Assembly (NCBI RefSeq): GCF_013376155.1
Contig: NZ_JABXXP010000001.1
Coordinates: forward strand, 1-64,000
Reading direction: 5' to 3'
Length of the DNA: 64,000 nt
From: Nguyenibacter vanlangensis
GTDB lineage: Bacteria; Pseudomonadota; Alphaproteobacteria; Acetobacterales; Acetobacteraceae
Part shown: positions 1-64,000 of the stretch, piece after piece
How positions within the stretch are numbered: the stretch's first letter is position 1
Layout of the letters: the number at the start of each line of letters is the position of its first letter
Made by a program: the position numbers and the translations under genes
The notes under the pieces: model-generated
What the model was told of the DNA's origin: nothing
Databases searched by the model: none
What the model saw: the letters and a program-made list of their open reading frames with translations, nothing else

Positions 1-1
1 G

Positions 2-682
2 GTTACGCTGGTGGCGCGCGACCCCGCGGCGCTCGAGGACGCCGTGTCGCTGGTGCGCGCGCAGACCGGACGCGACGCGGTGGCAGTGGCTGCGGACCTG
101 ACGCGGGATGATGACCGGCAGCGGATCTTCGCCGCCTGTCCCCAACCCGACATTCTGGTGAATAATGGCGGCGGCATGCCGCCAGGCGATTTCCGCGACT
201 GGGACAGGGCGCACTGGATCGCGGGCGTGGACATGATGATGGTGGCCCCGATCGACATGATCCGCCTTGCCGTGGACGGCATGACCGAACGCGGTTTCGG
301 CCGCATCGTCAACATCGTCTCGCGCAGCGTGAAGAATCCGCAGGCCGAGATGGCTCTTTCCAACGCCGCGCGATCGGGGCTGGTGGCCTTTTCGTCGGGT
401 CTGGCGCGACAGTTGGTCGCACGGAACGTCACGATCAACAATATCCTGCCGGGCATCATCGATTCGGCGGCACAGCATGCCCATGTCCATGACCTGTCGC
501 GCATGACGGGGCGCAGCTACGACAGCATCTGGGCAGAGCGCGCTGCCGCCAACCCCGCGAAACGGTTCGGCGATGTCGAGGAGATCGCGGCGGCGGTCGC
601 CTTCTTCTGCTCGCACAAGGCAGGCTTCATCACCGCCCAGAGCCTGCTGGTGGACGGGGGCGACTATCGCGGCCTGTTCTGA
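2..682 (+). CDS. SDR family oxidoreductase, 5'-truncated by window edge
   Basis: The frame is open from base 2, and the residues before the first GTG (VTLVAR) fit the end of the second strand of a Rossmann fold, so the gene begins upstream of the window; the glycine-rich cofactor motif is not visible. Present are the NNGG variant of the NNAG motif and the C-terminal LLVDGG segment that closes classical short-chain dehydrogenases. The usual YxxxK pair is missing: the aligned stretch reads LSNAARSG after VNIVSRS, so Tyr and Lys are replaced. This belongs to the group of SDR-like proteins with a degenerate active site; it may be a reductase with altered chemistry or non-catalytic. A dehydrogenase gene follows on the same strand after about 150 bp. 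Confidence 0.85.
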   Translation, partial: VTLVARDPAALEDAVSLVRAQTGRDAVAVAADLTRDDDRQRIFAACPQPDILVNNGGGMPPGDFRDWDRAHWIAGVDMMMVAPIDMIRLAVDGMTERGFGRIVNIVSRSVKNPQAEMALSNAARSGLVAFSSGLARQLVARNVTINNILPGIIDSAAQHAHVHDLSRMTGRSYDSIWAERAAANPAKRFGDVEEIAAAVAFFCSHKAGFITAQSLLVDGGDYRGLF

Positions 683-836
683 AACAGCATCAAACATTCC
701 GAAAAGGAATATGTACGAGAGGCGTTTTGCCTTCTCATTCCGAGTCAGAAATAACATAATGACCGTCAGGACAAAGGTGATCATGGCAGGCGGGTTTCGG
801 CCCCTCCTTTTCTCCTGCAACGGATGGACGTGAATC

Positions 837-1808
837 ATGACGAAACCCTGGATCGGGGCACAACCCAAAGTCTGTGTCGCGCATGCTCATTACGATCTGA
901 AGGGCGAGATGGAGCGCCGCCCCAATCCACCCCCCTGCGTCCAGGTCAACAACCTGGCGGATCTCGAGCAGGTCGCGGCCGATGCCGAGGTGCTGGTCGT
1001 TTCCATGCTGTGGAAGAACCATATTCTCGACTGGGCACCGAAATTGAAGCTGGTACAGTCGGTCAGTGCCGGCGTCGATCATTATGACCATGCCCTGTTC
1101 CGCGAACGCGGCGTGCATCTGTGCAGCGCCCGGGGGGTGAATGCGAACGCCGTTTCGGACCACGCGCTGGGCCTGCTGCTGAACCTGTCGCGCCGGCTTT
1201 TCGAAGCGCGCGACGACCAGAGGAATGCCTATTGGCGCCTGACCAGCAGCAACCCGAAAGACAGGCTGCAGGAACTGGACAGCAAGACCGTCCTGGTCGT
1301 GGGATTCGGCGGAATCGGGGCCCGCGTCGCCCGGCTTTGCAGGGCCTTCGGCATGAACGTGATCGCGATGCGCCGTTCGGTTCCCCAAACGCAGCCCGAG
1401 GACGTGCGAATCATCTCGAACCGGGATTTCCTGCCCACCCTGCCGCAGGCCGACGTGGTGATCCTGACCTGCCCGCTGACCGAAGAGACGTTCGAACTGG
1501 TGAATGCGGAAGCCTTCGCCGCCATGCGCCCCGACGCGGTGCTGATCAATGTGGCACGCGGCAAGGTCATCGACGAGGGCGCCATGATCGAGGCGCTGCA
1601 ATCCGGGCAGATCGCCGGCGCGGCGCTGGACACGTTCGTCGAGGAGCCGCTGCCCGCCTCCTCTCCCCTCTGGTCGATGGACAACGTGATCGTGACGCCG
1701 CACGCGGCGGGCGAGACGCAGTTCTATGAACGGAACGTCGTGGACATCCTGCTGACGAACATCGGCGCGCTCGAAGCCGGCACCCCCCTGAAGAATCAGA
1801 TCGTCTGA
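837..1808 (+). CDS. D-2-hydroxyacid dehydrogenase (NAD-dependent)
   Basis: A 323-residue member of the D-isomer-specific 2-hydroxyacid dehydrogenase family, which interconverts 2-oxoacids and D-2-hydroxyacids with NAD(P)H in the cytoplasm. The nucleotide-binding motif GFGGIG lies at residues 156-161. The catalytic triad is present: Arg241 in NVARGK, Glu270 in the EEP motif and His289 in TPHAAGE. Length is normal for the family. The ATG at 837 is chosen; a long antisense frame over the gene is a high-GC shadow. Placed just upstream of an amino acid ABC transporter and a deaminating flavoprotein, it could reduce the 2-oxoacid formed by deamination, but the substrate is not readable from sequence. 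Confidence 0.92.
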   Translation: MTKPWIGAQPKVCVAHAHYDLKGEMERRPNPPPCVQVNNLADLEQVAADAEVLVVSMLWKNHILDWAPKLKLVQSVSAGVDHYDHALFRERGVHLCSARGVNANAVSDHALGLLLNLSRRLFEARDDQRNAYWRLTSSNPKDRLQELDSKTVLVVGFGGIGARVARLCRAFGMNVIAMRRSVPQTQPEDVRIISNRDFLPTLPQADVVILTCPLTEETFELVNAEAFAAMRPDAVLINVARGKVIDEGAMIEALQSGQIAGAALDTFVEEPLPASSPLWSMDNVIVTPHAAGETQFYERNVVDILLTNIGALEAGTPLKNQIV

Positions 1809-1909
1809 CGACAGGCAGGGGGCGATTTCGGCTTTACGGTGCCGCCCGCCCCCCTAAACTCGATATGCGTTGTAAACGGTTCGCCTGATGGCGGCGGGGA
1901 GGTCCTGGA

Positions 1910-2755
1910 GTGACGACACGTCGAGCTTTTGCATCGGTCCTGGCCCTGGGCGGCGTCGCGGCCGCGACGTCCCTTGCGGGCATATGTCCGGCACGGGCGC
2001 AGGAAGAAGGGGGAACGATCGCGCGCATCAAGGCCTCGGGCAAGCTCCGCACCGCCGCCATTCCGGGAGCCGAACCGTTTTTTCACAAGGATATTCTAAA
2101 GGGCGGCTGGAGCGGCGCATGCGTCGACATGGTCAGGGACATGGCCGCTTCCCTGGGGGTCACGCCCGACATCGTCGAGGCCGAGTGGGGGACGTCGGTC
2201 ATGGACCTCCAGACCGGCAAGATCGACGTCATGTTCGCCCTGAGCCCCACCCCCGCGCGGGCACTCCAGATCCAGTTCAGCGACATCGCCATCAATAACG
2301 CATTCACGGTGATTGCGAAAAACGGCCTGTCGGTCGCGACGTGGGACGATCTGGACAAACCCGAAATCCGCGTCGCCTTCGACACAGGGTCGTCGCACGA
2401 CATCTTCGTCCGGCGCCGGCTGCCCCACTGCACCCCCGTGGCGGTCCAATCCCCGACCGACGCGATCATGGCGCTTCAGGCCGGACGCGCGGACTGCGTG
2501 GTGCAGGTGGTGGTGATCGCGGCCGTGATGCATGCGCGCAACCCGGCGGTAGGCGGGCTGATCCTGCCGCAGCCCGTGGTGCATCAGCCGACCTGTATCG
2601 GCGTGCCGGCCTCGCCCGACCCGCGTTTCCTGACCTTCGTCAATAACTGGCTTCTCTACAACCGTTCGGAGGGCATCGTGCAGGACTGGATGTTCAAGGC
2701 GCTGCGGGCCAGCAATGTCGACCCGGCATCGCTGCCGCCCGGCCTGGAATTCTGA
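1910..2755 (+). CDS. ABC transporter substrate-binding protein, family 3
   Basis: A 281-residue periplasmic solute-binding protein of the polar amino acid type (SBP_bac_3). It starts with GTG at 1910, with a GGAGG-like site just upstream. Residues 3-30 form a signal with a twin arginine (TTRRAF), a hydrophobic core and an Ala-rich cleavage region (ARAQ), so Tat export is possible. The mature part opens with the typical IARIKASGKLRTA and later shows the lobe-two pattern with MALQAGRADCVV. The permease and ATPase genes follow at once, so this is the binding component of a three-gene importer. Ligand unknown; an amino acid or related compound is likely from family and neighbours. Confidence 0.9.
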   Translation: MTTRRAFASVLALGGVAAATSLAGICPARAQEEGGTIARIKASGKLRTAAIPGAEPFFHKDILKGGWSGACVDMVRDMAASLGVTPDIVEAEWGTSVMDLQTGKIDVMFALSPTPARALQIQFSDIAINNAFTVIAKNGLSVATWDDLDKPEIRVAFDTGSSHDIFVRRRLPHCTPVAVQSPTDAIMALQAGRADCVVQVVVIAAVMHARNPAVGGLILPQPVVHQPTCIGVPASPDPRFLTFVNNWLLYNRSEGIVQDWMFKALRASNVDPASLPPGLEF

Positions 2756-2774
2756 TGGCGATGCGGCCCGCACC

Positions 2775-3434
2775 ATGACCTATCAATGGGATTTCGGCCC
2801 GATCCTTCAATACTGGTCTCTTTTCAGGATCGGTCTCGAATATACGTTGGGCTTCACCCTTGCCAGCGCGATCGTCGGCATGGTCGCGGGCCTGCTGCTG
2901 ACGCTGGCCCGGCGCAGCGGCTGGAAGATCCTGTCCATCCCCGCCGGCGCGGTCGTCGAAATCTTCCGCTGCACGCCGGCCCTGGTGCAACTGGTGTGGT
3001 GCTACTACGCGCTGCCGGTCGTGCTGGGCCTTAGCCTGGCGCCCGCCACGGCGGCGCTGCTGGCGCTGTCGCTCTACGGCGCGGCATTCTACAGCGAAAT
3101 CTTTCGCGCGGGCCTGGATTCGATCGACCGTGGCCAGTGGGATGCCGCCGCCGCGCTGGGCATGACGCCCTTCACGATGATGCGCCGGATCATCCTTCCG
3201 CAGGCCCTGCGGCGCATGACCGCCCCGCTCGTCAGCCAGGTGGTGCTGCAATTGAAGAACACGTCGCTGATTTCGGTCGTGACCGTCCCCGACCTCGTCT
3301 ACCAGGGGCAGATGGTCGCCTCCGCCACCTACAAGCCGCTCGAGGTCTACACCACGATCGCAATCATCTATTTCCTGATCCTGTTTCCGATGACACAGGG
3401 CGCGCGGCTGCTGGAGCGTCGTCGTCATGGCTAG
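2775..3434 (+). CDS. amino acid ABC transporter permease (HisM/GlnP type)
   Basis: Inner-membrane permease of the polar amino acid ABC family, 219 residues from the ATG at 2775. An upstream in-frame ATG at 2715 would overlap the binding-protein gene and add a hydrophilic, non-family N-terminus, so it is rejected. Several hydrophobic segments are visible, plus the cytoplasmic EAA-type loop (GQWDAAAALGMTPF followed by RRIILPQALR) that docks to the ATPase. The 3' end overlaps the ATPase start by 8 nt, which implies translational coupling. Only one permease gene is present, so the transporter probably works with a permease homodimer. Confidence 0.92.
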   Translation: MTYQWDFGPILQYWSLFRIGLEYTLGFTLASAIVGMVAGLLLTLARRSGWKILSIPAGAVVEIFRCTPALVQLVWCYYALPVVLGLSLAPATAALLALSLYGAAFYSEIFRAGLDSIDRGQWDAAAALGMTPFTMMRRIILPQALRRMTAPLVSQVVLQLKNTSLISVVTVPDLVYQGQMVASATYKPLEVYTTIAIIYFLILFPMTQGARLLERRRHG

Positions 3435-4200
3435 GGAACCGCTGATGATCGACATCGTGAACCTGTCCAAGCGCTTCGGCAGGCGCGAGGTGCTCAGGGA
3501 CATCTCGCTGGGGGTGCCGAAGGGCAATGTGCTTGCCCTGATCGGCCCCAGCGGATCGGGAAAATCCACCTTGCTCCGTTGCGTCAATCTTCTGGAAGCC
3601 CCCGATTCCGGGTCGGTCACGATCGACAGCCATACGATGCGGTTCGGCGCCACGGCATCGCGCCACCGTACGGGGGCCATGGCGGCGTTCCGTGCCGAAG
3701 CCGGAATGGTTTTTCAGTCCTTCAACCTGTTTCCGCACCTGACGGTCCTGGAAAACGTGATGTCCGGCCCGCGTTTCGTGCGGGGCCAGTCGCGCGACGC
3801 GGCCGAGCGGATCGCCCGCCCGCTGCTGGAACGCATGGGAATGGAAAGTTTCGCCGACACCATGCCCGAACGTCTTTCCGGCGGCCAGAAGCAGCGCGTG
3901 GCGATTGCCCGCGCCCTGGCGATGGAACCGAAGGTCATGCTGTTCGATGAGGCGACATCCGCGCTCGACCCGCAGCGGGTGGCCGAGATCCTGAGCGTGA
4001 TGCGCGACCTGGCGCAGGCGGGCATGACCCAGATCGTGGTCACGCATGAAATGTCCTATGCGCGGGACGTGGCCGATACCGTCGTCTTCATGGCGGACGG
4101 ATACATCGTGGAATCGGGCCCGGCGCGGCAGGTCATCGAAGACCCGCGGGAAGAACGGACCCGGACGTTCCTGAAACATTTCCACATGGGAAAAGCCTGA
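3427..4200 (+). CDS. amino acid ABC transporter ATP-binding protein (GlnQ/HisP type)
   Basis: A 257-residue ABC ATPase that powers the importer encoded just upstream. Walker A GPSGSGKST is at residues 40-48, the Q-loop at FQSFN, the signature LSGGQ at 150-154, Walker B MLFDE at 171-175 and the switch histidine in VTHEM near 207. The ATG at 3427 overlaps the permease stop; an alternative ATG lies at 3445. The gene runs directly into the next flavoprotein with a TGATG stop/start overlap, so transport and oxidation are co-expressed. Confidence 0.95.
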   Translation: MAREPLMIDIVNLSKRFGRREVLRDISLGVPKGNVLALIGPSGSGKSTLLRCVNLLEAPDSGSVTIDSHTMRFGATASRHRTGAMAAFRAEAGMVFQSFNLFPHLTVLENVMSGPRFVRGQSRDAAERIARPLLERMGMESFADTMPERLSGGQKQRVAIARALAMEPKVMLFDEATSALDPQRVAEILSVMRDLAQAGMTQIVVTHEMSYARDVADTVVFMADGYIVESGPARQVIEDPREERTRTFLKHFHMGKA

Positions 4201-5495
4201 TGGCTGCCATGTCTTCTCCGCCGGCGCAGGGTGCCCGGCTCGTCGTCATCGGCGCGGGGGCCGTGGGCGTGACGATTGCGCTGCATCTGCGGCGCCTGGG
4301 GCATGACGTCACCCTTCTGTCCTCCGATGCGCCCGGATCGGAAAATGCGACGAGCTACGGCAATGCCGGGTGGCTGAGTCCGGGGTCCGTCGTACCGATT
4401 TCCATGCCCGGCATGTGGAAGAAGGTACCCGGCTATCTGCTGGATGCCCAGGGTCCGCTGCGCCTGCGTCCGTCATCCCTGCCGCATATCTGGCTGTGGC
4501 TGCTGCGCTTCGTCGCCTGTGGCGCCACCCGTGCCCGTGCCCGCGCCATCGCGTCGGCGCTGCGGCCGTTCCTGGCCGGTGCGGCGGACCGGCATGCCGC
4601 CCTGGCGGCGGAAGCGGGCGTTCCCGAACTGATCCAGCGCAAGGGGCTGCTGATCGTCTATCCGGATGAAGCTGCCTATAAGGCCGACGCCTTCGGCTGG
4701 CAGCTCCGGCGCGAAAACGGCGTACGGTGGAATACGCTCGACCGCGCGGCGCTGGAAGCGGTCTGCCCGGGCCTGAGCCCCCGATACGGCTTTGCGGCAC
4801 AACTGCCCGATGGCGCCCATTGCGCCGATCCCGGGGGCTATGTGGCGGCCCTGGCCACGCTGGCACGCGCGCAGGGCGTGCACTTTGCCGACGGCCATGT
4901 CGGTGGCTTCGTGCTGGAGGCCGGGCAGGTGCGCGGTGTCCGTTCGTCGGGCCGGGTCGTGGCCTGCGACAGCATCATCGTCGCCGCCGGGATGGGCGCG
5001 CGCGCGCTGGGCAGGATGCTGGGAGATTCCGTGCCGCTGGTGAGCGAGCGCGGCTATCATGTCCAGGTTCCCGACCTGGCGGAGGAACCGCCCCTGCCCG
5101 TCATGATGTCGGACCTCAAATTCGGCATCACCCCGATGAGAGGGGGCATGCGTGCCGCCGGACAGGTGGAATTCGCGCCTGCGGGGGCACCGCCGGACTG
5201 GCGGCGGGCCCGTATCCTGCTCGATTGCCTGCGCGACGGCCTGCCCCTCGTGAAAATCGGCGGCTTCTCCACGGTCCGGCACTGGATGGGCAACCGGCCG
5301 TCGACACCCGACTGCCTGCCTGTCATCGGCCCTTCGCCCTCGACGCGGGGCGTGTTCTACGCCACGGGCCATGGGCATCTGGGACTGGTCAGCGCGCCTT
5401 GGACCGCGGAACTGATCGGGCGGATGATCGGCGGCGATACCGTCCCCGAGGCCGCGCCCTACGACCCCGCCCGGTTCCTTCGCTTCCGTCTCTGA
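4200..5495 (+). CDS. FAD-dependent oxidoreductase, D-amino acid dehydrogenase (DadA)-like
   Basis: A 431-residue flavoprotein of the DAO family, which oxidatively deaminates amino acids to imino acids and then 2-oxoacids. The dinucleotide-binding motif GAGAVG is at residues 18-23, followed by a conserved NAGWLSPG segment typical of DadA-like enzymes. The C-terminal FAD-contact region GHGHLGL is intact. It begins at the ATG overlapping the ABC ATPase stop (4200); an ATG at 4209 is also possible. Context (amino acid importer before, RidA-type remnant after the cluster) supports an amine or amino acid substrate. Stereochemistry and exact substrate are inference. Confidence 0.88.
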   Translation: MAAMSSPPAQGARLVVIGAGAVGVTIALHLRRLGHDVTLLSSDAPGSENATSYGNAGWLSPGSVVPISMPGMWKKVPGYLLDAQGPLRLRPSSLPHIWLWLLRFVACGATRARARAIASALRPFLAGAADRHAALAAEAGVPELIQRKGLLIVYPDEAAYKADAFGWQLRRENGVRWNTLDRAALEAVCPGLSPRYGFAAQLPDGAHCADPGGYVAALATLARAQGVHFADGHVGGFVLEAGQVRGVRSSGRVVACDSIIVAAGMGARALGRMLGDSVPLVSERGYHVQVPDLAEEPPLPVMMSDLKFGITPMRGGMRAAGQVEFAPAGAPPDWRRARILLDCLRDGLPLVKIGGFSTVRHWMGNRPSTPDCLPVIGPSPSTRGVFYATGHGHLGLVSAPWTAELIGRMIGGDTVPEAAPYDPARFLRFRL

Positions 5496-5502
5496 GCGAA
5501 CC

Positions 5503-6900
5503 ATGAGCGTGATCGCGACCGAAGCACCGGCGCACGAGAGCCCTGCCGCCATCCGGCGGGGCGCGCTGGCGGCGATCCTGCTCTCGGTCCTGCTGGCGGT
5601 TCTCGATTACGCGGTCGCCAATATCGCCCTTCCGACGATCGCGACGGATCTGCACGCGTCCGCCTCGGTGTCGATCTGGGTCGTCAATGCCTATCAGCTC
5701 GTCAACTGCATGCTGCTTCTGCCGCTTGCCGCCTTCGCCGAACGCATCGGCGCGAAGAAAATCTGTCTGAGCGGGCTGGCGGTACTCATGGCGGGCTCGC
5801 TGCTCTGCGCCCTTTCGCACCATATCGCGACCCTCGCTTTCGCACGCGGCATACAGGGGGCCGGCGGCGCCGCGATCATGGCGGTCAATACCGCGCTCAT
5901 CCGGATGGTCTGCCCCCCTGCCCGTCTCGGCCAGTGTCTCGCGCTCAACGCGCTGACCACGGCGCTGAGCGTGGCGCTGGGCCCGTCCGTCGCGGCGGCG
6001 ATCCTCTATTGCACCGGTTCGTGGCGCTGGCTGTTCCTGTTCAACCTGCCGGCCGGCGCGCTGGTGTTCGCCTTGTGCAAGGTCCGCCTGCCCGCCACGC
6101 CGCCGCTCCGGCGCATGATCGACCCGCTGTCGGTCGTCCTGAACATGGCAGCCTTCTGCCTCATCCTGACCGGCAGCGATTTTCTGGCCCGCAACGCGTG
6201 GGCATCGGGTGGGACGATACTCGTCCTGCTGGGGGCGGTGGCAGGGGCCTTGCTGCTGGCGCGCCAAAGAGGGCACGCCGCTCCCCTGCTGCCGGTCGAC
6301 CTGCTTGCGCGCCCCGCCTTTTCCATCGGCGTGATGACCTGTTTCCTGGGCTATACGGCGGCGAATTTCTTCATGATTTCGATCCCGTTCTCCCTGACCG
6401 GCCTGTTCGGCCGCTCGCCGGTCACGACGGGACTGCTGATCACGGCCTGGCCCGGGGCGATGGTTCTGACCGGGCCGCTCGTCGCCCGGCTTGCAGATCG
6501 GATCCCGGCGGGAACGCTGTCTTCGCTGGGGCTTGCGGTCAATGGCTTCGGTTTCCTGATGGTCAGGATGACGCCTCCCGATGCCGGGAATTTCGACATC
6601 ATGTGGCGCTTCGCGCTGGCGGGCACGGGGTTCGCCATGTTCGTCTCGCCCAACAACCGCGCGATCCTGCTGGCCGCACCACATGGCCGCAGCGCAAGCG
6701 CCAGCGGCATGATCGCGCTCTCGCGCATCATGGGACAGACCTGCGGCGCGACGCTGGTGGCCATGATCATGGCCCGGGTGGCGAACCGGCCGACGCTGTT
6801 ATGCCTGGATTACGCGGCTGCCGTCGCCTGGACGGCAGCCCTGCTGAGCCTGAGCCGCAAGATGAAAAGGAGGTTGCCATGCTCCTTCCCCGCCGCCTGA
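5503..6900 (+). CDS. MFS transporter, DHA2-like (14 TM)
   Basis: A 465-residue major facilitator protein with the drug:H+ antiporter-2 layout: a first helix containing LDYAVANIALPTI, a motif-A-like loop after helix 2 and further hydrophobic segments consistent with 14 helices. It starts 7 nt after the flavoprotein and belongs to the same operon. Its 3' end overlaps the LysR gene by 22 nt. DHA2 carriers usually export; here it may expel a product or the substrate analogue handled by this cluster. The long antisense frame over it is a composition shadow. Confidence 0.88.
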   Translation: MSVIATEAPAHESPAAIRRGALAAILLSVLLAVLDYAVANIALPTIATDLHASASVSIWVVNAYQLVNCMLLLPLAAFAERIGAKKICLSGLAVLMAGSLLCALSHHIATLAFARGIQGAGGAAIMAVNTALIRMVCPPARLGQCLALNALTTALSVALGPSVAAAILYCTGSWRWLFLFNLPAGALVFALCKVRLPATPPLRRMIDPLSVVLNMAAFCLILTGSDFLARNAWASGGTILVLLGAVAGALLLARQRGHAAPLLPVDLLARPAFSIGVMTCFLGYTAANFFMISIPFSLTGLFGRSPVTTGLLITAWPGAMVLTGPLVARLADRIPAGTLSSLGLAVNGFGFLMVRMTPPDAGNFDIMWRFALAGTGFAMFVSPNNRAILLAAPHGRSASASGMIALSRIMGQTCGATLVAMIMARVANRPTLLCLDYAAAVAWTAALLSLSRKMKRRLPCSFPAA

Positions 6901-7841
6901 TGCCGTCGATCCCCGAACTCGTCGCCTTCGAGGCCGCGGCCCGGCACCAGAATTTCAGCGCCGCCGCCGAGGAACTGAGCCTCACTCAGGGCGCGATCAG
7001 CAAGCAGATCCGCAATATGGAAATGACGCTGGGCGTGTCCCTGTTCGACAGGCGCCGCAAGCGTCTGGTCATGACGCGCCAGGCCAAGTCGATCCTGCCG
7101 TCCGTGATTTCGATCCTCGAGCAGATCGCCGGCACGACCTATCGCGTCCTGTCCGCGGGAGACGGCGAGAACACGCTGAACCTGCATATGTTCTCCACCT
7201 TTTCGTCCCGGTGGCTGATCCCCCGCCTGCCGCGGCTGATCAGGCAATATCCACAGATCAAGGTCAATATCACGACGGTCTTCGAACCGTTCAGCTTCGA
7301 CGGGTCCGATTGCGATATCGCGGTACATTATGGCGCGCCGGTCTGGCCGGACGGGCAGCTCCATCATCTGTTCGACGAAACGATCGTCCCGGTATGCAGC
7401 CCGGCCTTTCGCGACGCGACGAAACTGGAGACGGCCGAGGATCTTGCACGGGTCAGCCTTATCCAACTGACCACCCGGCCCGCCTTGTGGGATTTCTGGT
7501 TCGCACAGGTGAACGTCACCGGCGCCGCATCATTCAAGGGGCATGTCTTCGACCAGTTCAACGCGACGATCGAGGCGGCGATGGCAGGCTTCGGCGTGGC
7601 GCTCGTCCCCACGATCTTCGTGGAACGCGAGCTTGCCGATGGCACGCTCTGCGTCGTCTCCAACGAGACGATCCGTTCACGCGGGGCCTATTACGTCGTG
7701 ACTCCGGTCGAAAAAGCCCACGATCCCACCATCTCCGCCTTTATCCGCTGGATCTGCGCGGAAAGCGCCGCTTATGGCGGCCTGGGCGAGGCCGCGCCGG
7801 GGACCCTGCATTTCAACGGATATGAAGGAACGAGGAATTGA
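6879..7841 (+). CDS. LysR-family transcriptional regulator, GcvA-like
   Basis: A 320-residue LysR regulator. The correct start is the ATG at 6879, preceded by AAGGAGG at 6867-6873 inside the end of the MFS gene; the frame is open much further upstream but there it only overlaps the transporter. The N-terminal winged helix-turn-helix includes FSAAAEELSLTQGAISKQI, the GcvA-type signature, and a substrate-binding domain follows (LPRLIRQYPQIKVNI). It is the last intact gene of the amino acid cluster and the natural candidate to regulate it. Its stop overlaps the TTG start of the RidA fragment. Confidence 0.9.
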   Translation: MLLPRRLMPSIPELVAFEAAARHQNFSAAAEELSLTQGAISKQIRNMEMTLGVSLFDRRRKRLVMTRQAKSILPSVISILEQIAGTTYRVLSAGDGENTLNLHMFSTFSSRWLIPRLPRLIRQYPQIKVNITTVFEPFSFDGSDCDIAVHYGAPVWPDGQLHHLFDETIVPVCSPAFRDATKLETAEDLARVSLIQLTTRPALWDFWFAQVNVTGAASFKGHVFDQFNATIEAAMAGFGVALVPTIFVERELADGTLCVVSNETIRSRGAYYVVTPVEKAHDPTISAFIRWICAESAAYGGLGEAAPGTLHFNGYEGTRN

Positions 7842-7955
7842 TCGACATTCTCTACCTCGATACGAATCATCGCCGATCCCGCGCCGTCGTGGCGAATGGC
7901 GTGGTATACGTGGCCGGCCATAGCACCGCCGACCGCAGCCAGGACGCCGCCATTG
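7838..7955 (+). pseudogene. RidA/YjgF-family protein, C-terminally truncated remnant
   Basis: A TTG at 7838 overlaps the LysR stop and has a GAAGGA-type site upstream. The first roughly 38 residues match the N-terminus of RidA-type enamine/imine deaminases (LDTNHRRSRAVVANG, VYVAGHSTAD). After about base 7955 the frame loses family character and runs into the 3' end of the opposite-strand AbrB gene. RidA proteins hydrolyse reactive imines made by amino acid oxidases, so it fits the cluster, but the trimerising core and catalytic C-terminus are missing. The exact breakpoint is approximate. Loss by deletion or rearrangement is inferred. Confidence 0.65.
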
Positions 7956-7974
7956 CCGATATCCGGCCGAAGGA

Positions 7975-9099
7975 TCAGGCGGCATTGTCTTTTGAAAAGA
8001 GCGGGCGGCTGTCGGGAGCGGAGGCAGAAGGAATCCAGCGGCCGAGCCAGCGCGCAAGGCCCGGCCCGGTGAACAGGACCAGCACGAAACGCACCGTCTG
8101 CATCGCCATCACGAAAGACATATCCACCCCAGGCGTGGTGGAGGCGATGATGGCGATCGTATCCTCGCCGCCCGGGCTGCAGGACAACCAGGCGGAGAGC
8201 GGGTCCGTCTGGCCGCACAGGACCAGCAGCCACGCCACCGCGCCCGACGCCGCGATGATCAGCGACGTCGACAGCACGACCCAGGGCGACGCGCGCAGGG
8301 CATGGCGAACGATCCCGGGCGTGAAGCGCAGGCCGATCCCCCATCCCAGCGCCGCATAGGCAGGAACGCGGACCCATCCGGGCAGGACGATGGTCAGCAG
8401 GCCCGTATCCTGCAACGCAGCGCTGACGACCAGCGGTACCATCAGCGCACCGGCGGGAATACGCCATTTCCGGGCAAGGAACGACGACACGGCAACGGTC
8501 AGAAGCGTTCCGGCGATCGCGCCGGCGTCTCCGCCGGCCGCGGACACCGGAATCGGCCCCGGCGTCGCCGGAGCCGCAGCGAAAAACCGCGTGGCCGCCG
8601 CGGCACTTCCCGAGACGAAGATCACGCGCAGATATTGCATGAAGGCGACAAGCCGCATATCGGCGCCGTAACTGGCGGACATGATCGTCATCGCAGTCGC
8701 GGCACCCGGCGACGCCCCCCATAACGCCGTCGTCCCCGGCAGGACCCCGGTCCGCGCGAGGGCGAAGCCCGCGGCGGCGCTGACCAGCACGACGGCCAGG
8801 ACCCCGGCGAAAAAGACCGGCCCCTTGTCGAGGATGCTAGCCAGAACGGACAAGGGCAGGCTGGTGGCGATCAGGCAGCCGATCACCCCCAGGGCCAGCG
8901 GAAAGATCGGGCCGGGAAACCGCAATTCCTGCCCCGTGACACCGGCAACGATGGCACAGATCATCGGGCCCAGCAGCGCCGACGCCGGCAGGCCGGCACG
9001 GCGAAACAGTTCGGCCAGCACCATCGACCCCGCGACCAGGACCACCCAGCGCGGCAGCAGCCTGCACATGGCCATGAAGCCCGAACCGACGTCAGACAT
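7975..9099 (-). CDS. AbrB family membrane protein (AmoA-like PF05145 type)
   Basis: A 374-residue polytopic membrane protein of the family often labelled 'AbrB family transporter' or 'ammonia monooxygenase' by old misannotation. It shows two internally similar halves of about six hydrophobic segments, with the repeated pattern around LLGPMICA/FPGPIFPLALGVIG and GASPGAATAMTIMSASYGAD followed by YLRVIFVS, all typical of the family. Function in bacteria is poorly defined; membrane transport or regulation has been suggested. The gene faces the amino acid cluster and ends against the RidA remnant. About 20 bp separate its start from the stop of the TonB-dependent receptor on the same strand. Confidence 0.82.
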   Translation of the reverse strand: MSDVGSGFMAMCRLLPRWVVLVAGSMVLAELFRRAGLPASALLGPMICAIVAGVTGQELRFPGPIFPLALGVIGCLIATSLPLSVLASILDKGPVFFAGVLAVVLVSAAAGFALARTGVLPGTTALWGASPGAATAMTIMSASYGADMRLVAFMQYLRVIFVSGSAAAATRFFAAAPATPGPIPVSAAGGDAGAIAGTLLTVAVSSFLARKWRIPAGALMVPLVVSAALQDTGLLTIVLPGWVRVPAYAALGWGIGLRFTPGIVRHALRASPWVVLSTSLIIAASGAVAWLLVLCGQTDPLSAWLSCSPGGEDTIAIIASTTPGVDMSFVMAMQTVRFVLVLFTGPGLARWLGRWIPSASAPDSRPLFSKDNAA

Positions 9100-9119
9100 A
9101 GGACATGTCCCGGATCGGG

Positions 9120-11612
9120 TCAGAGGGAGAGGTCCAGTTGCATGTAGTAATAGCCGCCGAACAGACCCATCTGCTGAACATCCATGTTATAGATTTCGGA
9201 TCCGAGATATTGCACCGCGTACGGAAGCTTGCGGGGATAGGCGTTGCCGACATTGTTGGCGCCCAACGTGGCGTGCAGGCGCGGCGTCACCTGATAGCCG
9301 ATCGCAAGGTCGGTCTGAAAGCGCGGCGTCTGGACCCAGCGCAGGAACTGCGTGACCGAATTGACCATGGAAGCCGGCACGTCGTTCCAATAGGTATTGT
9401 TCGACGTCGTGCGTCCGTAGCGGGTTTCATGCACCGAGAAATCCAGCTTTCCCCAGGTCCAGCGGCCGCCGAAGATCAGCTTGTTGCGCGGCATGTACGA
9501 GGTCAGGAACGACCTCTGCTGCGCGTTCAGCAGCGTGTTCCCGTTCAGGTCGGTTCCGACGGAACGGACGTTGGTCTGGTTGAAATTGACCGCCGCGTCC
9601 CAGTTGATTCTTCCATATCGGCCCAGATTGGTCAGATAGGTGGCCGTGATGTCCATGCCGCGCGTGCGCGTCGATGCACCGTTCGTCTCATACTGTGCCG
9701 TGGCGGTCGCCGACGTGGAGGGAAAGAAGAGACCCGACAGTTCCATCGCCTCAATGGCCTTGGCACCACCATAGACGCCACCGATCACGATACGGTCACG
9801 AATGTCGATCTGATAGGCATCCAGGGAGACATGCATATTCGGGATCGGATTGAGGATGATGCCGGCGCTGAAGCTCGTCGAGCGTTCGGGCTTCAGCGGC
9901 CGGGCGCCCAGCAGCCTGGCGCCGGGCGAGTGCACGCCCAGGACACCGGAGGCCGATGTCGGCGATTCCGTCAGACTGGAAAAGTTCTGCTCGGCGAGGG
10001 TCGGCGCGCGGAAACCGCTGCTGACGGTGCCACGAACGGCAAGATACCTGTTCAGGTCATAACGGGTTGAGACCTTGCCGATCTCGGTATCGCCGACATC
10101 GGTGTAATGTTCGAACCGTCCAGCAAAATCCGCTTTCCATCCCTTCAGGAACTCCGTCCCGACATCGATATACCCCGCCGTCACGTCGCGGCTCGACGTG
10201 CTGGCGAGGCCCGGCGGAATCGCATGCTGGCCCTGGGCGCCCGATATATAATAGGCGTCGTAATCGCCGGCACCGATCTTGTAGGTCTCGTACCGATATT
10301 CGGCACCGATCGAGAAATTGAGTGGGCCCGCCAGAATACCCGTATCGAAGCTGCGCCGGAAGTCGAGATTGTTCGTCCATTGCGTGGCCGTATAGGCAGT
10401 CTGGTGGAATTCGGTCGGTGTATAGCCGTAGGTCTGGAGAAAGCTCTGGCTGCCGGTATTGGCGATGTTCACGTCGTTATGGTTGCCGCCGTACGTCGTC
10501 GACAGATCGAAATCGAAGCCCAGGAACGCCTTCCCTTTGAAGCCGACCGTAACACCGTAATCGGTCTCGTCGGTCTGGATGATGGGGACATAGCCGTTAG
10601 GGAAGAGCGTGGGGAAGGTCGCCCCCGGCACGTCCACACCGGTCCGGAAATTCTGCAGCGCGTCGGCGACCTTATGGCCGAAGGTCGAGAAGGAATAAAG
10701 CGTCAGGCCGTTCTCGACGTTGTATTCCATATTGTAGCCGAGCACGACCTGGACCGCGCGCGGCATGCTCATGATCGGATTATCGTATCTGTTCGTACGC
10801 TTGTCCCATCCGCCACGGATGGCATGATCCTGGAACTTGAAGTCCGCGCCTAGGTTGAAGAAGCCGTCGTTCGGCAATGCGAATCCGGCCCCGATATAAT
10901 CCTTCGAGGTAAAACCGTCGCCCTTGTAATATCCGCCATTATTGGCCGACATCTGGATGCCATGCTTGCGGTGCGTCAGAATGACGTTGATGACCCCCGC
11001 GATGGCGTCCGACCCGTACTGGGCGGCTGCACCGTCTTCCAGCACCTCGATATGATCGATTTCCGAGACCGGAATCATGTCGATATCGACCGGCGTGGTC
11101 CCCTGTTGCGGACCGGGCGCGTAATAGACCGTCGACGTGGTGTGGCGGCGCTTGCCATCGACCAGAATGAGTGTCTGGTTCGACGTCAGGCCGCGCATGT
11201 TGATCGAGTCAATCGTATTGGCCGTCCCCGTACCGACGGTCTGGCGGGTCAGAGACGGAATCAGCGTGGTCAGCGCATCGCGCAGGTCGGCCTGCCCGGT
11301 GGATTTGAGCTGCGCCGCCGAGATGACGACCACAGGGCTGATACTGTCGCGCGCTCTCGCGTGCGGATCGCGCGTTCCTGTCACGATCACCTGCTCCTCG
11401 GCATCTCCCGAGGCATAATGGCGTGCGGCAGGGGCCTTGACTGGCGCCAGGACAGAGGCTGCCGTCGGCGCGGGCGTCGAGCCAGCGGCGGCATGACCCT
11501 TTGCCGCACGCGCCGACTTGGTATTCGTGCCGGTCGCCGCAAAACCCTTGGACGCGATCACGGCCGGAAGTACAACGGCAAGAGCCGTCGAGAAAAGTGC
11601 CTGACGTTTCAT
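9120..11612 (-). CDS. TonB-dependent outer membrane receptor
   Basis: An 830-residue receptor from the ATG at 11610-11612, which has GGAG five bases upstream; the open frame continues to 11663, but that extension is Arg-rich and precedes the signal peptide. A signal sequence (KRQALFSTALAVVLPAVIA) is followed by a linker, a VIVTGTRD stretch resembling the TonB box/plug entry, the plug domain (LRDALTTLIPSL, INMRGL, LVDGKRR) and a long beta-barrel. It ends in LDLSL instead of the common terminal Phe. Such proteins import iron chelates, cobalamin or other scarce ligands using TonB energy; the ligand is not evident. AbrB lies downstream on the same strand. Confidence 0.9.
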   Translation of the reverse strand: MKRQALFSTALAVVLPAVIASKGFAATGTNTKSARAAKGHAAAGSTPAPTAASVLAPVKAPAARHYASGDAEEQVIVTGTRDPHARARDSISPVVVISAAQLKSTGQADLRDALTTLIPSLTRQTVGTGTANTIDSINMRGLTSNQTLILVDGKRRHTTSTVYYAPGPQQGTTPVDIDMIPVSEIDHIEVLEDGAAAQYGSDAIAGVINVILTHRKHGIQMSANNGGYYKGDGFTSKDYIGAGFALPNDGFFNLGADFKFQDHAIRGGWDKRTNRYDNPIMSMPRAVQVVLGYNMEYNVENGLTLYSFSTFGHKVADALQNFRTGVDVPGATFPTLFPNGYVPIIQTDETDYGVTVGFKGKAFLGFDFDLSTTYGGNHNDVNIANTGSQSFLQTYGYTPTEFHQTAYTATQWTNNLDFRRSFDTGILAGPLNFSIGAEYRYETYKIGAGDYDAYYISGAQGQHAIPPGLASTSSRDVTAGYIDVGTEFLKGWKADFAGRFEHYTDVGDTEIGKVSTRYDLNRYLAVRGTVSSGFRAPTLAEQNFSSLTESPTSASGVLGVHSPGARLLGARPLKPERSTSFSAGIILNPIPNMHVSLDAYQIDIRDRIVIGGVYGGAKAIEAMELSGLFFPSTSATATAQYETNGASTRTRGMDITATYLTNLGRYGRINWDAAVNFNQTNVRSVGTDLNGNTLLNAQQRSFLTSYMPRNKLIFGGRWTWGKLDFSVHETRYGRTTSNNTYWNDVPASMVNSVTQFLRWVQTPRFQTDLAIGYQVTPRLHATLGANNVGNAYPRKLPYAVQYLGSEIYNMDVQQMGLFGGYYYMQLDLSL

Positions 11613-12087
11613 TCTGCTCCGCCTTCTTCGCCTCTTTTGCGCCGCCGACGCGGAAGTCTCCAACCACGGATCATTCCGGCCGGACGGCTACCTCATTCCG
11701 CCAGGCCCCGAACCCGATCCATGAAGGAGCCTACCTCAGTTCGAATAGGTAACAAAACATATATGGGTCCCGACCCGATATTGTTTTTACGGTTAAGATG
11801 AAAAGAATTCATGGAAAGATTGGATGTTGTCCTTCCCCAGATGCGTGGGCATGACCTCGCCCGCCAAGGAGCAGCCAACCGGGATTTTTGTCTCTGCCGG
11901 GTCCTGGGAGTTCCGATTTCGTAATAATGTGATATCGATGTGCTTCCCCATGAGGAAAATAGAAATGTCGCCTTCTCGAACCGAGGAAATTCCAAGTAGA
12001 ATCGGAACGGTCGAGCAATGGCTTGATCCCCTACGCATTCGCTCGGCCACATCGTGCTGGCGCCCAACAGGACAGGAGTGAAACCCG
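11613..12087 (+). other. 475-bp intergenic region between divergent genes
   Basis: This stretch separates the TonB-dependent receptor (minus) from the flavoprotein (plus) and must hold both promoters. It is more AT-rich than the flanks around 11750-11820 and 11920-11970. Several short frames exist on both strands, but none has a recognisable domain, a good ribosome-binding site or consistent GC3 bias. No convincing Fur-box or hairpin was seen. Confidence 0.6.
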
Positions 12088-13245
12088 ATGCTTTTAAAGA
12101 GACGACACCTGCTGATGGGCCTTGCCGGCACGGCGGCACCCACAGCCCTGGCCGCGTCGCCCCGCAAATCGGTGGTCGTCGTGGGAGCCGGCATCATCGG
12201 CGCATCGGTCGGCTATCACCTTGCCTCCTACGGTGCTGACGTCACGATTATCGACCGTGCCGGCCCGGGGCAGGAAACCACGGCCAAATCCTTTGCCTGG
12301 CTGAACGCGTTCAACAAGAAACCCTATTCCTATTATACATTGAACATGCTCGGCATCCTGGGCTGGCGTCGCCTCCAGCAGGAGATCGGCAACGACCTCG
12401 CCATTCAGTGGGGCGGCGGCGTCGCGTGGCACGCCGACGAGCAGAATGCCGTGGAAGAAACGCTGGACATCATTCGCCGGCTCGAAGGCTGGGGTTATCC
12501 CATCCGCAGGACCGGCAAGGCGGAGGTCGAGGCCCAGTTGCCGGGCGTTCGCACCGGATCGTGCGCCATTGCCTGGAAATCCGATATCGACGGGACGGTG
12601 GACCCGGTCGCCGCGGCAAAGGCCCTGGTCGCGGCCGCGGCCGGAAAGGGCGCGCGCCTGGCCATGGGCACGAACGTGCTGGCGCTTGACCGGACGGGCG
12701 GGCATGTAACGGGCGTGCAGACAAGCAAGGGCCTGATCCGCGCGGATCACGTCGTGCTCTGCATGGGCAATGATACACCGGCGATGGCGGCAACGGCCGG
12801 ATTGAAGACCCCCCTCAAGGAATCAAGAGGTGTCCTGGCCCATACCGAGCCGCTTCGCCCCCTTTTCGGACAGGTCATCATGCCGCCGGGCTGCGACATC
12901 AAGCAGAATCCCGATGGACGCCTTGTCACCGGCTCCAATTTCGGCGACAGCGGCGATACGCCGGCCAACGCCGCCACGGGGGCGAGATTCCTGGCGCAGG
13001 TCCGAAAGTTCTTCCCCCACTTGCCCCCCATGCCGCTCGAATTCATGACCCTCGGTCACAGGGTCCTGCCGGTCGACGGGCACCCTATCGTCGGCGCTTC
13101 GGCCAGCGATCCGAACGTCTACGCCGCCGTCATGCACAGCGGCATGACGCAGGCGCCGATCATGGGGCAGTGCATCGCGATGGAGGTCCTGAACGGTGTT
13201 TCCGTCGACTGGCTCTCCGATTATCGGCCCAGCCGGTTCGCGTGA
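12088..13245 (+). CDS. FAD-dependent oxidoreductase (DAO family) with N-terminal signal
   Basis: A 385-residue D-amino-acid-oxidase-superfamily flavoprotein. Residues 1-25 look like an export signal of Tat type (KRRHLLMGLAG and an Ala-rich end), and the FAD-binding motif GAGIIG follows at 33-38. Conserved downstream elements include AKSFAWLNA, the substrate-domain QWGGGVAWH and a C-terminal FAD-contact region (AVMHSGMTQAPIMG). It differs from the cytosolic DAO-like enzyme at 4200 by its exported position. A periplasmic location would let it feed electrons to the respiratory chain; the acceptor is unknown. It stands alone, with a 475-bp upstream region. Confidence 0.87.
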   Translation: MLLKRRHLLMGLAGTAAPTALAASPRKSVVVVGAGIIGASVGYHLASYGADVTIIDRAGPGQETTAKSFAWLNAFNKKPYSYYTLNMLGILGWRRLQQEIGNDLAIQWGGGVAWHADEQNAVEETLDIIRRLEGWGYPIRRTGKAEVEAQLPGVRTGSCAIAWKSDIDGTVDPVAAAKALVAAAAGKGARLAMGTNVLALDRTGGHVTGVQTSKGLIRADHVVLCMGNDTPAMAATAGLKTPLKESRGVLAHTEPLRPLFGQVIMPPGCDIKQNPDGRLVTGSNFGDSGDTPANAATGARFLAQVRKFFPHLPPMPLEFMTLGHRVLPVDGHPIVGASASDPNVYAAVMHSGMTQAPIMGQCIAMEVLNGVSVDWLSDYRPSRFA

Positions 13246-13314
13246 CCGTCAGCGCATTCCATGCGGGAAGTCATGAACGGCCTTCCCAGCATCCCCCGAG
13301 CCAGGTCTCGCCCC

Positions 13315-14430
13315 CTATCCGGCCCGCAGATGAAACCGCGTCATTTCGGACGGCACGCCCAGACGGAGTGCGAAGCCGGGCCAGAGACCGGTCCCGTTAC
13401 TGACATAAAGCGTCATGCCGGCCACATCGTATCGCCCGGAGACGAAACCGTTATTGCCGCGCGCGACGAGTCGGTCGAGGCCGAGGATCATCCCGCCATG
13501 CGTATGGCCCGAGAGCTGAAGCGCCACGCCGCGGGCTGCCGCAGCGGGGGCGTCGCCGGGCTGATGATCGAGCAGCACGACCGGCGCATCCCGAGGGCTC
13601 CCGTCCAGCGCCGCGTCGAGATCCGGGACCGTATGCCCGTGCCTGTGTGCGGAACGATCGGTCACCCCGGCGATCACCAGAGACGCCGTCCCGCGCGTGA
13701 TGATCCTGTGCTGGTTTTCCAGCACATCGAAACCCAGCGCCGACAGATGGCGCATCCAGTCCGCATAGTCGAAAAAATATTCATGGTTGCCCGGAGCGGC
13801 CAGAACGCCGTCCGGCGCACGCAGCCGCGCGAGCGGCGCGATGTCGGCACGGCGCATATCCACTGATCCGTCGATGAAATCCCCGGTCACGACGATCAGG
13901 TCGGCGCCCGCCGCGTTGGCCCGCGCCACGACACGGGCGGCCCATTTCGCAGAGAAGAGCCGCGTGATATGCAGATCACTCAACTGGAGCAGCCGATATC
14001 CGTCGAACAGCGGGGACAATCCGCGTATGACGACGATCTCGTCCCTGACGGGCGGCACCCGCAGCGCATTGACGACGCCGGTTGCCGCCAGCAGCGCGGC
14101 CACTCCACCCACCGCAATGCGGGCTTCCGCGCCGATATGAACCGGCTGCCATGTCACCAGCGCGATCACCAACACGCCGCAATCGAGCGCGAGCTGGAGC
14201 AGCGTGAGAAACAGGACCGTCCCGACCGCCCAGTTGAACAGGATGATGAGCGGCTTCGGGAACTCCGGCGCGAACACCGAGCCCGAGGAGAGCCTGCTCC
14301 AGAACTGGTATTGCGACGCCACGATGACGCAGACGGCCACCAGGACTTTCACGGCCAGGGGAAGAGGCAGCGGCCATAACCAGTTCAGGATCACGATCGA
14401 CAGGAGCAGGCCGAAAATAATGACGCGCAA
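13315..14430 (-). CDS. metallophosphoesterase with N-terminal membrane segments
   Basis: The C-terminal half carries the calcineurin-like phosphoesterase motifs: SDLHI (D-x-H), VTGDFIDGS, the GNHEYF motif and SGHTHGG. The N-terminal half has about four hydrophobic segments (VIIFGLLLSIVILNWLW and following), giving a YaeI/YkuE-like membrane-anchored enzyme. The frame is open to 14670 but that part overlaps the SDR gene and is Arg-rich; a TTG at 14428-14430 with GAGGA upstream gives a 371-residue protein starting right before the first helix. The start is therefore moderately certain. Substrate may be a phospholipid head group or nucleotide; this is inference. Confidence 0.85.
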   Translation of the reverse strand: MRVIIFGLLLSIVILNWLWPLPLPLAVKVLVAVCVIVASQYQFWSRLSSGSVFAPEFPKPLIILFNWAVGTVLFLTLLQLALDCGVLVIALVTWQPVHIGAEARIAVGGVAALLAATGVVNALRVPPVRDEIVVIRGLSPLFDGYRLLQLSDLHITRLFSAKWAARVVARANAAGADLIVVTGDFIDGSVDMRRADIAPLARLRAPDGVLAAPGNHEYFFDYADWMRHLSALGFDVLENQHRIITRGTASLVIAGVTDRSAHRHGHTVPDLDAALDGSPRDAPVVLLDHQPGDAPAAAARGVALQLSGHTHGGMILGLDRLVARGNNGFVSGRYDVAGMTLYVSNGTGLWPGFALRLGVPSEMTRFHLRAG

Positions 14431-14542
14431 GAGTGTAGGATCCTCATGGGTAAGCAGAAGAGCCGGCGGCTTGACTGCCTCCGCCGTCCGGTTGCGCGGT
14501 CGTGACCCTACGCCGGATCGAAGTGCGGTTCGCGCGAACGCC

Positions 14543-15523
14543 TCAGGCGAAGCGTTCCCCGACCATGTCCTCGCTTTTCGTCCACAGGGCCTCGGCGCGT
14601 GCCGGATCGAGAGCGTAGGCGCGTACCCCCGCATTGACCAGACTGATCGGCTGATCGTCCGGCACGACATCGCTGACGCGGCAATTCTCGCAATAGCGCC
14701 CGCCTACCGCGTCGGCCCCGGCGACCACGCCGGCCCATACGGATGTTGCTGCGCCCTGCGGAATGCTCTTGAACTGGAACGGCTTCTGGCCCTCGGCGGC
14801 GGCCTGCTCATTGATCCGGCTCACCATGGCTTCGATCTCACCGGGCGCCATATGCCGCGCCAGTTCCGTCATGATTCCACCGGGATGCACCGCCGTCGCC
14901 CGCACGCCCCGCGCGCGATGCCGTGCATCGAATGCGACGGCGAAGAGAATGTTGGCGGTCTTGGAGCGCCCATAGGCCACGAACGGCTCATAAGGCGTAT
15001 GCTCGAAATTAGGGTCGTCAAGATCGACGTTGGCGAAGCGATGTCCGGCCGACGACACATTGACCAGCCGGGCGCCGTCACGCATCAGGCCGGCGATCCG
15101 GTTGACCAGGACGAAATGTCCCAGATGATTGGTGCCGAACTGCGTCTCGAACCCGTCCTTCGTATGCCCGAACGGCGTCGCCATGACGCCTGCATTGGCG
15201 ATCACCAGATCGAACGGCGCGCCTTGCGCGTTCAGACGGTCGGCGCAGGCCCGCACGCTCGCCAGATCCGCGAGGTCCAGAGCGGTCAGTTCGAACGCGC
15301 CGCCGCCCTGGTCCGCAGCCGCGCGAACCTGTTCCGTCGCGCGCTCCGCTTTCGCAAGATCGCGCGCCGCGCCCACGACATGCGCGCCATGAGCCACCAG
15401 CGCCCGGGCCGTCTCGACGCCCAGCCCGGCGGAAACGCCGGTCACGAGAACGCGCCTGCCCTTCAGGGACACGCCGGAGAGAACATCGTCGGTCGTCGAG
15501 GTTGCGCCAAAAATCTGTGTCAT
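14543..15523 (-). CDS. SDR family NAD(P)-dependent oxidoreductase
   Basis: A 326-residue short-chain dehydrogenase of the longer retinol-dehydrogenase/WWOX-like type. The cofactor motif TGVSAGLG, an ANAGV motif, the catalytic Ser in VNVSSAG and the active-site YGRSK are all present. The ATG at 15523 has GAGGAG just upstream and is preferred to the longer frame to 15571, which would run into the operator region. It is divergent from the TetR gene at 15645 across a 121-bp gap containing a strong inverted repeat, so TetR repression is likely. Substrate unknown. Confidence 0.9.
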   Translation of the reverse strand: MTQIFGATSTTDDVLSGVSLKGRRVLVTGVSAGLGVETARALVAHGAHVVGAARDLAKAERATEQVRAAADQGGGAFELTALDLADLASVRACADRLNAQGAPFDLVIANAGVMATPFGHTKDGFETQFGTNHLGHFVLVNRIAGLMRDGARLVNVSSAGHRFANVDLDDPNFEHTPYEPFVAYGRSKTANILFAVAFDARHRARGVRATAVHPGGIMTELARHMAPGEIEAMVSRINEQAAAEGQKPFQFKSIPQGAATSVWAGVVAGADAVGGRYCENCRVSDVVPDDQPISLVNAGVRAYALDPARAEALWTKSEDMVGERFA

Positions 15524-15585
15524 CGGTGGAACTCCTCGAAATGGAACATGCATTTCTTGCCGAAACGGCACTCGGTGTCATATGT

Positions 15586-15624
15586 GGAGTATCGCTCCGT
15601 TTTATATATACGGAGCGATACTCC
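15586..15624. promoter_or_regulatory. TetR operator: 14-bp perfect inverted repeat of nested palindromes
   Basis: GGAGTATCGCTCCG at 15586-15599 is repeated as its exact reverse complement at 15611-15624, separated by 11 AT-rich bases. Each arm is itself an imperfect palindrome (GGAG-N5-CTCC), so the site could hold two TetR dimers side by side or be read as one large dyad. It lies between the divergent SDR and TetR starts, where it would cover both promoters. Autoregulation plus repression of the SDR gene is inferred. Confidence 0.8.
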
Positions 15625-15644
15625 GTTTAACAAGAGGGGGACAG

Positions 15645-16226
15645 ATGACCAACGTGAAAACGCCCCGCCGCCGACCGCGCAGCGACGGACAACGCAACAG
15701 AGAACATCTCCTGGAAGTGGCCAAAGCCGCGTTTACGGCGGGCGAAGTCGACATTCCTCTGGATGAAGTCGCGCGGCGCGCGGATGTGGGCATCGGAACG
15801 CTCTATCGTCACTTTCCCAGTCGCGACGCTCTTATCGAGGCGGTCTATCGCGCTGAACTGGACCGCCTTGCCGAATCAGCGCCGGTTCTTGCAGCGGAAC
15901 ATCCGCCGGTGGAGGCCCTTCGCGCATGGATGCGATTATTCGTGGATTACATCGCCGCCAAGCAGGTCATCGCACCGGCACTCAATAGGCTGGTCGGAGG
16001 AACGAGCACGCTTTATGCTCAGTCCGGCGCCGTCCTCCAGACTGCGATCGACAAGCTCGTAGCTGCTGCGGTGGAAAGCGGGGATCTCAACGCGGATATC
16101 GAGCCGCTCGATCTGCTTCGCGCCCTGGCTGGCGTCTCCAATTTCTCGTCCGGGCCGGGCTGGGAGAAAAGCGCGAAACGCCTCGTTGACATTCTCATCG
16201 CGGGCTCGCGGTCATCAGCGTCGTAA
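15645..16226 (+). CDS. TetR/AcrR family transcriptional regulator
   Basis: A 193-residue repressor. The start at 15645 follows GAGGGGG; the frame is open from 15582 but that part is operator. The N-terminal helix-turn-helix is clear: LDEVARRADVGIGTLYRHFPSRDALIEAVY. The C-terminal ligand domain (LDRLAESAPVLAAEHPPVEALRAW) matches the type often found beside SDR genes in proteobacteria. It faces the SDR gene across the inverted repeat at 15586-15624 and most likely represses both genes until a small ligand binds. Confidence 0.92.
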   Translation: MTNVKTPRRRPRSDGQRNREHLLEVAKAAFTAGEVDIPLDEVARRADVGIGTLYRHFPSRDALIEAVYRAELDRLAESAPVLAAEHPPVEALRAWMRLFVDYIAAKQVIAPALNRLVGGTSTLYAQSGAVLQTAIDKLVAAAVESGDLNADIEPLDLLRALAGVSNFSSGPGWEKSAKRLVDILIAGSRSSAS

Positions 16227-16435
16227 CGACGCAGGTCCCACGGCTTTGTCCGCTTAGCGGTCCCACTGCTCGTATTTTTCGCAATGCTGCAAATGAGGCC
16301 GCAACAGCCGCGATTGCATCACCTTCAGACTGAACACCATACGGCGCCATCGGAAATCCACAAGACGCTCACCGGGCAGGCCCTGCTCGTATACCGCGCC
16401 CCTCTTTGCAGAGCTTCTTGCCGGCCACGTCTCCG

Positions 16436-17644
16436 TCACCGGCTCACCATCATTCGGTCGTTCAAAATCCGAATCGAGCGCGAGAATAAAAGCATGATGA
16501 CGCTGGCAGCGGCGATTCCACTGCCCACCGCCAGCAAGCGCGCCGTGCCGAGCGCGTGCGCCAGCAGACCGCACGACGCATAGGCGACCGGCGCCATTCC
16601 CTGTGCACATACGCTGAAAATGGCGCTGACACGCGACACGGCCTCTTCGGGAACGTTCCGCTGTATCGTCGTCTGCGCGACAAGGTTCTGGACCACCATC
16701 CCGGCCCCGAACGCGACCCCGCCCAGGGCCAGAAACGGCACCCCCACCCCGTTCAGCAGCAGAAGCAGCGGGATGATCGACACCGCCGTCGCGACCTCGT
16801 ACATCACAAGCGGGCGTGACGCCCGGACGACCAGCAGAATGAGCGCGGCCAGGATACCCCCGACGCCGATCCCGGCCGACACGATGCCCCAGGACCGGGC
16901 GCCATGGCTGGCAGTCGCCAGCGACGCCGGCCCCAGGACGAGGAAGGGGGCGAAAACCGCCAGGTTCATGACCCCGTACTGCATGGTGATCAGTTGCAGC
17001 CAGCGCAGACGGCGAAACACCGCCCAGCCGGTGGCCAGGCGCGCGGCAAATGACGTGTGCGGACGTTCTGGCATGGCGCGGATTTCCAGCCTGGCAAGGC
17101 AGAGCGCGCTGAAGGCATAGGTCAGGGCATTGAAACCGATCGCCAGCACCGGCCCGTGGCTGGCGATCAGCAGTCCGGACAGCATGGGCCCCAGGATTGC
17201 GGTGATGGAGCCGGCAAGACTCAGAAGACTGTTCACCCGATGCAGATGCCACGCCTCGACCAGAAGCGGAATCAGGCCGAATTCCGCCGGCCCGTAAAAC
17301 GCGTTGCCGGTTCCGATCAGCGCCACCAGCACAATCAGCAGCGGGATCGACGGATGGGGCCCGGACATCAGGACGGCGATCAGCCCCTGGCTGGCACAGC
17401 GCAACAGGTCCGCACCGATCATCAGGCCGCGCCGTGACCACCGATCAGCGATCGCGCCGGCCGGCAGGGTCAGCAGCACCGTGGGCGCCGCCTGTGCCGC
17501 CAGGACGAGGCCAAGGACGATGGTGGATTGGCCATGCAGCAGCAGCGCGAACGTCAATGCCAGGCTGACCATGGACGTGCCCAGCGTCGATACCGTCGTC
17601 GCCACAAGATACAGGCCGACATTCCGGGTCAGCCAGTGCCTCAT
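16436..17644 (-). CDS. MFS transporter, EntS/MFS_3-like (12 TM)
   Basis: A 402-residue major facilitator protein starting at MRHWLTRNVGLYL. It has a first helix followed by a motif-A loop (GAIADRWSRRGLMIGADLLR) and about twelve hydrophobic segments, resembling the enterobactin exporter EntS group. These proteins usually export siderophores, drugs or metabolites from the cytoplasm. No siderophore gene is nearby. It converges with the TetR gene after a 209-bp gap in which I see no gene. An overlapping minus frame reaching 16254 is a shadow, as it lacks any hydrophobic pattern. Confidence 0.87.
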   Translation of the reverse strand: MRHWLTRNVGLYLVATTVSTLGTSMVSLALTFALLLHGQSTIVLGLVLAAQAAPTVLLTLPAGAIADRWSRRGLMIGADLLRCASQGLIAVLMSGPHPSIPLLIVLVALIGTGNAFYGPAEFGLIPLLVEAWHLHRVNSLLSLAGSITAILGPMLSGLLIASHGPVLAIGFNALTYAFSALCLARLEIRAMPERPHTSFAARLATGWAVFRRLRWLQLITMQYGVMNLAVFAPFLVLGPASLATASHGARSWGIVSAGIGVGGILAALILLVVRASRPLVMYEVATAVSIIPLLLLLNGVGVPFLALGGVAFGAGMVVQNLVAQTTIQRNVPEEAVSRVSAIFSVCAQGMAPVAYASCGLLAHALGTARLLAVGSGIAAASVIMLLFSRSIRILNDRMMVSR

Positions 17645-17828
17645 CGACCGCGGGCACTGGCGTGGGTGGGAAAAGGCGACACGCGACGCTCCGAAAGATC
17701 CAAGGAAGTTCCAGACGGACCCGTCCTGAAGACAGGGCGGCGGCCGATCAGTTCATGAACGCCGATAAAACCCGCATCGTCGCCATCTGTTCCCGTCCGG
17801 CACACGGCTCTGCCGGGGAGCAGACCCG

Positions 17829-18035
17829 ATGCCCGCCGGCTGCAAACGTGATGCCGGCGCCACGGAAGGCGACGTCACCGCCAACGAAGACTTGATGCGC
17901 GAGCATGGCGTGTTGCGGCGTATTCTGACTGTCTATCGCGAGGCCGCGCCGTGCATCGAGGCCGTGCATCGAGACGAATGCCGCAAACGTGGACATGGCG
18001 GCGCTCCTTCGGTTCACGGATATGGCTCTAGCTGA
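17829..18035 (+). pseudogene. hemerythrin-domain protein remnant
   Basis: The segment ANEDLMREHGVLRRILTVYREAA is the first helix of bacterial hemerythrin-like (HHE) domains, with the metal-binding His of the REHGVLRR pattern. After it the frame degenerates into a Cys/Arg/Gly-rich tail and stops at 18035, so the other iron ligands of the four-helix bundle are gone. The upstream residues resemble the linker of exported hemerythrins, but no signal peptide is left in frame. Hairpins begin 25 bp downstream. It is probably the relic of an oxygen- or NO-binding protein. Confidence 0.55.
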
Positions 18036-18060
18036 TTGTTTTGGCGCGCATCTTTATCCA

Positions 18061-18080
18061 ACCGGATGCGTCCATCCGGT
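18061..18080. repeat. short perfect hairpin (first of three)
   Basis: ACCGGATG at 18061-18068 is the reverse complement of CATCCGGT at 18073-18080, with a 4-base loop. It immediately precedes two longer hairpins in a gene-free stretch. Confidence 0.65.
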
Positions 18081-18090
18081 CGGATGATGC

Positions 18091-18148
18091 TTTAGTGCCC
18101 TGCCCGAGAAATTCTTATGAGAATTTCTCGGATCAGCAGGCCACTAAA
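18091..18148. repeat. long two-stage inverted repeat, REP/MITE-like
   Basis: The inner arms CCGAGAAATTCT (18104-18115) and AGAATTTCTCGG (18120-18131) are perfect with a 4-base loop. Outer arms at 18091-18103 and 18136-18148 match at 12 of 13 bases (TTTAGTG against CACTAAA at the tips). The whole can fold into one long stem with a small bulge. There is no T-run, so a simple terminator is less likely than an extragenic palindromic element. Confidence 0.7.
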
Positions 18149-18157
18149 ATATTGATT

Positions 18158-18212
18158 CTAGTGTCTTTTCGATTCCGAAATTCGCTTGCCAATTTCGGAA
18201 TCGGAACACTAG
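18158..18212. repeat. second long inverted repeat with CTAGTGT/ACACTAG tips
   Basis: Inner arms GATTCCGAAATT (18171-18182) and AATTTCGGAATC (18191-18202) are perfect with an 8-base loop. Outer tips CTAGTGT (18158-18164) and ACACTAG (18206-18212) are also perfect. The tip sequence (TAGTG/CACTA) and the two-stage form resemble the neighbouring element at 18091, so the two are likely members of one repeat family placed in tandem, 110 bp upstream of the DUF6328 gene. Confidence 0.7.
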
Positions 18213-18321
18213 GCCTCAGCGAACCGGCCGGGTCCACCGCGCCACCTCCCGGCGGCTGGCACGTCACCCGGAACGCTCCGAAGCCGCCGGTCTGCGACGC
18301 GCAGCAGGAGAGCAACGAACC

Positions 18322-19239
18322 TTGCATGACTCGGTAAAGATGGCGCTGGACGAGACGCGTACCCTGATTCTGGGGGCTCAGATCCTGCTCGGCTTCCAGT
18401 TCCAGGCCGCCTTCCAAAACCGGTTCGACAGCCTGCCGACGCATGCCCGCGCGATGGCGGCCGGGGCACTGGGCCTGATGCTGCTCACCACCGGCCTGCT
18501 GATCGCACCGTCAAGCTATCATCGCATTGCGGCGGACGGCTACAGCACCGGGCATTTCCTCCGGATGGTCACCTATATGACCGCATCGGCGCTGCTGCCG
18601 TTCACGATCGCCTTCGGGCTCGACGTCGCGATCGCGGCGGAACATATTCTCGACGGAAACGGACGGGCGGGCGGAGCGGTTGGCGCGGGCCTCGCCGGTC
18701 TTGCCCTCGTCGCCTGGTATGGCACGGGCATGATGATGAAACGCCACATCGGCACCGCCGAACGGCATGCGGCCGGCATGCGACGGAACCGGCGCGTTCT
18801 ACCCCCGCTGCATGCCAGGATCGAGGCGATGCTGACCGAAGCACGCGTCATCCTGCCGGGCGCACAAGCGCTTCTGGGCTTCCAATTGGTCATCGTCTTC
18901 GCCGCCGCATTCGAAACCCTGCCCGCTGGATCGCGCCTGGTCCACGGGGCAGCCCTGCTGTGCGTGGCGTTGTCCGTCATCCTATTGGTCATGCCCGCAG
19001 CGCTGCATCGCATCGTCTGGGCAGGCGAAGACAGCGAAAGGTTCCTGAGCGTCGGCGGGGCCGTCACGGCCATGGCCCTGGTCCCGTTGGCCCTGGGCCT
19101 GGCGGGCGACAGCTATGTCGTGATCGCCCGGATCGCGGGGCCGCGCACCGGCGCCGCCACGGCCATCGCCGTCGCATGCCTGCTGTATGGGTTATGGTTC
19201 GCCTGGCCGATGGTCATGCGACGGTCCCGAAACGCGTAA
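18322..19239 (+). CDS. DUF6328 family membrane protein, internally duplicated
   Basis: A 305-residue membrane protein made of two copies of the DUF6328-type unit. The first copy starts with DETRTLILGAQILLGFQFQ and the second near residue 172 with TEARVILPGAQALLGFQL. Each has conserved F-x-x-LP, a hydrophobic pair of helices, then P-x-x-x-HRI. Single-copy relatives are about 150 residues long; function unknown. The start is TTG at 18322 with GGAG ten bases upstream, or ATG at 18340. It is preceded by the tandem hairpins and followed by a phosphatase gene on the same strand. Confidence 0.78.
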   Translation: MHDSVKMALDETRTLILGAQILLGFQFQAAFQNRFDSLPTHARAMAAGALGLMLLTTGLLIAPSSYHRIAADGYSTGHFLRMVTYMTASALLPFTIAFGLDVAIAAEHILDGNGRAGGAVGAGLAGLALVAWYGTGMMMKRHIGTAERHAAGMRRNRRVLPPLHARIEAMLTEARVILPGAQALLGFQLVIVFAAAFETLPAGSRLVHGAALLCVALSVILLVMPAALHRIVWAGEDSERFLSVGGAVTAMALVPLALGLAGDSYVVIARIAGPRTGAATAIAVACLLYGLWFAWPMVMRRSRNA

Positions 19240-19331
19240 TCCGCCGCATCGTTGACTCCGGACCGGCCGGGGCCGCGGCGCCCACGCCGTGGACCTAGTC
19301 CCAAAAACCTCCGGCACAAGGGATCCACGGA

Positions 19332-19925
19332 ATGCCCGAAGCCCAAATTATCCTGATGCGGCATGCCGAAAAGCCGGACAAAGACCGGAACGAGATCGGT
19401 CTGTCCCCTGCCGGTCAACCGGATGAGCACGCGTTGAGCGCTCGCGGCTGGCAACGCGCCGGCGCGCTTGCCCTGCTGCTCGGCCGCGACTCACGCGTCC
19501 AGGTGCCACTACCGACGCCCGACAGGATCCTGGCCTCGGCGTTTCGCAAGAACGGGGGCCGCAGCCACCGGCCGGAACAGACCGTCCAGCCCCTTGCCGA
19601 CCGACTGTCCCTGTCCCTCGACCTGACCTGGAGCCTGAATCAGGAACAGGCACTGGCGTCGGACCTGCGCCGGCGGACCGGGGTTCATCTGGTCTGCTGG
19701 CAACATGACGGTCTGCCGGCACTGGCACGCGCCATCGCCGCGCCCGACGACCTGACGGAAATTCCCGAAACCTGGGCATGGCCAAGCGAGCGTTTCGACG
19801 TATTCTGGCTGCTCAGCCGGGCCTCCGCAACCACCCCCTGGCGCTTCGCGCAACATTGCCAGTGCCTGCTGCCCGGCGACGCCGACCGGCCATTGCTCCT
19901 TTCGCCCCCGGTCAACGACCATTGA
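19332..19925 (+). CDS. histidine phosphatase family protein
   Basis: A 197-residue protein with the N-terminal RHAEKP motif (catalytic His at about residue 11) of the phosphoglycerate-mutase/histidine phosphatase superfamily, followed by LSARGWQRAGALA. The partner histidine is plausibly in CWQHDGLPALA near residue 120. The core is short and divergent, so a phosphohydrolase of unknown substrate is the safest call. It lies about 90 bp after the DUF6328 gene on the same strand and converges on the extensin-like gene. Confidence 0.8.
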   Translation: MPEAQIILMRHAEKPDKDRNEIGLSPAGQPDEHALSARGWQRAGALALLLGRDSRVQVPLPTPDRILASAFRKNGGRSHRPEQTVQPLADRLSLSLDLTWSLNQEQALASDLRRRTGVHLVCWQHDGLPALARAIAAPDDLTEIPETWAWPSERFDVFWLLSRASATTPWRFAQHCQCLLPGDADRPLLLSPPVNDH

Positions 19926-19989
19926 CCGGTCCGGTTTCTCCATACCGATCCGTCGCGGATCGAGCACGGCCTGGTGTTGGCCTGCGGCA

Positions 19990-20691
19990 TCAGCGGCACA
20001 GTCCGAACCCCGTCGCCTGGAAATGGAAATGGCTGGCATGCAGCCTGTCATAATCCGGCGATAGAACGGTTTCGAAGACCCCACAGGATTCGTCGCGAAT
20101 CCTGCGGAGAAAAACCGCATCGACACCCTGGCCGTTCCATGCGCCGAGTGGGATTTCACGTCCGTCCGCCAGAACGAATGCCGATACGTCGATCGCATTG
20201 GCTGTGGCATGGCTGCTCCGGATACCCGGACGATCGCGCACATCGCGGCAGGCAAAGCTGCCGACATGCCGAATGCGCGCAAGTCCGGTACCGAATACCG
20301 ACCGGGCCACGGGAAGGGCGACATCGGTTTCGAACAGCGCCCAGCGGACCGCGAGGTCGCAGGATGCCAGAAAGCTTTCCGGCTCCATGGCGACAGGCCC
20401 TCCGGAGACGGTAAAGATATCGCTCAACGGGCACGTTGCCGTGCCACCGCTGGCCTGCGGCTTAACCCGTAAGGGCGCGGTCCGCAGGGCGGCGCGGCAG
20501 AATTCCGGAAAAAAGGCAGTGATCCGAAGCTTCAGCGGCGTCATGACGGTACGAGGCGCGCGCAAATCCAGAGGCAAGGCAGGATCATAGGACGGCGGAA
20601 GCCACCTGCTGTGGAAAACGAGCATGGCGACGATCGCAAGGCCGGCGATGAAGATCGCGAAATGCAGGAAACGCAAGGACGCCTCCGTCAT
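19990..20691 (-). CDS. extensin-like C-terminal domain protein, membrane anchored
   Basis: A 233-residue protein from the ATG at 20691; an N-terminal hydrophobic helix (FLHFAIFIAGLAIVAML) anchors it in the inner membrane with the domain in the periplasm. The C-terminal part matches the bacterial extensin-like domain (PF06904), with the conserved ATANAIDVSAFVLADGREI and a C-terminal SHFHFQATG. Cysteines in SFACRD and ESCG probably pair. The His/Asp pattern resembles D-Ala-D-Ala peptidases, so action on cell-wall peptides is possible. Stand-alone gene. Confidence 0.85.
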   Translation of the reverse strand: MTEASLRFLHFAIFIAGLAIVAMLVFHSRWLPPSYDPALPLDLRAPRTVMTPLKLRITAFFPEFCRAALRTAPLRVKPQASGGTATCPLSDIFTVSGGPVAMEPESFLASCDLAVRWALFETDVALPVARSVFGTGLARIRHVGSFACRDVRDRPGIRSSHATANAIDVSAFVLADGREIPLGAWNGQGVDAVFLRRIRDESCGVFETVLSPDYDRLHASHFHFQATGFGLCR

Positions 20692-20903
20692 TCGACATGA
20701 TGCCGCAAAGGTCCCCCCTCCTTTCCACAGCACGATTCCGAACAGCCGCCATCAAGAAACATTCTTTTTATATCTTAGATTTTTCTTTTCAATTCCGATT
20801 GGCCGACTTCAAGATATCGTGCGAGCAAAAAAATCCACATGCCCTTTGGCAAGCACGTCGCCATGCCAACCTATCTTTCGTGATCCAACCAGAGGAGGCC
20901 ATC

Positions 20904-21281
20904 ATGGCGGATCCGATCACGGACAAAATCGACGAAACGCATGAGCTTATCGCCTCGGACAAGGTCGAGGGCACGGCGGTCTATTCGCGCACCAACGAGA
21001 AACTGGGGACCGTCAACCATTTCATGGTCGACAAGCGCACGGGCCATGTCGCCTACGCGGTGATGAGTTTTGGTGGCTTCCTGGGTCTGGGCAGCCGCTA
21101 TCATCCCCTGCCGTGGAGTGCCTTGACTTACGACCCGAATCTGGGGGGCTATGTTGTGGACTTGACGCCGGAACAACTGAAATCGGCGCCCAGCTATACG
21201 TCGGAAGCCCTGCCAAATTGGGATGATCAAGTATACAGTCATCGGATCGATGAATATTACGAAGGCACCATGGGACACTGA
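20904..21281 (+). CDS. PRC-barrel domain protein
   Basis: A 125-residue protein starting at the ATG at 20904 behind a strong AGAGGAGG site (20891-20898). The PRC-barrel unit spans about residues 12-80: VEGTAVYSRTNEKLGTVNHFMVDKRTGHVAYAVMSFGGFLG followed by YHPLPWSAL. The tail is Tyr/Asp-rich. Single PRC-barrel proteins of this type are common in alphaproteobacteria and often stress- or stationary-phase-linked; molecular role unknown. It is followed by a stem-loop at 21286-21304. Confidence 0.88.
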   Translation: MADPITDKIDETHELIASDKVEGTAVYSRTNEKLGTVNHFMVDKRTGHVAYAVMSFGGFLGLGSRYHPLPWSALTYDPNLGGYVVDLTPEQLKSAPSYTSEALPNWDDQVYSHRIDEYYEGTMGH

Positions 21282-21285
21282 ACAC

Positions 21286-21308
21286 GATATCGACCTTCGA
21301 TATCTTTC
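21286..21308 (+). terminator. stem-loop after PRC-barrel gene
   Basis: GATATCGA (21286-21293) and TCGATATC (21297-21304) are perfect arms with a 3-base loop, followed by TTTC, five bases after the PRC-barrel stop codon. The stem is AT-rich and the T-run short, so a weak intrinsic terminator. Confidence 0.5.
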
Positions 21309-21356
21309 ATTGCAGTGTGTCCTTGCGCCGTACTCGACATCAGGTCAATCGATACG

Positions 21357-21383
21357 GGGTGCCGCCATTATGTGGCGGCACCC
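21357..21383. terminator. strong GC-rich hairpin between convergent genes
   Basis: GGGTGCCGCC (21357-21366) and GGCGGCACCC (21374-21383) form a perfect 10-bp stem with a 7-base loop. It lies between the PRC-barrel gene (plus) and the secreted proline-rich gene (minus), so it may end both transcripts. No T-run on either strand; Rho-dependent or stabilising role possible. Confidence 0.55.
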
Positions 21384-21402
21384 TGGATAACGCGACCACC
21401 CG

Positions 21403-21735
21403 TCAATGCGGCCGCTGATCGGGCGGAATGCCGCCCGGCGCCGGATTGTGCGCGCGCTTTATCTCCTCGGGCGAGGCCGGCCTCATCTTCAAAGGGGGCT
21501 TCGGAGTTGGAGAGACCTGGTCCCGTTTCAATTGAGGCCAGTCAGGCAATTTTTCGGAAGGCGGGACAGTCTTCCGCTTCTGGTCGGTGCTATTTCCTGA
21601 TTGCGGTTTCATCGCCGACGGTGAAGGTGGAGCTTGCGGAATGTCGGGCGGTTGCGCAGCCATGATCGTATACGGCACCAGTGCAAGAGCTGCCGACAAA
21701 ATTATGGGCATTCGCTTGGACACCTTGTTCCGCAT
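21403..21735 (-). CDS. hypothetical secreted proline-rich protein
   Basis: A 110-residue product from the ATG at 21735 (a further ATG at 21711). Residues 9-26 (MPIILSAALALVPYTIMA) form a signal peptide; the rest is Pro/Lys/Gln-rich and low in hydrophobics (PDIPQAPPSPSAMKPQ), so probably disordered in the periplasm. The frame is open to 21969 but the extra part is charged and lies in AT-rich DNA. I recognise no family. Coding is supported by the clear signal peptide and terminator-like hairpin downstream. Confidence 0.55.
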   Translation of the reverse strand: MRNKVSKRMPIILSAALALVPYTIMAAQPPDIPQAPPSPSAMKPQSGNSTDQKRKTVPPSEKLPDWPQLKRDQVSPTPKPPLKMRPASPEEIKRAHNPAPGGIPPDQRPH

Positions 21736-22143
21736 CTGAATGCGGCATCCATGGAAATCACATGTTTTTCTTGAAAATCTTTCGATCGGCATGCTGATTT
21801 TTTTATTTATCCTCATGATCCCGCTCTCCATTGAAGGCATATCGTGCCAACGGTCTCCCCACGACCGGGTTGCGGCGAAAATTTCGGATCGCTCTCCCTT
21901 ACGCGAACGCCGGATCGATCGAAGAAGAAAATTGCCCATTTGAAATATTTCATTCACGTATTTCACCAAACAATTTAATAACAGTGCTTTAGATACTCAA
22001 GACAGAGCTTAAGCTTTTTCAATTTTGCCTCACATAATGGTGTTAATTTTTTTGACAATTATGGATATTTTTGTGCTTTTATTTGCATGCGGGTCGTCGG
22101 CCTAAGGCGAAACGCTTCTCTCTTAAATCGACAGGAGGAAATA

Positions 22144-22554
22144 ATGGCCCAGACACGTGGCTTCGGTGCGATGGATGAAAAGAAACAACAGGATATCGCG
22201 TCGAAGGGCGGCCAGAGCGTCGCCCCTGAAAACCGATCTTTTTCCAAGGATCATGAACTCGCCGCCGAAGCCGGCCGCAAGGGCGGGCAAAGCGTGGCAC
22301 CCGAGGATCGCTCCTTCTCCAAGGATCATGAACTCGCCGCCGAGGCCGGCCGCAAGGGCGGACAAAGCGTGGCGCCCGAGGATCGCTCTTTCTCCAAGGA
22401 TCATGAACTCGCCGCCGAAGCCGGCCGCAAGGGCGGACAAAGCGTGGCGCCCGAGGATCGCTCCTTTTCCAAGGATCATGAACTCGCCGCCGAGGCCGGC
22501 CGCAAAGGGGGCAGCGCAAGTCACGGTTCGGACGACACCGGCGACGGCAGCTAG
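22144..22554 (+). CDS. KGG-repeat stress-induced protein
   Basis: A 136-residue hydrophilic protein from the ATG at 22144, after AGGAGG. It belongs to the general stress (KGG/con-10-like) family, whose members carry short motifs with R/K-KGG and are induced by stress or starvation. After a 20-residue head (FGAMDEKKQQDIAS) it holds four exact-length 25-residue units, each with KGGQSVAP, DRSFSKDHELAAEAGR. Relatives usually have two or three shorter repeats. The upstream 170 bp is strikingly AT-rich. It is followed by palindromic repeats at 22562-22656. Confidence 0.85.
   Translation: MAQTRGFGAMDEKKQQDIASKGGQSVAPENRSFSKDHELAAEAGRKGGQSVAPEDRSFSKDHELAAEAGRKGGQSVAPEDRSFSKDHELAAEAGRKGGQSVAPEDRSFSKDHELAAEAGRKGGSASHGSDDTGDGS
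22204..22503 (+). repeat. four tandem 75-bp coding repeats
   Basis: Units begin at 22204, 22279, 22354 and 22429, each exactly 75 bp and in frame, encoding the KGG repeat. A fifth unit starts with KGGS at 22504 and is cut off. The copies differ by a handful of mostly synonymous changes, indicating recent tandem duplication or gene conversion. Because 75 is a multiple of three, other frames are also open and look like genes; they are not. Confidence 0.92.
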
Positions 22555-22561
22555 AGCAGAT

Positions 22562-22656
22562 CCCATTCAGACGGAATCGTTTGAATGGGTGAAGATACTC
22601 GATAAAATAACGACATAGAGCATTTCCGCTGAACCGGTGTTCAGTGGAAATGCTCT
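22562..22656. repeat. two extragenic palindromes after the KGG gene
   Basis: First, CCCATTCA (22562-22569) pairs with TGAATGGG (22582-22589). Second, an 18-bp arm beginning AGAGCATTTCC at 22617 pairs with an arm ending GGAAATGCTCT at 22656, with one mismatch and a 4-base loop CGGT. The second is a long stable stem. Similar palindromes occur dispersed in alphaproteobacterial genomes, so these are probably REP-like elements; they may also end the KGG transcript. Confidence 0.65.
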
Positions 22657-22772
22657 AAGGTGTAATCTCCCTCGGGAAAAACAGATTGGCAGAGAGCGGG
22701 AAAGCCGTGGCGCACCGCGCGACGGCTTTCCCGCTCTCATGCATCATTCAACGGACATGGAAATGCGGACCC

Positions 22773-23075
22773 TCATCCCCTTTTTCCACGTGTGCGGCCA
22801 CGCTCCAGAGTCCGATCCTGCGCCGCCTTACCTTCCGCTTCGGCCTGGAATGTTTCGCCTTTCCGCTCTTTCTCTTTGGTACGTCTAAGATTTTCTTTAT
22901 TTTTCCTTCCGGATTCCTGCCGTGTCGCGCCAGCCTCATGCAGCGCAATCGCGATCGCCTGCTGCGGCTTCTTCACCGGCTTTCCATCCTGCCCGCGCGT
23001 CTTGAGTTCTCCATGCTTGAACTCATGCATCACCCGTTCGACCGTCTCTTTCTGTTCCCTCGACTGTTTTGCCAT
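22773..23075 (-). CDS. DUF6496 domain protein
   Basis: A 100-residue, highly charged protein. The N-terminal MAKQSREQKETVERVMHEFK followed by GELK and KKPQQAIAIALHEAGA is the conserved DUF6496 signature. The C-terminus is Lys/Glu/Arg-rich (KNKENLRRTKEKERKGE), probably helical and perhaps nucleic-acid binding. Family function is unknown; such genes often sit among small stress genes, as here next to KGG and PRC-barrel genes. Confidence 0.85.
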   Translation of the reverse strand: MAKQSREQKETVERVMHEFKHGELKTRGQDGKPVKKPQQAIAIALHEAGATRQESGRKNKENLRRTKEKERKGETFQAEAEGKAAQDRTLERGRTRGKRG

Positions 23076-23251
23076 GATGGCACTCCATTCGTGCGTAGCT
23101 TGCCGCCGACGTCCGTCCCATGGACTGCGGACCGCGAAACGCAGATGGAGACGGATACGGCATTATCAAGCGTGTCTTGCCAGTTCCTTTGGTTTTTTTC
23201 CAATGTGTTTTTGATATGACCTTGCCCCCTGAAATTGAAGTAAGTGCCAGA

Positions 23252-23566
23252 TTATAAGACGTGATTGGCGTAGGTCATGATGCGATGGACATCATCCATG
23301 ATATCCGGGGCAACCTCAGCGCTGCCGTCATCGTTACGGCCATATCGATCTGCCGCCGATCCGGCCGATTGTGACGCGGAGTGGAACCGTTCGATGGCCG
23401 CTGCCGGGCTGTGGCCGGCGTTATCGGGCCGAGGCACGAACATGACCGCCGCCACCAGGGCGATCAGCGACACGCTGCTCTCGGCCCGGATCTGTGGACG
23501 TGGCGGCGGCAGTTGCGGTGGGGGCGAGCTTGGCGGCTGGGCTCGCGTCAATAATGCATCCCTCAA
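23252..23566 (-). CDS. doubtful hypothetical small membrane protein
   Basis: A 104-codon frame with a proline-rich head (PPSSPPPQLPPPRP), one hydrophobic segment (SVSLIALVAAVMFVP) and a polar tail. No family recognised. The first codon is TTG without a clear ribosome-binding site, and the opposite strand is also open, so coding status is uncertain. The rest of the 23076-23583 gap shows nothing further that I can identify. Confidence 0.3.
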   Translation of the reverse strand: MRDALLTRAQPPSSPPPQLPPPRPQIRAESSVSLIALVAAVMFVPRPDNAGHSPAAAIERFHSASQSAGSAADRYGRNDDGSAEVAPDIMDDVHRIMTYANHVL

Positions 23567-23583
23567 AGCCTGGGACTAAACGC

Positions 23584-24567
23584 TTAGGCTCTATGACGAC
23601 TTGACCGACGCAGAGCCTGTGGCGGCTGTCCATAAACGCGCAGGCATGCACGACGCATGCGTTCGAGATCACGGAAGCCGACATGCAAGGCGATCTGGTC
23701 GAGCGGTTCGCTCGTATTTTCGATACGTGGGAGAGCGGCGTCACACCGCAGGCGCTCAACAGCGCGAGCCGGCGTCTCCCCCGTCTCCACGACGAACTGT
23801 CGGGCAAACTGGCGTGGACTGATCTTCGCGACATCTGCCAGTTGCTCAACCGACAATGGCTCCCGCAAGTGCGTATGAATATAGGCAATAGCATCGCGAA
23901 TGCGCCCCGGGCGCGGCTCCAGGTCGAGAAGAGTCGAAAACTGAGATTGGCCGCCACTGCGGCGATGATAAACCACAAGTTCTCTTGCGACAGCCTTTGA
24001 TGTTTCGATCCCAAAATCATCTTCGATCATCGCCAGTGCAAGGTCAATGCCGGCGGTAATGCCGGCCGAGGTCCAGATCGCACCGTCGTGAATGAAAATC
24101 CGGTCGGCCTCGACCTTGAGCAAAGGGTATCGACGCTGGAGATCAGCCGTATGACGCCAATGGGTCGTCACGCGATGTCCGTCAAGCAGCCCGGCTGCCG
24201 CCAGAACGAACGTTCCTGTGCAGACGCTGGCGCTGCGCCGCGCATGGGGCGCCAGCATGCGCACGAGTGCGATCAGATCAGTCTGCCGGGGGAGCATCTC
24301 CGTGTCGGGGGCCCCCACGATCACAAGCGTATCGAGGCGCCCGGGCACAGATGGCTGGGCGGTGTCGATTGTCACTCCCGATGAACTGGCCACGAGCCCA
24401 CCGGACACCGAGACGGTCCGGATGTCATAGCCCGTCGGATGAAAGTCGCGCGCCAGATGAAACGCGCATAACGGGCCACTCACGTCGAGGAGTTCGAAGC
24501 CGGGAAACACGACGAACCAGATGGTAAGGGTATCGGAGAGAGCCGGCATCATCGTCTGTCCACTCAT
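23584..24567 (-). CDS. GlxA family transcriptional regulator (DJ-1/PfpI + AraC HTH)
   Basis: A 327-residue regulator with an N-terminal DJ-1/PfpI amidotransferase-like domain (about 10-190; SVCTGTFVLAAAGLLDGHRVTTHW with the nucleophile-position Cys) and a C-terminal AraC double helix-turn-helix (LSVEQLADVAKISPRQFARQFVVETGETPARAVERLR). Start at 24567 chosen; upstream extension to 24705 would run over the operator and the promoter of the divergent gene. The AraC domain implies DNA binding at the inverted repeat 24567-24601. It probably controls the HD-domain gene at 24722. The effector is unknown. Confidence 0.92.
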   Translation of the reverse strand: MSGQTMMPALSDTLTIWFVVFPGFELLDVSGPLCAFHLARDFHPTGYDIRTVSVSGGLVASSSGVTIDTAQPSVPGRLDTLVIVGAPDTEMLPRQTDLIALVRMLAPHARRSASVCTGTFVLAAAGLLDGHRVTTHWRHTADLQRRYPLLKVEADRIFIHDGAIWTSAGITAGIDLALAMIEDDFGIETSKAVARELVVYHRRSGGQSQFSTLLDLEPRPGRIRDAIAYIHTHLREPLSVEQLADVAKISPRQFARQFVVETGETPARAVERLRCDAALPRIENTSEPLDQIALHVGFRDLERMRRACLRVYGQPPQALRRSSRHRA

Positions 24568-24601
24568 GGCAGAATACGAGGTATATATGTCATTTCTGCC
24601 A
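24567..24601. promoter_or_regulatory. inverted repeat at the GlxA start, probable operator
   Basis: TGGCAGAA (24567-24574) and TTCTGCCA (24594-24601) are perfect 8-bp arms with a 19-base AT-rich spacer that includes TATATATG. The site touches the start codon of the GlxA gene and sits in the gap shared with the divergent HD gene. Autoregulation is likely but inferred. Confidence 0.6.
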
Positions 24602-24721
24602 CAGGCGACAGAGAATAAAGTCCGAATGAGACGACACGCCTCATGAGGCAGGCGGTCGCCGGATGGTCGCGACACCGTTGTCAGGATCGTCGGAGCCGGA
24701 AACAAAAAAGGAGCTTACGTC

Positions 24722-25381
24722 ATGATAGATACGCTTCGTTCTGGGACGAGCATCAATGGCATCGTTGTGCCGGACTCTTCTCTTGGCCGCGCGATCACGG
24801 AGTTCATTCGTGATACCGAAAGCGAACTGCTCTTTAATCATTCAAGCCGCGTCTACTTCTTCGGCGCGCTTGCCGGGCAGCAGCGCGAACTGACCTTCAA
24901 TCCCGAACTCCTCTATGCTGCCGCGATGTTCCACGATATCGGATTGATGCCATCGCACAGCAGCGAGACTCTTCGCTTCGAAGTTGACGGCGCCAATGCC
25001 GCGCGGGACTTCCTCAAGAGTCACGATGTCGATCCATCTGATATCGAAAAGGTCTGGACGGGCATCGCCCTCCATACGACCCCAGGCGTGCCGGAATTCA
25101 TGCATCCCGTGATCGCGCTCACCACGGCCGGCGTCGAAATGGATGTTCTCGGCCTTACATACGACCAATATCCCGACGCGGCCCGCGAGGCAATCGTCGC
25201 CGCCTTTCCAAGGACACCGAATTTCAAGGAAGATATCATCCAGGCATTCTACGACGGCATCCGCCATAAGCCGGACACGACCTTCGGTAACGTAAAGGCG
25301 GATGTGATCGCTGATAAAGAGCCGCATTTTCACAAAGGAAACTTCTGCTCAATCATCCGCACTTCGCGCTGGAATGCCTGA
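24722..25381 (+). CDS. HD domain-containing hydrolase
   Basis: A 219-residue HD-superfamily protein. Metal ligands are visible as His40 (LFNHSSRVYFF), His71-Asp72 (MFHDIGL) and a downstream IALHTTPG/ Asp pattern, resembling the cyanamide-hydratase-like or small-molecule HD phosphohydrolase group. These act on nucleotides or nitrile-like compounds; the actual substrate is not determined by the sequence. It starts with ATG at 24722 behind AAAAGGAGC and is divergent from the GlxA regulator, an arrangement common for HD/GlxA pairs. Confidence 0.87.
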   Translation: MIDTLRSGTSINGIVVPDSSLGRAITEFIRDTESELLFNHSSRVYFFGALAGQQRELTFNPELLYAAAMFHDIGLMPSHSSETLRFEVDGANAARDFLKSHDVDPSDIEKVWTGIALHTTPGVPEFMHPVIALTTAGVEMDVLGLTYDQYPDAAREAIVAAFPRTPNFKEDIIQAFYDGIRHKPDTTFGNVKADVIADKEPHFHKGNFCSIIRTSRWNA

Positions 25382-25593
25382 TCCCGACCGCATGCCTGTG
25401 GTTACTCGATCGTGCAGGCTTCCGCATGCCAGTCAGTGCTATATGAAGCGCAAGGGAGTCCGGGAACATTTCATGAATGTACCCCTCGGCCTGCTCCAGA
25501 TGACCGCGCTTCAGCCCCAGGAGCGCCAATATTCATATCAACGGGTATGTCATTGCCGGAGGAGGCGGCCGAGGCTGCACGTTCGGCAATCCG

Positions 25594-25773
25594 ATGAAAG
25601 ATATCACGACGCGTTACGGGCCCGATGGCCTGATCAGACTGCTCAAGCAGTCCTCTTATAACTCTATCCTCACCTATGGCCGCCTGCCCGAATATGGAAA
25701 GTATCGCGACCATCCATCTCTCGGAAACGAGACTGTCGCCGCAGCACAGGTTCTCGCTGCCGGATGCGAATAA
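25594..25773 (+). pseudogene. unidentified C-terminal gene remnant
   Basis: A 59-codon frame from ATG 25594 with protein-like composition (RYGPDGLIRLLKQSS, LTYGRLPEYGKYRDHP, NETVAAAQVL). The reading frame continues open upstream to about 25535 without a start or ribosome site. It looks like the 3' end of a gene of normal codon use, but I cannot name the family. It converges on the OhrR-like remnant with a 16-bp gap. Other small frames between 25382 and 25590 are not supported. Confidence 0.35.
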
Positions 25774-25789
25774 GCCAAACCGCGGCCGG

Positions 25790-26151
25790 TTACCCTGCTT
25801 CCGGAGGGGTAACGAGGAGGGCGTCCCTGAAGCCGCGGACCTGTTCAGTGAGGCGGACAAGATCGGATACCGGAGCGCCAATCGCTTGAGCAGGGTCGCC
25901 GCGAAGCATGTTGCGTCCTGGCGCAACGCAACGCCTTTCGAACGCAGCGTTACGACGACCTGGCGCTCATCGTCCGAATTGCGTTGGCGTCGCACGAATT
26001 CCGCAGCTTCCAGATGCATCACGAGAGGCGTTATCGTACTCGACTCCAGTGCGAGGCGATCGGCGACCGCTCCGACGGATTGCCCGTTCTTCTCCCAGAG
26101 CACGTTCATGACGAGATATTGCGGATAGGTGGTACCAAGCCGAAGCAACTC
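25790..26151 (-). pseudogene. OhrR/MarR-family regulator remnant, frameshifted and 5'-truncated
   Basis: The block GTTYPQYLVMNVLWE, SVGAVADRLALESSTITPLVMHLEA and DDERQVVVTL is the OhrR-type winged helix of the MarR family. Its N-terminal helices, including the redox cysteine region, are absent: upstream codons have no family match and no start. Near 25900 the frame shifts; the C-terminal helix resumes in another frame as LVRLTEQVRGFRDALL and stops at 25790. OhrR represses organic hydroperoxide resistance genes; no ohr gene is seen here. The gene is clearly non-functional. Confidence 0.7.
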
Positions 26152-26196
26152 TTCGCAACGGGCTATTCCGCTTGTTTCCCTTTACCGAAGCGGCGA

Positions 26197-27003
26197 TCAC
26201 GTGAGATCGCCGTTGGTGTAGCGAGCGGCCGGAAGCGAACGCGAGAGGTTCGGCATCAAGGCATGGCGGGCGTTCTCGTAGGCTTCCCAGTCCGCGACAT
26301 CGGGCAGCGAGGGGATCGTCACCAATTCGCCCTGGTCCAGCCCCGCCAGAGCGGCGTCGACCATGTCCGTTGCCTTCATGACGATGCCGGACGGCAGGTG
26401 CTCGATCGGCGTGCCCGCCGCATTCCAGAACTCGGTGGCCGTGGCACCCGGCAGAACCGCCTGGACGTTGACACCGGTACCAGCCAGTTCCTTGTGCAAT
26501 GACTGGGTCAGCGCCAACACGAAGGCCTTGGTGCCACCGTACACACCGTTCAGGACTTCAGGCGCAATGGCGCCAATCGACGAAATATTGACGATTAGCC
26601 CCTGTCCGCGGGCCACAAAACCCGGTAGCGCGGCATAGGTGAGTCGCGTGAGAGCGGTGACGTTCAGCCCGATCATCGCCTCCATCGCGTCGATATCGGA
26701 TTGGAGAGCGGGCGCCGTCGCGCCGACACCGGCATTGTTGACCAGCGTGGTGATGCTGTGATCAGTCTTCAGGATGTCTGCCACCCGGCGGACGTCTGCG
26801 TCCTGACCCAGATCGGCGGTTACGACCTCAACGGACCGACCGGTCTCGTCGCTGATCCGCGCCGCCAGTTCGTCGAGCCGTGCGCGATTGCGCGCGACCA
26901 GGATCAGGTCATAACCGCGTCGGGCCAGCCGGTCCGCGTAGATCGCGCCGATCCCCGACGATGCTCCCGTCACCAGCGCCGTTCCCGGATGTTGCGTTGC
27001 CAT
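26197..27003 (-). CDS. SDR family oxidoreductase
   Basis: A 268-residue classical short-chain dehydrogenase from the ATG at 27003. TGASSGIG is at residues 12-19, NNAG follows in TTLVNNAGVG, and the active site has ISSIGAI and YGGTK. It is of the DltE/YqjQ-like type acting on small carbonyls or alcohols; substrate unknown. The gene is divergent from a GlxA-type regulator, with a 12-bp perfect inverted repeat between them, so it is the likely target. Confidence 0.9.
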   Translation of the reverse strand: MATQHPGTALVTGASSGIGAIYADRLARRGYDLILVARNRARLDELAARISDETGRSVEVVTADLGQDADVRRVADILKTDHSITTLVNNAGVGATAPALQSDIDAMEAMIGLNVTALTRLTYAALPGFVARGQGLIVNISSIGAIAPEVLNGVYGGTKAFVLALTQSLHKELAGTGVNVQAVLPGATATEFWNAAGTPIEHLPSGIVMKATDMVDAALAGLDQGELVTIPSLPDVADWEAYENARHALMPNLSRSLPAARYTNGDLT

Positions 27004-27070
27004 TACCTTGGTTCCTTTTCGATGCGAAGGCGTGATGCCGTCGCTGGGTGGAACCATAGGCGGGCTGGCT

Positions 27071-27109
27071 TTTGTCTTGAATGTCGTATAAGCGTCAATT
27101 CAAGACAAA
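27071..27109. promoter_or_regulatory. 12-bp inverted repeat between SDR and GlxA genes
   Basis: TTTGTCTTGAAT (27071-27082) and ATTCAAGACAAA (27098-27109) are perfect arms with a 15-base spacer. It ends just before the ribosome-binding site of the GlxA gene at 27123 and lies 68 bp upstream of the SDR start. Its position suits control of both genes. The sequence differs from the inverted repeat at the other GlxA gene, as expected for separate specificities. Confidence 0.7.
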
Positions 27110-27122
27110 GGAGATCGCAGCT

Positions 27123-28058
27123 ATGCAGCGCGTCGGGTTCATCGTCTACCCGGGGTTCCAGATCATAGGTCTCGCCGCTGCGACGGCGTTCGAGGTTGCC
27201 AATCTCGTCAGCGATCCGCCGGTCTACGAAGTATCGGTCCACTCGGAGAGCGGCGGCAAGATCCGGGGATCAGACGCCGTTTCGGTCGACAGCGCGACGT
27301 TGGACGACACGCATTTCGACACCCTGATCGTCTTGGGCGGGACGGGGATCCCCGATCCTTCGCTGGGGCTGGTGGAGCATGTTCGAATTGCCGCCAGAAG
27401 CGTACGTCGCCTCGCGTCGATCTGCACGGGTGCCTTCGTCCTGGCGGAAGCCGGATTGCTGGACGGTCGGCGCGCGACCACACACTGGCTTATGGCCTCC
27501 GAATTGCGCACCCGGTTTCCGGCGATCAAGGTGGAAGAGGACCGGATCTTCCTGATTGACGGCGCAATCTGGACCTCCGCCGGCATGAGTGCCGGGATCG
27601 ACCTCGCGCTGGCGATGATCGAAAAGGATCTGGGCCGGGACATCACGCGATCAGTCGCGCAGAAGCTGGTGCTCTATCACCGTCGCGCCGGTGGCCAGTC
27701 GCAGCATTCGACCTTGTTGGCACTGGAACCGAAATCGGACCGGATTCAGAATGCCCTGGATCATGCCCGGCGCAATCTGCGGAATAGTCTGTCCGTCGAG
27801 GAGCTGGCCGAGGCCGCGCATCTCAGTCCCCGCCAGTTCAGCCGCCTCTTTCACGCCGAAACCGGGGAATCACCCGCCAAGGCGATCGAACAATTGCGCA
27901 TCGAAGCCGCGCGCCTGATGCTGGAACAAGGTCGCCATCCGATTGAAGTCATCGCGCGCGAAACCGGCTTCGACGACCGCAACCGGATGCGCAGAGCCTT
28001 TCTGCGCGCCTATGGCGTGCCGCCGCAGGACATCAGGCGCAACCTCGCGGAGGTATAG
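27123..28058 (+). CDS. GlxA family transcriptional regulator (DJ-1/PfpI + AraC HTH)
   Basis: A 311-residue regulator starting at ATG 27123 behind AAAGGAGA; the longer frame from 27081 crosses the operator. Domain order matches the regulator at 23584: DJ-1/PfpI-like (FIVYPGFQIIGLAAATAFE, SICTGAFVLAEAGLLDGRRATTHW) then AraC HTH (LSVEELAEAAHLSPRQFSRLFHAETGESP). The two are clearly paralogous but differ in the N-terminal effector half. It faces an SDR gene and likely activates or represses it in response to an unknown ligand. Confidence 0.92.
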   Translation: MQRVGFIVYPGFQIIGLAAATAFEVANLVSDPPVYEVSVHSESGGKIRGSDAVSVDSATLDDTHFDTLIVLGGTGIPDPSLGLVEHVRIAARSVRRLASICTGAFVLAEAGLLDGRRATTHWLMASELRTRFPAIKVEEDRIFLIDGAIWTSAGMSAGIDLALAMIEKDLGRDITRSVAQKLVLYHRRAGGQSQHSTLLALEPKSDRIQNALDHARRNLRNSLSVEELAEAAHLSPRQFSRLFHAETGESPAKAIEQLRIEAARLMLEQGRHPIEVIARETGFDDRNRMRRAFLRAYGVPPQDIRRNLAEV

Positions 28059-28073
28059 GCCCGTCCGCCGCCC

Positions 28074-28649
28074 TTATCCACCGCCGATCATCAGCAACCC
28101 GGCCCGCACGCCGTTTTCCAGGATCGCATCGGACTCGGCCCCCGGCCCGATCACGCGCGCCAGTTGCAGCGTGCCGATCATCAACCCATAAAGCGCCTGT
28201 GCGGTCGCCCGCCGCGCCGCCGGCGTACCGGCAGGCAGGCTGTCCGCGATCTGCCCGACGAATTCCTCGCACGCGGCACGGAAGGCATCGCGCGTTTCTT
28301 CCGGATGCCGAGCGATTTCGGCCGACAATGCGGCCGCGACACATCCCCCACCCGGATTGTCGCGATGAGACAGGCTGAGATACCGGCGCAACCAGATCTC
28401 GGGCGGCGCGCCATCACGGATCGCCTGCACGGTGGCACCGCCGGCACTCTCGCGCATCGTGTCCAAGGTCTGCCGGACCAGATCCTCTTTCGACTCGAAA
28501 TGTGTGTAGAACGCGCCGTTGGTCAGGCCGGCATCCGTCATCAGCCCGGCAATGCCGGCAGCCGCGATCCCATCCTGGCGAAAGCGCCGGCCCGCCACGT
28601 CGATGATATGCCGGCGCGTTTCCTCCCGACGACCTTTCTGATAGCGCAT
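28074..28649 (-). CDS. TetR/AcrR family transcriptional regulator
   Basis: A 191-residue repressor with a clear N-terminal helix-turn-helix (GIAGLMTDAGLTNGAFYTHFESKEDLV) of the type that begins with YQKGRREETRRHI. The C-terminal domain includes GGGCVAAALSAEIARHP, typical of the subgroup controlling SDR and efflux genes. It converges closely on the GlxA gene (15 bp) and is divergent from an SDR-MATE operon, separated by the inverted repeat at 28697-28729. Confidence 0.92.
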   Translation of the reverse strand: MRYQKGRREETRRHIIDVAGRRFRQDGIAAAGIAGLMTDAGLTNGAFYTHFESKEDLVRQTLDTMRESAGGATVQAIRDGAPPEIWLRRYLSLSHRDNPGGGCVAAALSAEIARHPEETRDAFRAACEEFVGQIADSLPAGTPAARRATAQALYGLMIGTLQLARVIGPGAESDAILENGVRAGLLMIGGG

Positions 28650-28696
28650 CCGTCCCTCTCGTCCCTGCTGCCGGAATTTAGGTCCGCGCCTATTGC

Positions 28697-28729
28697 ATTA
28701 CAATCATAATTCTACATTATGACCGTAAT
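28697..28729. promoter_or_regulatory. TetR operator candidate before SDR-MATE operon
   Basis: ATTACAATCATAAT (28697-28710) and ATTATGACCGTAAT (28716-28729) form a 14-bp inverted repeat with two mismatches and a 5-base spacer. This AT-rich dyad stands out in a GC-rich region, lies between the divergent TetR and SDR genes, and contains the alternative ATG at 28719, which argues that translation starts later at 28749. Confidence 0.7.
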
Positions 28730-28748
28730 TCAATTGGAGACGCAGACA

Positions 28749-29528
28749 ATGAGGCTACGTGACAAGATCGCCCTGATCACCGGTGGCAACAGCGGTATCG
28801 GCCTTGCAACGGCCGAGCGCTTCATCCAGGAAGGGGCACGGGTCGCGATCACGGGTCGCGACCGGAAGACGCTCGATGCGGCAGCGGCGAAGCTGGGGCC
28901 GAACGCGCTCGCCATACAGGCCGACCTGACAGAGGACGGCGCGGCCGAGCGTGCGATCGCCGCCACAATCGAGCGATTCGGCGCACTCGATGTCCTGTTC
29001 CTCAATGCCGGTATCGCGGGCAATACGCCGGTCGGGACGACGATCCGCGCAGATTTCGAACGCATTATCGCGACCAACCTGACTGCCGTCTTCTTCACCG
29101 CGCAAGCGGCTGCCCCTCACCTGAAGAAGGGTGGATCGATCGTTCTCAACGGATCGGTACACCAGGTACTGGGCATTCCGGGAGCGTCTGCCTATGCCGC
29201 AAGCAAGGGCGGGATCGGCGCGATGAACCGCGTTCTGGCATCGGAATTCGCACCGCGCGGCATCCGGGTGAACAGCGTGGTGCCGGGCGCCACCCGCACG
29301 CCGATCTGGGCCGCGCGCGCGACGACCCCCGAGGCGCTGGCAGCGCTGGAAAATGGCTATTCCCGCTCCATTCCGCTGGGCCATTTCGGCGAAGCCGTGG
29401 ATATCGCCAACGCGGTGCTGTTCCTGGCCTCAGATGAGGCACGGCATATCACCGGCACCGAGATCGTCGTCGATGGCGGCACGATCGGCGCGCCTGCCGG
29501 CTCCCCGATTTTCCGCGCCGAAACGTAA
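28749..29528 (+). CDS. SDR family oxidoreductase
   Basis: A 259-residue classical SDR starting at ATG 28749 with GGAG upstream. TGGNSGIG is at residues 11-18, FLNAGIAG replaces the usual NNAG, and the catalytic set is LNGSVHQ and YAASK. C-terminal ITGTEIVVDGGT is conserved. It is followed 10 bp later by a MATE efflux gene; the divergent TetR gene and the dyad operator suggest joint induction by a toxic compound that is both reduced and exported. Substrate is inference. Confidence 0.92.
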   Translation: MRLRDKIALITGGNSGIGLATAERFIQEGARVAITGRDRKTLDAAAAKLGPNALAIQADLTEDGAAERAIAATIERFGALDVLFLNAGIAGNTPVGTTIRADFERIIATNLTAVFFTAQAAAPHLKKGGSIVLNGSVHQVLGIPGASAYAASKGGIGAMNRVLASEFAPRGIRVNSVVPGATRTPIWAARATTPEALAALENGYSRSIPLGHFGEAVDIANAVLFLASDEARHITGTEIVVDGGTIGAPAGSPIFRAET

Positions 29529-29538
29529 GACGACCACG

Positions 29539-30978
29539 ATGTCCGAGAGCGCCAATGAGAGGATCGCCGACCTCATCGAAATCACCCCGATCAGCGAGCC
29601 CCGCGTGGCGGATCGCAAGGCGCGGACACGCGACGCCATCCTGACGGGACCGATCGCCGGAACATTGATGCGGCTCGCGCTGCCGACGATCGCCGTACTC
29701 CTGGCCCAGACGGCGGTCGGGGTGGCCGAAACCTACTATGTCGGTGTCCTGGGGACCGAGGCGCTGGCTGGCGTAGCACTGGTCTTTCCCGTCTATATGC
29801 TGATGGTCACCATGTCGAACGGTGGCCTGGGCAGCGGGGTGGCGTCGGCGCTCGCGCGGGCGATCGGCGCCGGGCGGCAGCACGACGCCGACGCTCTGGT
29901 GCTGCATGCCATCGTGCTGGCCGCGATCGCCGGCGCGGTTTTTACCGTCGGGCTGCTCTGCGGCGGTCCCGCGCTCTATGGCGCGCTGGGCGGAAACGGC
30001 GCGTCCCTGCGCGCGGCGCTGGCGTACTCGAATACCGTTTTCGGCGGCGCGGCCGCGATCTGGATCGTCAATCTGCTATCGGCCGCCTTGCGTGGGGCGG
30101 GGAACGTAAGGGTACCCGCACTGGTAACCCTGGTCGGGGCCGCGGTCATGATTCCGGCTTCTCCGGCCCTGATCTTCGGCTTCGGGCCGATCCCGCGTCT
30201 CGGCGTCGGAGGCGCCGGACTCGCGTTCGTGCTCTATTACGTCTGCGCGCTGATCGTCCTGTTACGCTACATGGCCTCGGGCCGGTCGGGCTTGAAACTG
30301 CGGATGGCACGCCTCGAATGGCGCCTGTTCGCGGATATCCTGAAAGTGGGCATCCCCACCGCATTGAATACGGTGCAGACGAATCTGACCGTCATCATCA
30401 TGACCGGCGCGGTTGGAGGCCTCGGCGTCGACGCCATTGCCGGATATGGCATCGCCTCCCGGCTCGATTACGTGATGATCCCGATCCTGTTCGGCCTGTC
30501 CTCGGCCGTACTGACCATGGTCGGGATCGCGGTCGGCGCGGGACAGGCCGCTCGCGCGCGCAGGATTGCCTTGATCGGCGCAAGCGTGGGCGGTGCCTTC
30601 GCGGAAATCGTCGGGCTGGCCGTCGCCCTGGCCCCCACGCTCTGGAGCGGCCTGTTCACCGGCCAGGCCCCCGTCACGATAACCGCAACGACCTATCTGA
30701 CGACAGTGGCCCCCACATACGGCTTCATGGCGGCGGGATTCGTGTTCGCCTTCGCCGTCCAGGGCGCAGGCCATGCCCTGTGGCCTTTTCTCGCCTATAC
30801 CATACGGACAGTACTGGCGGCGGGTGGCGGGATGGTCGTCGTGCATGTCTTCCACGCCGGAATGGCGGCTTTGTCAGCCGCCGTGGCGATATCCTATATC
30901 GTTTTTGCCCCCATCTGCGGCGTGCCGATGCTGTCCCGGCGCCTGTGGCGCGTTTCCGTGAAACAGAACGCCACCTGA
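29539..30978 (+). CDS. MATE family efflux transporter
   Basis: A 479-residue inner-membrane exporter of the multidrug and toxin extrusion family, driven by Na+ or H+. Twelve hydrophobic segments are present in two halves; family patterns include GPIAGTLMRLALPTIAVLL and ETYYVGVLGTEALAGVAL in helices 1-2, and a second-half start at IGTALN-like GIPTALNTVQTNL. The N-terminus has about 45 extra polar residues. ATG at 29539 chosen. It forms an operon with the SDR gene under likely TetR control. Confidence 0.92.
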   Translation: MSESANERIADLIEITPISEPRVADRKARTRDAILTGPIAGTLMRLALPTIAVLLAQTAVGVAETYYVGVLGTEALAGVALVFPVYMLMVTMSNGGLGSGVASALARAIGAGRQHDADALVLHAIVLAAIAGAVFTVGLLCGGPALYGALGGNGASLRAALAYSNTVFGGAAAIWIVNLLSAALRGAGNVRVPALVTLVGAAVMIPASPALIFGFGPIPRLGVGGAGLAFVLYYVCALIVLLRYMASGRSGLKLRMARLEWRLFADILKVGIPTALNTVQTNLTVIIMTGAVGGLGVDAIAGYGIASRLDYVMIPILFGLSSAVLTMVGIAVGAGQAARARRIALIGASVGGAFAEIVGLAVALAPTLWSGLFTGQAPVTITATTYLTTVAPTYGFMAAGFVFAFAVQGAGHALWPFLAYTIRTVLAAGGGMVVVHVFHAGMAALSAAVAISYIVFAPICGVPMLSRRLWRVSVKQNAT

Positions 30979-31062
30979 CACACGAAGGCCATCGTGAAGC
31001 GCCGGCCATGCTCAGCGGCGCAGATTGATATCGTCCTCCAGCTGACGGACACCGTCCAGCCG

Positions 31063-31395
31063 TCATGCTGTCGTACATCGCTTCATCCCGTCGCCCGCCG
31101 ATGACCCTAATGCCGGCTGCCCGGTCGATCGGCCGGACGCACGGGCATCGGCGACATCATGCGCGTTCGCCTCGGTGATTCCGGACCAGGCCGCGTCATC
31201 TTCCAGCAATCCCGCGAACGCCCCGAAAAACGCGACGATCTGTGCGTCCGATCTGATCGCCAGCGCCTTGAAGGCCGCCGAAGGGGCTGAGATATCGTCG
31301 CAGCCCCCGTCGGTCTGGCACAGCTCCAGCACATCTCCGGCCCGAAATTCATGCGCCAGGCCGGCCGCTACGGTGGCGGCACGGCCCGAGCTACC
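31063..31395 (-). pseudogene. unidentified gene remnant downstream of RND permease
   Basis: On the minus strand an open stretch reads VAAGLAHEFRAGDVLELCQT, GGCDDISAPSAAFKALA, IVAFFGAFAGLLEDD and ITEANAHDVADARASGRST, then loses character and stops at 31063. The composition is that of a real protein N-terminus, but there is no convincing start (only a GTG inside, at 31332) and no ribosome-binding site. The ANAHDVADARA piece resembles the N-terminal region of glutamate-semialdehyde-dehydrogenase-like proteins, but I cannot confirm this. Nothing else is seen in 30979-31451. Confidence 0.35.
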
Positions 31396-31451
31396 TCTTC
31401 GAAGCGTCCTTATCTTTGTTTTCGGGACGTAGGGAATGCCGCAGGCACGCC

Positions 31452-34400
31452 TTACTCTTTGGAAGCCCCCGTGAAATCCTTCGCCACCTCCGGCTCGCCG
31501 CCGTCAGGCTCGTTCGTCGGCTTTATGCGATACCAGATCGCATAAAGCGCCGGCAGGAACATCAGGATCAACCCGGTACCGGCCGCCGTGCCGCCGATCA
31601 GCGTATAGGCCAGCGAGCCCCAGAACACCGATTCCGTCAGCGGGATGAAGGCCAGCACGGCCGCCAGGGCCGTCAGGATGACCGGGCGGGCACGCTGCAC
31701 GGTCGCCTCGACCACCGAATGGAACGGATCGAGCCCCGCCGCCTGATTGACCTTGATCTGTCCGATCAGGATCAGCGTGTTGCGCATCAGGATGCCCGAC
31801 AGGCCGATCAATCCCAGGATCGCATTGAAACCGAACGGCTGATGGAAGATCAACAGGGTCGGGACGGTCCCGATCAGCCCCAGCGGAGCCGTCAGGAACA
31901 CCATGAACATGCCGGAGATGGACCGGGTCTCGAACACCAGGACGACCAGGGTCAGCAGGATCATCACCGGAAAGATCGGCACCAGGGCCTTGTTGGCCTT
32001 TCCGGATTCTTCCGCGTTGCCGCCGGCTTCGATGCGATAGCCAGGGGGCAGCGTCGCGCGGACGGACGCCAGAGCCTGATCGATCTCCGTCGTGACCTGC
32101 GGCGGCTGCAGGTTTTCGTCGATATCGCTCTGAAGCGTGATCGTCGGAATCCGGTCACGCCGACGCAGGATAGGGTCTTCGGCACGGATCTCGACGTGAC
32201 CGATCTGGCTGAGCGGAATCAATTGGCCCGTGCGGTTGCTGATGGTCATGTTGCCCAGCTTCGCCGGATCCAGACGATCCTGCCCCGCGCTGCGGACCAC
32301 CAGATCGACGGTCCGGATGTCCTCGCGGATCTGGGTCACGGGCACGCCCAGCAGCAGGAACTGGATCTGTTCGGACGCTTCCTGGGGGGACAGGCCGATC
32401 AGTTGCAGCCGCGCCTGGTCCAGCACGAAATGCGCCGTCTGCACGCGCTCGCCCCAATCGGCATTGACCTGCCGCGTATGCGGATTGTTCCGCATGATCG
32501 TGCCGACCTGGGCCGCGATATCGCGCACCCGATCCGCATCCGGTCCCATGATGCGGAACATAACCGGGAAATGCGTGTAGGGGCCGAAGACGAACTGCGT
32601 CACACGGATCCGGGCATCAGGCGCCATCCCCTGAGCCACGGCCTGGCGCATACGATCGCGCAAGCGGTCGCGGTCCCGGGCGCTGGGAGTCAGGACGACG
32701 ATTTTGGCAAAGGACGGATCAGGCAATTCCGGGTTGTACGCCAGGAAGAAACGCGGCGCGCCGGCACCCACATAGCTGGTGACGATCTTTGCCTCGGGCT
32801 GCGTCTTCAGCCATGCTTCCACACGGGCCGTGACCCGCGTTGTGGCTTCGATGCTGGTGCCCTCCGGCATCTGCACCTCGGCCAGCAGTTCCGGGCGGTC
32901 CGAACTGGGGAAGAATTGCTGCCGGACAGAGCCCATCCCGACGAAGGCCAGCAGGAACAATGCCAGCACCGCCCCCGCGACCATGAATTTGTGCCGCACG
33001 ACCCATATGACGAGACGACGGAAGCGGCGGTAATTGGGCGTGGCGTAGATATGCTCATAGGCGCCCTCGATCCGCTTGATGTCCGGCAGCAGCTTGACGC
33101 CGAGATAGGGCGTGAACACCACGGCCACGAACCAGGAGGTCAGCAGCGCATAGCCGACGATCCAGAAAATGTTGCCGGCGTACTCGCCGGCGGTGGAGCG
33201 CGCGAAGCCGACCGGGGTGAAACCGATGATCGTGACCAGCGTGCCGGCCAGCATCGGGGCCGCCGTGTGGCTCCAGGCATAGGCGGCGGCCTTCGTGCGT
33301 TCGTACCCTTCCTCCAGCTTCACCACCATCATCTCGATCGCGATGATCGCGTCGTCGACCAGAAGGCCCAGCGAGATGATCAACGCGCCCAGCGTGATGC
33401 GGTCCAGCGCCCGGCCGGTCACCAGCATGATGACCATGACGATCGACAGCGTCAGCGGCACGGCTGCCGCGACGACGATGCCGACCCGCCAGCCCAGGCT
33501 GACCAGGCTGACGACCATCACGACGCCGAGCGCCACGAAGAATTTCAGCATGAACTCGCCGACGGCGGCATGAATGATGCCGGCCTGGTCCACGATTTTC
33601 GTCAGCGTGACCCCGACGGGCAGCCCCTCCCCCAGCGTCTTCTCCGCCGCGGCCAGGGACTGGCCGAGCTTCAACCCGTTCCAGTGATCCTGCATCACGA
33701 CGTTCAGCACCAGAGTCTGGGCTCCGGCATGCCGGACAAGATAGGTCGGTGGGTCCTCGTACCCCCGCTCCACCGTCGCGATGTCCGAGATCTTGAGAGT
33801 CCGGCCGCCCGCCGCGATGGGGATGTCACGAATTTTCTGCAGGTCGTCCAGCGCGCCATCCAACCGCACGAAGACCTGCGGGCCGCGCGTATCGATCGAA
33901 CCCGCGGCCGTCACCGCATTCTGACGTTCGAGCGCCGCGAACACGTCCTGCGTGCTGATCCCGAGCGTGACCAGTCTGGCATTGGAAAAATTGACGAAGA
34001 TCCGTTCCGGTCGCTCGCCGACAATATCGACCTTGCGCACGCCCGGCACATGCAGCAGGCGCTGCCGCACCGTTTCGGCCTGGCGGACCAGCAGGCGTTC
34101 GGGCAGCCCATGGCCGTCCAGAGCGTAGACGGCGAAATCGACATCGGAATATTCGTCATTGACGAACGGTCCCTGCACGCCCTGCGGCAGAAGAGGCATG
34201 GTGTCGTACAGCTTCTTGCGCGTCTGGTAGAATTGCTCGGGAACGGCGGCAGGCGGCGTGTTGTCCTTGAGCGTGACCATCATCAGCGCCAGGCCCGGCC
34301 GGGTCAATGTTTCCACCCGGTCGTACCATTGCAGTTCCTGCACCCGCTTTTCCAGGGGATCGGCCACCAGGTCCTGCATTTCCTGCGCCGTGGCGCCCGG

Positions 34401-34562
34401 CCAGACAGCGGTCGCCGTCAGGGTTTTGACGGTGAAGGCGGGGTCCTCGGCACGGCCGAGACTGAAGAACGCATAGGCGCCCGACAATGCCAGCGCCACG
34501 ATCAGGAACAATGTGATCCCGCGCTCGCGCACCGCGAGGGCGGACAGGTTGAACCCGCTCAT
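31452..34562 (-). CDS. RND efflux transporter permease (HAE1-like)
   Basis: A 1036-residue inner-membrane RND pump protein that expels drugs or solvents using the proton gradient. The N-terminal helix is followed by AEDPAFTVKTL and ATAVWPGATAQEMQDLVADPLE, the second half starts around VVRHKFMVAGAVLAL, and the charged transmembrane motif region GLLVDDAIIAIEMM is intact. Length and two-fold repeat fit the family. The start overlaps the adaptor stop by 4 nt (ATGA). A 1099-residue antisense frame exists but is a shadow. Confidence 0.95.
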   Translation of the reverse strand: MSGFNLSALAVRERGITLFLIVALALSGAYAFFSLGRAEDPAFTVKTLTATAVWPGATAQEMQDLVADPLEKRVQELQWYDRVETLTRPGLALMMVTLKDNTPPAAVPEQFYQTRKKLYDTMPLLPQGVQGPFVNDEYSDVDFAVYALDGHGLPERLLVRQAETVRQRLLHVPGVRKVDIVGERPERIFVNFSNARLVTLGISTQDVFAALERQNAVTAAGSIDTRGPQVFVRLDGALDDLQKIRDIPIAAGGRTLKISDIATVERGYEDPPTYLVRHAGAQTLVLNVVMQDHWNGLKLGQSLAAAEKTLGEGLPVGVTLTKIVDQAGIIHAAVGEFMLKFFVALGVVMVVSLVSLGWRVGIVVAAAVPLTLSIVMVIMLVTGRALDRITLGALIISLGLLVDDAIIAIEMMVVKLEEGYERTKAAAYAWSHTAAPMLAGTLVTIIGFTPVGFARSTAGEYAGNIFWIVGYALLTSWFVAVVFTPYLGVKLLPDIKRIEGAYEHIYATPNYRRFRRLVIWVVRHKFMVAGAVLALFLLAFVGMGSVRQQFFPSSDRPELLAEVQMPEGTSIEATTRVTARVEAWLKTQPEAKIVTSYVGAGAPRFFLAYNPELPDPSFAKIVVLTPSARDRDRLRDRMRQAVAQGMAPDARIRVTQFVFGPYTHFPVMFRIMGPDADRVRDIAAQVGTIMRNNPHTRQVNADWGERVQTAHFVLDQARLQLIGLSPQEASEQIQFLLLGVPVTQIREDIRTVDLVVRSAGQDRLDPAKLGNMTISNRTGQLIPLSQIGHVEIRAEDPILRRRDRIPTITLQSDIDENLQPPQVTTEIDQALASVRATLPPGYRIEAGGNAEESGKANKALVPIFPVMILLTLVVLVFETRSISGMFMVFLTAPLGLIGTVPTLLIFHQPFGFNAILGLIGLSGILMRNTLILIGQIKVNQAAGLDPFHSVVEATVQRARPVILTALAAVLAFIPLTESVFWGSLAYTLIGGTAAGTGLILMFLPALYAIWYRIKPTNEPDGGEPEVAKDFTGASKE

Positions 34563-35659
34563 TGCATCGCGACCTTTGTCGAGGCGATCTGGACATGCTC
34601 GCCGACATGCAGAGAGTGGCCGCCGGCCGCCGCAATCAGCATGCCCGGGCGAAGATCCGCACCGGGGACGACCGTCGCCGTATCCTCGCCGATATGTGCG
34701 ATCTGTACCGGATGAAAGCTGACTGTCGAAGCCGGGCCATCCACGCTCCAGACGCCGGGCCCCTTGCCCTCGTCATCGACGGCGCCCAACGGCACGACGA
34801 GCGCGGGCGGATCGTCGCTGGCTTCAGGCAGATGGACACGCACCGTCGCCCCCAGCGGCGCGTCCGCACCTGGCCCGTCCATGACGTAACGGGCCTCGAA
34901 CGTGCGGGTACGCGGGTCGGCGGCGTCGGACAATTGCCGCAGGTGCGCGGACACGCGGGAACCCTCGTCATACAGTTCGGCTTCCGCCGCGGAATGCAGC
35001 ATCGGACGCACCCCTTCCGGCAGGTCGATCGCGGCCTCGCGCGGGCCGGCATGTGCCAGCACGATCACGGTCTGGCCGGCCGCGACGACATGCCCCGGTT
35101 CCGCCAGGGTTTGGACGACGACACCGTCTTCATCCGCCCGCAGCAGGGAATAATCATCCTGGTTGCGGGCAATCTTCTCCTGCGCGATCGCCGCATCCAG
35201 TTGCGCGCGGGCGCTGTCCGCTTCGGCCTTTACCTGATCGTAGGCCGAGGCCGCCACGGCACCGGTCGCGACAAGACCGCGATAGCGACGCTCATCCGCC
35301 GCGGCCTGGACCCAGCGGGCGCGCAACGATGCCACGCTGCCGACCTGGGTCGTCACGGCATGCAGGTAATCCGTCGGGTCGAGGCGCATCAGCACCTGCC
35401 CCTTTGAGACAGTCTGTCCCGTGTCGACCAAGCGTTCGACGATCTTGCCGGACACGCGAAAGCCGAGATCGCTTTGGACGCGGGCCGCTACGACCCCCGT
35501 GTAGACATGCTCGGCAGTCGCTGCGGGTTCGATCCGCACCGTCTCCACGATACGGTCGGCCGTGCGCGGATCAGGATCGTCTTTGGGCTTGCAGGCCGAC
35601 AGCCCGAAAACGGTGCAGATGCCGGCCGCTGCAAGAAAGGATAGGCGTGTTCCAGCCAT
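34559..35659 (-). CDS. RND efflux periplasmic adaptor, lipoprotein
   Basis: A 366-residue membrane fusion protein with a lipoprotein signal ending GLSAC (Cys23). The mature part has the adaptor order: beta-barrel/lipoyl entry (GFRVSGKIVERLVDTGQTVSKGQVLMRLD), a coiled-coil hairpin around 95-165, a second lipoyl half (GVVVQTLAEPGHVVAAGQTV) and the C-terminal barrel. It links the RND permease downstream with the outer membrane factor at 36489. About 40 bp upstream of its start is an operator shared with the outer membrane factor promoter. Confidence 0.94.
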   Translation of the reverse strand: MAGTRLSFLAAAGICTVFGLSACKPKDDPDPRTADRIVETVRIEPAATAEHVYTGVVAARVQSDLGFRVSGKIVERLVDTGQTVSKGQVLMRLDPTDYLHAVTTQVGSVASLRARWVQAAADERRYRGLVATGAVAASAYDQVKAEADSARAQLDAAIAQEKIARNQDDYSLLRADEDGVVVQTLAEPGHVVAAGQTVIVLAHAGPREAAIDLPEGVRPMLHSAAEAELYDEGSRVSAHLRQLSDAADPRTRTFEARYVMDGPGADAPLGATVRVHLPEASDDPPALVVPLGAVDDEGKGPGVWSVDGPASTVSFHPVQIAHIGEDTATVVPGADLRPGMLIAAAGGHSLHVGEHVQIASTKVAMQ

Positions 35660-35698
35660 GTTCGGGCTCCCAGCGGGTTTGGAAGCCCAAATTGTACA

Positions 35699-35725
35699 CG
35701 AGTGACCGTATTGTCAATTGGTCAC
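35699..35725. promoter_or_regulatory. efflux operator site 1 (before adaptor-permease)
   Basis: CGAGTGAC starts at 35699, and GTGAC (35702-35706) is mirrored by GTCAC (35721-35725), centre spacing 19. Extended half-sites GTGACC/GGTCAC are perfect. The same architecture recurs at 36411-36440, so both transcription units are probably bound by the TetR protein encoded between them. Confidence 0.75.
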
Positions 35726-35730
35726 ATAAA

Positions 35731-35756
35731 CCTCGCACCAAATTCACGGTGCGAGG
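35731..35756 (-). terminator. hairpin overlapping the TetR stop codon
   Basis: CCTCGCACC (35731-35739) and GGTGCGAGG (35748-35756) form a perfect 9-bp stem with an 8-base loop that contains the TetR stop codon region. Read on the minus strand it is followed by TTTATGTG, a weak T-rich stretch. It probably ends the TetR transcript before the adaptor promoter. Confidence 0.55.
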
Positions 35757-36352
35757 CTTCTCAAGACGAGACTGGCCAGCGTCGCCGCGTCATCGTCCAA
35801 CGTGTCCATGTGCTGTTCGAGCAGAAGGGGGTGATAGATCGACTGCAGGACCAGCATGATGGCGTGACAGGTCTCGTCAACGGGCGTCTTGCGCTCGAAC
35901 TCGCCGCCCTCGCGGCCTTCGCGGATCAGGTGCTCGACCATGCCGCGCAACGCATCGGCGAAACTCCGGGCAGACGCCCATTCCTCCTCCACCGCCGAAT
36001 AGACGATGTCGTGCAGTTTACGCTCGTGCGAAAACAGCGTGACCGTATTGCGCGCCAAAGCGAGGAAAACCCTGCGCATTCTGTCGGAAGCCGGCTTGTC
36101 GTCGTCGACGATCGCCTGGATATCCGCGCGCATCTTGCCATGCTGGAGCGCGCAGATCGCCTCGCCGATCGCCTTCTTCGACTCGAAGAATTTATAGATA
36201 TAGGCCTTCGACAGACCGATGGCGTCGGCCAGATCGGCCATCGTGGTCTTCTTGTACCCGTAATGCCCGAAATGCTCGATGGCCGCCGTCATGATCTGAT
36301 CCCGGCGCTCGTGATCGACCGGGCCACGTTGTCCAGTGTGAGGCGCGCGCAT
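35744..36352 (-). CDS. TetR family regulator of the RND efflux locus
   Basis: A 202-residue repressor. The helix-turn-helix reads MADLADAIGLSKAYIYKFFESKKAIGEAI, typical of TetR proteins adjoining NodT/RND loci. The C-terminal domain is unremarkable. It is placed between the adaptor-permease operon (same strand, downstream) and the outer membrane factor gene (divergent). Matching operators at 35699-35725 and 36411-36440 flank the gene, which strongly suggests that it represses both halves of the pump and itself. Confidence 0.92.
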   Translation of the reverse strand: MRAPHTGQRGPVDHERRDQIMTAAIEHFGHYGYKKTTMADLADAIGLSKAYIYKFFESKKAIGEAICALQHGKMRADIQAIVDDDKPASDRMRRVFLALARNTVTLFSHERKLHDIVYSAVEEEWASARSFADALRGMVEHLIREGREGGEFERKTPVDETCHAIMLVLQSIYHPLLLEQHMDTLDDDAATLASLVLRSLAP

Positions 36353-36410
36353 CCTGTTTCCCCTGGCTGAATTTGGCCTCTTAGATAAGACACGGGCGGT
36401 GAATTGACAA

Positions 36411-36440
36411 CGAGTGACGGATATGTATATCAGTCACTCG
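36411..36440. promoter_or_regulatory. efflux operator site 2 (TetR / outer membrane factor gap)
   Basis: CGAGTGAC (36411-36418) and GTCACTCG (36433-36440) are perfect 8-bp arms. The GTGAC-to-GTCAC distance is 19, identical to site 1, and the left arm shares the same eight bases. The possible GTG start at 36414 lies inside it, so translation of the outer membrane factor more likely starts at 36489. Confidence 0.8.
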
Positions 36441-36488
36441 ACTACAGCCGGGCAACGCGTGTCCGAGGCTTATCGAAGGTCGAACGCC

Positions 36489-37976
36489 ATGAATTCCACA
36501 CTTCCTGCAACAAGGCGGAACACGGCACCCCCGCGCCGCCGGGCAACGACCGGATTGCTGAAGCCGGCCATGACACTCTCCCTGGCCATGATGACGTCCG
36601 CCTGCGCGGTCGGCCCGGATTACAGGGCGCCGGATGCACGTCTCCGTCCTTTCCACAGCGCAGCAGCCATCGACGCCCGCCACGCCACGGCGGCACCGCC
36701 GCTCGACACGTGGTGGGAGGGATTTCACGACCCCGAACTGGTACGTATCGAACAGCGTGTGCTGACCCAGAACCTGGACCTCGCGGCCGCCATAGGCCGC
36801 GTCCGCCAGGCGCGGGGCGCCGCGGAAGCAGCTACCGCACGCCTGTTGCCGACGCTGGATTTCGCCCCGCAGGCCTCCGCGAACCGGTTGTCCCAGGAGG
36901 GGCTGATCGGCCATGTCGTACGGACCGTCCCCGGTTTCCACCGTGACTATCGCACCTATGACGTCAGCGGCGTGGCAAGCTGGGAAATCGATCTGTTCGG
37001 CGGCCTCAGGCGCGGGCAGGAAGCCGCGCGGGACGAGGAAGAGGCCGCGCAGGTGGAACGCGTGGGTGAGCGCATCACCGTGGCGGCCGACGCCGCCGAC
37101 GCTTATTTCCAGATCCGGGGAGACCAAGCACGGCTCGCCGTCGCGGAAAGGCAGATTACCGTGGACACCCATCTGCTGGATCTGGTCCGCCAGCGACGCA
37201 CACGGGGCATTTCGAACGAGCGGGAACTCGCCCAGGCGGAGGCTTTGCTGCAATCCGCGCGCCAGACCGTGCCGTTGATCCGCATCGCCCTCGAAGCCCA
37301 AACTAATCGTCTTGACGTGCTGATGGGCGCTCAGCCCGGCACCTATGCCGCCGAGTTGGGAACGCCGTCCGACATTCCAGCCATTCCGGCCATCGGCGCC
37401 AGCGACAAGCCCACGGACATGTTACGTCGCCGACCGGACATTCTGGCTGCGGAGCGCCGTCTGGCGGCATCGAACGCACGGATCGGCGAGGCGCTGGGCG
37501 ATTACTATCCCAAATTGTCACTCACCGGAATTCTGGGCTTTCAAAGTCTCAGTCCCAACAGGCTTTTCACAGCACCCGGTTTCCAGGCGACGGGCTCCGG
37601 AGCAATTCGCTGGCGGATCTTCGATTTCGGCAAGATCGACGCCGAGGTGCAGCAGGCCCGTGGCGCCAATGCCGAGGCCCTGGCGCATTACCGGCTGACG
37701 GTCCTGCATGCGGCCGAAGATGTAGAAAATGCTTTCACGACCCTGGTACAGACGGAGCAGCGCACAGGCGACTTGCAGACTGAAGTCGCCTCGCTGACGC
37801 GCGCGCGCGATCTTTCCCAGCAATCCTTCCAGGCGGGCGTCATTCCTTTGACGGACGTGCTCGACGCAGATCGGCAGCTTCTGGACTCGCAGGACCAACT
37901 TGCCCTAAACCGGGCAAACGCGGCACGCGCAGCCGTAAGTTCATTCAGAGCGTTGGGCGGAGGCTGGCCCACCTGA
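36489..37976 (+). CDS. outer membrane efflux lipoprotein, NodT family
   Basis: A 495-residue TolC-like outer membrane factor. From the ATG at 36489 it has a long N-region (about 25 residues, Arg-rich), a hydrophobic core and a lipobox MTSAC (Cys39), then CAVGPDYRAPD, the usual start of NodT-family proteins. Two OEP repeats follow, with DLFGGLRRGQEAARDE and a second RRRPDILAAERRLAA-like motif (LRRRPDILAAE). It completes the tripartite pump with the adaptor and permease on the other side of the TetR gene. An upstream GTG (36414) is inside the operator and rejected. Confidence 0.92.
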   Translation: MNSTLPATRRNTAPPRRRATTGLLKPAMTLSLAMMTSACAVGPDYRAPDARLRPFHSAAAIDARHATAAPPLDTWWEGFHDPELVRIEQRVLTQNLDLAAAIGRVRQARGAAEAATARLLPTLDFAPQASANRLSQEGLIGHVVRTVPGFHRDYRTYDVSGVASWEIDLFGGLRRGQEAARDEEEAAQVERVGERITVAADAADAYFQIRGDQARLAVAERQITVDTHLLDLVRQRRTRGISNERELAQAEALLQSARQTVPLIRIALEAQTNRLDVLMGAQPGTYAAELGTPSDIPAIPAIGASDKPTDMLRRRPDILAAERRLAASNARIGEALGDYYPKLSLTGILGFQSLSPNRLFTAPGFQATGSGAIRWRIFDFGKIDAEVQQARGANAEALAHYRLTVLHAAEDVENAFTTLVQTEQRTGDLQTEVASLTRARDLSQQSFQAGVIPLTDVLDADRQLLDSQDQLALNRANAARAAVSSFRALGGGWPT

Positions 37977-38061
37977 CGGAGTTGATCCGGCAGACGTGGC
38001 AGAAGATAGACTCTTTGCTCTTTTGCATGATGATCGTCCTGCTTGCACACGCGCTCGCGTC

Positions 38062-38257
38062 ATGCAAAGCGCAGATTTTGAATATTTCAAGCTTGCCGTG
38101 GAGGCCGGCAGTCTGACAAGGGCAGCCATGATTCATGGCATGAGACTTTCTACCTTCGCCCGTGCCACCGACAGGCTCGAAGATGAGTTGGCGTCACCTC
38201 CCGAAGCGAAACCACACCGGCATTCGTTTGACGGCAGCCGGGAACGTGACAATTTAG
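38062..38257 (+). pseudogene. LysR-family regulator remnant, frameshifted
   Basis: From ATG 38062 the frame encodes a LysR helix-turn-helix (FEYFKLAVEAGSLTRAAMIHGMRLSTFARATDRLEDEL). At about 38190 the sense shifts by one frame and continues as LPKRNHTGIRLTAAGN before a TAG at 38257, the normal continuation (LF-R-GIRLT-AG) of a LysR DNA-binding domain. The ligand domain is absent. It is the N-terminal quarter of a decayed regulator. Confidence 0.75.
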
Positions 38258-38375
38258 AGAGTTTCTTTTTTTCTTGATGGTCTCAATGAGGTCAAAACCT
38301 TGGGCAGGACACTTGGGGCGGACCGCCGGGGAGTTGCTCGGATCGACAGCCTGCCACCTCCAGCCGACGGGAGGT

Positions 38376-38590
38376 TCAAGCTTGCATTATCCGTTTAGAA
38401 AAGAAAATATTCTCTTCCCAGACATTGTTCGTGTCCGCGATAAAGACGAAGTCCATCAGCCCCCGTTCGGCGACCTGCGCGATATGCGTCAGGTTTTCGG
38501 TGCTGACGCTGGCCTGGGGATGTGCTTCGGAGGATGGCACCAGGCGCCGATATGGCGCCCCGACGGTTCGAAGAACAACCCCTTCTTCAT
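38376..38590 (-). pseudogene. luciferase-like (LLM class) monooxygenase N-terminal remnant
   Basis: Starting with ATG at 38590, the first frame reads MKKGLFFEPSGRHIGAW, the N-terminus of flavin-dependent LLM monooxygenases of the NtaA/SnaA type. Near 38540 the frame shifts and goes on as PSSEAHPQASVSTENLTHIAQVAERGLMDFVFIADTN, again typical of the family. It stops at 38376 after about 70 residues, whereas functional members have around 440. The LysR remnant next to it may have been its regulator. Confidence 0.7.
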
Positions 38591-39370
38591 TTTTTCGTGC
38601 ATTCATGGACCCGATTCACCCTTCGGAAAACAGGACGATATTTGAAAACGGACAGCAGATAGTGTGATACGCCATGTTTTACACAACCCTGTTTCGCAAA
38701 GGCGTCCCGTTTTCCATATGGGTTATATTGTCGAGCAGGATGCTACGACGTTGCGCGCATAGAACTGGCTGTCACCCGCATGAAATTCGACCGCCCGTGG
38801 TCCTCATGAGGGGACCACTTCAGGGCTATGGAGGCCCGGCCAGCGATCCCGCCAAAGCGCCGGGACGCCGCCGTTTCCTACCCGCAAATGAGCTTATCGC
38901 AACCGCCATCTGGTGGAAAATCTTGGGGTTCGCCTGAAGGAATGGTGTGCCGTCACAACCCGATATGAAAAGACCGCCGCCTCATTTAGCCGCAGATTGG
39001 ATCAAGGTCTAACGGGCCCTAAATATTTTTCATCTCATCCATATCGGTGGTTTTGAAAGCATGCTCCACGACCCGAACACCAGCACTCATGTCGCGAGCG
39101 TTTCCGGCAGTCATGACGCGTGCCGCCTGAAAAGCCCTTGGCGGTGTAATTCATTTGGCGTGCCCTCAGGGACAGCCTCGTGACGAAGACAGCACAATCG
39201 GTCAAAGCACCATCACATTAAACAATCCATGTGGCAGAGACTCTTTTACATTTTTGTTTTTAGAAGCTGTCGCTTCATCAACGGCGCAGTGGCGACGGGT
39301 GGGTTTTTCTCTGCTTATGCCATTGCGTATGGCGCCATGTCAGAATGACAATAATTATAGAAGGGACAGC
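38591..39370. other. 780-bp non-coding/decayed stretch
   Basis: Between the LLM remnant and the YcaC-like gene only short frames occur, none with a recognisable motif, start site or codon bias. Base composition is more AT-rich than flanking genes, notably at 38990-39060 and 39210-39270. The last 60 bp presumably carry the promoter of the hydrolase gene. I see no hairpin of note. Confidence 0.55.
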
Positions 39371-40030
39371 ATGAACACCATCGCGACACATGATGGGCCG
39401 GCGATTGGCGGCACTCCTCTTCTTGACGCCAGCGATTGCGCGCTGGTTCTGGTCGACGAGCAGGCAGGCCTTGCCTTTGCCACCGGATCGGCCGATCGCC
39501 AAGTCCTGCGCAGCAACGCAATCGCGCTTGCCCGTACCGCGACAACCTTCGGTGTGCCGGTGGTCGTCAGCACCTCCGCATCGAAGGTTTATAGCGGCCC
39601 GCTGATGCCGCCGCTCCGCGCCGTCCTGCCCGACGTAACACCGATCGAACGACGCAGCATGAATCTGTGGGAGGACGGAGCAGCGAAGGCCGCGGTGATC
39701 GCGACAGGTCGCAAGATACTGGTGGTTGCAGGACTATTGACGGAGGCCTGCGTCAGCTTCCCCGTGCTATCAGCCCTTGCCGAAGGCTACAAAGTCCATG
39801 TCGTTGCCGATGTCTGCGGTGGCCTCACCGCGGCGAGCCATGACGCTGCCCTTCGGCGAATGGAGCAGGCCGGGGCGGTGATGACGTCTTGGCTTCAACT
39901 GCTGCTGGAGTTCCAGCGTGACTGGACACGCCATGAAACCTATGAAGCCGCGCGATCGATCGTCGTCGATCATGGCGGGGGCTATGGCATCGGTCTGGAC
40001 TATGCCCGTGACATGATCAAGCCCGCATAA
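39371..40030 (+). CDS. isochorismatase-family hydrolase, YcaC-like
   Basis: A 219-residue cysteine hydrolase. The catalytic Asp is in LVLVDEQ (Asp29) and the nucleophile in TEACVSF (Cys127), with the family's cis-peptide-type context GLLTEACV. The C-terminal EFQRDWTRHETYEAA and GGGYGIGLDYARDM are specific to the YcaC group, whose substrates are unsettled (amides or related). ATG at 39371 is preceded by AAGGGACAG. A paralogue is encoded at 53740. It is upstream of an MFS pump on the same strand, which suggests a detoxification pair. Confidence 0.9.
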   Translation: MNTIATHDGPAIGGTPLLDASDCALVLVDEQAGLAFATGSADRQVLRSNAIALARTATTFGVPVVVSTSASKVYSGPLMPPLRAVLPDVTPIERRSMNLWEDGAAKAAVIATGRKILVVAGLLTEACVSFPVLSALAEGYKVHVVADVCGGLTAASHDAALRRMEQAGAVMTSWLQLLLEFQRDWTRHETYEAARSIVVDHGGGYGIGLDYARDMIKPA

Positions 40031-40034
40031 TTCG

Positions 40035-40169
40035 ATGGTAGGCGATCTTCGCGATATCGAGCACCGTTTTCCTGTCCGTTGGGATCGCGGCAGCCTGATG
40101 CTCGCTTCCCTGCCCTCCACCTGCCATGCCTTTCTTGACGAGCTCACCGCCGACGGGTGGAGCGCATGA
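40035..40169 (+). CDS. possible 44-residue leader/small ORF coupled to MFS gene
   Basis: An ATG at 40035 opens a 44-codon frame (MVGDLRDIEHRFPVRWD, then LTADGWSA) whose TGA overlaps the MFS ATG (ATGA at 40166-40169). The overlap suggests translational coupling. No ribosome site is evident and no family is recognised; it could also be the tail of a lost gene. It begins 5 bp after the hydrolase stop. Confidence 0.3.
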   Translation: MVGDLRDIEHRFPVRWDRGSLMLASLPSTCHAFLDELTADGWSA

Positions 40170-41688
40170 CCTCGCGCGCGCAGTCCGCTGATGCCAGCCC
40201 TCTCACGAAAGGTGCGCTTCCTTCCTCGCCCACAGAAAACAAGCGCTTCGTCACGGTCTTCCTGAGCGTGGCACCCGCGATGTTCCTTGGTTCGCTCGAC
40301 CAGACGATCGTTGCGACTGCGTTGCCGGCGATCGCCACATCGCTGCATGGCTTCACGCAGATCGCCTGGATTGTCACCGCCTATCTACTGTCAGCGACGG
40401 TCGCGGCACCGATCTATGGGCGGATCGGCGACGCAGTGGGGCGCAAGCCTGCGCTGCTGGGGGCGTTGGCACTGTTCATGGCGGGTTCGCTCGGCTGTGG
40501 GTTGGCGCCTGACCTTACCACGCTGGAGGTCGCCCGCGCCATGCAGGGGCTGGGCGGCGGCGGTCTAATGACCCTGTCGCAGTCGCTGATTGGCGAGGCC
40601 GTGAATCCGAAGGATCGCGGCCGCTTTCAGGGCTGGTTCGGCGCGGTATTTGCGCTCGCCAGCACGTTAGGGCCCATCGCTGGAGGCCTCTTGTCCGAAC
40701 ATGTCGGGTGGCGCTGGATTTTCTGGACCAACATACCTCTCGGCCTCGGGGCGGCGGTCGCCGCCTGGCCGTTAGCGGCTGAGAAGGGTCAAGGGCCTTT
40801 CACGCTCGACGTGCCCGGTACGTCGGTGTTCGTCGGCGCGACGCTCGCCTTGCTGCTGGTGCTGACGCAAGGACCAGACTGGGGCTGGACTTCGACGACA
40901 GTGCTCGCTCTGGGCGGTGCTGGAATTCTCGGCTTCGCTCTGCTGCTACCGATCGAGCGTCGGGTTGCCGCGCCATTGATTTCGCCGGCGCTATTGCAGA
41001 ACGCGATCGTCTGGCGGGTGACTTTATGCACCACGCTGTTTGCCGCGGCGCTTTTCGCGGCGGTGATCCAGGTACCGCTCTTGTTGGAACTAGTGCTGGG
41101 CCTGAGTCCAAGTATATCCGGTCTCTTGCTGATCCCGCTGACACTTGCGCAGGTGATCATCTCGACTTGTACGGGTTTGCGCATCTCGAACACCGGCCTG
41201 CCCCGCGGGCCACTGGTTTGGGGACTGGGAGTTGCCTCAACTGGTTTCGCGCTGCTTGCCGCGACAATCGACCAGGGCGCCTGGATGATCGCAGGTGCCT
41301 CGGCCCTGTTCGGGCTTGGCCTTGGAACCACGATGCCAGCGGCCCAGACGATGGTGCAATGGGCGGGCGGCAAGGCGCATCTGGGCACCGCGACTGCGAC
41401 ATTGTCCTTCGCGCGTTCGATTGGAGGGGTGATGGGCACGGCGGCGACTTCGGCGATCCTGCTCCTGGCAATGGAGTGGCAGGCACCGGGGCCGTGGCGC
41501 AGGTCCAGGCAGCGCTCGATGTGCCCACCAGCGGCATCGCGGCTGCGGCATTTCCATTAAATGCGATCCGTGAAGCCTTTCGCTGGGTATTCGGGGCGAT
41601 GGCGATGATCGCGCTCGCCGCCGCGTTGCTCGCCATCAGCATCCGGGCGATCAACCTCGGCGACCCCGAGCCCACGGAAGAAGCATGA
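40166..41688 (+). pseudogene. MFS transporter (DHA2, EmrB-like) frameshifted near the 3' end
   Basis: From ATG 40166 (or GTG 40157) the frame encodes a DHA2-type pump: PAMFLGSLDQTIVATALPAIA in helix 1, YGRIGDAVGRKPALL in the motif-A loop and LGLGTTMPAAQTMVQWA late in the sequence. After LLLAMEW near 41480 this frame becomes Arg-rich and stops at 41560. The proper C-terminus continues in the next frame (VQAALDVPTSGIAAAAF, a last helix WVFGAMAMIALAAALLA, LGDPEPTEEA) to 41688. A one-base indel between about 41470 and 41490 explains this; it is either a real mutation or a sequencing error. Thirteen of 14 helices remain in the first frame. Confidence 0.8.
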
Positions 41689-42116
41689 AGGAAACGGTCA
41701 TGGCACATCTGCCACCCCCTCCCGTCGTGACACAGGAGGTCCGTATCGTCGATGCGCAAGGGCATACGCGCATCCTGCTGTCGGCCAAGGATGGCACACC
41801 GACCATCTTACTGATCGGCAGCGATGGTGCGCCACGCGCGATGGTCGCGCTGGATGCAGCCGGCCGGCCGGCGGTGACGCTCAGCAACCCTGACCCCACG
41901 TGGCCGAGCGCTGCACTGGCAATCGACGACAAAGGCGCGCATGTGAAGTTCGACCGACCGGGCGGCGCGTCGAGTTACCTGTTTCTCAATAATGCCGGCG
42001 GGTCGGGCATGGTATTGATCGACGCGGCCGGCAAACGCCGCATCGGCATGACCGTGACGCCAGACGGCAAGACGAAGGTCGAGCGCCTCGGCGATGATGG
42101 AAAGCCGCTGCCCTGA
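41685..42116 (+). CDS. hypothetical protein with beta-repeat pattern
   Basis: A 143-residue protein. Its ATG (41685) overlaps the true stop of the MFS frame by ATGA, which supports that the MFS gene was originally read to 41688. The sequence is a series of short strand-turn units built around I-x-D-x-x-G-x-x-R-x-x-L (VDAQGHTRILLSAKDG, GSDGAPRAMVALDAAGRP, DAAGKRRIGMTVTPDG), suggesting a beta-solenoid or propeller-like fold. No signal peptide, no family name that I can assign. It converges on the molybdenum enzyme operon. Confidence 0.65.
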   Translation: MKETVMAHLPPPPVVTQEVRIVDAQGHTRILLSAKDGTPTILLIGSDGAPRAMVALDAAGRPAVTLSNPDPTWPSAALAIDDKGAHVKFDRPGGASSYLFLNNAGGSGMVLIDAAGKRRIGMTVTPDGKTKVERLGDDGKPLP

Positions 42117-42187
42117 GCGCACGGCCTGCGCTCTCGTTCCAGCCGCCAATCCGCTTCGTCGTCGGGCAAGACGGGTTCAGGCAGCGA

Positions 42188-44449
42188 TCAAATGACTCCG
42201 ATCGCCGCTTTGACGCGCGCAGGGCTGAGCGGCATCTCGCGCAGGCGAACTCCGACGGCGTCGGCGAGCGCATTTGCCAAAGCGGCCGACGTGGGGCCTT
42301 GCGCGCATTCCGCGGTCCCGAGAAAGGGCATGCCGACGCTGTCGATCACATGAACCTCGACCGAATGCGGCGCGTCGGCGAAGCGCAGGATGGGGTACAT
42401 GCCCCAATCAAAGCTCGTCCGCCGGTTGGCATCGAACGTTACGGACTCATGGGTTGTCCAACTCAGTGACTGGATAATGCCGCCTTCGACCTGGTTGCGG
42501 ATGCCGTCCGGATTGACCGGTTGACCGCTATCCACGGCAGCAACGGCACGCAATACCGCGATGCGGCCAGTCTCGCGCTCGACTTCGATGTCGAGCATGA
42601 CGGCACAATACGCACCCACATTCTTGTAGCGGGCAAATCCCATGCCGCGGCCTCGCCGGCCATCGCCCCGGACTCCGTTCACCCAGCCGAACCGCTCGGC
42701 CGCCGTCTGCATGACCGCACGCGCGCGCTCGTCCTTCATGTGCGCCAACCGCAGAACCAGGGGATCGACGCCGCTGGCTTTCGCCAATTCGTCAAACATG
42801 GATTCGATCGAGAAAACATTGAGATGCGCGCCAAGCGAGCGGAGTGCCGAGACGCGGATCGGCATATCCTTCAGGAAATGATAGAGGACATGCATGTTGG
42901 GCAGCGTGTAGAGCGGGTTCGCATTGCGATCTCCGTCGCCCTCGGGCATCGGTATGGGTTTGCCCTCCGGCGCGGGGAACGGCGGCACCACCTCGCCGCC
43001 GACCAGCACGCCGCCGGCGCCGACCGGCCGGTTGTTATGGGGATTGCTCCAGACATCATAGTTCCAGGCGACAATACGGTTTTGAGCATCGAGCGACGCC
43101 TCGACCTCGGTCACCATGGCTGGCCCCAGCGGCTCCCAACCGAACTCCTGCTCGCGCATCCATTGCAACCGAATTGGCCGCCCAGGCACGGCCTTTGCGA
43201 TCATGGCGGCTTCCGCAGCAACGTCATCGGCGCCATTCTGGCCGTAACACCCGGCCCCTTCGACATGGATCGCATGCACGTTCGCAGGCGGCAGATCAAG
43301 AAGCTCGGCCGCGACGCGACGAACGTCGTATGTGCCCTGGCTGTGCGTCCATATGGTCATCCTGCCGTCCCGGAACATCGCGACCGCACAAGACGGACCG
43401 ATGGATCCGTGGCTGAGCCACGGTCGCGTATAGCGTGCCCTGACGGTGCGAGCGGAAGGCTCGGTCACATCGTGGGTGTCGAGAACGACAATCTCTTCGG
43501 GCGGCAAGCTCCTGAGCGTCGCGACGACGTCGCCCTGAGGGATCGGCGGCACCATCCGGACGAAGCCCGTCTCCTGAAGCCGTCGCAGCGCCGTGATCAC
43601 GGTCCATTCGCGGTCGGCGACCACGGCGACGAACGACCCGACCTGCACGATTTTGACCACGCCGGCGAGGCCCTCGACGGCCGCGACATTCAGTGGATCG
43701 AGGCGCGTGCCGACACTCGGGCCGCGCACGACACGTGCATGCAACATTCCCGGCACGCGCATATCCTGCACATACGCGGCCCCACCCGTCAGTTTTGCCG
43801 GGATGTCGACACGCGCCAGTGCCGTGCCCATCGTACGAAACAGCTTCGGATCGCGCAGGGGCACATTGGGAAGCGCTTCGACATGCAGCGAGAGCGAGGC
43901 CGCAAGCTCGCCATAGCGCGCCGTGCGGCCGGTTGCACTATGCAGTCGACCGTCACCGCTTGTGCCGATGGTGTCCGGCGCCACGTCCCAGGCACGCGCG
44001 GCCTCCTGAATCAACAGCATGCGGACATTCGCGGCGGCATTGCGAAGCGCGCTGCCGCTATCCTGCATCGAGTGACTCCCGGCCGTCAGGCCTTCATCAG
44101 GCGTTCTCTCCGTGTCGACGGTCACCAGTTCGATCTGCCCAGGCGCCACATCCAGTTCCTCGGCGGCGACCTGCAGCAATGCGGTCCGGATGCCTTGTCC
44201 CAGTTCGGCTTTGCCGGTGAAGGCGGTGATATGCCCGTCCGCATCGATGCGGATCCATGCGTCCAGCCATGGCGTGGATTTCAGGCTTCCCGGCAGGTTC
44301 GGCGCGACGATGCGGGGGCCGGCACCCCCTTCCCCCCCACCAGCGAGTTGCGCGAACGCACGCGGCGTTATCGCGAAGGAGACGACAAGTGCGCCACCAC
44401 CGAGGAAAGAGCGGCGCGACAGGGGCGGAGCAGCATTCAAAATGCTCAT
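42188..44449 (-). CDS. molybdopterin-binding subunit of aldehyde/isoquinoline-type oxidoreductase
   Basis: A 753-residue large subunit of the xanthine-oxidase family. ATG at 44449 gives an N-terminal Tat signal (SRRSFLGGGALVVSFA, ending RAFA); the longer frame to 44650 only overlaps the [2Fe-2S] gene. Domain motifs: FTGKAELGQGIRTALLQ, MQDSGSALR, GAGCYGQNGADDVAAEA and GTAECAQGPTSAALANA with the likely catalytic Glu region. Together with the [2Fe-2S] and cytochrome c subunits it would oxidise an aldehyde or N-heterocycle in the periplasm and pass electrons to the respiratory chain. Its start overlaps the small-subunit stop (ATGA). Confidence 0.92.
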   Translation of the reverse strand: MSILNAAPPLSRRSFLGGGALVVSFAITPRAFAQLAGGGEGGAGPRIVAPNLPGSLKSTPWLDAWIRIDADGHITAFTGKAELGQGIRTALLQVAAEELDVAPGQIELVTVDTERTPDEGLTAGSHSMQDSGSALRNAAANVRMLLIQEAARAWDVAPDTIGTSGDGRLHSATGRTARYGELAASLSLHVEALPNVPLRDPKLFRTMGTALARVDIPAKLTGGAAYVQDMRVPGMLHARVVRGPSVGTRLDPLNVAAVEGLAGVVKIVQVGSFVAVVADREWTVITALRRLQETGFVRMVPPIPQGDVVATLRSLPPEEIVVLDTHDVTEPSARTVRARYTRPWLSHGSIGPSCAVAMFRDGRMTIWTHSQGTYDVRRVAAELLDLPPANVHAIHVEGAGCYGQNGADDVAAEAAMIAKAVPGRPIRLQWMREQEFGWEPLGPAMVTEVEASLDAQNRIVAWNYDVWSNPHNNRPVGAGGVLVGGEVVPPFPAPEGKPIPMPEGDGDRNANPLYTLPNMHVLYHFLKDMPIRVSALRSLGAHLNVFSIESMFDELAKASGVDPLVLRLAHMKDERARAVMQTAAERFGWVNGVRGDGRRGRGMGFARYKNVGAYCAVMLDIEVERETGRIAVLRAVAAVDSGQPVNPDGIRNQVEGGIIQSLSWTTHESVTFDANRRTSFDWGMYPILRFADAPHSVEVHVIDSVGMPFLGTAECAQGPTSAALANALADAVGVRLREMPLSPARVKAAIGVI

Positions 44450-44940
44450 TCCAATGGCCCCCGACGCGTGGCCGTGGCAGCTTCCGCGCTGTCCGCCGCG
44501 CGTCTGGCCGCGCGCAGGATGCGCATATGGGTGCCGCAGCGGCATAAATTGGTCTGCATATGCGCGCGGATCTGCGCATCGGTCGGCGAAGGCGTGCGAT
44601 CGAGCAATGCCTAGGCGCGCATGATCATTCCGGCGATGCAATACCCGCACTGTGCGGCCTGTTCAGCCTCGAAGGCCCGCTACACTGGACCGGGATTGTC
44701 GATCGATCCCAACCCTTCGACCGTCCGGACCCGCCTTCCGTCCAACGCGGCAATGGGCATCAGGCATGAAAATACGGCCCTGCCGTCGACCTGCACAGTG
44801 CAGGCGCCGCACTGTCCCAGGCCGCATCCATATTTCGCGCCATTCAGCTGCAGATCGTCGCGAAGCACATACAACAACGGCGTAGATGGATCGACATCGA
44901 GAGCGTGGTCGACGCCATTGATATTCACTGTCAGGATCAT
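44446..44940 (-). pseudogene. [2Fe-2S] subunit of molybdenum hydroxylase with two in-frame amber codons
   Basis: The 164-codon frame starts at ATG 44938-44940 and ends at TGA 44446-44448. The plant-type cluster motif CGLGQCGACTVQVDG is intact. A TAG at 44680-44682 (codon 87) and a TAG at 44611-44613 (codon 110) interrupt the frame; by analogy with the family both stand where Gln is expected (PV-Q-RAFEAEQ and RA-Q-ALLD). The second-cluster motifs AAQCGYCIAG and NLCRCGTHMRIL lie after the stops and are conserved. Start and stop overlap both neighbours by ATGA. It is either a recent pseudogene, a sequencing artefact or a read-through gene. Confidence 0.85.
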
Positions 44941-46226
44941 TGCTTCGCCCCCGCTCCGCGCGCCGCCATGACGGCCGCTTCAAGTTGGGTCCATGGTGTG
45001 CGCGTGCTATATCTGGCGCGCAGATAAGCCGCGATTTCCACGATCTGACCGTCGTTCAGATCGCTCGAGAAGGCCGGCATATAGGGGCCGCGCGTGTCCG
45101 AGAGAGGGTGTATCCCCTGAAGAATCGCCTGCAACATATTGCGTGGATCGTCTTCCTGGATTGCGCTGACCAACGACAGGGACGGGCGGCCTTGCGATAC
45201 CATGGGGGCTCCCTCCCCGTGACAACCGCCGCATGCGCCGGCAAACAACGCGGCGCCGGACGGATGCGCGTCTTCTGCCTTCCTTTTCATATCCACGGGC
45301 CCAGCCCCCCCGTCATCATCGTGGCCATGCCGCATCAATGACGCGACATAGACAGCAATGGCTCTGACATCGGCATCGGGAGCGGAGGAGAGATCGTAAC
45401 TGACCGGTCCCATCGGACCTGCGGCGGCGCTGTGTCCGGCATCGATGCCAGTACGGAGATATGTGTAGAGGGATTGAACGGTCCAGCGATGCGGAGATCG
45501 GTTTGAAGGATCGAGCGCCGGGGCGTTCCACCCTTCCGCGACGCCGCCTGCGAAGGCGCGGTGCCGTTCCTCTCCGCCGGCCAGGTTGCGGGGCGTATGG
45601 CATCCCCCGCAATGGCCGAGCCCTTCAACGAGATAGGCGCCTCGATTCCATTCGGCACTTTCGCCCCGTTTGACGACGAATGGACCCCGATGCAGAAAAA
45701 GCAGATTCCATCCCGCAAGAAGTGGACGAAAACCGAGCGGAAAAACCAGCTCGTTGTGAGGAGCCGGTGCCCGTATCGCCCTTCGCGTCATCAGGAATGC
45801 ATAGAGCGCCATGAGGTCGTCATCAGTCACATGCGTGAAATGTTCATAAGGCAGCGCCGGATAAAGGTGGCTGCCGTCGCGCGATATGCCCTCGCGCATT
45901 GCCCGCCGAAACGCCGCGAACGACCATGAGCCGATGCCGGTTGCCTGGTCCGGTGTTATGTTCGTCGCGTAAAGCGTCCCGAACGGCGTGGCCAGCGGTC
46001 TGCCGCCCGCATAGGGCACACCGCGTTCGGCCGTGTGGCACACGACGCAGTCTCCGATCATCGCGAGCGTGGCGCCGCGCTCTATCAGAGGCACGGGAAA
46101 AGCGCGCGGATCGGGTGGGACCGCCGTCGCGATCGGCGGCTTATAGACCAGCCCGATTGCCACGCCCGACATGACCACCCCAATGCCCAACGCCACGATC
46201 AAGCCGGCTTTCAAGGTTACGGGCAT
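44937..46226 (-). CDS. three-heme cytochrome c subunit
   Basis: A 429-residue protein with one N-terminal hydrophobic segment (LIVALGIGVVMSGVAIG) that acts as signal or anchor and three CxxCH heme sites: CVVCH near residue 59, CGGCH near 206 and CGGCH near 335, each starting its own cytochrome c domain. This is the architecture of cytochrome subunits of periplasmic alcohol and aldehyde dehydrogenase complexes in acetic acid bacteria. It is first gene of the operon with the [2Fe-2S] and molybdenum subunits and would carry electrons to ubiquinone. Confidence 0.93.
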   Translation of the reverse strand: MPVTLKAGLIVALGIGVVMSGVAIGLVYKPPIATAVPPDPRAFPVPLIERGATLAMIGDCVVCHTAERGVPYAGGRPLATPFGTLYATNITPDQATGIGSWSFAAFRRAMREGISRDGSHLYPALPYEHFTHVTDDDLMALYAFLMTRRAIRAPAPHNELVFPLGFRPLLAGWNLLFLHRGPFVVKRGESAEWNRGAYLVEGLGHCGGCHTPRNLAGGEERHRAFAGGVAEGWNAPALDPSNRSPHRWTVQSLYTYLRTGIDAGHSAAAGPMGPVSYDLSSAPDADVRAIAVYVASLMRHGHDDDGGAGPVDMKRKAEDAHPSGAALFAGACGGCHGEGAPMVSQGRPSLSLVSAIQEDDPRNMLQAILQGIHPLSDTRGPYMPAFSSDLNDGQIVEIAAYLRARYSTRTPWTQLEAAVMAARGAGAKQ

Positions 46227-46299
46227 GCTCTGTTCGCCGCTTTCTTTGCCATGGAGTGCGCCGGTAAGCCGGATTGACCGTCATGGACCATATCGGTGG

Positions 46300-47421
46300 T
46301 CACACCGCCGCCTTGGCGCCGTCGTCATGCGTAAGAAACGGGTAATCGGTATAGCCGACCGCCGAACCGCCGTACAATCCGACATGACGGAGGTCATTAT
46401 AAGGGCCACCCTGACGCATCCGCTCCGGCAAATCGGGGTTCGCGATGAAAAGACGGCCGAACGCGACGGCATCCGTACTTCCCTCTGCAACCAACGCCGC
46501 CGCGTGTTCCGGGGAGAGTCCCGCATTGACGATGAGGGGCCCTGTGTAGCGGGGCTTGAAAAGAGCCAGGAGCCGCGCGAGATCGGGAGCGCCGGTCCAT
46601 GCATTCGTGTCGGCAAGATGCACATACGCAAGGCCGGCGCCATTCAGCCACGTTGCCAGGGACGCATAGGTCTCGTCGGGGTCCGGGTCGGCGACATTAT
46701 TGTAATCTGCATAGGGTGACAGCCGAATGCCGACGCGTGTCAGGGGAACGACCTGCCCGACGGCTGCCAGGATTTCACGCAGAAACCTCGCTCGGCCAGT
46801 TGCGTCACCACCATATGCGTCGGTTCGCCGATTGGTGCCGGGAGACAGGAACTGATGGGGCAAATACCCATTCCCCGCGTGAATTTCGACACCATCGAAG
46901 CCGGCGTCGCGCGCATTCGCCGCAGCGATGCGATACTCGTCGATAGCGTGCGTGATGTCGGCATGCGTCATCGCGCGAGAATGCGTCGCGTTGATCCGAA
47001 CATACGCACCGTTTTGCAGAAGCCCCCAAACCTGCAACTCGCCGAGATCATGGTTGACCCCCGATGGGGAAAGCGGCTCCCGCCCGGCCAGAATTCCACG
47101 AGCCCCCGCCCTGCCGGCATGCCAAAGCTGGGCAACCATGCAGCCGCCCCCGGCTTTGGCACTCGATACAATCGCCTGCCAGGCGGCACTCTGTTCTGGC
47201 GTCCATAATCCCGGCGCGCGCTCGAATGCCGCCGAGAGTGGCCCGACGTTGATGGCCTCGGTAATTATGAGACCCGCTCCCGCACGTTGCCGGTAATATT
47301 CGGCGGCGGAAGCGTTCGGAATACCATCGTCCGCCGCCCGGGCTCGGGTCATGGGTGCCATGACAATGCGGTTGCTGAGATGAAGATCCCCAAGGCGAAC
47401 GGGGGAGAAAAGCTCTGACAT
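46300..47421 (-). CDS. alkene reductase, Old Yellow Enzyme family (NemA-like)
   Basis: A 373-residue FMN-dependent ene-reductase that reduces activated C=C bonds or nitro groups with NADPH. The start SELFSPVRLGDLHLSNRIVMAPMTRARA, the FMN/substrate motif VEIHAGNGYLPHQFLSPGTNRRTDAYGG-like block (given here in parts: HAGNGYL, NRRTDAYGG) and the C-terminal FGRLFIANPDLPERM are all present. A strong AAGGAACC site precedes the ATG. It follows a shredded alpha/beta hydrolase gene on the same strand by 10 bp, so the two were probably cotranscribed once. Confidence 0.95.
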   Translation of the reverse strand: MSELFSPVRLGDLHLSNRIVMAPMTRARAADDGIPNASAAEYYRQRAGAGLIITEAINVGPLSAAFERAPGLWTPEQSAAWQAIVSSAKAGGGCMVAQLWHAGRAGARGILAGREPLSPSGVNHDLGELQVWGLLQNGAYVRINATHSRAMTHADITHAIDEYRIAAANARDAGFDGVEIHAGNGYLPHQFLSPGTNRRTDAYGGDATGRARFLREILAAVGQVVPLTRVGIRLSPYADYNNVADPDPDETYASLATWLNGAGLAYVHLADTNAWTGAPDLARLLALFKPRYTGPLIVNAGLSPEHAAALVAEGSTDAVAFGRLFIANPDLPERMRQGGPYNDLRHVGLYGGSAVGYTDYPFLTHDDGAKAAV

Positions 47422-47431
47422 GACGGTTCCT

Positions 47432-47777
47432 TATGCTTGCAAAAAGGTCAGAAGGTCGGCGTTAAGCTGATCCTTGTACGTCAACACGAACACGTGCGGT
47501 GCGTCGAATACCCTCGAACACGGCCTTCTCGGGACCGACCGGATGGTCCGACGTCTTCATAAAATGGCCTCACAGCCCCAAGCAGGAGCAGGCTCGATCG
47601 ATCAAAACCACGCCGGTCGAACGCGATGCCCCGAAAGCCCCGTTCGGCCAGGAACAGCATCTGGGCGTCCCACATATCCGCGCTCAGCGGCCACCCGTGG
47701 CTGAAGAGGACGGGCTGACCCGTGCCCCAGTTCTTGTAATAAAGCCCGGTCCCGCCGCAGGTCGTGAGGGTCGCCAT
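47432..47777 (-). pseudogene. alpha/beta hydrolase (non-heme chloroperoxidase-like) remnant
   Basis: The N-terminus is intact for about 60 residues (GTGLYYKNWGTGQPVLFSHGWPL, oxyanion region, then GIAFDRRGFDRSS). The central part is deleted. A lid-like piece (HFMKTSDHPVGPEKAVFEGIR) appears in a second frame and the genuine C-terminus (HVFVLTYKDQLNADLLTFLQA, stop at 47432) in a third. The nucleophile elbow GxSxG is gone. At least two deletions/frameshifts are needed; the gene is dead. It lies between DoxX and the ene-reductase. Confidence 0.8.
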
Positions 47778-47825
47778 GATGTCGGTTCCTGTTCTGGATC
47801 CGTGTTGTGGTTGCGCGTATCGTGC

Positions 47826-48257
47826 TCAGGCGATAGCAAGACCCGAGTCACGATGCGGCAGTCGCAGCACAAAGCGGCCGGGTCCAGCGGCGACGAGAGC
47901 GAGCAGCCCCCCGGCAATGCTGATATTCTTGTAGAAATGGATCGTCATATCGTAGCGAAGCGCGCCGTCCATGGTCCAGAAATGATGTCCGATAAAGGCC
48001 GTCATGACCGCATAGATGGCGAGGATGCCGGCGAGCGGCGTCACCAGAAAGCCGGTGACGAGAGCCGCGCCGATGCCCAGTTCCATCACGATCGCGACAA
48101 TTGCGGCGACCGCCGGAAGCGGGGCGTGCGTCTGGGCCATGTAGGCAACCGTGCCGGAATAATCGACCAGCTTGCCCCAGCCCATGACAAGGAACAGCAT
48201 GGCCAGCGCAAGGCGGGCGATCAGCAGGAGCGTGTCGCGCGAAAATAGCTTGATCAT
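47826..48257 (-). CDS. DoxX family membrane protein
   Basis: A 143-residue protein with four hydrophobic segments from ATG 48257 (an in-frame ATG at 48281 is less likely). Family features: RLALAMLFLVMGWGKLVDYSGTVAYMA, a conserved Glu in VMELGIGAALV and IGHHFW. DoxX proteins are small inner-membrane proteins linked to thiosulfate oxidation or redox stress; the exact role here is unknown. First gene of the minus-strand run DoxX, hydrolase remnant, ene-reductase. Confidence 0.9.
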   Translation of the reverse strand: MIKLFSRDTLLLIARLALAMLFLVMGWGKLVDYSGTVAYMAQTHAPLPAVAAIVAIVMELGIGAALVTGFLVTPLAGILAIYAVMTAFIGHHFWTMDGALRYDMTIHFYKNISIAGGLLALVAAGPGRFVLRLPHRDSGLAIA

Positions 48258-48676
48258 ATTATAGCATCCTTCTGCTTTCATTGTAGCCTTCCGTGCTTCT
48301 TCCCGATCTGGCCATCACCTTCGCGAAATGGCCGACCTTCCGGTCCACGATCTCTGGCGGTACGCCCCACATTGCGGCGGCTCCAGCAGTCGGTGGTCCC
48401 GCATCGGCAACGGAGCTCGGAGACCGGCGCTTTCGCTGTTCTGGTTGTCCGGCCACGGAGCACCGGCAGTCGTCGTCAATGCGGATAGCGCAGGCTTTGC
48501 AGGTATCGATATTCCTCTGGGCTGCGATGAGTGCCCCGTGCTGGCAGGGGTGATTCGGAACATTTCGTATAAGTAAGATGTTTACGCGACCGGCCGCGCG
48601 GTTTCTGCCTATACCGTGGTATATGGATGATCCCGTGGCGAAGAATCCGCGCTTCAATCGAGCACGATCGCCGGAC
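48258..48676. other. 419-bp gap without identifiable gene
   Basis: Both strands carry open frames because of GC bias, but none shows a family motif. One minus frame contains AAMWGVPPEIVDRKVGHFAK, which looks protein-like but lacks a start or any extension that I recognise; it may be a relic. The DoxX promoter must lie near 48260-48330. Confidence 0.45.
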
Positions 48677-50200
48677 CTACCACCCGAAACGCAATTCAGT
48701 ACCGAGATAGCGGCTGTCATGGCCACCGGCCTGTCGGATCGTATCACCAGCCGCGTAGTCGACGGCCTCGATCGCACCGGCAAGATTGGCTGTAAACGTA
48801 TAGTCCAACCGAACCTGCCCGTATAAACCACTCCACAGATGCCCTCGCCCACGCGTGTTTGGAACGGGGATATTCGGCACCGTGTAGATCGCATCGGCTG
48901 TCGTCATGCGCCATTGCAGGCCGACGGCGGCCATGACCGCCAGCCGTGGTGCTGGACGTACCAACACGATAGGTTTGACGTGGAAAATATTCACATAGGT
49001 GTTGTAGCTGCCAAGGTTGAAGTAATATTCATTCGGAAACAGCGGATTGAATGTCCCAACCGTACGGTCCCCGGCCTTCGTATCTCCGGACGCACCATCG
49101 ATCTGCATGCCGAACCATGGTTTCCAGTGAAGCGTGTCGATCGTATACCCGGTCCGGCTTCCGAAGGCCCATGCACGTACCCTCTTGCCGCCCATCGTTC
49201 CAAACTGACCCATTGCCTCCAGGTCCCAATCGAACGCGTGCCAATGGCCGGCGCTGCGGACATCGAAGACATGCCGGTTTTCGCGTCCCGACGCATCCAG
49301 GTCGTGGACGCCATCCTGCTGAAGCAACGCGTAATAGGCAGAAATGGAATTCGTACCGCCCACATGACGTTCGACGCGCAAAGTGCTGAATCGTTGATGC
49401 GGGGTGGAATAATCGTCGAAATACCGGACGTCCCTGTATTGCGTGGGTTGGCTGACAAAGCCGAGAATACGCCAGGGCTTTAGCTCCCAGTCAGCCCAGA
49501 CGGCGTCATAGGCCTGCCGCACGTTCGGTCCATCCCGGACGGAAACGAATCGCTGGAGATCGAACGCGAACTCCTGCCGTCCCACCCGGGCCTTGAAGGT
49601 ACCGCCTGCAACCTTGCCAGTATATTCGAGAAACAGAAGGCGCAGATCGATCTGGTTCTGATCGACGGGAGTCAGCATTGTCTTGCCGACGGCCCGTGCG
49701 TCCTCGAACTGGACAAAGCTGCGCCAGTGCCTGTCCAGGTGCAAGTCGGCGTGAATCTGCACGCGATCCAGTAAATATGTGTCGGACTTCGCGGGCCCCG
49801 TGCCGAACGCGGGCGCGTCGTTGGTCTCGATCCGCTCTCGGACCGTCAGGCCCAGGGACAGATAGGGGAACGGATCGGATCGGGAGAACGGAATGTATTT
49901 CAAGCCGTCGAGCGGCGCGGTACGCAATGCGGGATCGGCCAGCGCCGACCAGTCCTCGGTCCATCGTGTCAGGCCGAGGGGGGACGGACGCGCCGGGACG
50001 GGCGTGGTGGCCACGGCGGGCGGGGCGGCGTCCGAAGATGCGGCGTCGCGTGTGATAATACCCGTCGTCTGCATTTCCGGATCGTCCGCCCACGCGGCAA
50101 CGGACCATGGCAACGCCGTCAGTGCCAACACGCAAAGGCGAGGCAAAGCGTGCCTTTGGAAACAGTGAAAATGGATCGTCACGTCAGGGCTGAGTGGCAT
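48677..50200 (-). CDS. outer membrane porin, alginate-export (AlgE-like PF13372) family
   Basis: A 507-residue beta-barrel protein. From ATG 50200, which overlaps the VOC gene by 17 nt, an export signal (LCVLALTALPWSVAAWA) is followed by a linker and the barrel. Family features: YLSLGLTVRERIETND, LLDRVQIHADLHLDRHWRSFVQFED, FKARVGRQEFAFDLQRFVSVRDG. It ends GTELRFGW with an aromatic last residue, as barrels do. In clusters without alginate genes this family probably acts as a porin for a small anionic substrate. Last gene of the six-gene operon. Confidence 0.88.
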   Translation of the reverse strand: MPLSPDVTIHFHCFQRHALPRLCVLALTALPWSVAAWADDPEMQTTGIITRDAASSDAAPPAVATTPVPARPSPLGLTRWTEDWSALADPALRTAPLDGLKYIPFSRSDPFPYLSLGLTVRERIETNDAPAFGTGPAKSDTYLLDRVQIHADLHLDRHWRSFVQFEDARAVGKTMLTPVDQNQIDLRLLFLEYTGKVAGGTFKARVGRQEFAFDLQRFVSVRDGPNVRQAYDAVWADWELKPWRILGFVSQPTQYRDVRYFDDYSTPHQRFSTLRVERHVGGTNSISAYYALLQQDGVHDLDASGRENRHVFDVRSAGHWHAFDWDLEAMGQFGTMGGKRVRAWAFGSRTGYTIDTLHWKPWFGMQIDGASGDTKAGDRTVGTFNPLFPNEYYFNLGSYNTYVNIFHVKPIVLVRPAPRLAVMAAVGLQWRMTTADAIYTVPNIPVPNTRGRGHLWSGLYGQVRLDYTFTANLAGAIEAVDYAAGDTIRQAGGHDSRYLGTELRFGW

Positions 50201-51086
50201 GAATTTCGGCGATGTAGCCGCCCGGGAACAATACGAGTGCTGAACTGCGATCGGCCGATGTAAAAGGCTGTACGAGGATTTCCGCGCCGTTCGCTCGCGC
50301 CTTGTCGAGCGTACCACCAAGGTCGGCGACTTCGTAGCCAGTGGTCTCCCGACCGTAAGGATAGGGCAGATGTCCGTCCGTTACCAGGACGAGGATGCGC
50401 CCGAATTTTGACTGCAGGCGAATGCGCCGAAAGGTGCCACCGGGACGTCCGATTTCGACACCGGGCGCCGCGCGATCGTCCGATGTAACGGTCCCGTGGG
50501 AGAACCGGGTGAAGCTCCGCACGAAAGCGTCTGCACGATCGGGGGATATATAGACGCGATTTTCGGGAGTCGTCTTCAGTTCCGGATAATGAGGCGCAGC
50601 CGTGTGCCAGTAGAGTTGCATGGTGACATCGCCCGGCCAGCGTACGAGCGCGTCCCGACCGATCGGATCGGGGAATGTCTCCACATAGACCTCGGCACCG
50701 TCCGCACGCGCCGCCTTCACTGCTTCATCGAGGTCCGTGACGAAATAGCCATCCCGCTCGGAGCCGAATGGAAAAGGCACCGGCGTACGGAAGCCGAATA
50801 CCGAAAGCGTGCCGACCGGCGTCAGCAGCAGCTGCGAGCTTGTCGTGCTGGGCGTCGGCGTGACCGTGACCACGACCTGCTTGGTGCTGGACCCGCCGAA
50901 TGTCCCCAGGAAGCTGCTGACGAACCGATCGACATCCGACGCCGCGACATACACATGGGTGGTGTCGTATTGCGGACCGACGGCCAGGTCGGGCTGGGAC
51001 ACGCGGGCCTGCGCCACGCTGGCCAGGGCGAAACCGGTCGCCAGGGTAACGCCCAGGAAGAGACGACGCATCATTGAATTTTCCAT
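50184..51086 (-). CDS. secreted double-domain VOC (glyoxalase-like) protein
   Basis: From ATG 51086 (or MM at 51074) there is a signal peptide RLFLGVTLATGFALASVAQA, then two VOC units: the first with THVYVAASDVDRFVSSFLGTFGG, PFPFGSERDGYFVTDLDEAVKAARADGAEV, the second with NRVYISPDRADAFVRSF and ETTGYEVADLGGTLDKARANGAEILV. VOC proteins are usually cytoplasmic metal enzymes or binding proteins; export to the periplasm is unusual. It overlaps the DoxX stop (16 nt) and the porin start (17 nt). Probable role is binding or converting the compound admitted by the porin; that is inference. Confidence 0.85.
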   Translation of the reverse strand: MENSMMRRLFLGVTLATGFALASVAQARVSQPDLAVGPQYDTTHVYVAASDVDRFVSSFLGTFGGSSTKQVVVTVTPTPSTTSSQLLLTPVGTLSVFGFRTPVPFPFGSERDGYFVTDLDEAVKAARADGAEVYVETFPDPIGRDALVRWPGDVTMQLYWHTAAPHYPELKTTPENRVYISPDRADAFVRSFTRFSHGTVTSDDRAAPGVEIGRPGGTFRRIRLQSKFGRILVLVTDGHLPYPYGRETTGYEVADLGGTLDKARANGAEILVQPFTSADRSSALVLFPGGYIAEIHATQP

Positions 51087-51514
51087 GGCAAGAATGGACG
51101 GGAGAAGCCGGAGCTTGATCGGAGCGCAATCAGGAGAAAGCCTCCGATCAAACCCCAATGTTCGAAGAAGGCATTGGCGGAGAGCGTACGGGCTGCCTCG
51201 TCCGGCAGACGCCAGAACGCGTTCGCCAGCATATTCGCGACGACGGTGAACCCTGCGAGCAGGAGCGCGCCGCACCATCGCCAGCATCCGGACAGGATCA
51301 ACGCAGAGCCGAGGAGCTCGACGATGATGGTGGCGATCGTGGCCAGGAGCGGAAAGGGCACACCAAGGTGCCGCGTCTCGACGACGGCACCCGGGAAATC
51401 AAGAATCTTGTCGACACCCCCCAGGATATATGCCGAACAGAGCGCTAGGTATCCAAACCATGCCAAGGCGAGGCACAGTTTCCGGTGTTCGTCATGTGAT
51501 GAAGCTGACATCAT
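51071..51514 (-). CDS. DoxX-like family membrane protein
   Basis: A 147-residue, four-helix membrane protein starting at the paired ATGs at 51514/51511, directly after the amidohydrolase stop. Features: AWFGYLALCSAYILGGVDKILDF, GVPFPLLATIATIIVELLGSALIL with the family Glu, and FWRLPDEAARTLSANAFFEHWGLIGG. It is distinct from the DoxX at 47826. Embedded in an operon with XapX and amidohydrolase, it may serve a membrane redox or quinone function; unknown. Confidence 0.88.
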   Translation of the reverse strand: MMSASSHDEHRKLCLALAWFGYLALCSAYILGGVDKILDFPGAVVETRHLGVPFPLLATIATIIVELLGSALILSGCWRWCGALLLAGFTVVANMLANAFWRLPDEAARTLSANAFFEHWGLIGGFLLIALRSSSGFSRPFLPWKIQ

Positions 51515-51516
51515 CT

Positions 51517-53385
51517 CTAGAACGCCCAGCAAGAGCAGCCGAGCGCGCCCCAGAAGGACTTATCGTTACCCACCGGACCCTGGCTGTTCCAGGCGCGGGC
51601 GTGATCGTGGGCGTGAATCCCGCAGGCGCTGTCACAGCACCGCGTCAGACTGGCGACTGACCCGGCATCCGCGTCCGTAGCCTGGAAGCGGGACTGATAC
51701 CCTCCGAACGTGCGTACGGGCGACCAGTCGGGCATGGCCGGCGGCAGCGGCGGGGCCAGGGACGAAAACACGTCGCTGCCATGAACAACCTTGCCGCCGA
51801 CCATCGTCATCACCGAGAAAAGATCCTGGATCTCATCGCCCGGCACGTCGAAATAGTCCCGGTCAAGAACGACGAGATCCGCGAGTTGTCCAGGCGCGAT
51901 CCGGCCTTTCTTGCCCTCCTCGTTGGAGAACCACGTCGTGTTCTCGGTCCACAGGCGCAGGGCGGTCTCGCGATCGAGCGTCTTGTGAGTCGGAGTGAGT
52001 TGCAGGCCGCCGAGGGTCTTGCCCGTTACCAGCCAATAGAGTGAGACCCAGGGGTTGTACGACGCTACACGAGTCGCGTCGGTGCCGCCGGAGGTCTTGA
52101 CGCCCATTTCAAGCATCCTGACAACCGGGGGTGTCGCTTCCGCTGCCTTGTTTCCGTAGCGTTCGACGAAATACTCGCCCTGAAACGCCATGCGATGCTG
52201 AATCGCGACCCCGCCGCCGAGGGCAGCGATTCTCTCCAGCGACCGCTCGCTCACCGTCTCCGCATGGTCGAAGAACCAATGTAGGCCGGAGAAGGGAATT
52301 TCAGCGTTGACCTTTTCGAAAACGTCCAGCGCCCGGACGATCGTCTCATCATATGTCGCATGCATGCGCCAGGGCCAGCGGTTCTGGGCGAGAATGCGGA
52401 CCACGCCTTCCAGGTCGTCTTCCATCTCCGTCGGCATATCCGGCCTGGCCACGCGGAAATCCTCGAAATCGGCGGCGGAAAAGACGAGCATTTCGCCGGC
52501 GCCGTTGAGACGAAAATAGTCTGTACCCTGCTGATATGTCGCCGAACTGGTCCAGCGCAGGAAATCCTCTTTTTCCTCTTTCGGCTTCTGGGTAAACAGA
52601 TTGTAGGCAATACGCACCGTAAGCTGGTCGTCGGCCGCGAGCTTTTCGATAACCTCGTAATCATCCGGGTAATTCTGGAAGCCGCCGCCCGCATCGATCG
52701 CGCCGGTCACGCCAAGCCGGTTGAGGTCCCGCATCAGGTGCCGGGTGGAATTGAGTTGGTAATCGAAGGGAAGCTTCGGCCCCTTGGCCAATGTCGCATA
52801 CAGGATGCCGGCATTGGGTTTGGCCAGCAGCAGGCCGGTCGGCGTCCCCGATGAGTCACGCTGGATCTCCCCTCCGGGGGGATCTTGGGTATCGCGCGTG
52901 TAGCCGACAACCCGCAGGGCGGCCGCGTTCAGCAGGGCACGGTCATAAAGGTGCAGAATGAAGACCGGGGTGTCCGGCGCGACCGCGTTGATCTCATCGA
53001 GCGTTGGAAGACGCTTTTCCACGAATTGATGTTCAGTGAAACCCCCGACGACACGCACCCATTGCGGTGGCGGCGTGATGGCGACCTGGCGCTTAAGCAT
53101 GCTCATGGCGTCGGCCAGAGATCTTACCCCGTCCCAGCGCAATTCCATATTGAAATTGAGACCGGCCCGGATGATGTGCAGATGATTGTCGATCAAACCG
53201 GGGATCAGGCGGCGGCCACCAAGATCGAGCATTCGGGTGGTCGGGCCGGCGCTCGGCATGATATCGCGCTCGGCACCGACGGCGCTGAATCGACCTTCGG
53301 TAATGGCGATCGCCTCCGGGGCAGGATTGCCCCTGTCGAGGGTGGTAATCTTGCCGTTATACAAGATCAAGTCGGGTGCGGTCAT
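51517..53385 (-). CDS. amidohydrolase family 3 protein (YtcJ-like)
   Basis: A 622-residue metal-dependent hydrolase. Starts MTAPDLILYNGKITTLD, the hallmark of the family; metal His68 and His70 in DNHLHI; later His in AIQHRMAFQGE and GGTDATR near the active site; the composite beta domain returns with PGQLADLVVLDRDYF. No signal peptide, so cytoplasmic. The last 50 residues form a Cys/His-rich tail (TRCCDSACGIHAHDHA, ALGCSCWAF). A GGAG site supports the start. Likely substrate class: amide, formamide or hydantoin-like; unproven. Confidence 0.92.
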   Translation of the reverse strand: MTAPDLILYNGKITTLDRGNPAPEAIAITEGRFSAVGAERDIMPSAGPTTRMLDLGGRRLIPGLIDNHLHIIRAGLNFNMELRWDGVRSLADAMSMLKRQVAITPPPQWVRVVGGFTEHQFVEKRLPTLDEINAVAPDTPVFILHLYDRALLNAAALRVVGYTRDTQDPPGGEIQRDSSGTPTGLLLAKPNAGILYATLAKGPKLPFDYQLNSTRHLMRDLNRLGVTGAIDAGGGFQNYPDDYEVIEKLAADDQLTVRIAYNLFTQKPKEEKEDFLRWTSSATYQQGTDYFRLNGAGEMLVFSAADFEDFRVARPDMPTEMEDDLEGVVRILAQNRWPWRMHATYDETIVRALDVFEKVNAEIPFSGLHWFFDHAETVSERSLERIAALGGGVAIQHRMAFQGEYFVERYGNKAAEATPPVVRMLEMGVKTSGGTDATRVASYNPWVSLYWLVTGKTLGGLQLTPTHKTLDRETALRLWTENTTWFSNEEGKKGRIAPGQLADLVVLDRDYFDVPGDEIQDLFSVMTMVGGKVVHGSDVFSSLAPPLPPAMPDWSPVRTFGGYQSRFQATDADAGSVASLTRCCDSACGIHAHDHARAWNSQGPVGNDKSFWGALGCSCWAF

Positions 53386-53416
53386 GACGGTCTCCGCCTA
53401 ATATAAGCTGGGAGGC

Positions 53417-53701
53417 TCAGATGGTCGTCCGGTCGCGATCTGCCTCCGGGCGAGGCTTGGCACCGAACTGCAGGGAGCCTGGCTGCATCGATACGGTATC
53501 GGGGGCCGATACGCGCGATGCGGTCGCGACGTTCTGGCCCAGCCAGAAATGCTTTGTGACCGGCACGATCTGTTCCCCAATGAGGATGCCCAGAAGCCCA
53601 ACCAGCGCCACGATCGGTGGCGCTGGTGAGCGGACATTCACGAGGCCGTAGAGAAGCCCCACGATCGTGCCGGCAAGCAAGGATACGAGATAGGGTTTCA
53701 C
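53417..53701 (-). CDS. XapX domain protein (DUF1427)
   Basis: A 94-residue protein of two hydrophobic helices with the XapX signature: MKPYLVSLLAGTIVGLLYG, then NVRSPAPPIVALVGLLGILIGEQ. The C-terminal 45 residues are a polar extension beyond the usual domain. XapX proteins are small inner-membrane proteins of unknown function often located next to isochorismatase-type or amidohydrolase genes, exactly as here (38 bp after the YcaC-like gene, 31 bp before the amidohydrolase). Confidence 0.92.
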   Translation of the reverse strand: MKPYLVSLLAGTIVGLLYGLVNVRSPAPPIVALVGLLGILIGEQIVPVTKHFWLGQNVATASRVSAPDTVSMQPGSLQFGAKPRPEADRDRTTI

Positions 53702-53739
53702 GCGGGATCTCCCGACCTGGAACCAATAACGCGACGCGC

Positions 53740-54393
53740 TCAGCCTTCGTGCGCGCCGAACATCGTCTTGGCGTAAGTCACGCCAAGGCCATAGGCGCCG
53801 CCGTATTTCTTGGCCACACCAGTCGTCGCCTCATATGTGTCCGTCCGGGCCCAGTCGCGTTGCAGTTCGAGCAGATATTGCAGCGAGGTCATGGGACGGC
53901 CGCCGGCCTGCACAATGCGTTCGATCGCACGTTCATGCGCCTCTGTCGAAACGTCACCACACGCGTCGGCGATTACATACACCTCGAACCCCTGGTCAAT
54001 CGCCGAGAGGGCGGGACCGACGATGCACACGGATGTCCAGAGACCGGCCAGGACGATGCGCGTCTTTCCAATGCGGTTGACGTCGGCGATGACTGCGGCG
54101 TCCTCCCACGTATTCATCGATGTACGGTCGAACAGCGCCTGCCCGGGAAAGGCCGAAGTAATTTCTTCAAACATCGGTCCCGAAAAGGATTTGGCCGCCA
54201 CCGTGGTCAGGATGGTCGACACATGGAATTCGGCCGCCGCCGCGGACACCAGCGCGGCATTATTACGCAGCGTGATGGCATCGATCGATTTGGTCGCGAA
54301 CGACATCTGAGACTGGAAATCGATCATGATCAGGAGATGATCGACGGGGGTTAAAAGCAGTTTTCCGGGGATAGGCGTCGCCTGGATAGACAT
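53740..54393 (-). CDS. isochorismatase-family hydrolase, YcaC-like
   Basis: A 217-residue cysteine hydrolase, first gene of the six-gene operon, starting after an AAGGAT site. Catalytic Asp25 in LIMIDFQ and nucleophile Cys123 in LWTSVCIVGPALS. The tail LLELQRDWARTDTYEATT and GGAYGLGVTYAKTM matches the YcaC subgroup and its paralogue at 39371, from which it differs throughout. YcaC proteins form large ring oligomers and hydrolyse an unidentified amide/ester. A promoter facing the operon lies in the 424-bp gap to the divergent histidine kinase. Confidence 0.92.
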   Translation of the reverse strand: MSIQATPIPGKLLLTPVDHLLIMIDFQSQMSFATKSIDAITLRNNAALVSAAAAEFHVSTILTTVAAKSFSGPMFEEITSAFPGQALFDRTSMNTWEDAAVIADVNRIGKTRIVLAGLWTSVCIVGPALSAIDQGFEVYVIADACGDVSTEAHERAIERIVQAGGRPMTSLQYLLELQRDWARTDTYEATTGVAKKYGGAYGLGVTYAKTMFGAHEG

Positions 54394-54817
54394 GGATTCA
54401 TCCTTCTGAAGAATACGAGCGAGAAGCAGGAAGGCTTGTCAATACAGATCAAATCAAACGCGACTTTGCGAACAGCAAAAAATTGCCCGCTTCTTCCGTT
54501 GTTTTTGATTCAATGCCTGACCCTGCTTCATCATTGACATTTCATGCAACAATAAAACAAACGAATGGACGACATTTCGAATTATCGCGTTTTTACGTTA
54601 TTTCGAGACGATGTCCCATTCGCTTTGGGATACTGCCCCCGCGCCGGATCAATGACAATATTATGCCCTTGGTCTAAAAAACTATACCAAAGGATATATT
54701 GCATACGCCGACCTGTGGTACCGGAGTAATGGCGAATGGCCGGATATGGCACTTTTCGACAAAAATCCAGAATATCCGACAAGACGCTGCCTGTAGAGGT
54801 GTGGTGTTCAATATAAT
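54394..54817. other. 424-bp AT-rich gap between YcaC operon and histidine kinase
   Basis: This divergent promoter region is markedly AT-rich (54400-54600 and 54650-54720). It holds no supported gene; a 64-codon plus-strand frame at 54483 has no family match. A short dyad TCCCA-N6-TGGGA lies near 54610-54630. It is the natural place for binding sites of the neighbouring FixJ-like or AraC regulators. Confidence 0.6.
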
Positions 54818-56530
54818 ATGAACAGATCAATTGGGCACTCATGGATGTCCATTCGCGACGCCGTCATTCTGGGAGGATTCAGCCTCTCGATAATCGGAAA
54901 TGTGTTCGCCGTAACCGTGCGGATCCTGAGGTGGCGACGAAAGCAGCGGGAAGACGCGATACGGCCGACATATGAGACATCGGCATTTGACCACGCGCCA
55001 GTCGCATTGGCGGTTCGCGAGCGGCACGGTACGGTCAGAGCCTGGAACCGGGCGGCGGAAAGACTTTACGGATGGCCTCGCGACAAGATCATCGGAATGA
55101 ATGCCTGTTCCACATTGGAGACGACATTCAGTATGGACCTGGCCGATGTCGTGGCCACGCTCGAGTCGGACGGTCGTTGGGCCGGGCATGTGGAACAAAA
55201 GGACATGTCCGGACATAGCATTACGGCGCTGGTGCAATGGGAATCGGTGCGCGGGTCCGGTGGTCGCCCGGATCTGGTCGTCGAAGCCAATATCGATCTG
55301 ACGGGCGATACGGCGGCCATCTTCGGACGCTTGAGCGAGGAACGCTATCGCACGATCTTCGATACGCTGGCGGTCGGTATCTGGGAACACGATTTCCGGG
55401 CGGTGAAGCATGAGCTCAATCGGCTCCATGCCGAAGGCATCGTCGACATTCGGAAATACATTAAAGAAAATAAAGACTTCGTGGCGCGCATGCGCCGGAC
55501 GGTGACGATATCGAATCCCAACGACGCGGCCCTGAAACTGTTCAATATCGCAAGTCGAACGGATTTCTTCAAAAACCTCAGTGATTTTCTTATAGAAGAC
55601 GACAGTACATTCGAACATTGCATCTTGGCGATTGATGGAGACGAGACAAAATTCGTCTGTGAATCGGATTTCCGATTAGCCACCGGCGAGAACGTAACGG
55701 CAATTGTCGCGTTGAGCTTCCCGTCCGGAGCCGGATACGACCGGGTGACAGGATGTATTCTCGATATCAGGGAACAGCGGAAAATGGAGGCAATGATCGC
55801 GGCGACGCGCGCCGAACTGGAACAGGCCCTGCGTGTCGCTAGCCTGGGCGAACTTTCTGCGACGATCGCCCATGAGGTCAACCAGCCGCTTGCCGCGGTG
55901 GTCAATTTCGCGCAGGCAGCTCAATGCTGGATCTGTGCGCCGGTACCGAATCTGTTAGAGGCCGGGGCGGCACTGACGGACGTCATCGAAGCTGCTCAAA
56001 ATGCGGCCGCCGTTGTTCGGCGTGTGCATACGTTGTTGGGTAAAGCGAAACCCGAACATGCCCCAATCCCAGTAGATCAAGTGATCAGCACGGCTGTCCT
56101 GCTCGCGCAGGGCGATGCCGAAGCACACGGGATTACCATCGTTCAGGAATTGCAGGTGCCGGGAAGCCTCGTTCTGGGAGACCGAATTCTTCTGCAACAG
56201 GTCATTGTCAATCTGTTGGGTAACGCAATACAGGCGATCGATGCCTTCGACCCGGCATTCAGGCGGATTACACTTACAATGTCGGCAAATCACGAGCGAG
56301 TCGTGCTGACAATGAGCGACACCGGTGGGGGTTTTTCGCCCGACGGTTTCGAAAAAGCATTCCAGACGTTCTATACGACGCGAGCGCAAGGCATGGGATT
56401 GGGCTTGTCAATTTGTCGATCAATTATAGAAGCACATAACGGTACAATCGAAATAGCCAACGACGATAAATCCGGCGGTGCGGTGATTACGATCGCTCTC
56501 CCCAGAGCGTTCGCCACTGGGATCATCTGA
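54818..56530 (+). CDS. PAS-domain sensor histidine kinase
   Basis: A 570-residue kinase. One N-terminal hydrophobic segment (DAVILGGFSLSIIGNVFAVTV) precedes PAS domain 1 (about 52-162; HAPVALAVRERHGTVRAWNRAAERLYGW), PAS domain 2 (about 172-320; TLAVGIWEHDFRAVKHELNRL), the dimerisation/phosphoacceptor box with His352 (ATIAHEVNQPLAAVVNF) and the ATPase with Asn469, Asp501 (DTGGGF) and GMGLGL 525-530. The HEVNQPL form belongs to the FixL/DctB-like group. It is divergent from the YcaC operon and followed convergently by two response regulators. The signal is unknown. Confidence 0.93.
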   Translation: MNRSIGHSWMSIRDAVILGGFSLSIIGNVFAVTVRILRWRRKQREDAIRPTYETSAFDHAPVALAVRERHGTVRAWNRAAERLYGWPRDKIIGMNACSTLETTFSMDLADVVATLESDGRWAGHVEQKDMSGHSITALVQWESVRGSGGRPDLVVEANIDLTGDTAAIFGRLSEERYRTIFDTLAVGIWEHDFRAVKHELNRLHAEGIVDIRKYIKENKDFVARMRRTVTISNPNDAALKLFNIASRTDFFKNLSDFLIEDDSTFEHCILAIDGDETKFVCESDFRLATGENVTAIVALSFPSGAGYDRVTGCILDIREQRKMEAMIAATRAELEQALRVASLGELSATIAHEVNQPLAAVVNFAQAAQCWICAPVPNLLEAGAALTDVIEAAQNAAAVVRRVHTLLGKAKPEHAPIPVDQVISTAVLLAQGDAEAHGITIVQELQVPGSLVLGDRILLQQVIVNLLGNAIQAIDAFDPAFRRITLTMSANHERVVLTMSDTGGGFSPDGFEKAFQTFYTTRAQGMGLGLSICRSIIEAHNGTIEIANDDKSGGAVITIALPRAFATGII

Positions 56531-56622
56531 AGGAGGAATAGGCGAACGGTGACCTGCATGCTTTCATTGCCATCAACGCGGTGACGCAACCGCGATGCAG
56601 GCGCTTTCTTCACGAAAAGCGA

Positions 56623-56997
56623 TCAGGCGCCTTTTTTGATGGATAGCGTCGAAAGAATATCCAGCAATATGCCAGGACTTAGTGGCTTCTCGACAAAGAA
56701 TGCCGCACCGGCTGCCGCGGCCTGTTTCATGAGGCTGGGCCGAGGAAACGCGGTAATGAGAATGATCGGTGGGCAGTTCGGCCTGCTTCTTAGCATGTGG
56801 GCCAGTTGCAGCCCGTTGACGTCGGGCATTTGTATGTCGGAGATGATACAGCTAAGCGACTCGAAGTCACTGTCGAGACACTCGCGAGCAGACGCGAATG
56901 CGCAGGTGGAGAAACCCAGGGACGTGACAAGACTGCCCAGGGAAACGCGGGCGCGCTCGTCGTCGTCCACGATCGCAATCATTGGGGCATGTGCCAA
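56623..56997 (-). CDS. single-domain response regulator (receiver only)
   Basis: A 124-residue receiver protein: acidic DDDE at 11-14, phosphoacceptor Asp54 in IISDIQMPDVNG, Thr/Ser switch in ILITAFP and Lys in FVEKPL near 104. No output domain, so it may act as a phosphate sink or connector. Start TTG at 56997 with AAGGA upstream; an ATG at 56982 would still cover the receiver. The AGGCGCC-TTTTTT at its 3' end is coding, not a terminator. Confidence 0.9.
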   Translation of the reverse strand: MAHAPMIAIVDDDERARVSLGSLVTSLGFSTCAFASARECLDSDFESLSCIISDIQMPDVNGLQLAHMLRSRPNCPPIILITAFPRPSLMKQAAAAGAAFFVEKPLSPGILLDILSTLSIKKGA

Positions 56998-57083
56998 TCC
57001 ACATCCTTACGAGCTGCTATGAGAGCTCGCCGTAACCGGGTTCCGGGTCCTTGAGCATGCGCCCTCTTTCGATTTTCCGATAC

Positions 57084-57743
57084 TCATACGCGCGTATGGT
57101 CTGGTCCCGCGCTGGTCTCGATCGTCTGGATGATCCGAATCAGCTCCGCGAAGCTCCTGGCTTTCATCTTACGCATCAGGTTGGCGCGATAGAGTTTCAC
57201 CGTGATTTCACTCAAACCGAGGTCACTTGCAATCTGCTTGTTCAGACGCCCTGCCCCGACACCTTTGAGTACCTCGCGCTCTCTCGGCGACAGGGCTTCC
57301 AGCCGAGCGTGGAGGTCCCTGAGGCGCGTTACGGATTCTCGCCGGCGGCGGTCGGCCGCCAAGGCTTCCGTAACGGCGTCCAACAGCTCCTGATTTCGGA
57401 ACGGTTTCTCCAGAAAGTCGATCGCACCGCCTTTCATGGCACGAACGGACATCGGGATATCTCCATGGGCCGTGATGAAGACCACCGGGACACACTCGCC
57501 GCGTTGCTCAAGAGCCGCCTTCAGGTCGAAGCCGTTGAGATTCGGAAGTCGGATATCGCATATCAGACAGCGCTCGGCCGCGGGCAGGCTCTGGTCGAGC
57601 AGATCGGATGCAGAACCATATTCTATCGACTGAAGACCGGCCGAACGCAGGAGACTCCGGAGCGATTTACGCACCCTGGTATCATCTTCGACAATGATGA
57701 CAACCGGGGTTTCGGACATTGTGGATGGTGCGGGCACGTGCAT
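57084..57743 (-). CDS. FixJ-family response regulator (receiver + LuxR HTH)
   Basis: A 219-residue DNA-binding regulator from ATG 57743 (AGGAG upstream; a second ATG at 57719). The receiver has EDD, the phosphoacceptor Asp in LICDIRLPNLNG (about 63), ITAHGD and EKPF. The LuxR-type helix-turn-helix follows: LSPREREVLKGVGAGRLNKQIASDLGLSEITVKLYRANLMRKM. This is the probable partner of the PAS kinase at 54818, as in FixL/FixJ and StyS/StyR systems. Its target is likely the adjacent YcaC operon or porin. Confidence 0.92.
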   Translation of the reverse strand: MHVPAPSTMSETPVVIIVEDDTRVRKSLRSLLRSAGLQSIEYGSASDLLDQSLPAAERCLICDIRLPNLNGFDLKAALEQRGECVPVVFITAHGDIPMSVRAMKGGAIDFLEKPFRNQELLDAVTEALAADRRRRESVTRLRDLHARLEALSPREREVLKGVGAGRLNKQIASDLGLSEITVKLYRANLMRKMKARSFAELIRIIQTIETSAGPDHTRV

Positions 57744-57863
57744 CGGAAAGCTCTCCTGGACACAGCCGAGCATTATCGGCATTTGAAACGGATTTATGAC
57801 TCAGCCGCGGACCATTCAGCAACAACTCCGAGCGGTCACCTGGGCATCCATGCCCAGGAGGCG

Positions 57864-58832
57864 TCAGGGCCGATGCCGCCATCGCCAGGCGCCTGGCGAG
57901 ATACCCTTCTTCCGTGAGAAGACACGTGTCAGATGACTTTGATCGGCAAACCCGGTGGCGACCGCGATGTGGCTGATCGGCTCTTCGCTTGACAATAAAA
58001 GGGCTTCGGCACGCGATATTCTTTGATCGAGGAGCCACTGATGCGCGCTGGTACCGGTACTGACCTTGAACGCGCGCGCAAAATGTGCACGAGTGAGCCC
58101 ACAATGGCTAGCCACCTCGGAAAGGCTGATATTGTCCGCAATATTCTCTGTCATGTAAGCTTCTGCCTTCGCCAGTTGCTGTGTAGAGAGACCTCCTTTG
58201 TTCCACCGTAGTGTCGGGGCACGGTCCCCGTAATGCTCCACGAGATGGTTGCAGAGCGCCAGGGTCACATGATCGAGAAACAGGGTATTGACTTCCTGCG
58301 GCCGAGCAAGTGCCAGAAGCAGTATGCGTGACAGATGCACGATAGCAGGATCGATGATTCCAGGCGTAAAGGTGATGGTGCTGACCCGCTTCGTGCCGGC
58401 TTCATCGGCGATCTCATCGAGGGATTGCCGGGGAATGTAGAATGTCAGGGCCTCATGCGGTGCGGTGACAAGCGCTGAAAACGCATCGATCAAGTTGACG
58501 ATCCTGATCGAATCCTTCCTGTAGCCCTGTCGATACAGGGGCCGATTCCCGCTCCAGAGTTCATGGTATTCAAGATCCGTCAGGTACATCGCCAGAACGA
58601 AGGTATCCTCGACTGGTATTTGCGCGCTCATCCCAAGCTGTTCCACACCAATACTCAGACGGCTGATTGCGATCTGAGTGGTTTTCAGCGACCGCGTGAT
58701 GAGTTTCTGTTGGGCGGGCAGCCCAAAGGAGCGCGCTATGGCGTCGCCATATTGCCTCTTGTTCCTTTCGACGCCAGCGTACATTTTTTCCTCGATCGTC
58801 ATTGCAGAGTCCATCCGGACCAGGGAAGTCAT
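57864..58832 (-). CDS. AraC family transcriptional regulator
   Basis: A 322-residue regulator with a C-terminal AraC/XylS HTH (AEAYMTENIADNISLSEVASHCGLTRAHFARAFKVSTGTSAHQWLLDQRISRAEALL) quoted here only in outline: first helix pair near 215-240, second near 265-300. The N-terminal half is of the type seen in regulators of aromatic or stress genes, with TDLEYHELWSGNRPLYRQGYRKDS. It may be TTG/ATG internal (58802). It is divergent from the Na+/H+ antiporter and adjacent to the FixJ-like gene. Confidence 0.9.
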   Translation of the reverse strand: MTSLVRMDSAMTIEEKMYAGVERNKRQYGDAIARSFGLPAQQKLITRSLKTTQIAISRLSIGVEQLGMSAQIPVEDTFVLAMYLTDLEYHELWSGNRPLYRQGYRKDSIRIVNLIDAFSALVTAPHEALTFYIPRQSLDEIADEAGTKRVSTITFTPGIIDPAIVHLSRILLLALARPQEVNTLFLDHVTLALCNHLVEHYGDRAPTLRWNKGGLSTQQLAKAEAYMTENIADNISLSEVASHCGLTRAHFARAFKVSTGTSAHQWLLDQRISRAEALLLSSEEPISHIAVATGFADQSHLTRVFSRKKGISPGAWRWRHRP

Positions 58833-59089
58833 GTCATGCTGTCAACGGATGCGATGTGAAGCGACAAGAGCCGAAGAATCTCGTCCAATGGAACGAAATC
58901 ATGGTTTTTCTGCATAAATCAGGCCACTTACATTCTATACGTTAGTATATATGTTGGCTGATCGGTTTTTGCGATAAAATAAAGTGAAATACTGGGTTTC
59001 CGGCTCGTTGGGCGACGCGCATCCGGCCGGTAGCACTGAAGCCTCTTACTCATTCCAGCACGTGGATTCAGGGAGTCCGACACACTCAT

Positions 59090-60472
59090 ATGCCGGCCGT
59101 CTTCCAATATGAAAGCCTCCTGGGTCTGGTCGCGGCAGCGGTGCTGCTCGAATTCGTCGCCTGGCGGCTACGATTGCCACCCGCCGCCGCTTTGATCTCG
59201 GGCGGGATTGCCCTGGCGCTGATCCCTGGCACGCCGGATCTGAGCATCGATCCCGGTCTTGTGCTGATCGTCTTCTTGCCACCGTTGCTGATGAGCGGCG
59301 CCTATTTCACAGTCTGGCGCGAATTCCGCGCCAATCTGTCCAGCATTCTCATGCTGGCGGTTGGTGCCGTGGGTTTTACCACACTACTGGTCGGTCTGGC
59401 CACCAAATGGATGGTGCCCGGACTGCCATGGGCGGTCTGTTTCACGCTGGGGGCGATCGTCTCGCCGCCGGACGCGGTGGCGGCAGATGCCGTGCTGGAA
59501 CGCGTCAGCCTGCCAAGCCGGATCACAGCCCTGCTGCGCGGAGAGAGCCTCTTGAATGACGCGGCGGGCCTGGTTCTGTTCCGCTTTGCACTTACAGCCG
59601 CATTGACCGGAGCATTCAGCCTGGCGGACGCGATCAACACGTTCTGCGTGCTGTCGATCGGCGGGGTCGTGGTCGGCTACATAATCGGCCAGGGAGGATT
59701 GTTCCTGATTCGCCGGTTACGCGACAGCGAACTGGCCATTGTCGCCACGTTCCTCCTGGCCGCGATCGCCTATATCGGCGGCGAGAGCCTGCATGTCTCC
59801 GGGGTGATCTCGACAGTCACGGCCGGGCTTCTGGTCGGCTGGCACCAGCACACCGACTTCAGCGCCGCGACCCGCGTGAGGGCCCAAGCCTTCTGGAAAA
59901 TCACCGTATTCCTGATGGAATCGGTTCTGTTCATCATGATCGGCCTGTCGCTGAAAGGCGTGCTGGCGCGGATCCACACGGTCGATGACGGGCTTCATAC
60001 CCTGCTTCTTCCGGCCGCAATCGTCGTCGCAACCGTCATTATAGCGCGCTTTGCTTGGCTGCTGGGCTCTCATGTCCTGCTGCGTACGATACAAATGTTT
60101 GGTTTTTTTCGCGCACGCCGCTCCTCGGTCGCTACAGCGGCGCTTATGAGCTGGGCAGGAATGCGTGGGGTCGTAACTTTGGTGGCCGCATTGTCGCTAC
60201 CGGATTCGCTGCCAGGCCGTGATATGATTCTTGTATCGGCGTTTGCCGTGATTCTTGTCACCGTACTGGTGCAGGGCAGCACTCTCGGACGGGCGATACG
60301 CTGCCTGCGACTGAACGGAGCGGAAGACCTGCTGGTCCGGCAGGAGAGCGAGGACATGGCCTGGATACGCATGAGCGACGCGCAGCAGGCCGCGGTCATC
60401 GCGATGTCGCAGCAACCTGACGGCACGCAATCACATCCTCGTCTCGTCGAGCAATATACCCATCGGACGTAA
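59090..60472 (+). CDS. Na+/H+ antiporter (CPA1 family), main part
   Basis: A 460-residue cation:proton antiporter with about 12 hydrophobic segments. Family motifs: FLPPLLMSGAYF in the fourth helix, GAIVSPPDAVAADAVLERV, and GESLLNDAAGLVLF with the ion-binding Asp region, then SWAGMRGVVTLVAALSLP. It exchanges cytoplasmic Na+ for H+. The frame is closed by TAA at 60470-60472, but the same frame continues open immediately with the normal C-terminal tail at 60473, so the full gene was probably about 531 codons. Confidence 0.9.
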   Translation: MPAVFQYESLLGLVAAAVLLEFVAWRLRLPPAAALISGGIALALIPGTPDLSIDPGLVLIVFLPPLLMSGAYFTVWREFRANLSSILMLAVGAVGFTTLLVGLATKWMVPGLPWAVCFTLGAIVSPPDAVAADAVLERVSLPSRITALLRGESLLNDAAGLVLFRFALTAALTGAFSLADAINTFCVLSIGGVVVGYIIGQGGLFLIRRLRDSELAIVATFLLAAIAYIGGESLHVSGVISTVTAGLLVGWHQHTDFSAATRVRAQAFWKITVFLMESVLFIMIGLSLKGVLARIHTVDDGLHTLLLPAAIVVATVIIARFAWLLGSHVLLRTIQMFGFFRARRSSVATAALMSWAGMRGVVTLVAALSLPDSLPGRDMILVSAFAVILVTVLVQGSTLGRAIRCLRLNGAEDLLVRQESEDMAWIRMSDAQQAAVIAMSQQPDGTQSHPRLVEQYTHRT

Positions 60473-60685
60473 ATGGCGATCGCGCTCGCCAAGGATCGGA
60501 AGCTGCATCGCCACAAGGAAATCGCGCATTTTCAAGTCATCCTGGCCGCGATCGAGGCCGGCCGTATGGCGCTGATCACCTTGCACCGGTCGGGTGACAT
60601 CCACGACAAGACGCTGAGAAAAATGGAAGAGGAACTCGACATGCAGCAAATCGCCGCCGAGATCCGCATTTCCGAAACCGGATGA
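60473..60685 (+). pseudogene. detached C-terminal tail of the Na+/H+ antiporter
   Basis: Directly after the TAA, in the same frame, an ATG opens 70 codons: KLHRHKEIAHFQVILAAIEAGRMALITLHRSGDIHDKTLRKMEEELDMQQ in character. The pattern LHRSGDIHD and EEELD is typical of the cytoplasmic C-terminus of CPA1 antiporters. It therefore is the antiporter's own tail, separated by a single nonsense codon. It might be translated by read-through or reinitiation at the adjacent ATG, or be lost. Confidence 0.75.
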
Positions 60686-60810
60686 TTCGCATGGACACGA
60701 CGATAATGGGAGATATCCTGTCGTCCGTGTATGCGATCGGCCGTGTGGCACGGTGCATGAGACGGGCAGCCGGGGCAGCTTCGCCCAGCGGCTAAGTCTT
60801 TCTGGCCATA

Positions 60811-60881
60811 TTATATCTAAAATCGTTATGACGGCATATATGTTAGTATAACTGCATCACGATCCGATATTCGTCTAGATG
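60811..60881. promoter_or_regulatory. 71-bp regulatory element, copy A
   Basis: This stretch aligns without gaps to 63713-63783 (58 of 71 bases identical by hand count). It begins TTATATCT, contains ATCGTTATG, GTATAACT (a GTTAT/ATAAC dyad) and CATCACG and ends TCTAGATG. It lies 68 bp upstream of the MBL hydrolase start. Copy B is the intergenic region of a LysR gene, so this is likely a LysR-controlled promoter. Confidence 0.75.
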
Positions 60882-60948
60882 ATGGTCCCGCCAACAGATG
60901 CAGGCGCGCCACCGCGCCCTGCTCTCAACTCGATATGCCAGGATCACC

Positions 60949-61866
60949 ATGAGTATCGATAACACCACCTCCGATAAGCCTGCTTCCTCCCCCCGCCTGC
61001 AGGTTCCTGGGCTATTCAAATGGATGGTGGGAGACATGGAGGTCACAGCCGTCAGCGACGGACATGCGACGTTTCCGTTGTCCATCGTCCCGGATGCCGA
61101 TCCGCAGGAGGCCGAACGCCTGGCCCAGGCGGCGTTTCTGCCACCCGGCGACCTGCCTATGGCGATCAACACCTATGTGATTCGGCAGGGCACGAGGACG
61201 GTGCTCGTCGATACCGGAGCGGGCGGAGGCCTTGGTCCGCAGGCTGGCAAGCAGCGTGATAATCTTCGCGCGGCCGGCATCGATCCGGCGTCCGTCGACG
61301 TGCTGTTTCTGACGCATCTGCATCCGGACCATATTCTCGGGATGACGACGCAGGACGGCACGGCGGCCTTCCCGAACGCCGAACTGGTCCTGCATCAGCG
61401 GGAACTGGCTTATTGGTCGGACGACGCCAACATGGCGCAGGGGACAGAGTTCGAGCGCTTCCTGTTTCAGTCGGCCCGACAGGCGGTCGCGGCTTATGCG
61501 GGGCGCACGACTCTGCTGGAGCGGGACGAACAGGCCGTGAGTCCGGGCGTGATCGCGCAGGAACTCCCCGGCCATACACCCGGTCACACGGGGCTGCTGG
61601 TCGCGTCCGGCGATGGCCAGCTTCTGATCTGGGGGGACATCATCCACCTGCCGCATCTCCAGTTCGTGCATCCGGAATGGGGCGTTGGTTTCGATGTGGA
61701 CCCCGTCCAGACCATGGCGACGCGCAGGCGAATGCTCGACAGGGTCGCGACGGACCGGATGATGGTCGCGGGCATGCATCTGGACTTCCCCGGATTCGGC
61801 TATGTCGGTCGCGCGCGGGATGGCGCCTATGCGTTCGTGCCCTCCCCATGGCGTCATGCCTTCTGA
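60949..61866 (+). CDS. MBL-fold metallohydrolase
   Basis: A 305-residue metallo-beta-lactamase-fold hydrolase from ATG 60949 (AGGA upstream). Metal motif HLHPDH at 123-128, further ligands in ELPGHTPGHTGLL and IWGDIIHLP, and a final His in AGMHLDFPG. This subgroup resembles quorum-quenching lactonase-like and alkylsulfatase-unrelated MBL proteins, commonly found beside LysR regulators. No signal peptide in the chosen start. Promoter contains element A. It is followed by a flavin reductase gene in the same direction. Confidence 0.9.
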   Translation: MSIDNTTSDKPASSPRLQVPGLFKWMVGDMEVTAVSDGHATFPLSIVPDADPQEAERLAQAAFLPPGDLPMAINTYVIRQGTRTVLVDTGAGGGLGPQAGKQRDNLRAAGIDPASVDVLFLTHLHPDHILGMTTQDGTAAFPNAELVLHQRELAYWSDDANMAQGTEFERFLFQSARQAVAAYAGRTTLLERDEQAVSPGVIAQELPGHTPGHTGLLVASGDGQLLIWGDIIHLPHLQFVHPEWGVGFDVDPVQTMATRRRMLDRVATDRMMVAGMHLDFPGFGYVGRARDGAYAFVPSPWRHAF

Positions 61867-61999
61867 CGTATCCCCGTCGACAGGCTGCACTCCGCCGCGT
61901 ACAAACCGTGTTCGACACCATGCCATGTCCGGCACCGGGGCGGGAGGATGCGCGAAGACGCGTCGTGACGCACCATCCAACCAGCAAGAGATCCCGTCC

Positions 62000-62092
62000 A
62001 TGAAGCTCGCCCGCCATGACGTCCCCGGAGCCGAAAGACTGGCCATCGTAGACGAGGGCGGTCGGCAGCGCATTCTTGTCTGGGACGAATGA
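62000..62092 (+). CDS. possible 30-residue ORF or gene remnant
   Basis: ATG 62000 encodes MKLARHDVPGAERLAIVDEG and ten more residues before TGA at 62092. The sequence resembles the first strand pair of fumarylacetoacetate-hydrolase-family proteins, so it may be the 5' stump of a lost gene. No strong ribosome site. It lies in a 250-bp gap that is otherwise featureless. Confidence 0.3.
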   Translation: MKLARHDVPGAERLAIVDEGGRQRILVWDE

Positions 62093-62115
62093 CGCAGCAG
62101 GAAGGGGACCGTCGC

Positions 62116-62778
62116 ATGGCGGAAGACGCGTTTTATTCCTATGAACCCGCTGCCGGGCATGGCTTGGCGCATGACCCATTCAACGCCATCGTCGGCCCCC
62201 GACCGATCGGCTGGATTTCATCGGTGGACGGCGGCGGCCGCCTCAACCTGGCGCCCTACAGCTTCTTCAACGCGTTCAATTATCATCCGCCCATCATCGG
62301 GTTTTCCAGCATCGGCTGGAAGGACACCGTGGCCAATATCGCCGAGACCCGCGAATTTGTCTGGAACCTGACGACACGCGACCTGGTGCGCCAGATGAAC
62401 GTCACCTCGGCTGCCGTCGCGAAGGGACAGAGCGAGTTCGACCTGGCGCGGCTCGCGCGGCTACCGGGCCGAACGGTCCGAGTGGACAGGATCGCCCAGA
62501 GCCCCGTTCATTTCGAATGCCGGCTGACGCAGATCGTCCAGCTCCAGGGGGCGGACGGGCAGGCGGTGGAAAGCTGGCTTGTCCTGGGGGAAGTCGTCGC
62601 GGTGCATATCCGCCGCGACCTGCTGCATGACGGGATATACGATACCGCAGGTGCCGTGCCGGTGCTGCGCGCGGGACGGCAAGGGGATTACCTGGCCGTC
62701 GAACGCGACGCCATGTTCGAATTGCTTCGCCCGCGCGCGGACGACGATGTGGAGGCCCTGCTTCGCGAAAGCCGGTGA
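62116..62778 (+). CDS. flavin reductase family protein (flavoredoxin-like)
   Basis: A 220-residue FMN-binding split-barrel protein. ATG 62116 has GGAAGGGG eight bases upstream; an upstream ATG at 62089 overlaps the 30-residue ORF. Family motifs: HDPFNAIVGPRPIGWISSVD, NLAPYSFFNAFNYHPPIIGFSS and DTVANIAETREFVWNL. Such proteins reduce flavins for partner monooxygenases or act alone on quinones; no monooxygenase is adjacent. Probably in one unit with the MBL gene. Confidence 0.92.
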   Translation: MAEDAFYSYEPAAGHGLAHDPFNAIVGPRPIGWISSVDGGGRLNLAPYSFFNAFNYHPPIIGFSSIGWKDTVANIAETREFVWNLTTRDLVRQMNVTSAAVAKGQSEFDLARLARLPGRTVRVDRIAQSPVHFECRLTQIVQLQGADGQAVESWLVLGEVVAVHIRRDLLHDGIYDTAGAVPVLRAGRQGDYLAVERDAMFELLRPRADDDVEALLRESR

Positions 62779-62825
62779 GGCGCAGGCCGGCGCGGCCTAG
62801 CGATCGGTGCGGACTGCAGCGGCCG

Positions 62826-63713
62826 CTATGCCAGCCTTTGGACCTCCTGCAATCGGGCCGCAAGAGCCCCGACAAAGGCGCGGACCTTGGGCGGGACCAG
62901 GCGTCGGGTCGGATAAACCGCCCAGATCGATAATGGCTCGGGCGCCCCATCGGCGAGTTCGATCGGGACCAGAAGACCCTGGCGCATCTCATCCTGCACG
63001 TACCATGTCGAAAGATTGGCGATGCCGAGGCCGCCGAGGCACGCCTGCTGCAAGGCCTCCACCGAACTGGCGGTGAAGCGGCCCGCCGCCTTTACCCGCC
63101 TGCTCCCCGAACGTGAGAAATCCCAGTGCGATGTGCCTGTAATAAGCAGGCATTGATGGTGCGCGAGGTCGGCGACCGTCCGCGGCATTCCCTGTTCCGC
63201 GAGATAGCAGGGGGCGGCAAAGAGGCCGCGCGGGCTCTCGCCGACACGTTGGGCGATCAGGCCGTTCTCCTGGAGCACCGCGATCCGCACCGCGACGTCG
63301 ATTCCCTGCGCGACGATATCGACGATGCTGTCGCTGAGCAGAAGATCGACCCGCAGATCCGGATGCGCGCGCATCAGGTCCACGATGAGCGGCCCGAGGA
63401 TCTTGCGCCCGAAGGGAAAAGAGGCGGTGACCCGCAGCACGCCCGAAATACCGTCCCCGACGGGCCTGATGCTCGCGCGGGCGATAGCGGCGTCTTCCAG
63501 CAGCATCTGGGCATGGGGCAGGAATGCTTCGCCTTCCGGCGTCAGAGCGATCGAGCGCGTGGTGCGATGCATGAGACGGACGCCAAGGTCGTCCTCCAGC
63601 GCGGCAAGCCGGCGCGTGGCAACCATCGGCGAGAGGCCAAGCCGACGGGCAGCGGCGGCGAGGCTGCCCGTGCGTACGGCCTCGACGAGCACGGCAAGCC
63701 TTTCCAACTCCAT
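62826..63713 (-). CDS. LysR family transcriptional regulator
   Basis: A 295-residue LysR protein. N-terminal HTH: LAVLVEAVRTGSLAAAARRLGLSPMVATRRLAALED; effector domain starts VLRVTASFPFGRKILGPLIVDLM, typical of the CrgA/AaeR-like subgroup. Its ATG at 63713 is at the edge of regulatory element B. It is divergent from an MFS gene and converges on the MBL/flavin reductase unit, whose promoter carries the same 71-bp element. It is therefore the likely regulator of both. Confidence 0.93.
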   Translation of the reverse strand: MELERLAVLVEAVRTGSLAAAARRLGLSPMVATRRLAALEDDLGVRLMHRTTRSIALTPEGEAFLPHAQMLLEDAAIARASIRPVGDGISGVLRVTASFPFGRKILGPLIVDLMRAHPDLRVDLLLSDSIVDIVAQGIDVAVRIAVLQENGLIAQRVGESPRGLFAAPCYLAEQGMPRTVADLAHHQCLLITGTSHWDFSRSGSRRVKAAGRFTASSVEALQQACLGGLGIANLSTWYVQDEMRQGLLVPIELADGAPEPLSIWAVYPTRRLVPPKVRAFVGALAARLQEVQRLA

Positions 63714-63783
63714 TATATCTCCAATCGTTATGCCGATATATATCTTCGTATAACTACATCACGCATGGATATTCATCTAGATG
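63713..63783. promoter_or_regulatory. 71-bp regulatory element, copy B
   Basis: The gapless match to 60811-60881 starts at the LysR start codon and ends 78 bp before the MFS ATG. The conserved blocks include TTATATCT, AATCGTTATG, CGTATAACT, CATCACG, GATATTC and TCTAGATG. The GTTAT/ATAAC dyad fits a LysR-type (T-N11-A-like) binding site in a divergent promoter. Function inferred. Confidence 0.78.
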
Positions 63784-63860
63784 TCGGGCTCTGGAACTGA
63801 TGCCCGTGGCGCTCTCGACCTGTCCCTTGCACCACGGCCTGACTCATCGGGAGACCCGTC

Positions 63861-64000
63861 ATGTCGACATATGCGCCAACCGCCTCGCATCCACCTGCGA
63901 CCGCGACGCCCGGCACCAGAACACTCAGTCTGGGGACGACGCTTGCGATGTCGGTCGCAGCGGGCGTCGCCGTCGCGAACATCTATTACAACCAGCCGAT
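63861..64000 (+). CDS. MFS transporter, 3'-truncated by window edge
   Basis: ATG 63861, with GGGAGA upstream, opens a frame running off the window. The visible 46 codons include a polar head and a first helix ending VAAGVAVANIYYNQP, the characteristic start of a major facilitator subgroup with the NLYYNQP motif. Divergent from the LysR gene, with element B between. Substrate unknown. Confidence 0.85.
   Translation, partial: MSTYAPTASHPPATATPGTRTLSLGTTLAMSVAAGVAVANIYYNQP

Follow-up and report, generated by a model that had tools for sequence, protein, structure and literature searches.

Ordinary, recent strain-specific gene loss, not unusual decoding, is the probable explanation of two in-frame amber codons in a [2Fe-2S] subunit gene of Nguyenibacter vanlangensis

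Results

A [2Fe-2S] subunit gene interrupted by two amber codons

In the Nguyenibacter vanlangensis strain analysed here, a cytochrome-linked molybdenum hydroxylase encoded by three genes has very probably lost its small [2Fe-2S] subunit, recently and by nonsense mutation. Our collective results point to ordinary strain-specific gene loss in preference to an unusual genetic code. The gene lies in the window, i.e., the whole 64,000-nucleotide stretch of DNA that was analysed (positions are counted from its first base), which belongs to a contig of about 74 kb. Translation of the minus strand from 44940 to 44446 revealed the amber codons that the original prediction had placed at codons 87 and 110 of a 164-codon frame, and the other details described for this gene were likewise read from the sequence: all eight cluster cysteines are kept (39, 44, 47, 59, 98, 101, 133 and 135; invariant in a ten-sequence alignment), and a four-base ATGA overlap is preserved on each side, the ATG of the gene overlapping the cytochrome stop and its TGA overlapping the ATG of the molybdenum subunit gene (Table 1).

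Translated through the stops, the protein scores above the curated Pfam cut-offs for both domains of a xanthine-oxidase-family [2Fe-2S] subunit, Fer2 (PF00111; 36.5 bits vs a cut-off of 21) and Fer2_2 (PF01799; 91.4 bits vs 30.3). As is characteristic of this family, it is encoded together with a molybdenum cofactor-binding subunit, in which Pfam recognizes MoCoBD_2 (148.1 bits) and MoCoBD_1 (85 bits). No NCBIfam model reached its cut-off for the [2Fe-2S] or the molybdenum subunit, the best model for the former scoring 146.5 vs the 290 bits required. Among solved structures, the small subunit nearest in sequence is chain B of PDB entry 8gy3 (E 3.7e-43). The old-yellow-enzyme family gene upstream of the cytochrome gene may or may not form one unit with the cytochrome, [2Fe-2S] and molybdenum genes.

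Table 1. Features of the interrupted locus in window coordinates
Feature	Position	Strand	Remarks
[2Fe-2S] subunit gene	44446..44940	(-)	164 codons + TGA, two internal TAG; from translation and domain matches
TAG, codon 87	44680..44682	(-)	CAG in G176; past the Fer2 match (5-63), within the Fer2_2 match (73-145)
TAG, codon 110	44611..44613	(-)	CAG in G176, there within CCAGG
Codon 145, GTC->GCC, V->A	44506..44508	(-)	third difference vs G176
Cytochrome c subunit gene	44937..46226	(-)	upstream; open; three CxxCH in translation
Molybdenum cofactor-binding subunit gene	42188..44449	(-)	downstream; open; twin-arginine-like leader
Old-yellow-enzyme family gene (Oxidored_FMN)	46300..47421	(-)	upstream of cytochrome gene; open

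The same-species copy is intact and the stops are derived

A search across 14 genomes of the genus, the strain's own included, covered one further genome of the same species among the 13 others, G176 (single contig, 4.75 Mb, 99% complete). Its copy of the [2Fe-2S] gene is 99% identical and has no internal stops. Exactly three differences separate the two copies over 492 bases, namely CAG>TAG at codon 87, CAG>TAG at codon 110 and V145A, with no synonymous change; each stop is hence a single C-to-T change, as had been proposed. Six blocks, each 98.1 to 98.9% identical, make up the alignment of the whole 74-kb contig to G176, in which 929 SNPs were counted; the SNP density of the [2Fe-2S] gene resembles that of its neighbours and is about half the contig mean. 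Given this normal number of changes, the gene bears no sign of mass error.

Glutamine had been named as the usual residue at both sites, and this is what the homologues carry. Codon 87 is Gln in 29/29 homologues of a first set from the same bacterial family and in 106 members of a larger set of 107 homologues (non-identical, near full-length); at codon 110, 74 of the 107 have Gln and the remainder H, A, K, E, R, V, Y or T. At codon 145 the homologues have V (55), I (41) or A (6), so that V or I accounts for 96/102. Since homologues have Gln at 87 and 110 and V or I at 145, and since G176 is intact, both stops and V145A are most likely derived in this strain. No interior stop was found in the best [2Fe-2S] subunit match across 116 homologous loci (a set that includes some places fetched twice), although five of them have a stop confined to the vicinity of the C-terminal end. 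Thus, an intact same-species orthologue and stops in the derived state, the marks of a nonsense pseudogene, were both found, and recent inactivation is the best supported of the options initially listed.

Stops aside, the window protein departs from the homologues at none of 50 conserved columns. Such conservation is expected of a very recent loss; however, it would equally be expected of a working gene, as 64 of 108 sequences, the strain's own included, score zero, and hence this observation says only that any loss was recent.

Misplacement of the contig was considered and rejected, since it matches G176 almost colinearly over about 74 kb, which places it in the species. When three window pieces were compared with other contigs, their tetranucleotide correlations were 0.44 to 0.78, a span that overlaps the one seen between those contigs themselves, the GC content is alike, and a search of a plasmid collection returned three weak matches only.

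Partner genes are intact

The comparison with G176 revealed 7 SNPs in the 1290 bases of the cytochrome gene (4 nonsynonymous, 3 synonymous), 16 in the 2262 bases of the molybdenum gene (6 and 10) and 4 in the 1122 bases of the old-yellow-enzyme gene (1 and 3), with neither stops nor indels in any of the three. The partner genes had been taken to be intact, and the further disabling mutations sought in the cytochrome and molybdenum genes were not seen. Decay of the whole operon was therefore rejected: its partners lack stops and indels, and the ratio of nonsynonymous (stops counted) to synonymous changes across the three-subunit operon, 13:13, does not differ significantly from 258:416 elsewhere on the contig (P 0.30). 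Both strains carry substitutions at conserved residues, with A284->V in the molybdenum subunit here, and T at P647 of the molybdenum subunit and V at A73 of the cytochrome in G176. Among other genomes, a stop lies inside the match to the molybdenum subunit at one locus (L177, alignment position 335 of 753) and inside the match to the cytochrome at another (L020, position 192 of 416).

Other differences between the two strains

Further coding differences were observed along the contig. A Na+/H+ exchanger family gene (59090-60472) has TAA at codon 461 of 531 where G176 has CAA; the stop lies within the called gene 59090-60685, and the window protein of 460 amino acids keeps its Pfam domain (17-402). 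An isochorismatase-like gene near the operon (39047-40030) has TGA instead of the TGG of G176 at codon 28 of its longest frame, a stop that may precede the true start, the domain beginning at residue 131. Just before this frame, at 39022, G176 contains an additional segment of about 2 kb (G176:C1:1749686-1751657). In an MFS transporter gene (40157-41688), a G run near 41488 is one G shorter than in G176, giving 467 residues vs 510 with the MFS domain (39-428) kept. Conversely, three stops of G176 fall in two putative frames called on the window contig (20697-21281 and 22686-23219). Elsewhere in the draft, the first 20 kb of the 45-kb contig C3 have almost no match in G176 and perhaps represent an accessory element; our base rate for nonsense differences consequently comes from one contig.

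Assembly or sequencing error

The main rival to recent nonsense inactivation is an assembly or sequencing error, i.e., a genuine CAG at one site or at both, obscured by a draft consensus that is faulty or reflects a mixture of strains. We consider this unlikely, albeit worth weighing. The source draft is poor (1307 contigs, 87.57% complete, 3.92 Mb), and several one-base differences from G176 lie in short runs inside called genes (e.g., 41488, 19303 and 60947). However, the contig includes difference-free stretches of 1407, 1235, 1194 and 1156 bases (a longer one, of 2223, spans a G176-only segment). Judging by these stretches and by the 68-70 kb bin, in which just 2 SNPs were counted, the error rate is probably less than about 1 in 1000; at such a rate, two nonsense errors in one 492-base gene would be very unlikely. 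Moreover, most SNPs in called genes (441/716) occupy third codon positions, and G176-to-window changes of the C>T/G>A type are not richer in nonsynonymous changes (112/318, stops included) than those of the T>C/A>G type (103/242), a comparison whose gene list omits the frame of the [2Fe-2S] gene itself, part of which the caller had assigned to an extended molybdenum frame.

Amber decoding

Alternatively, the protein might still be made if both TAGs were read as Gln, be it by a suppressor tRNA, by near-cognate read-through or through partial recoding; this we regard as very improbable. In its favour, both stops stand at Gln positions of an otherwise fully conserved protein, the gene for RF1 was not found in the draft, and one publication (PMC7918605) reports in-frame stops in bacterial genes to be widespread and often under purifying selection. 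The stops of this gene, however, are not conserved, none being present inside the 116 homologous loci or in G176. The suppressor tRNA with a CUA anticodon that had been suggested as a check was not detected either: all tRNA matches were inspected, and a CTA anticodon was absent from the 38 of the draft, which is incomplete, and from the 49 of G176 (48 over the cut-off; the list is without tRNA-Ile(GAT)). A 3' part of a tRNA-Gly(GCC) gene, not called by ARAGORN, was noticed at C2:24900-24964 (L098, G000:C2:24000-26000, about 901-965); it is a fragment like those found where an integrated element ends.

TAG had been described as an ordinary stop elsewhere, and it ends 10 of the 73 genes that a simple caller identified on the contig, TAA and TGA ending 16 and 47, respectively. 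No internal stops were present in the ABC and MFS families of the draft among the 46 matches listed of 96. Genome-wide TAG recoding was likewise rejected, as a six-frame codon model run over 551 kb revealed no TAG excess (33 candidates: TAG 5/1615, TGA 18/5441 and TAA 10/1180); this is a weak test, given that the model failed to flag the [2Fe-2S] gene itself. An earlier codon score was powerless, with no candidates for any stop and a median of 0.11 for known long frames vs a threshold of 0.35.

The missing release factor could be taken as a sign of recoding, an interpretation that we rejected. Not only RF1 but also RF2 and a third PF00472 protein had no match in the draft, while all three are present in G176. 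There, RF1 was identified at 599596 by its 88% identity to the top RF1-model match in a genus relative. Within the 10 kb of G176 around RF1, the match to the draft stops at the final base of contig C246 (4114 bases), some 1.2 kb short of the RF1 gene, and past this point it is limited to short repeat copies. Since a genome with so many TGA stops could hardly do without RF2, and since the contig ends before RF1, the absence of RF1 is most probably a draft gap. A post hoc estimate puts the chance loss of all three release-factor-type genes from the draft at about 1%, with the contig end checked for RF1 only. A dispersed repeat of about 120 bases, self-matching on both strands and with a copy at window position 18093-18210, was observed on more than 20 draft contigs and just beside RF1 in G176.

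Hence, the tRNA, terminator and internal-stop checks lend no support to the suggested amber suppression or read-through. In its boldest form, the amber reading would have the UAGs decoded as Gln by a suppressor tRNA encoded in sequence missing from the draft, or by context-dependent read-through, yielding the full-length subunit at a reduced, perhaps regulated level. We give this very little credence, and we leave it any because the draft is incomplete (3.92 Mb vs 4.75 Mb in G176).

Two ambers are expected from the codons of the gene

All nine codons of the intact copy that a single transition would turn into a stop are CAG, with no CAA, TGG or CGA present, and transitions make up 708 of the 929 differences between the strains. 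A pair of nonsense mutations here would thus be expected to produce two ambers, and the double amber does not point to UAG decoding. If substitutions follow the spectrum observed between the strains, 2.2% of those in the gene would be nonsense; the unconditional probability of at least two stops among three substitutions is about 0.0014, and that of a second stop among the other two, given one, about 0.04. The absence of synonymous changes among the three has a probability of 0.32 under no selection; neither this count nor the operon-wide ratio given above amounts to proof of relaxed selection. The proposal that codon 110 arose by deamination in a CCAGG context gains no general support, as C->T changes at the inner C of CCWGG are not enriched on this contig (5/638 sites vs 401/46,195 for all C/G sites).

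Discussion

We postulate that this strain carries a recent nonsense allele of the [2Fe-2S] subunit gene. Translation would stop at codon 87, leaving only the first, plant-ferredoxin-like [2Fe-2S] domain, and the product would lack the second domain with cysteines 98, 101, 133 and 135, which we take, from the xanthine oxidase family, to bind the cluster nearest the molybdenum. No ATG, GTG or TTG was read between codon 87 and cysteine 98, and with no start codon before that cysteine the second domain cannot be restarted. In the xanthine oxidase family, electrons pass from the molybdenum through two clusters to an onward acceptor, here haem; the path from the molybdenum to the haem subunit would accordingly be cut. 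Translation of the molybdenum subunit probably falls too, because its start sits inside the stop codon of the [2Fe-2S] gene. Possibly, one stop arose first, and the other stop and V145A followed as selectively neutral changes. Among the points that count against the nonsense-loss reading is the unconditional improbability, given above, of two stops among three substitutions.

Some function could conceivably be kept by the 86-residue product or by a paralogous small subunit stepping in, which we hold to be extremely improbable. Paralogues 59% (contig C206) and 50% identical are stop-free in the draft and in G176, and the stop at codon 87 falls after a complete match to the first [2Fe-2S] domain. 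Nevertheless, the four cysteines of the second domain would be missing and cannot be regained by restart, and both the near-invariance of Gln at codon 87 and the lack of interior stops in the best matches of the homologous loci count against this reading.

A literature search on premature stops in Acetobacteraceae aldehyde dehydrogenase found nothing on these topics combined. The case has implications beyond this locus. A suspected instance of amber decoding was resolved as a strain difference by an intact copy from the same species, and a release factor absent from a draft should first be looked for in a complete relative, before recoding is concluded from its absence. Provided that the loss is real, one cytochrome-linked hydroxylase available to the sister strain is absent from this one, which would constitute a metabolic difference between the two.

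The interrupted subunit resembles chain B of 8gy3, the small subunit of an aldehyde dehydrogenase, in the order of its domains, Fer2 followed by Fer2_2, and in its eight cysteines; it is encoded beside molybdenum and cytochrome c genes, and the 8gy3 enzyme is presumably cytochrome-linked as well. The window gene differs in being interrupted and scores far below the NCBIfam cut-offs. With ordinary strain-specific nonsense pseudogenes and in-frame-stop polymorphisms it shares an intact allele in the same species, a derived C-to-T nonsense change and a conserved frame, whereas it departs from them in having two stops, not one, in a short gene. The feature is real but ordinary, namely a recent strain-specific nonsense allele.
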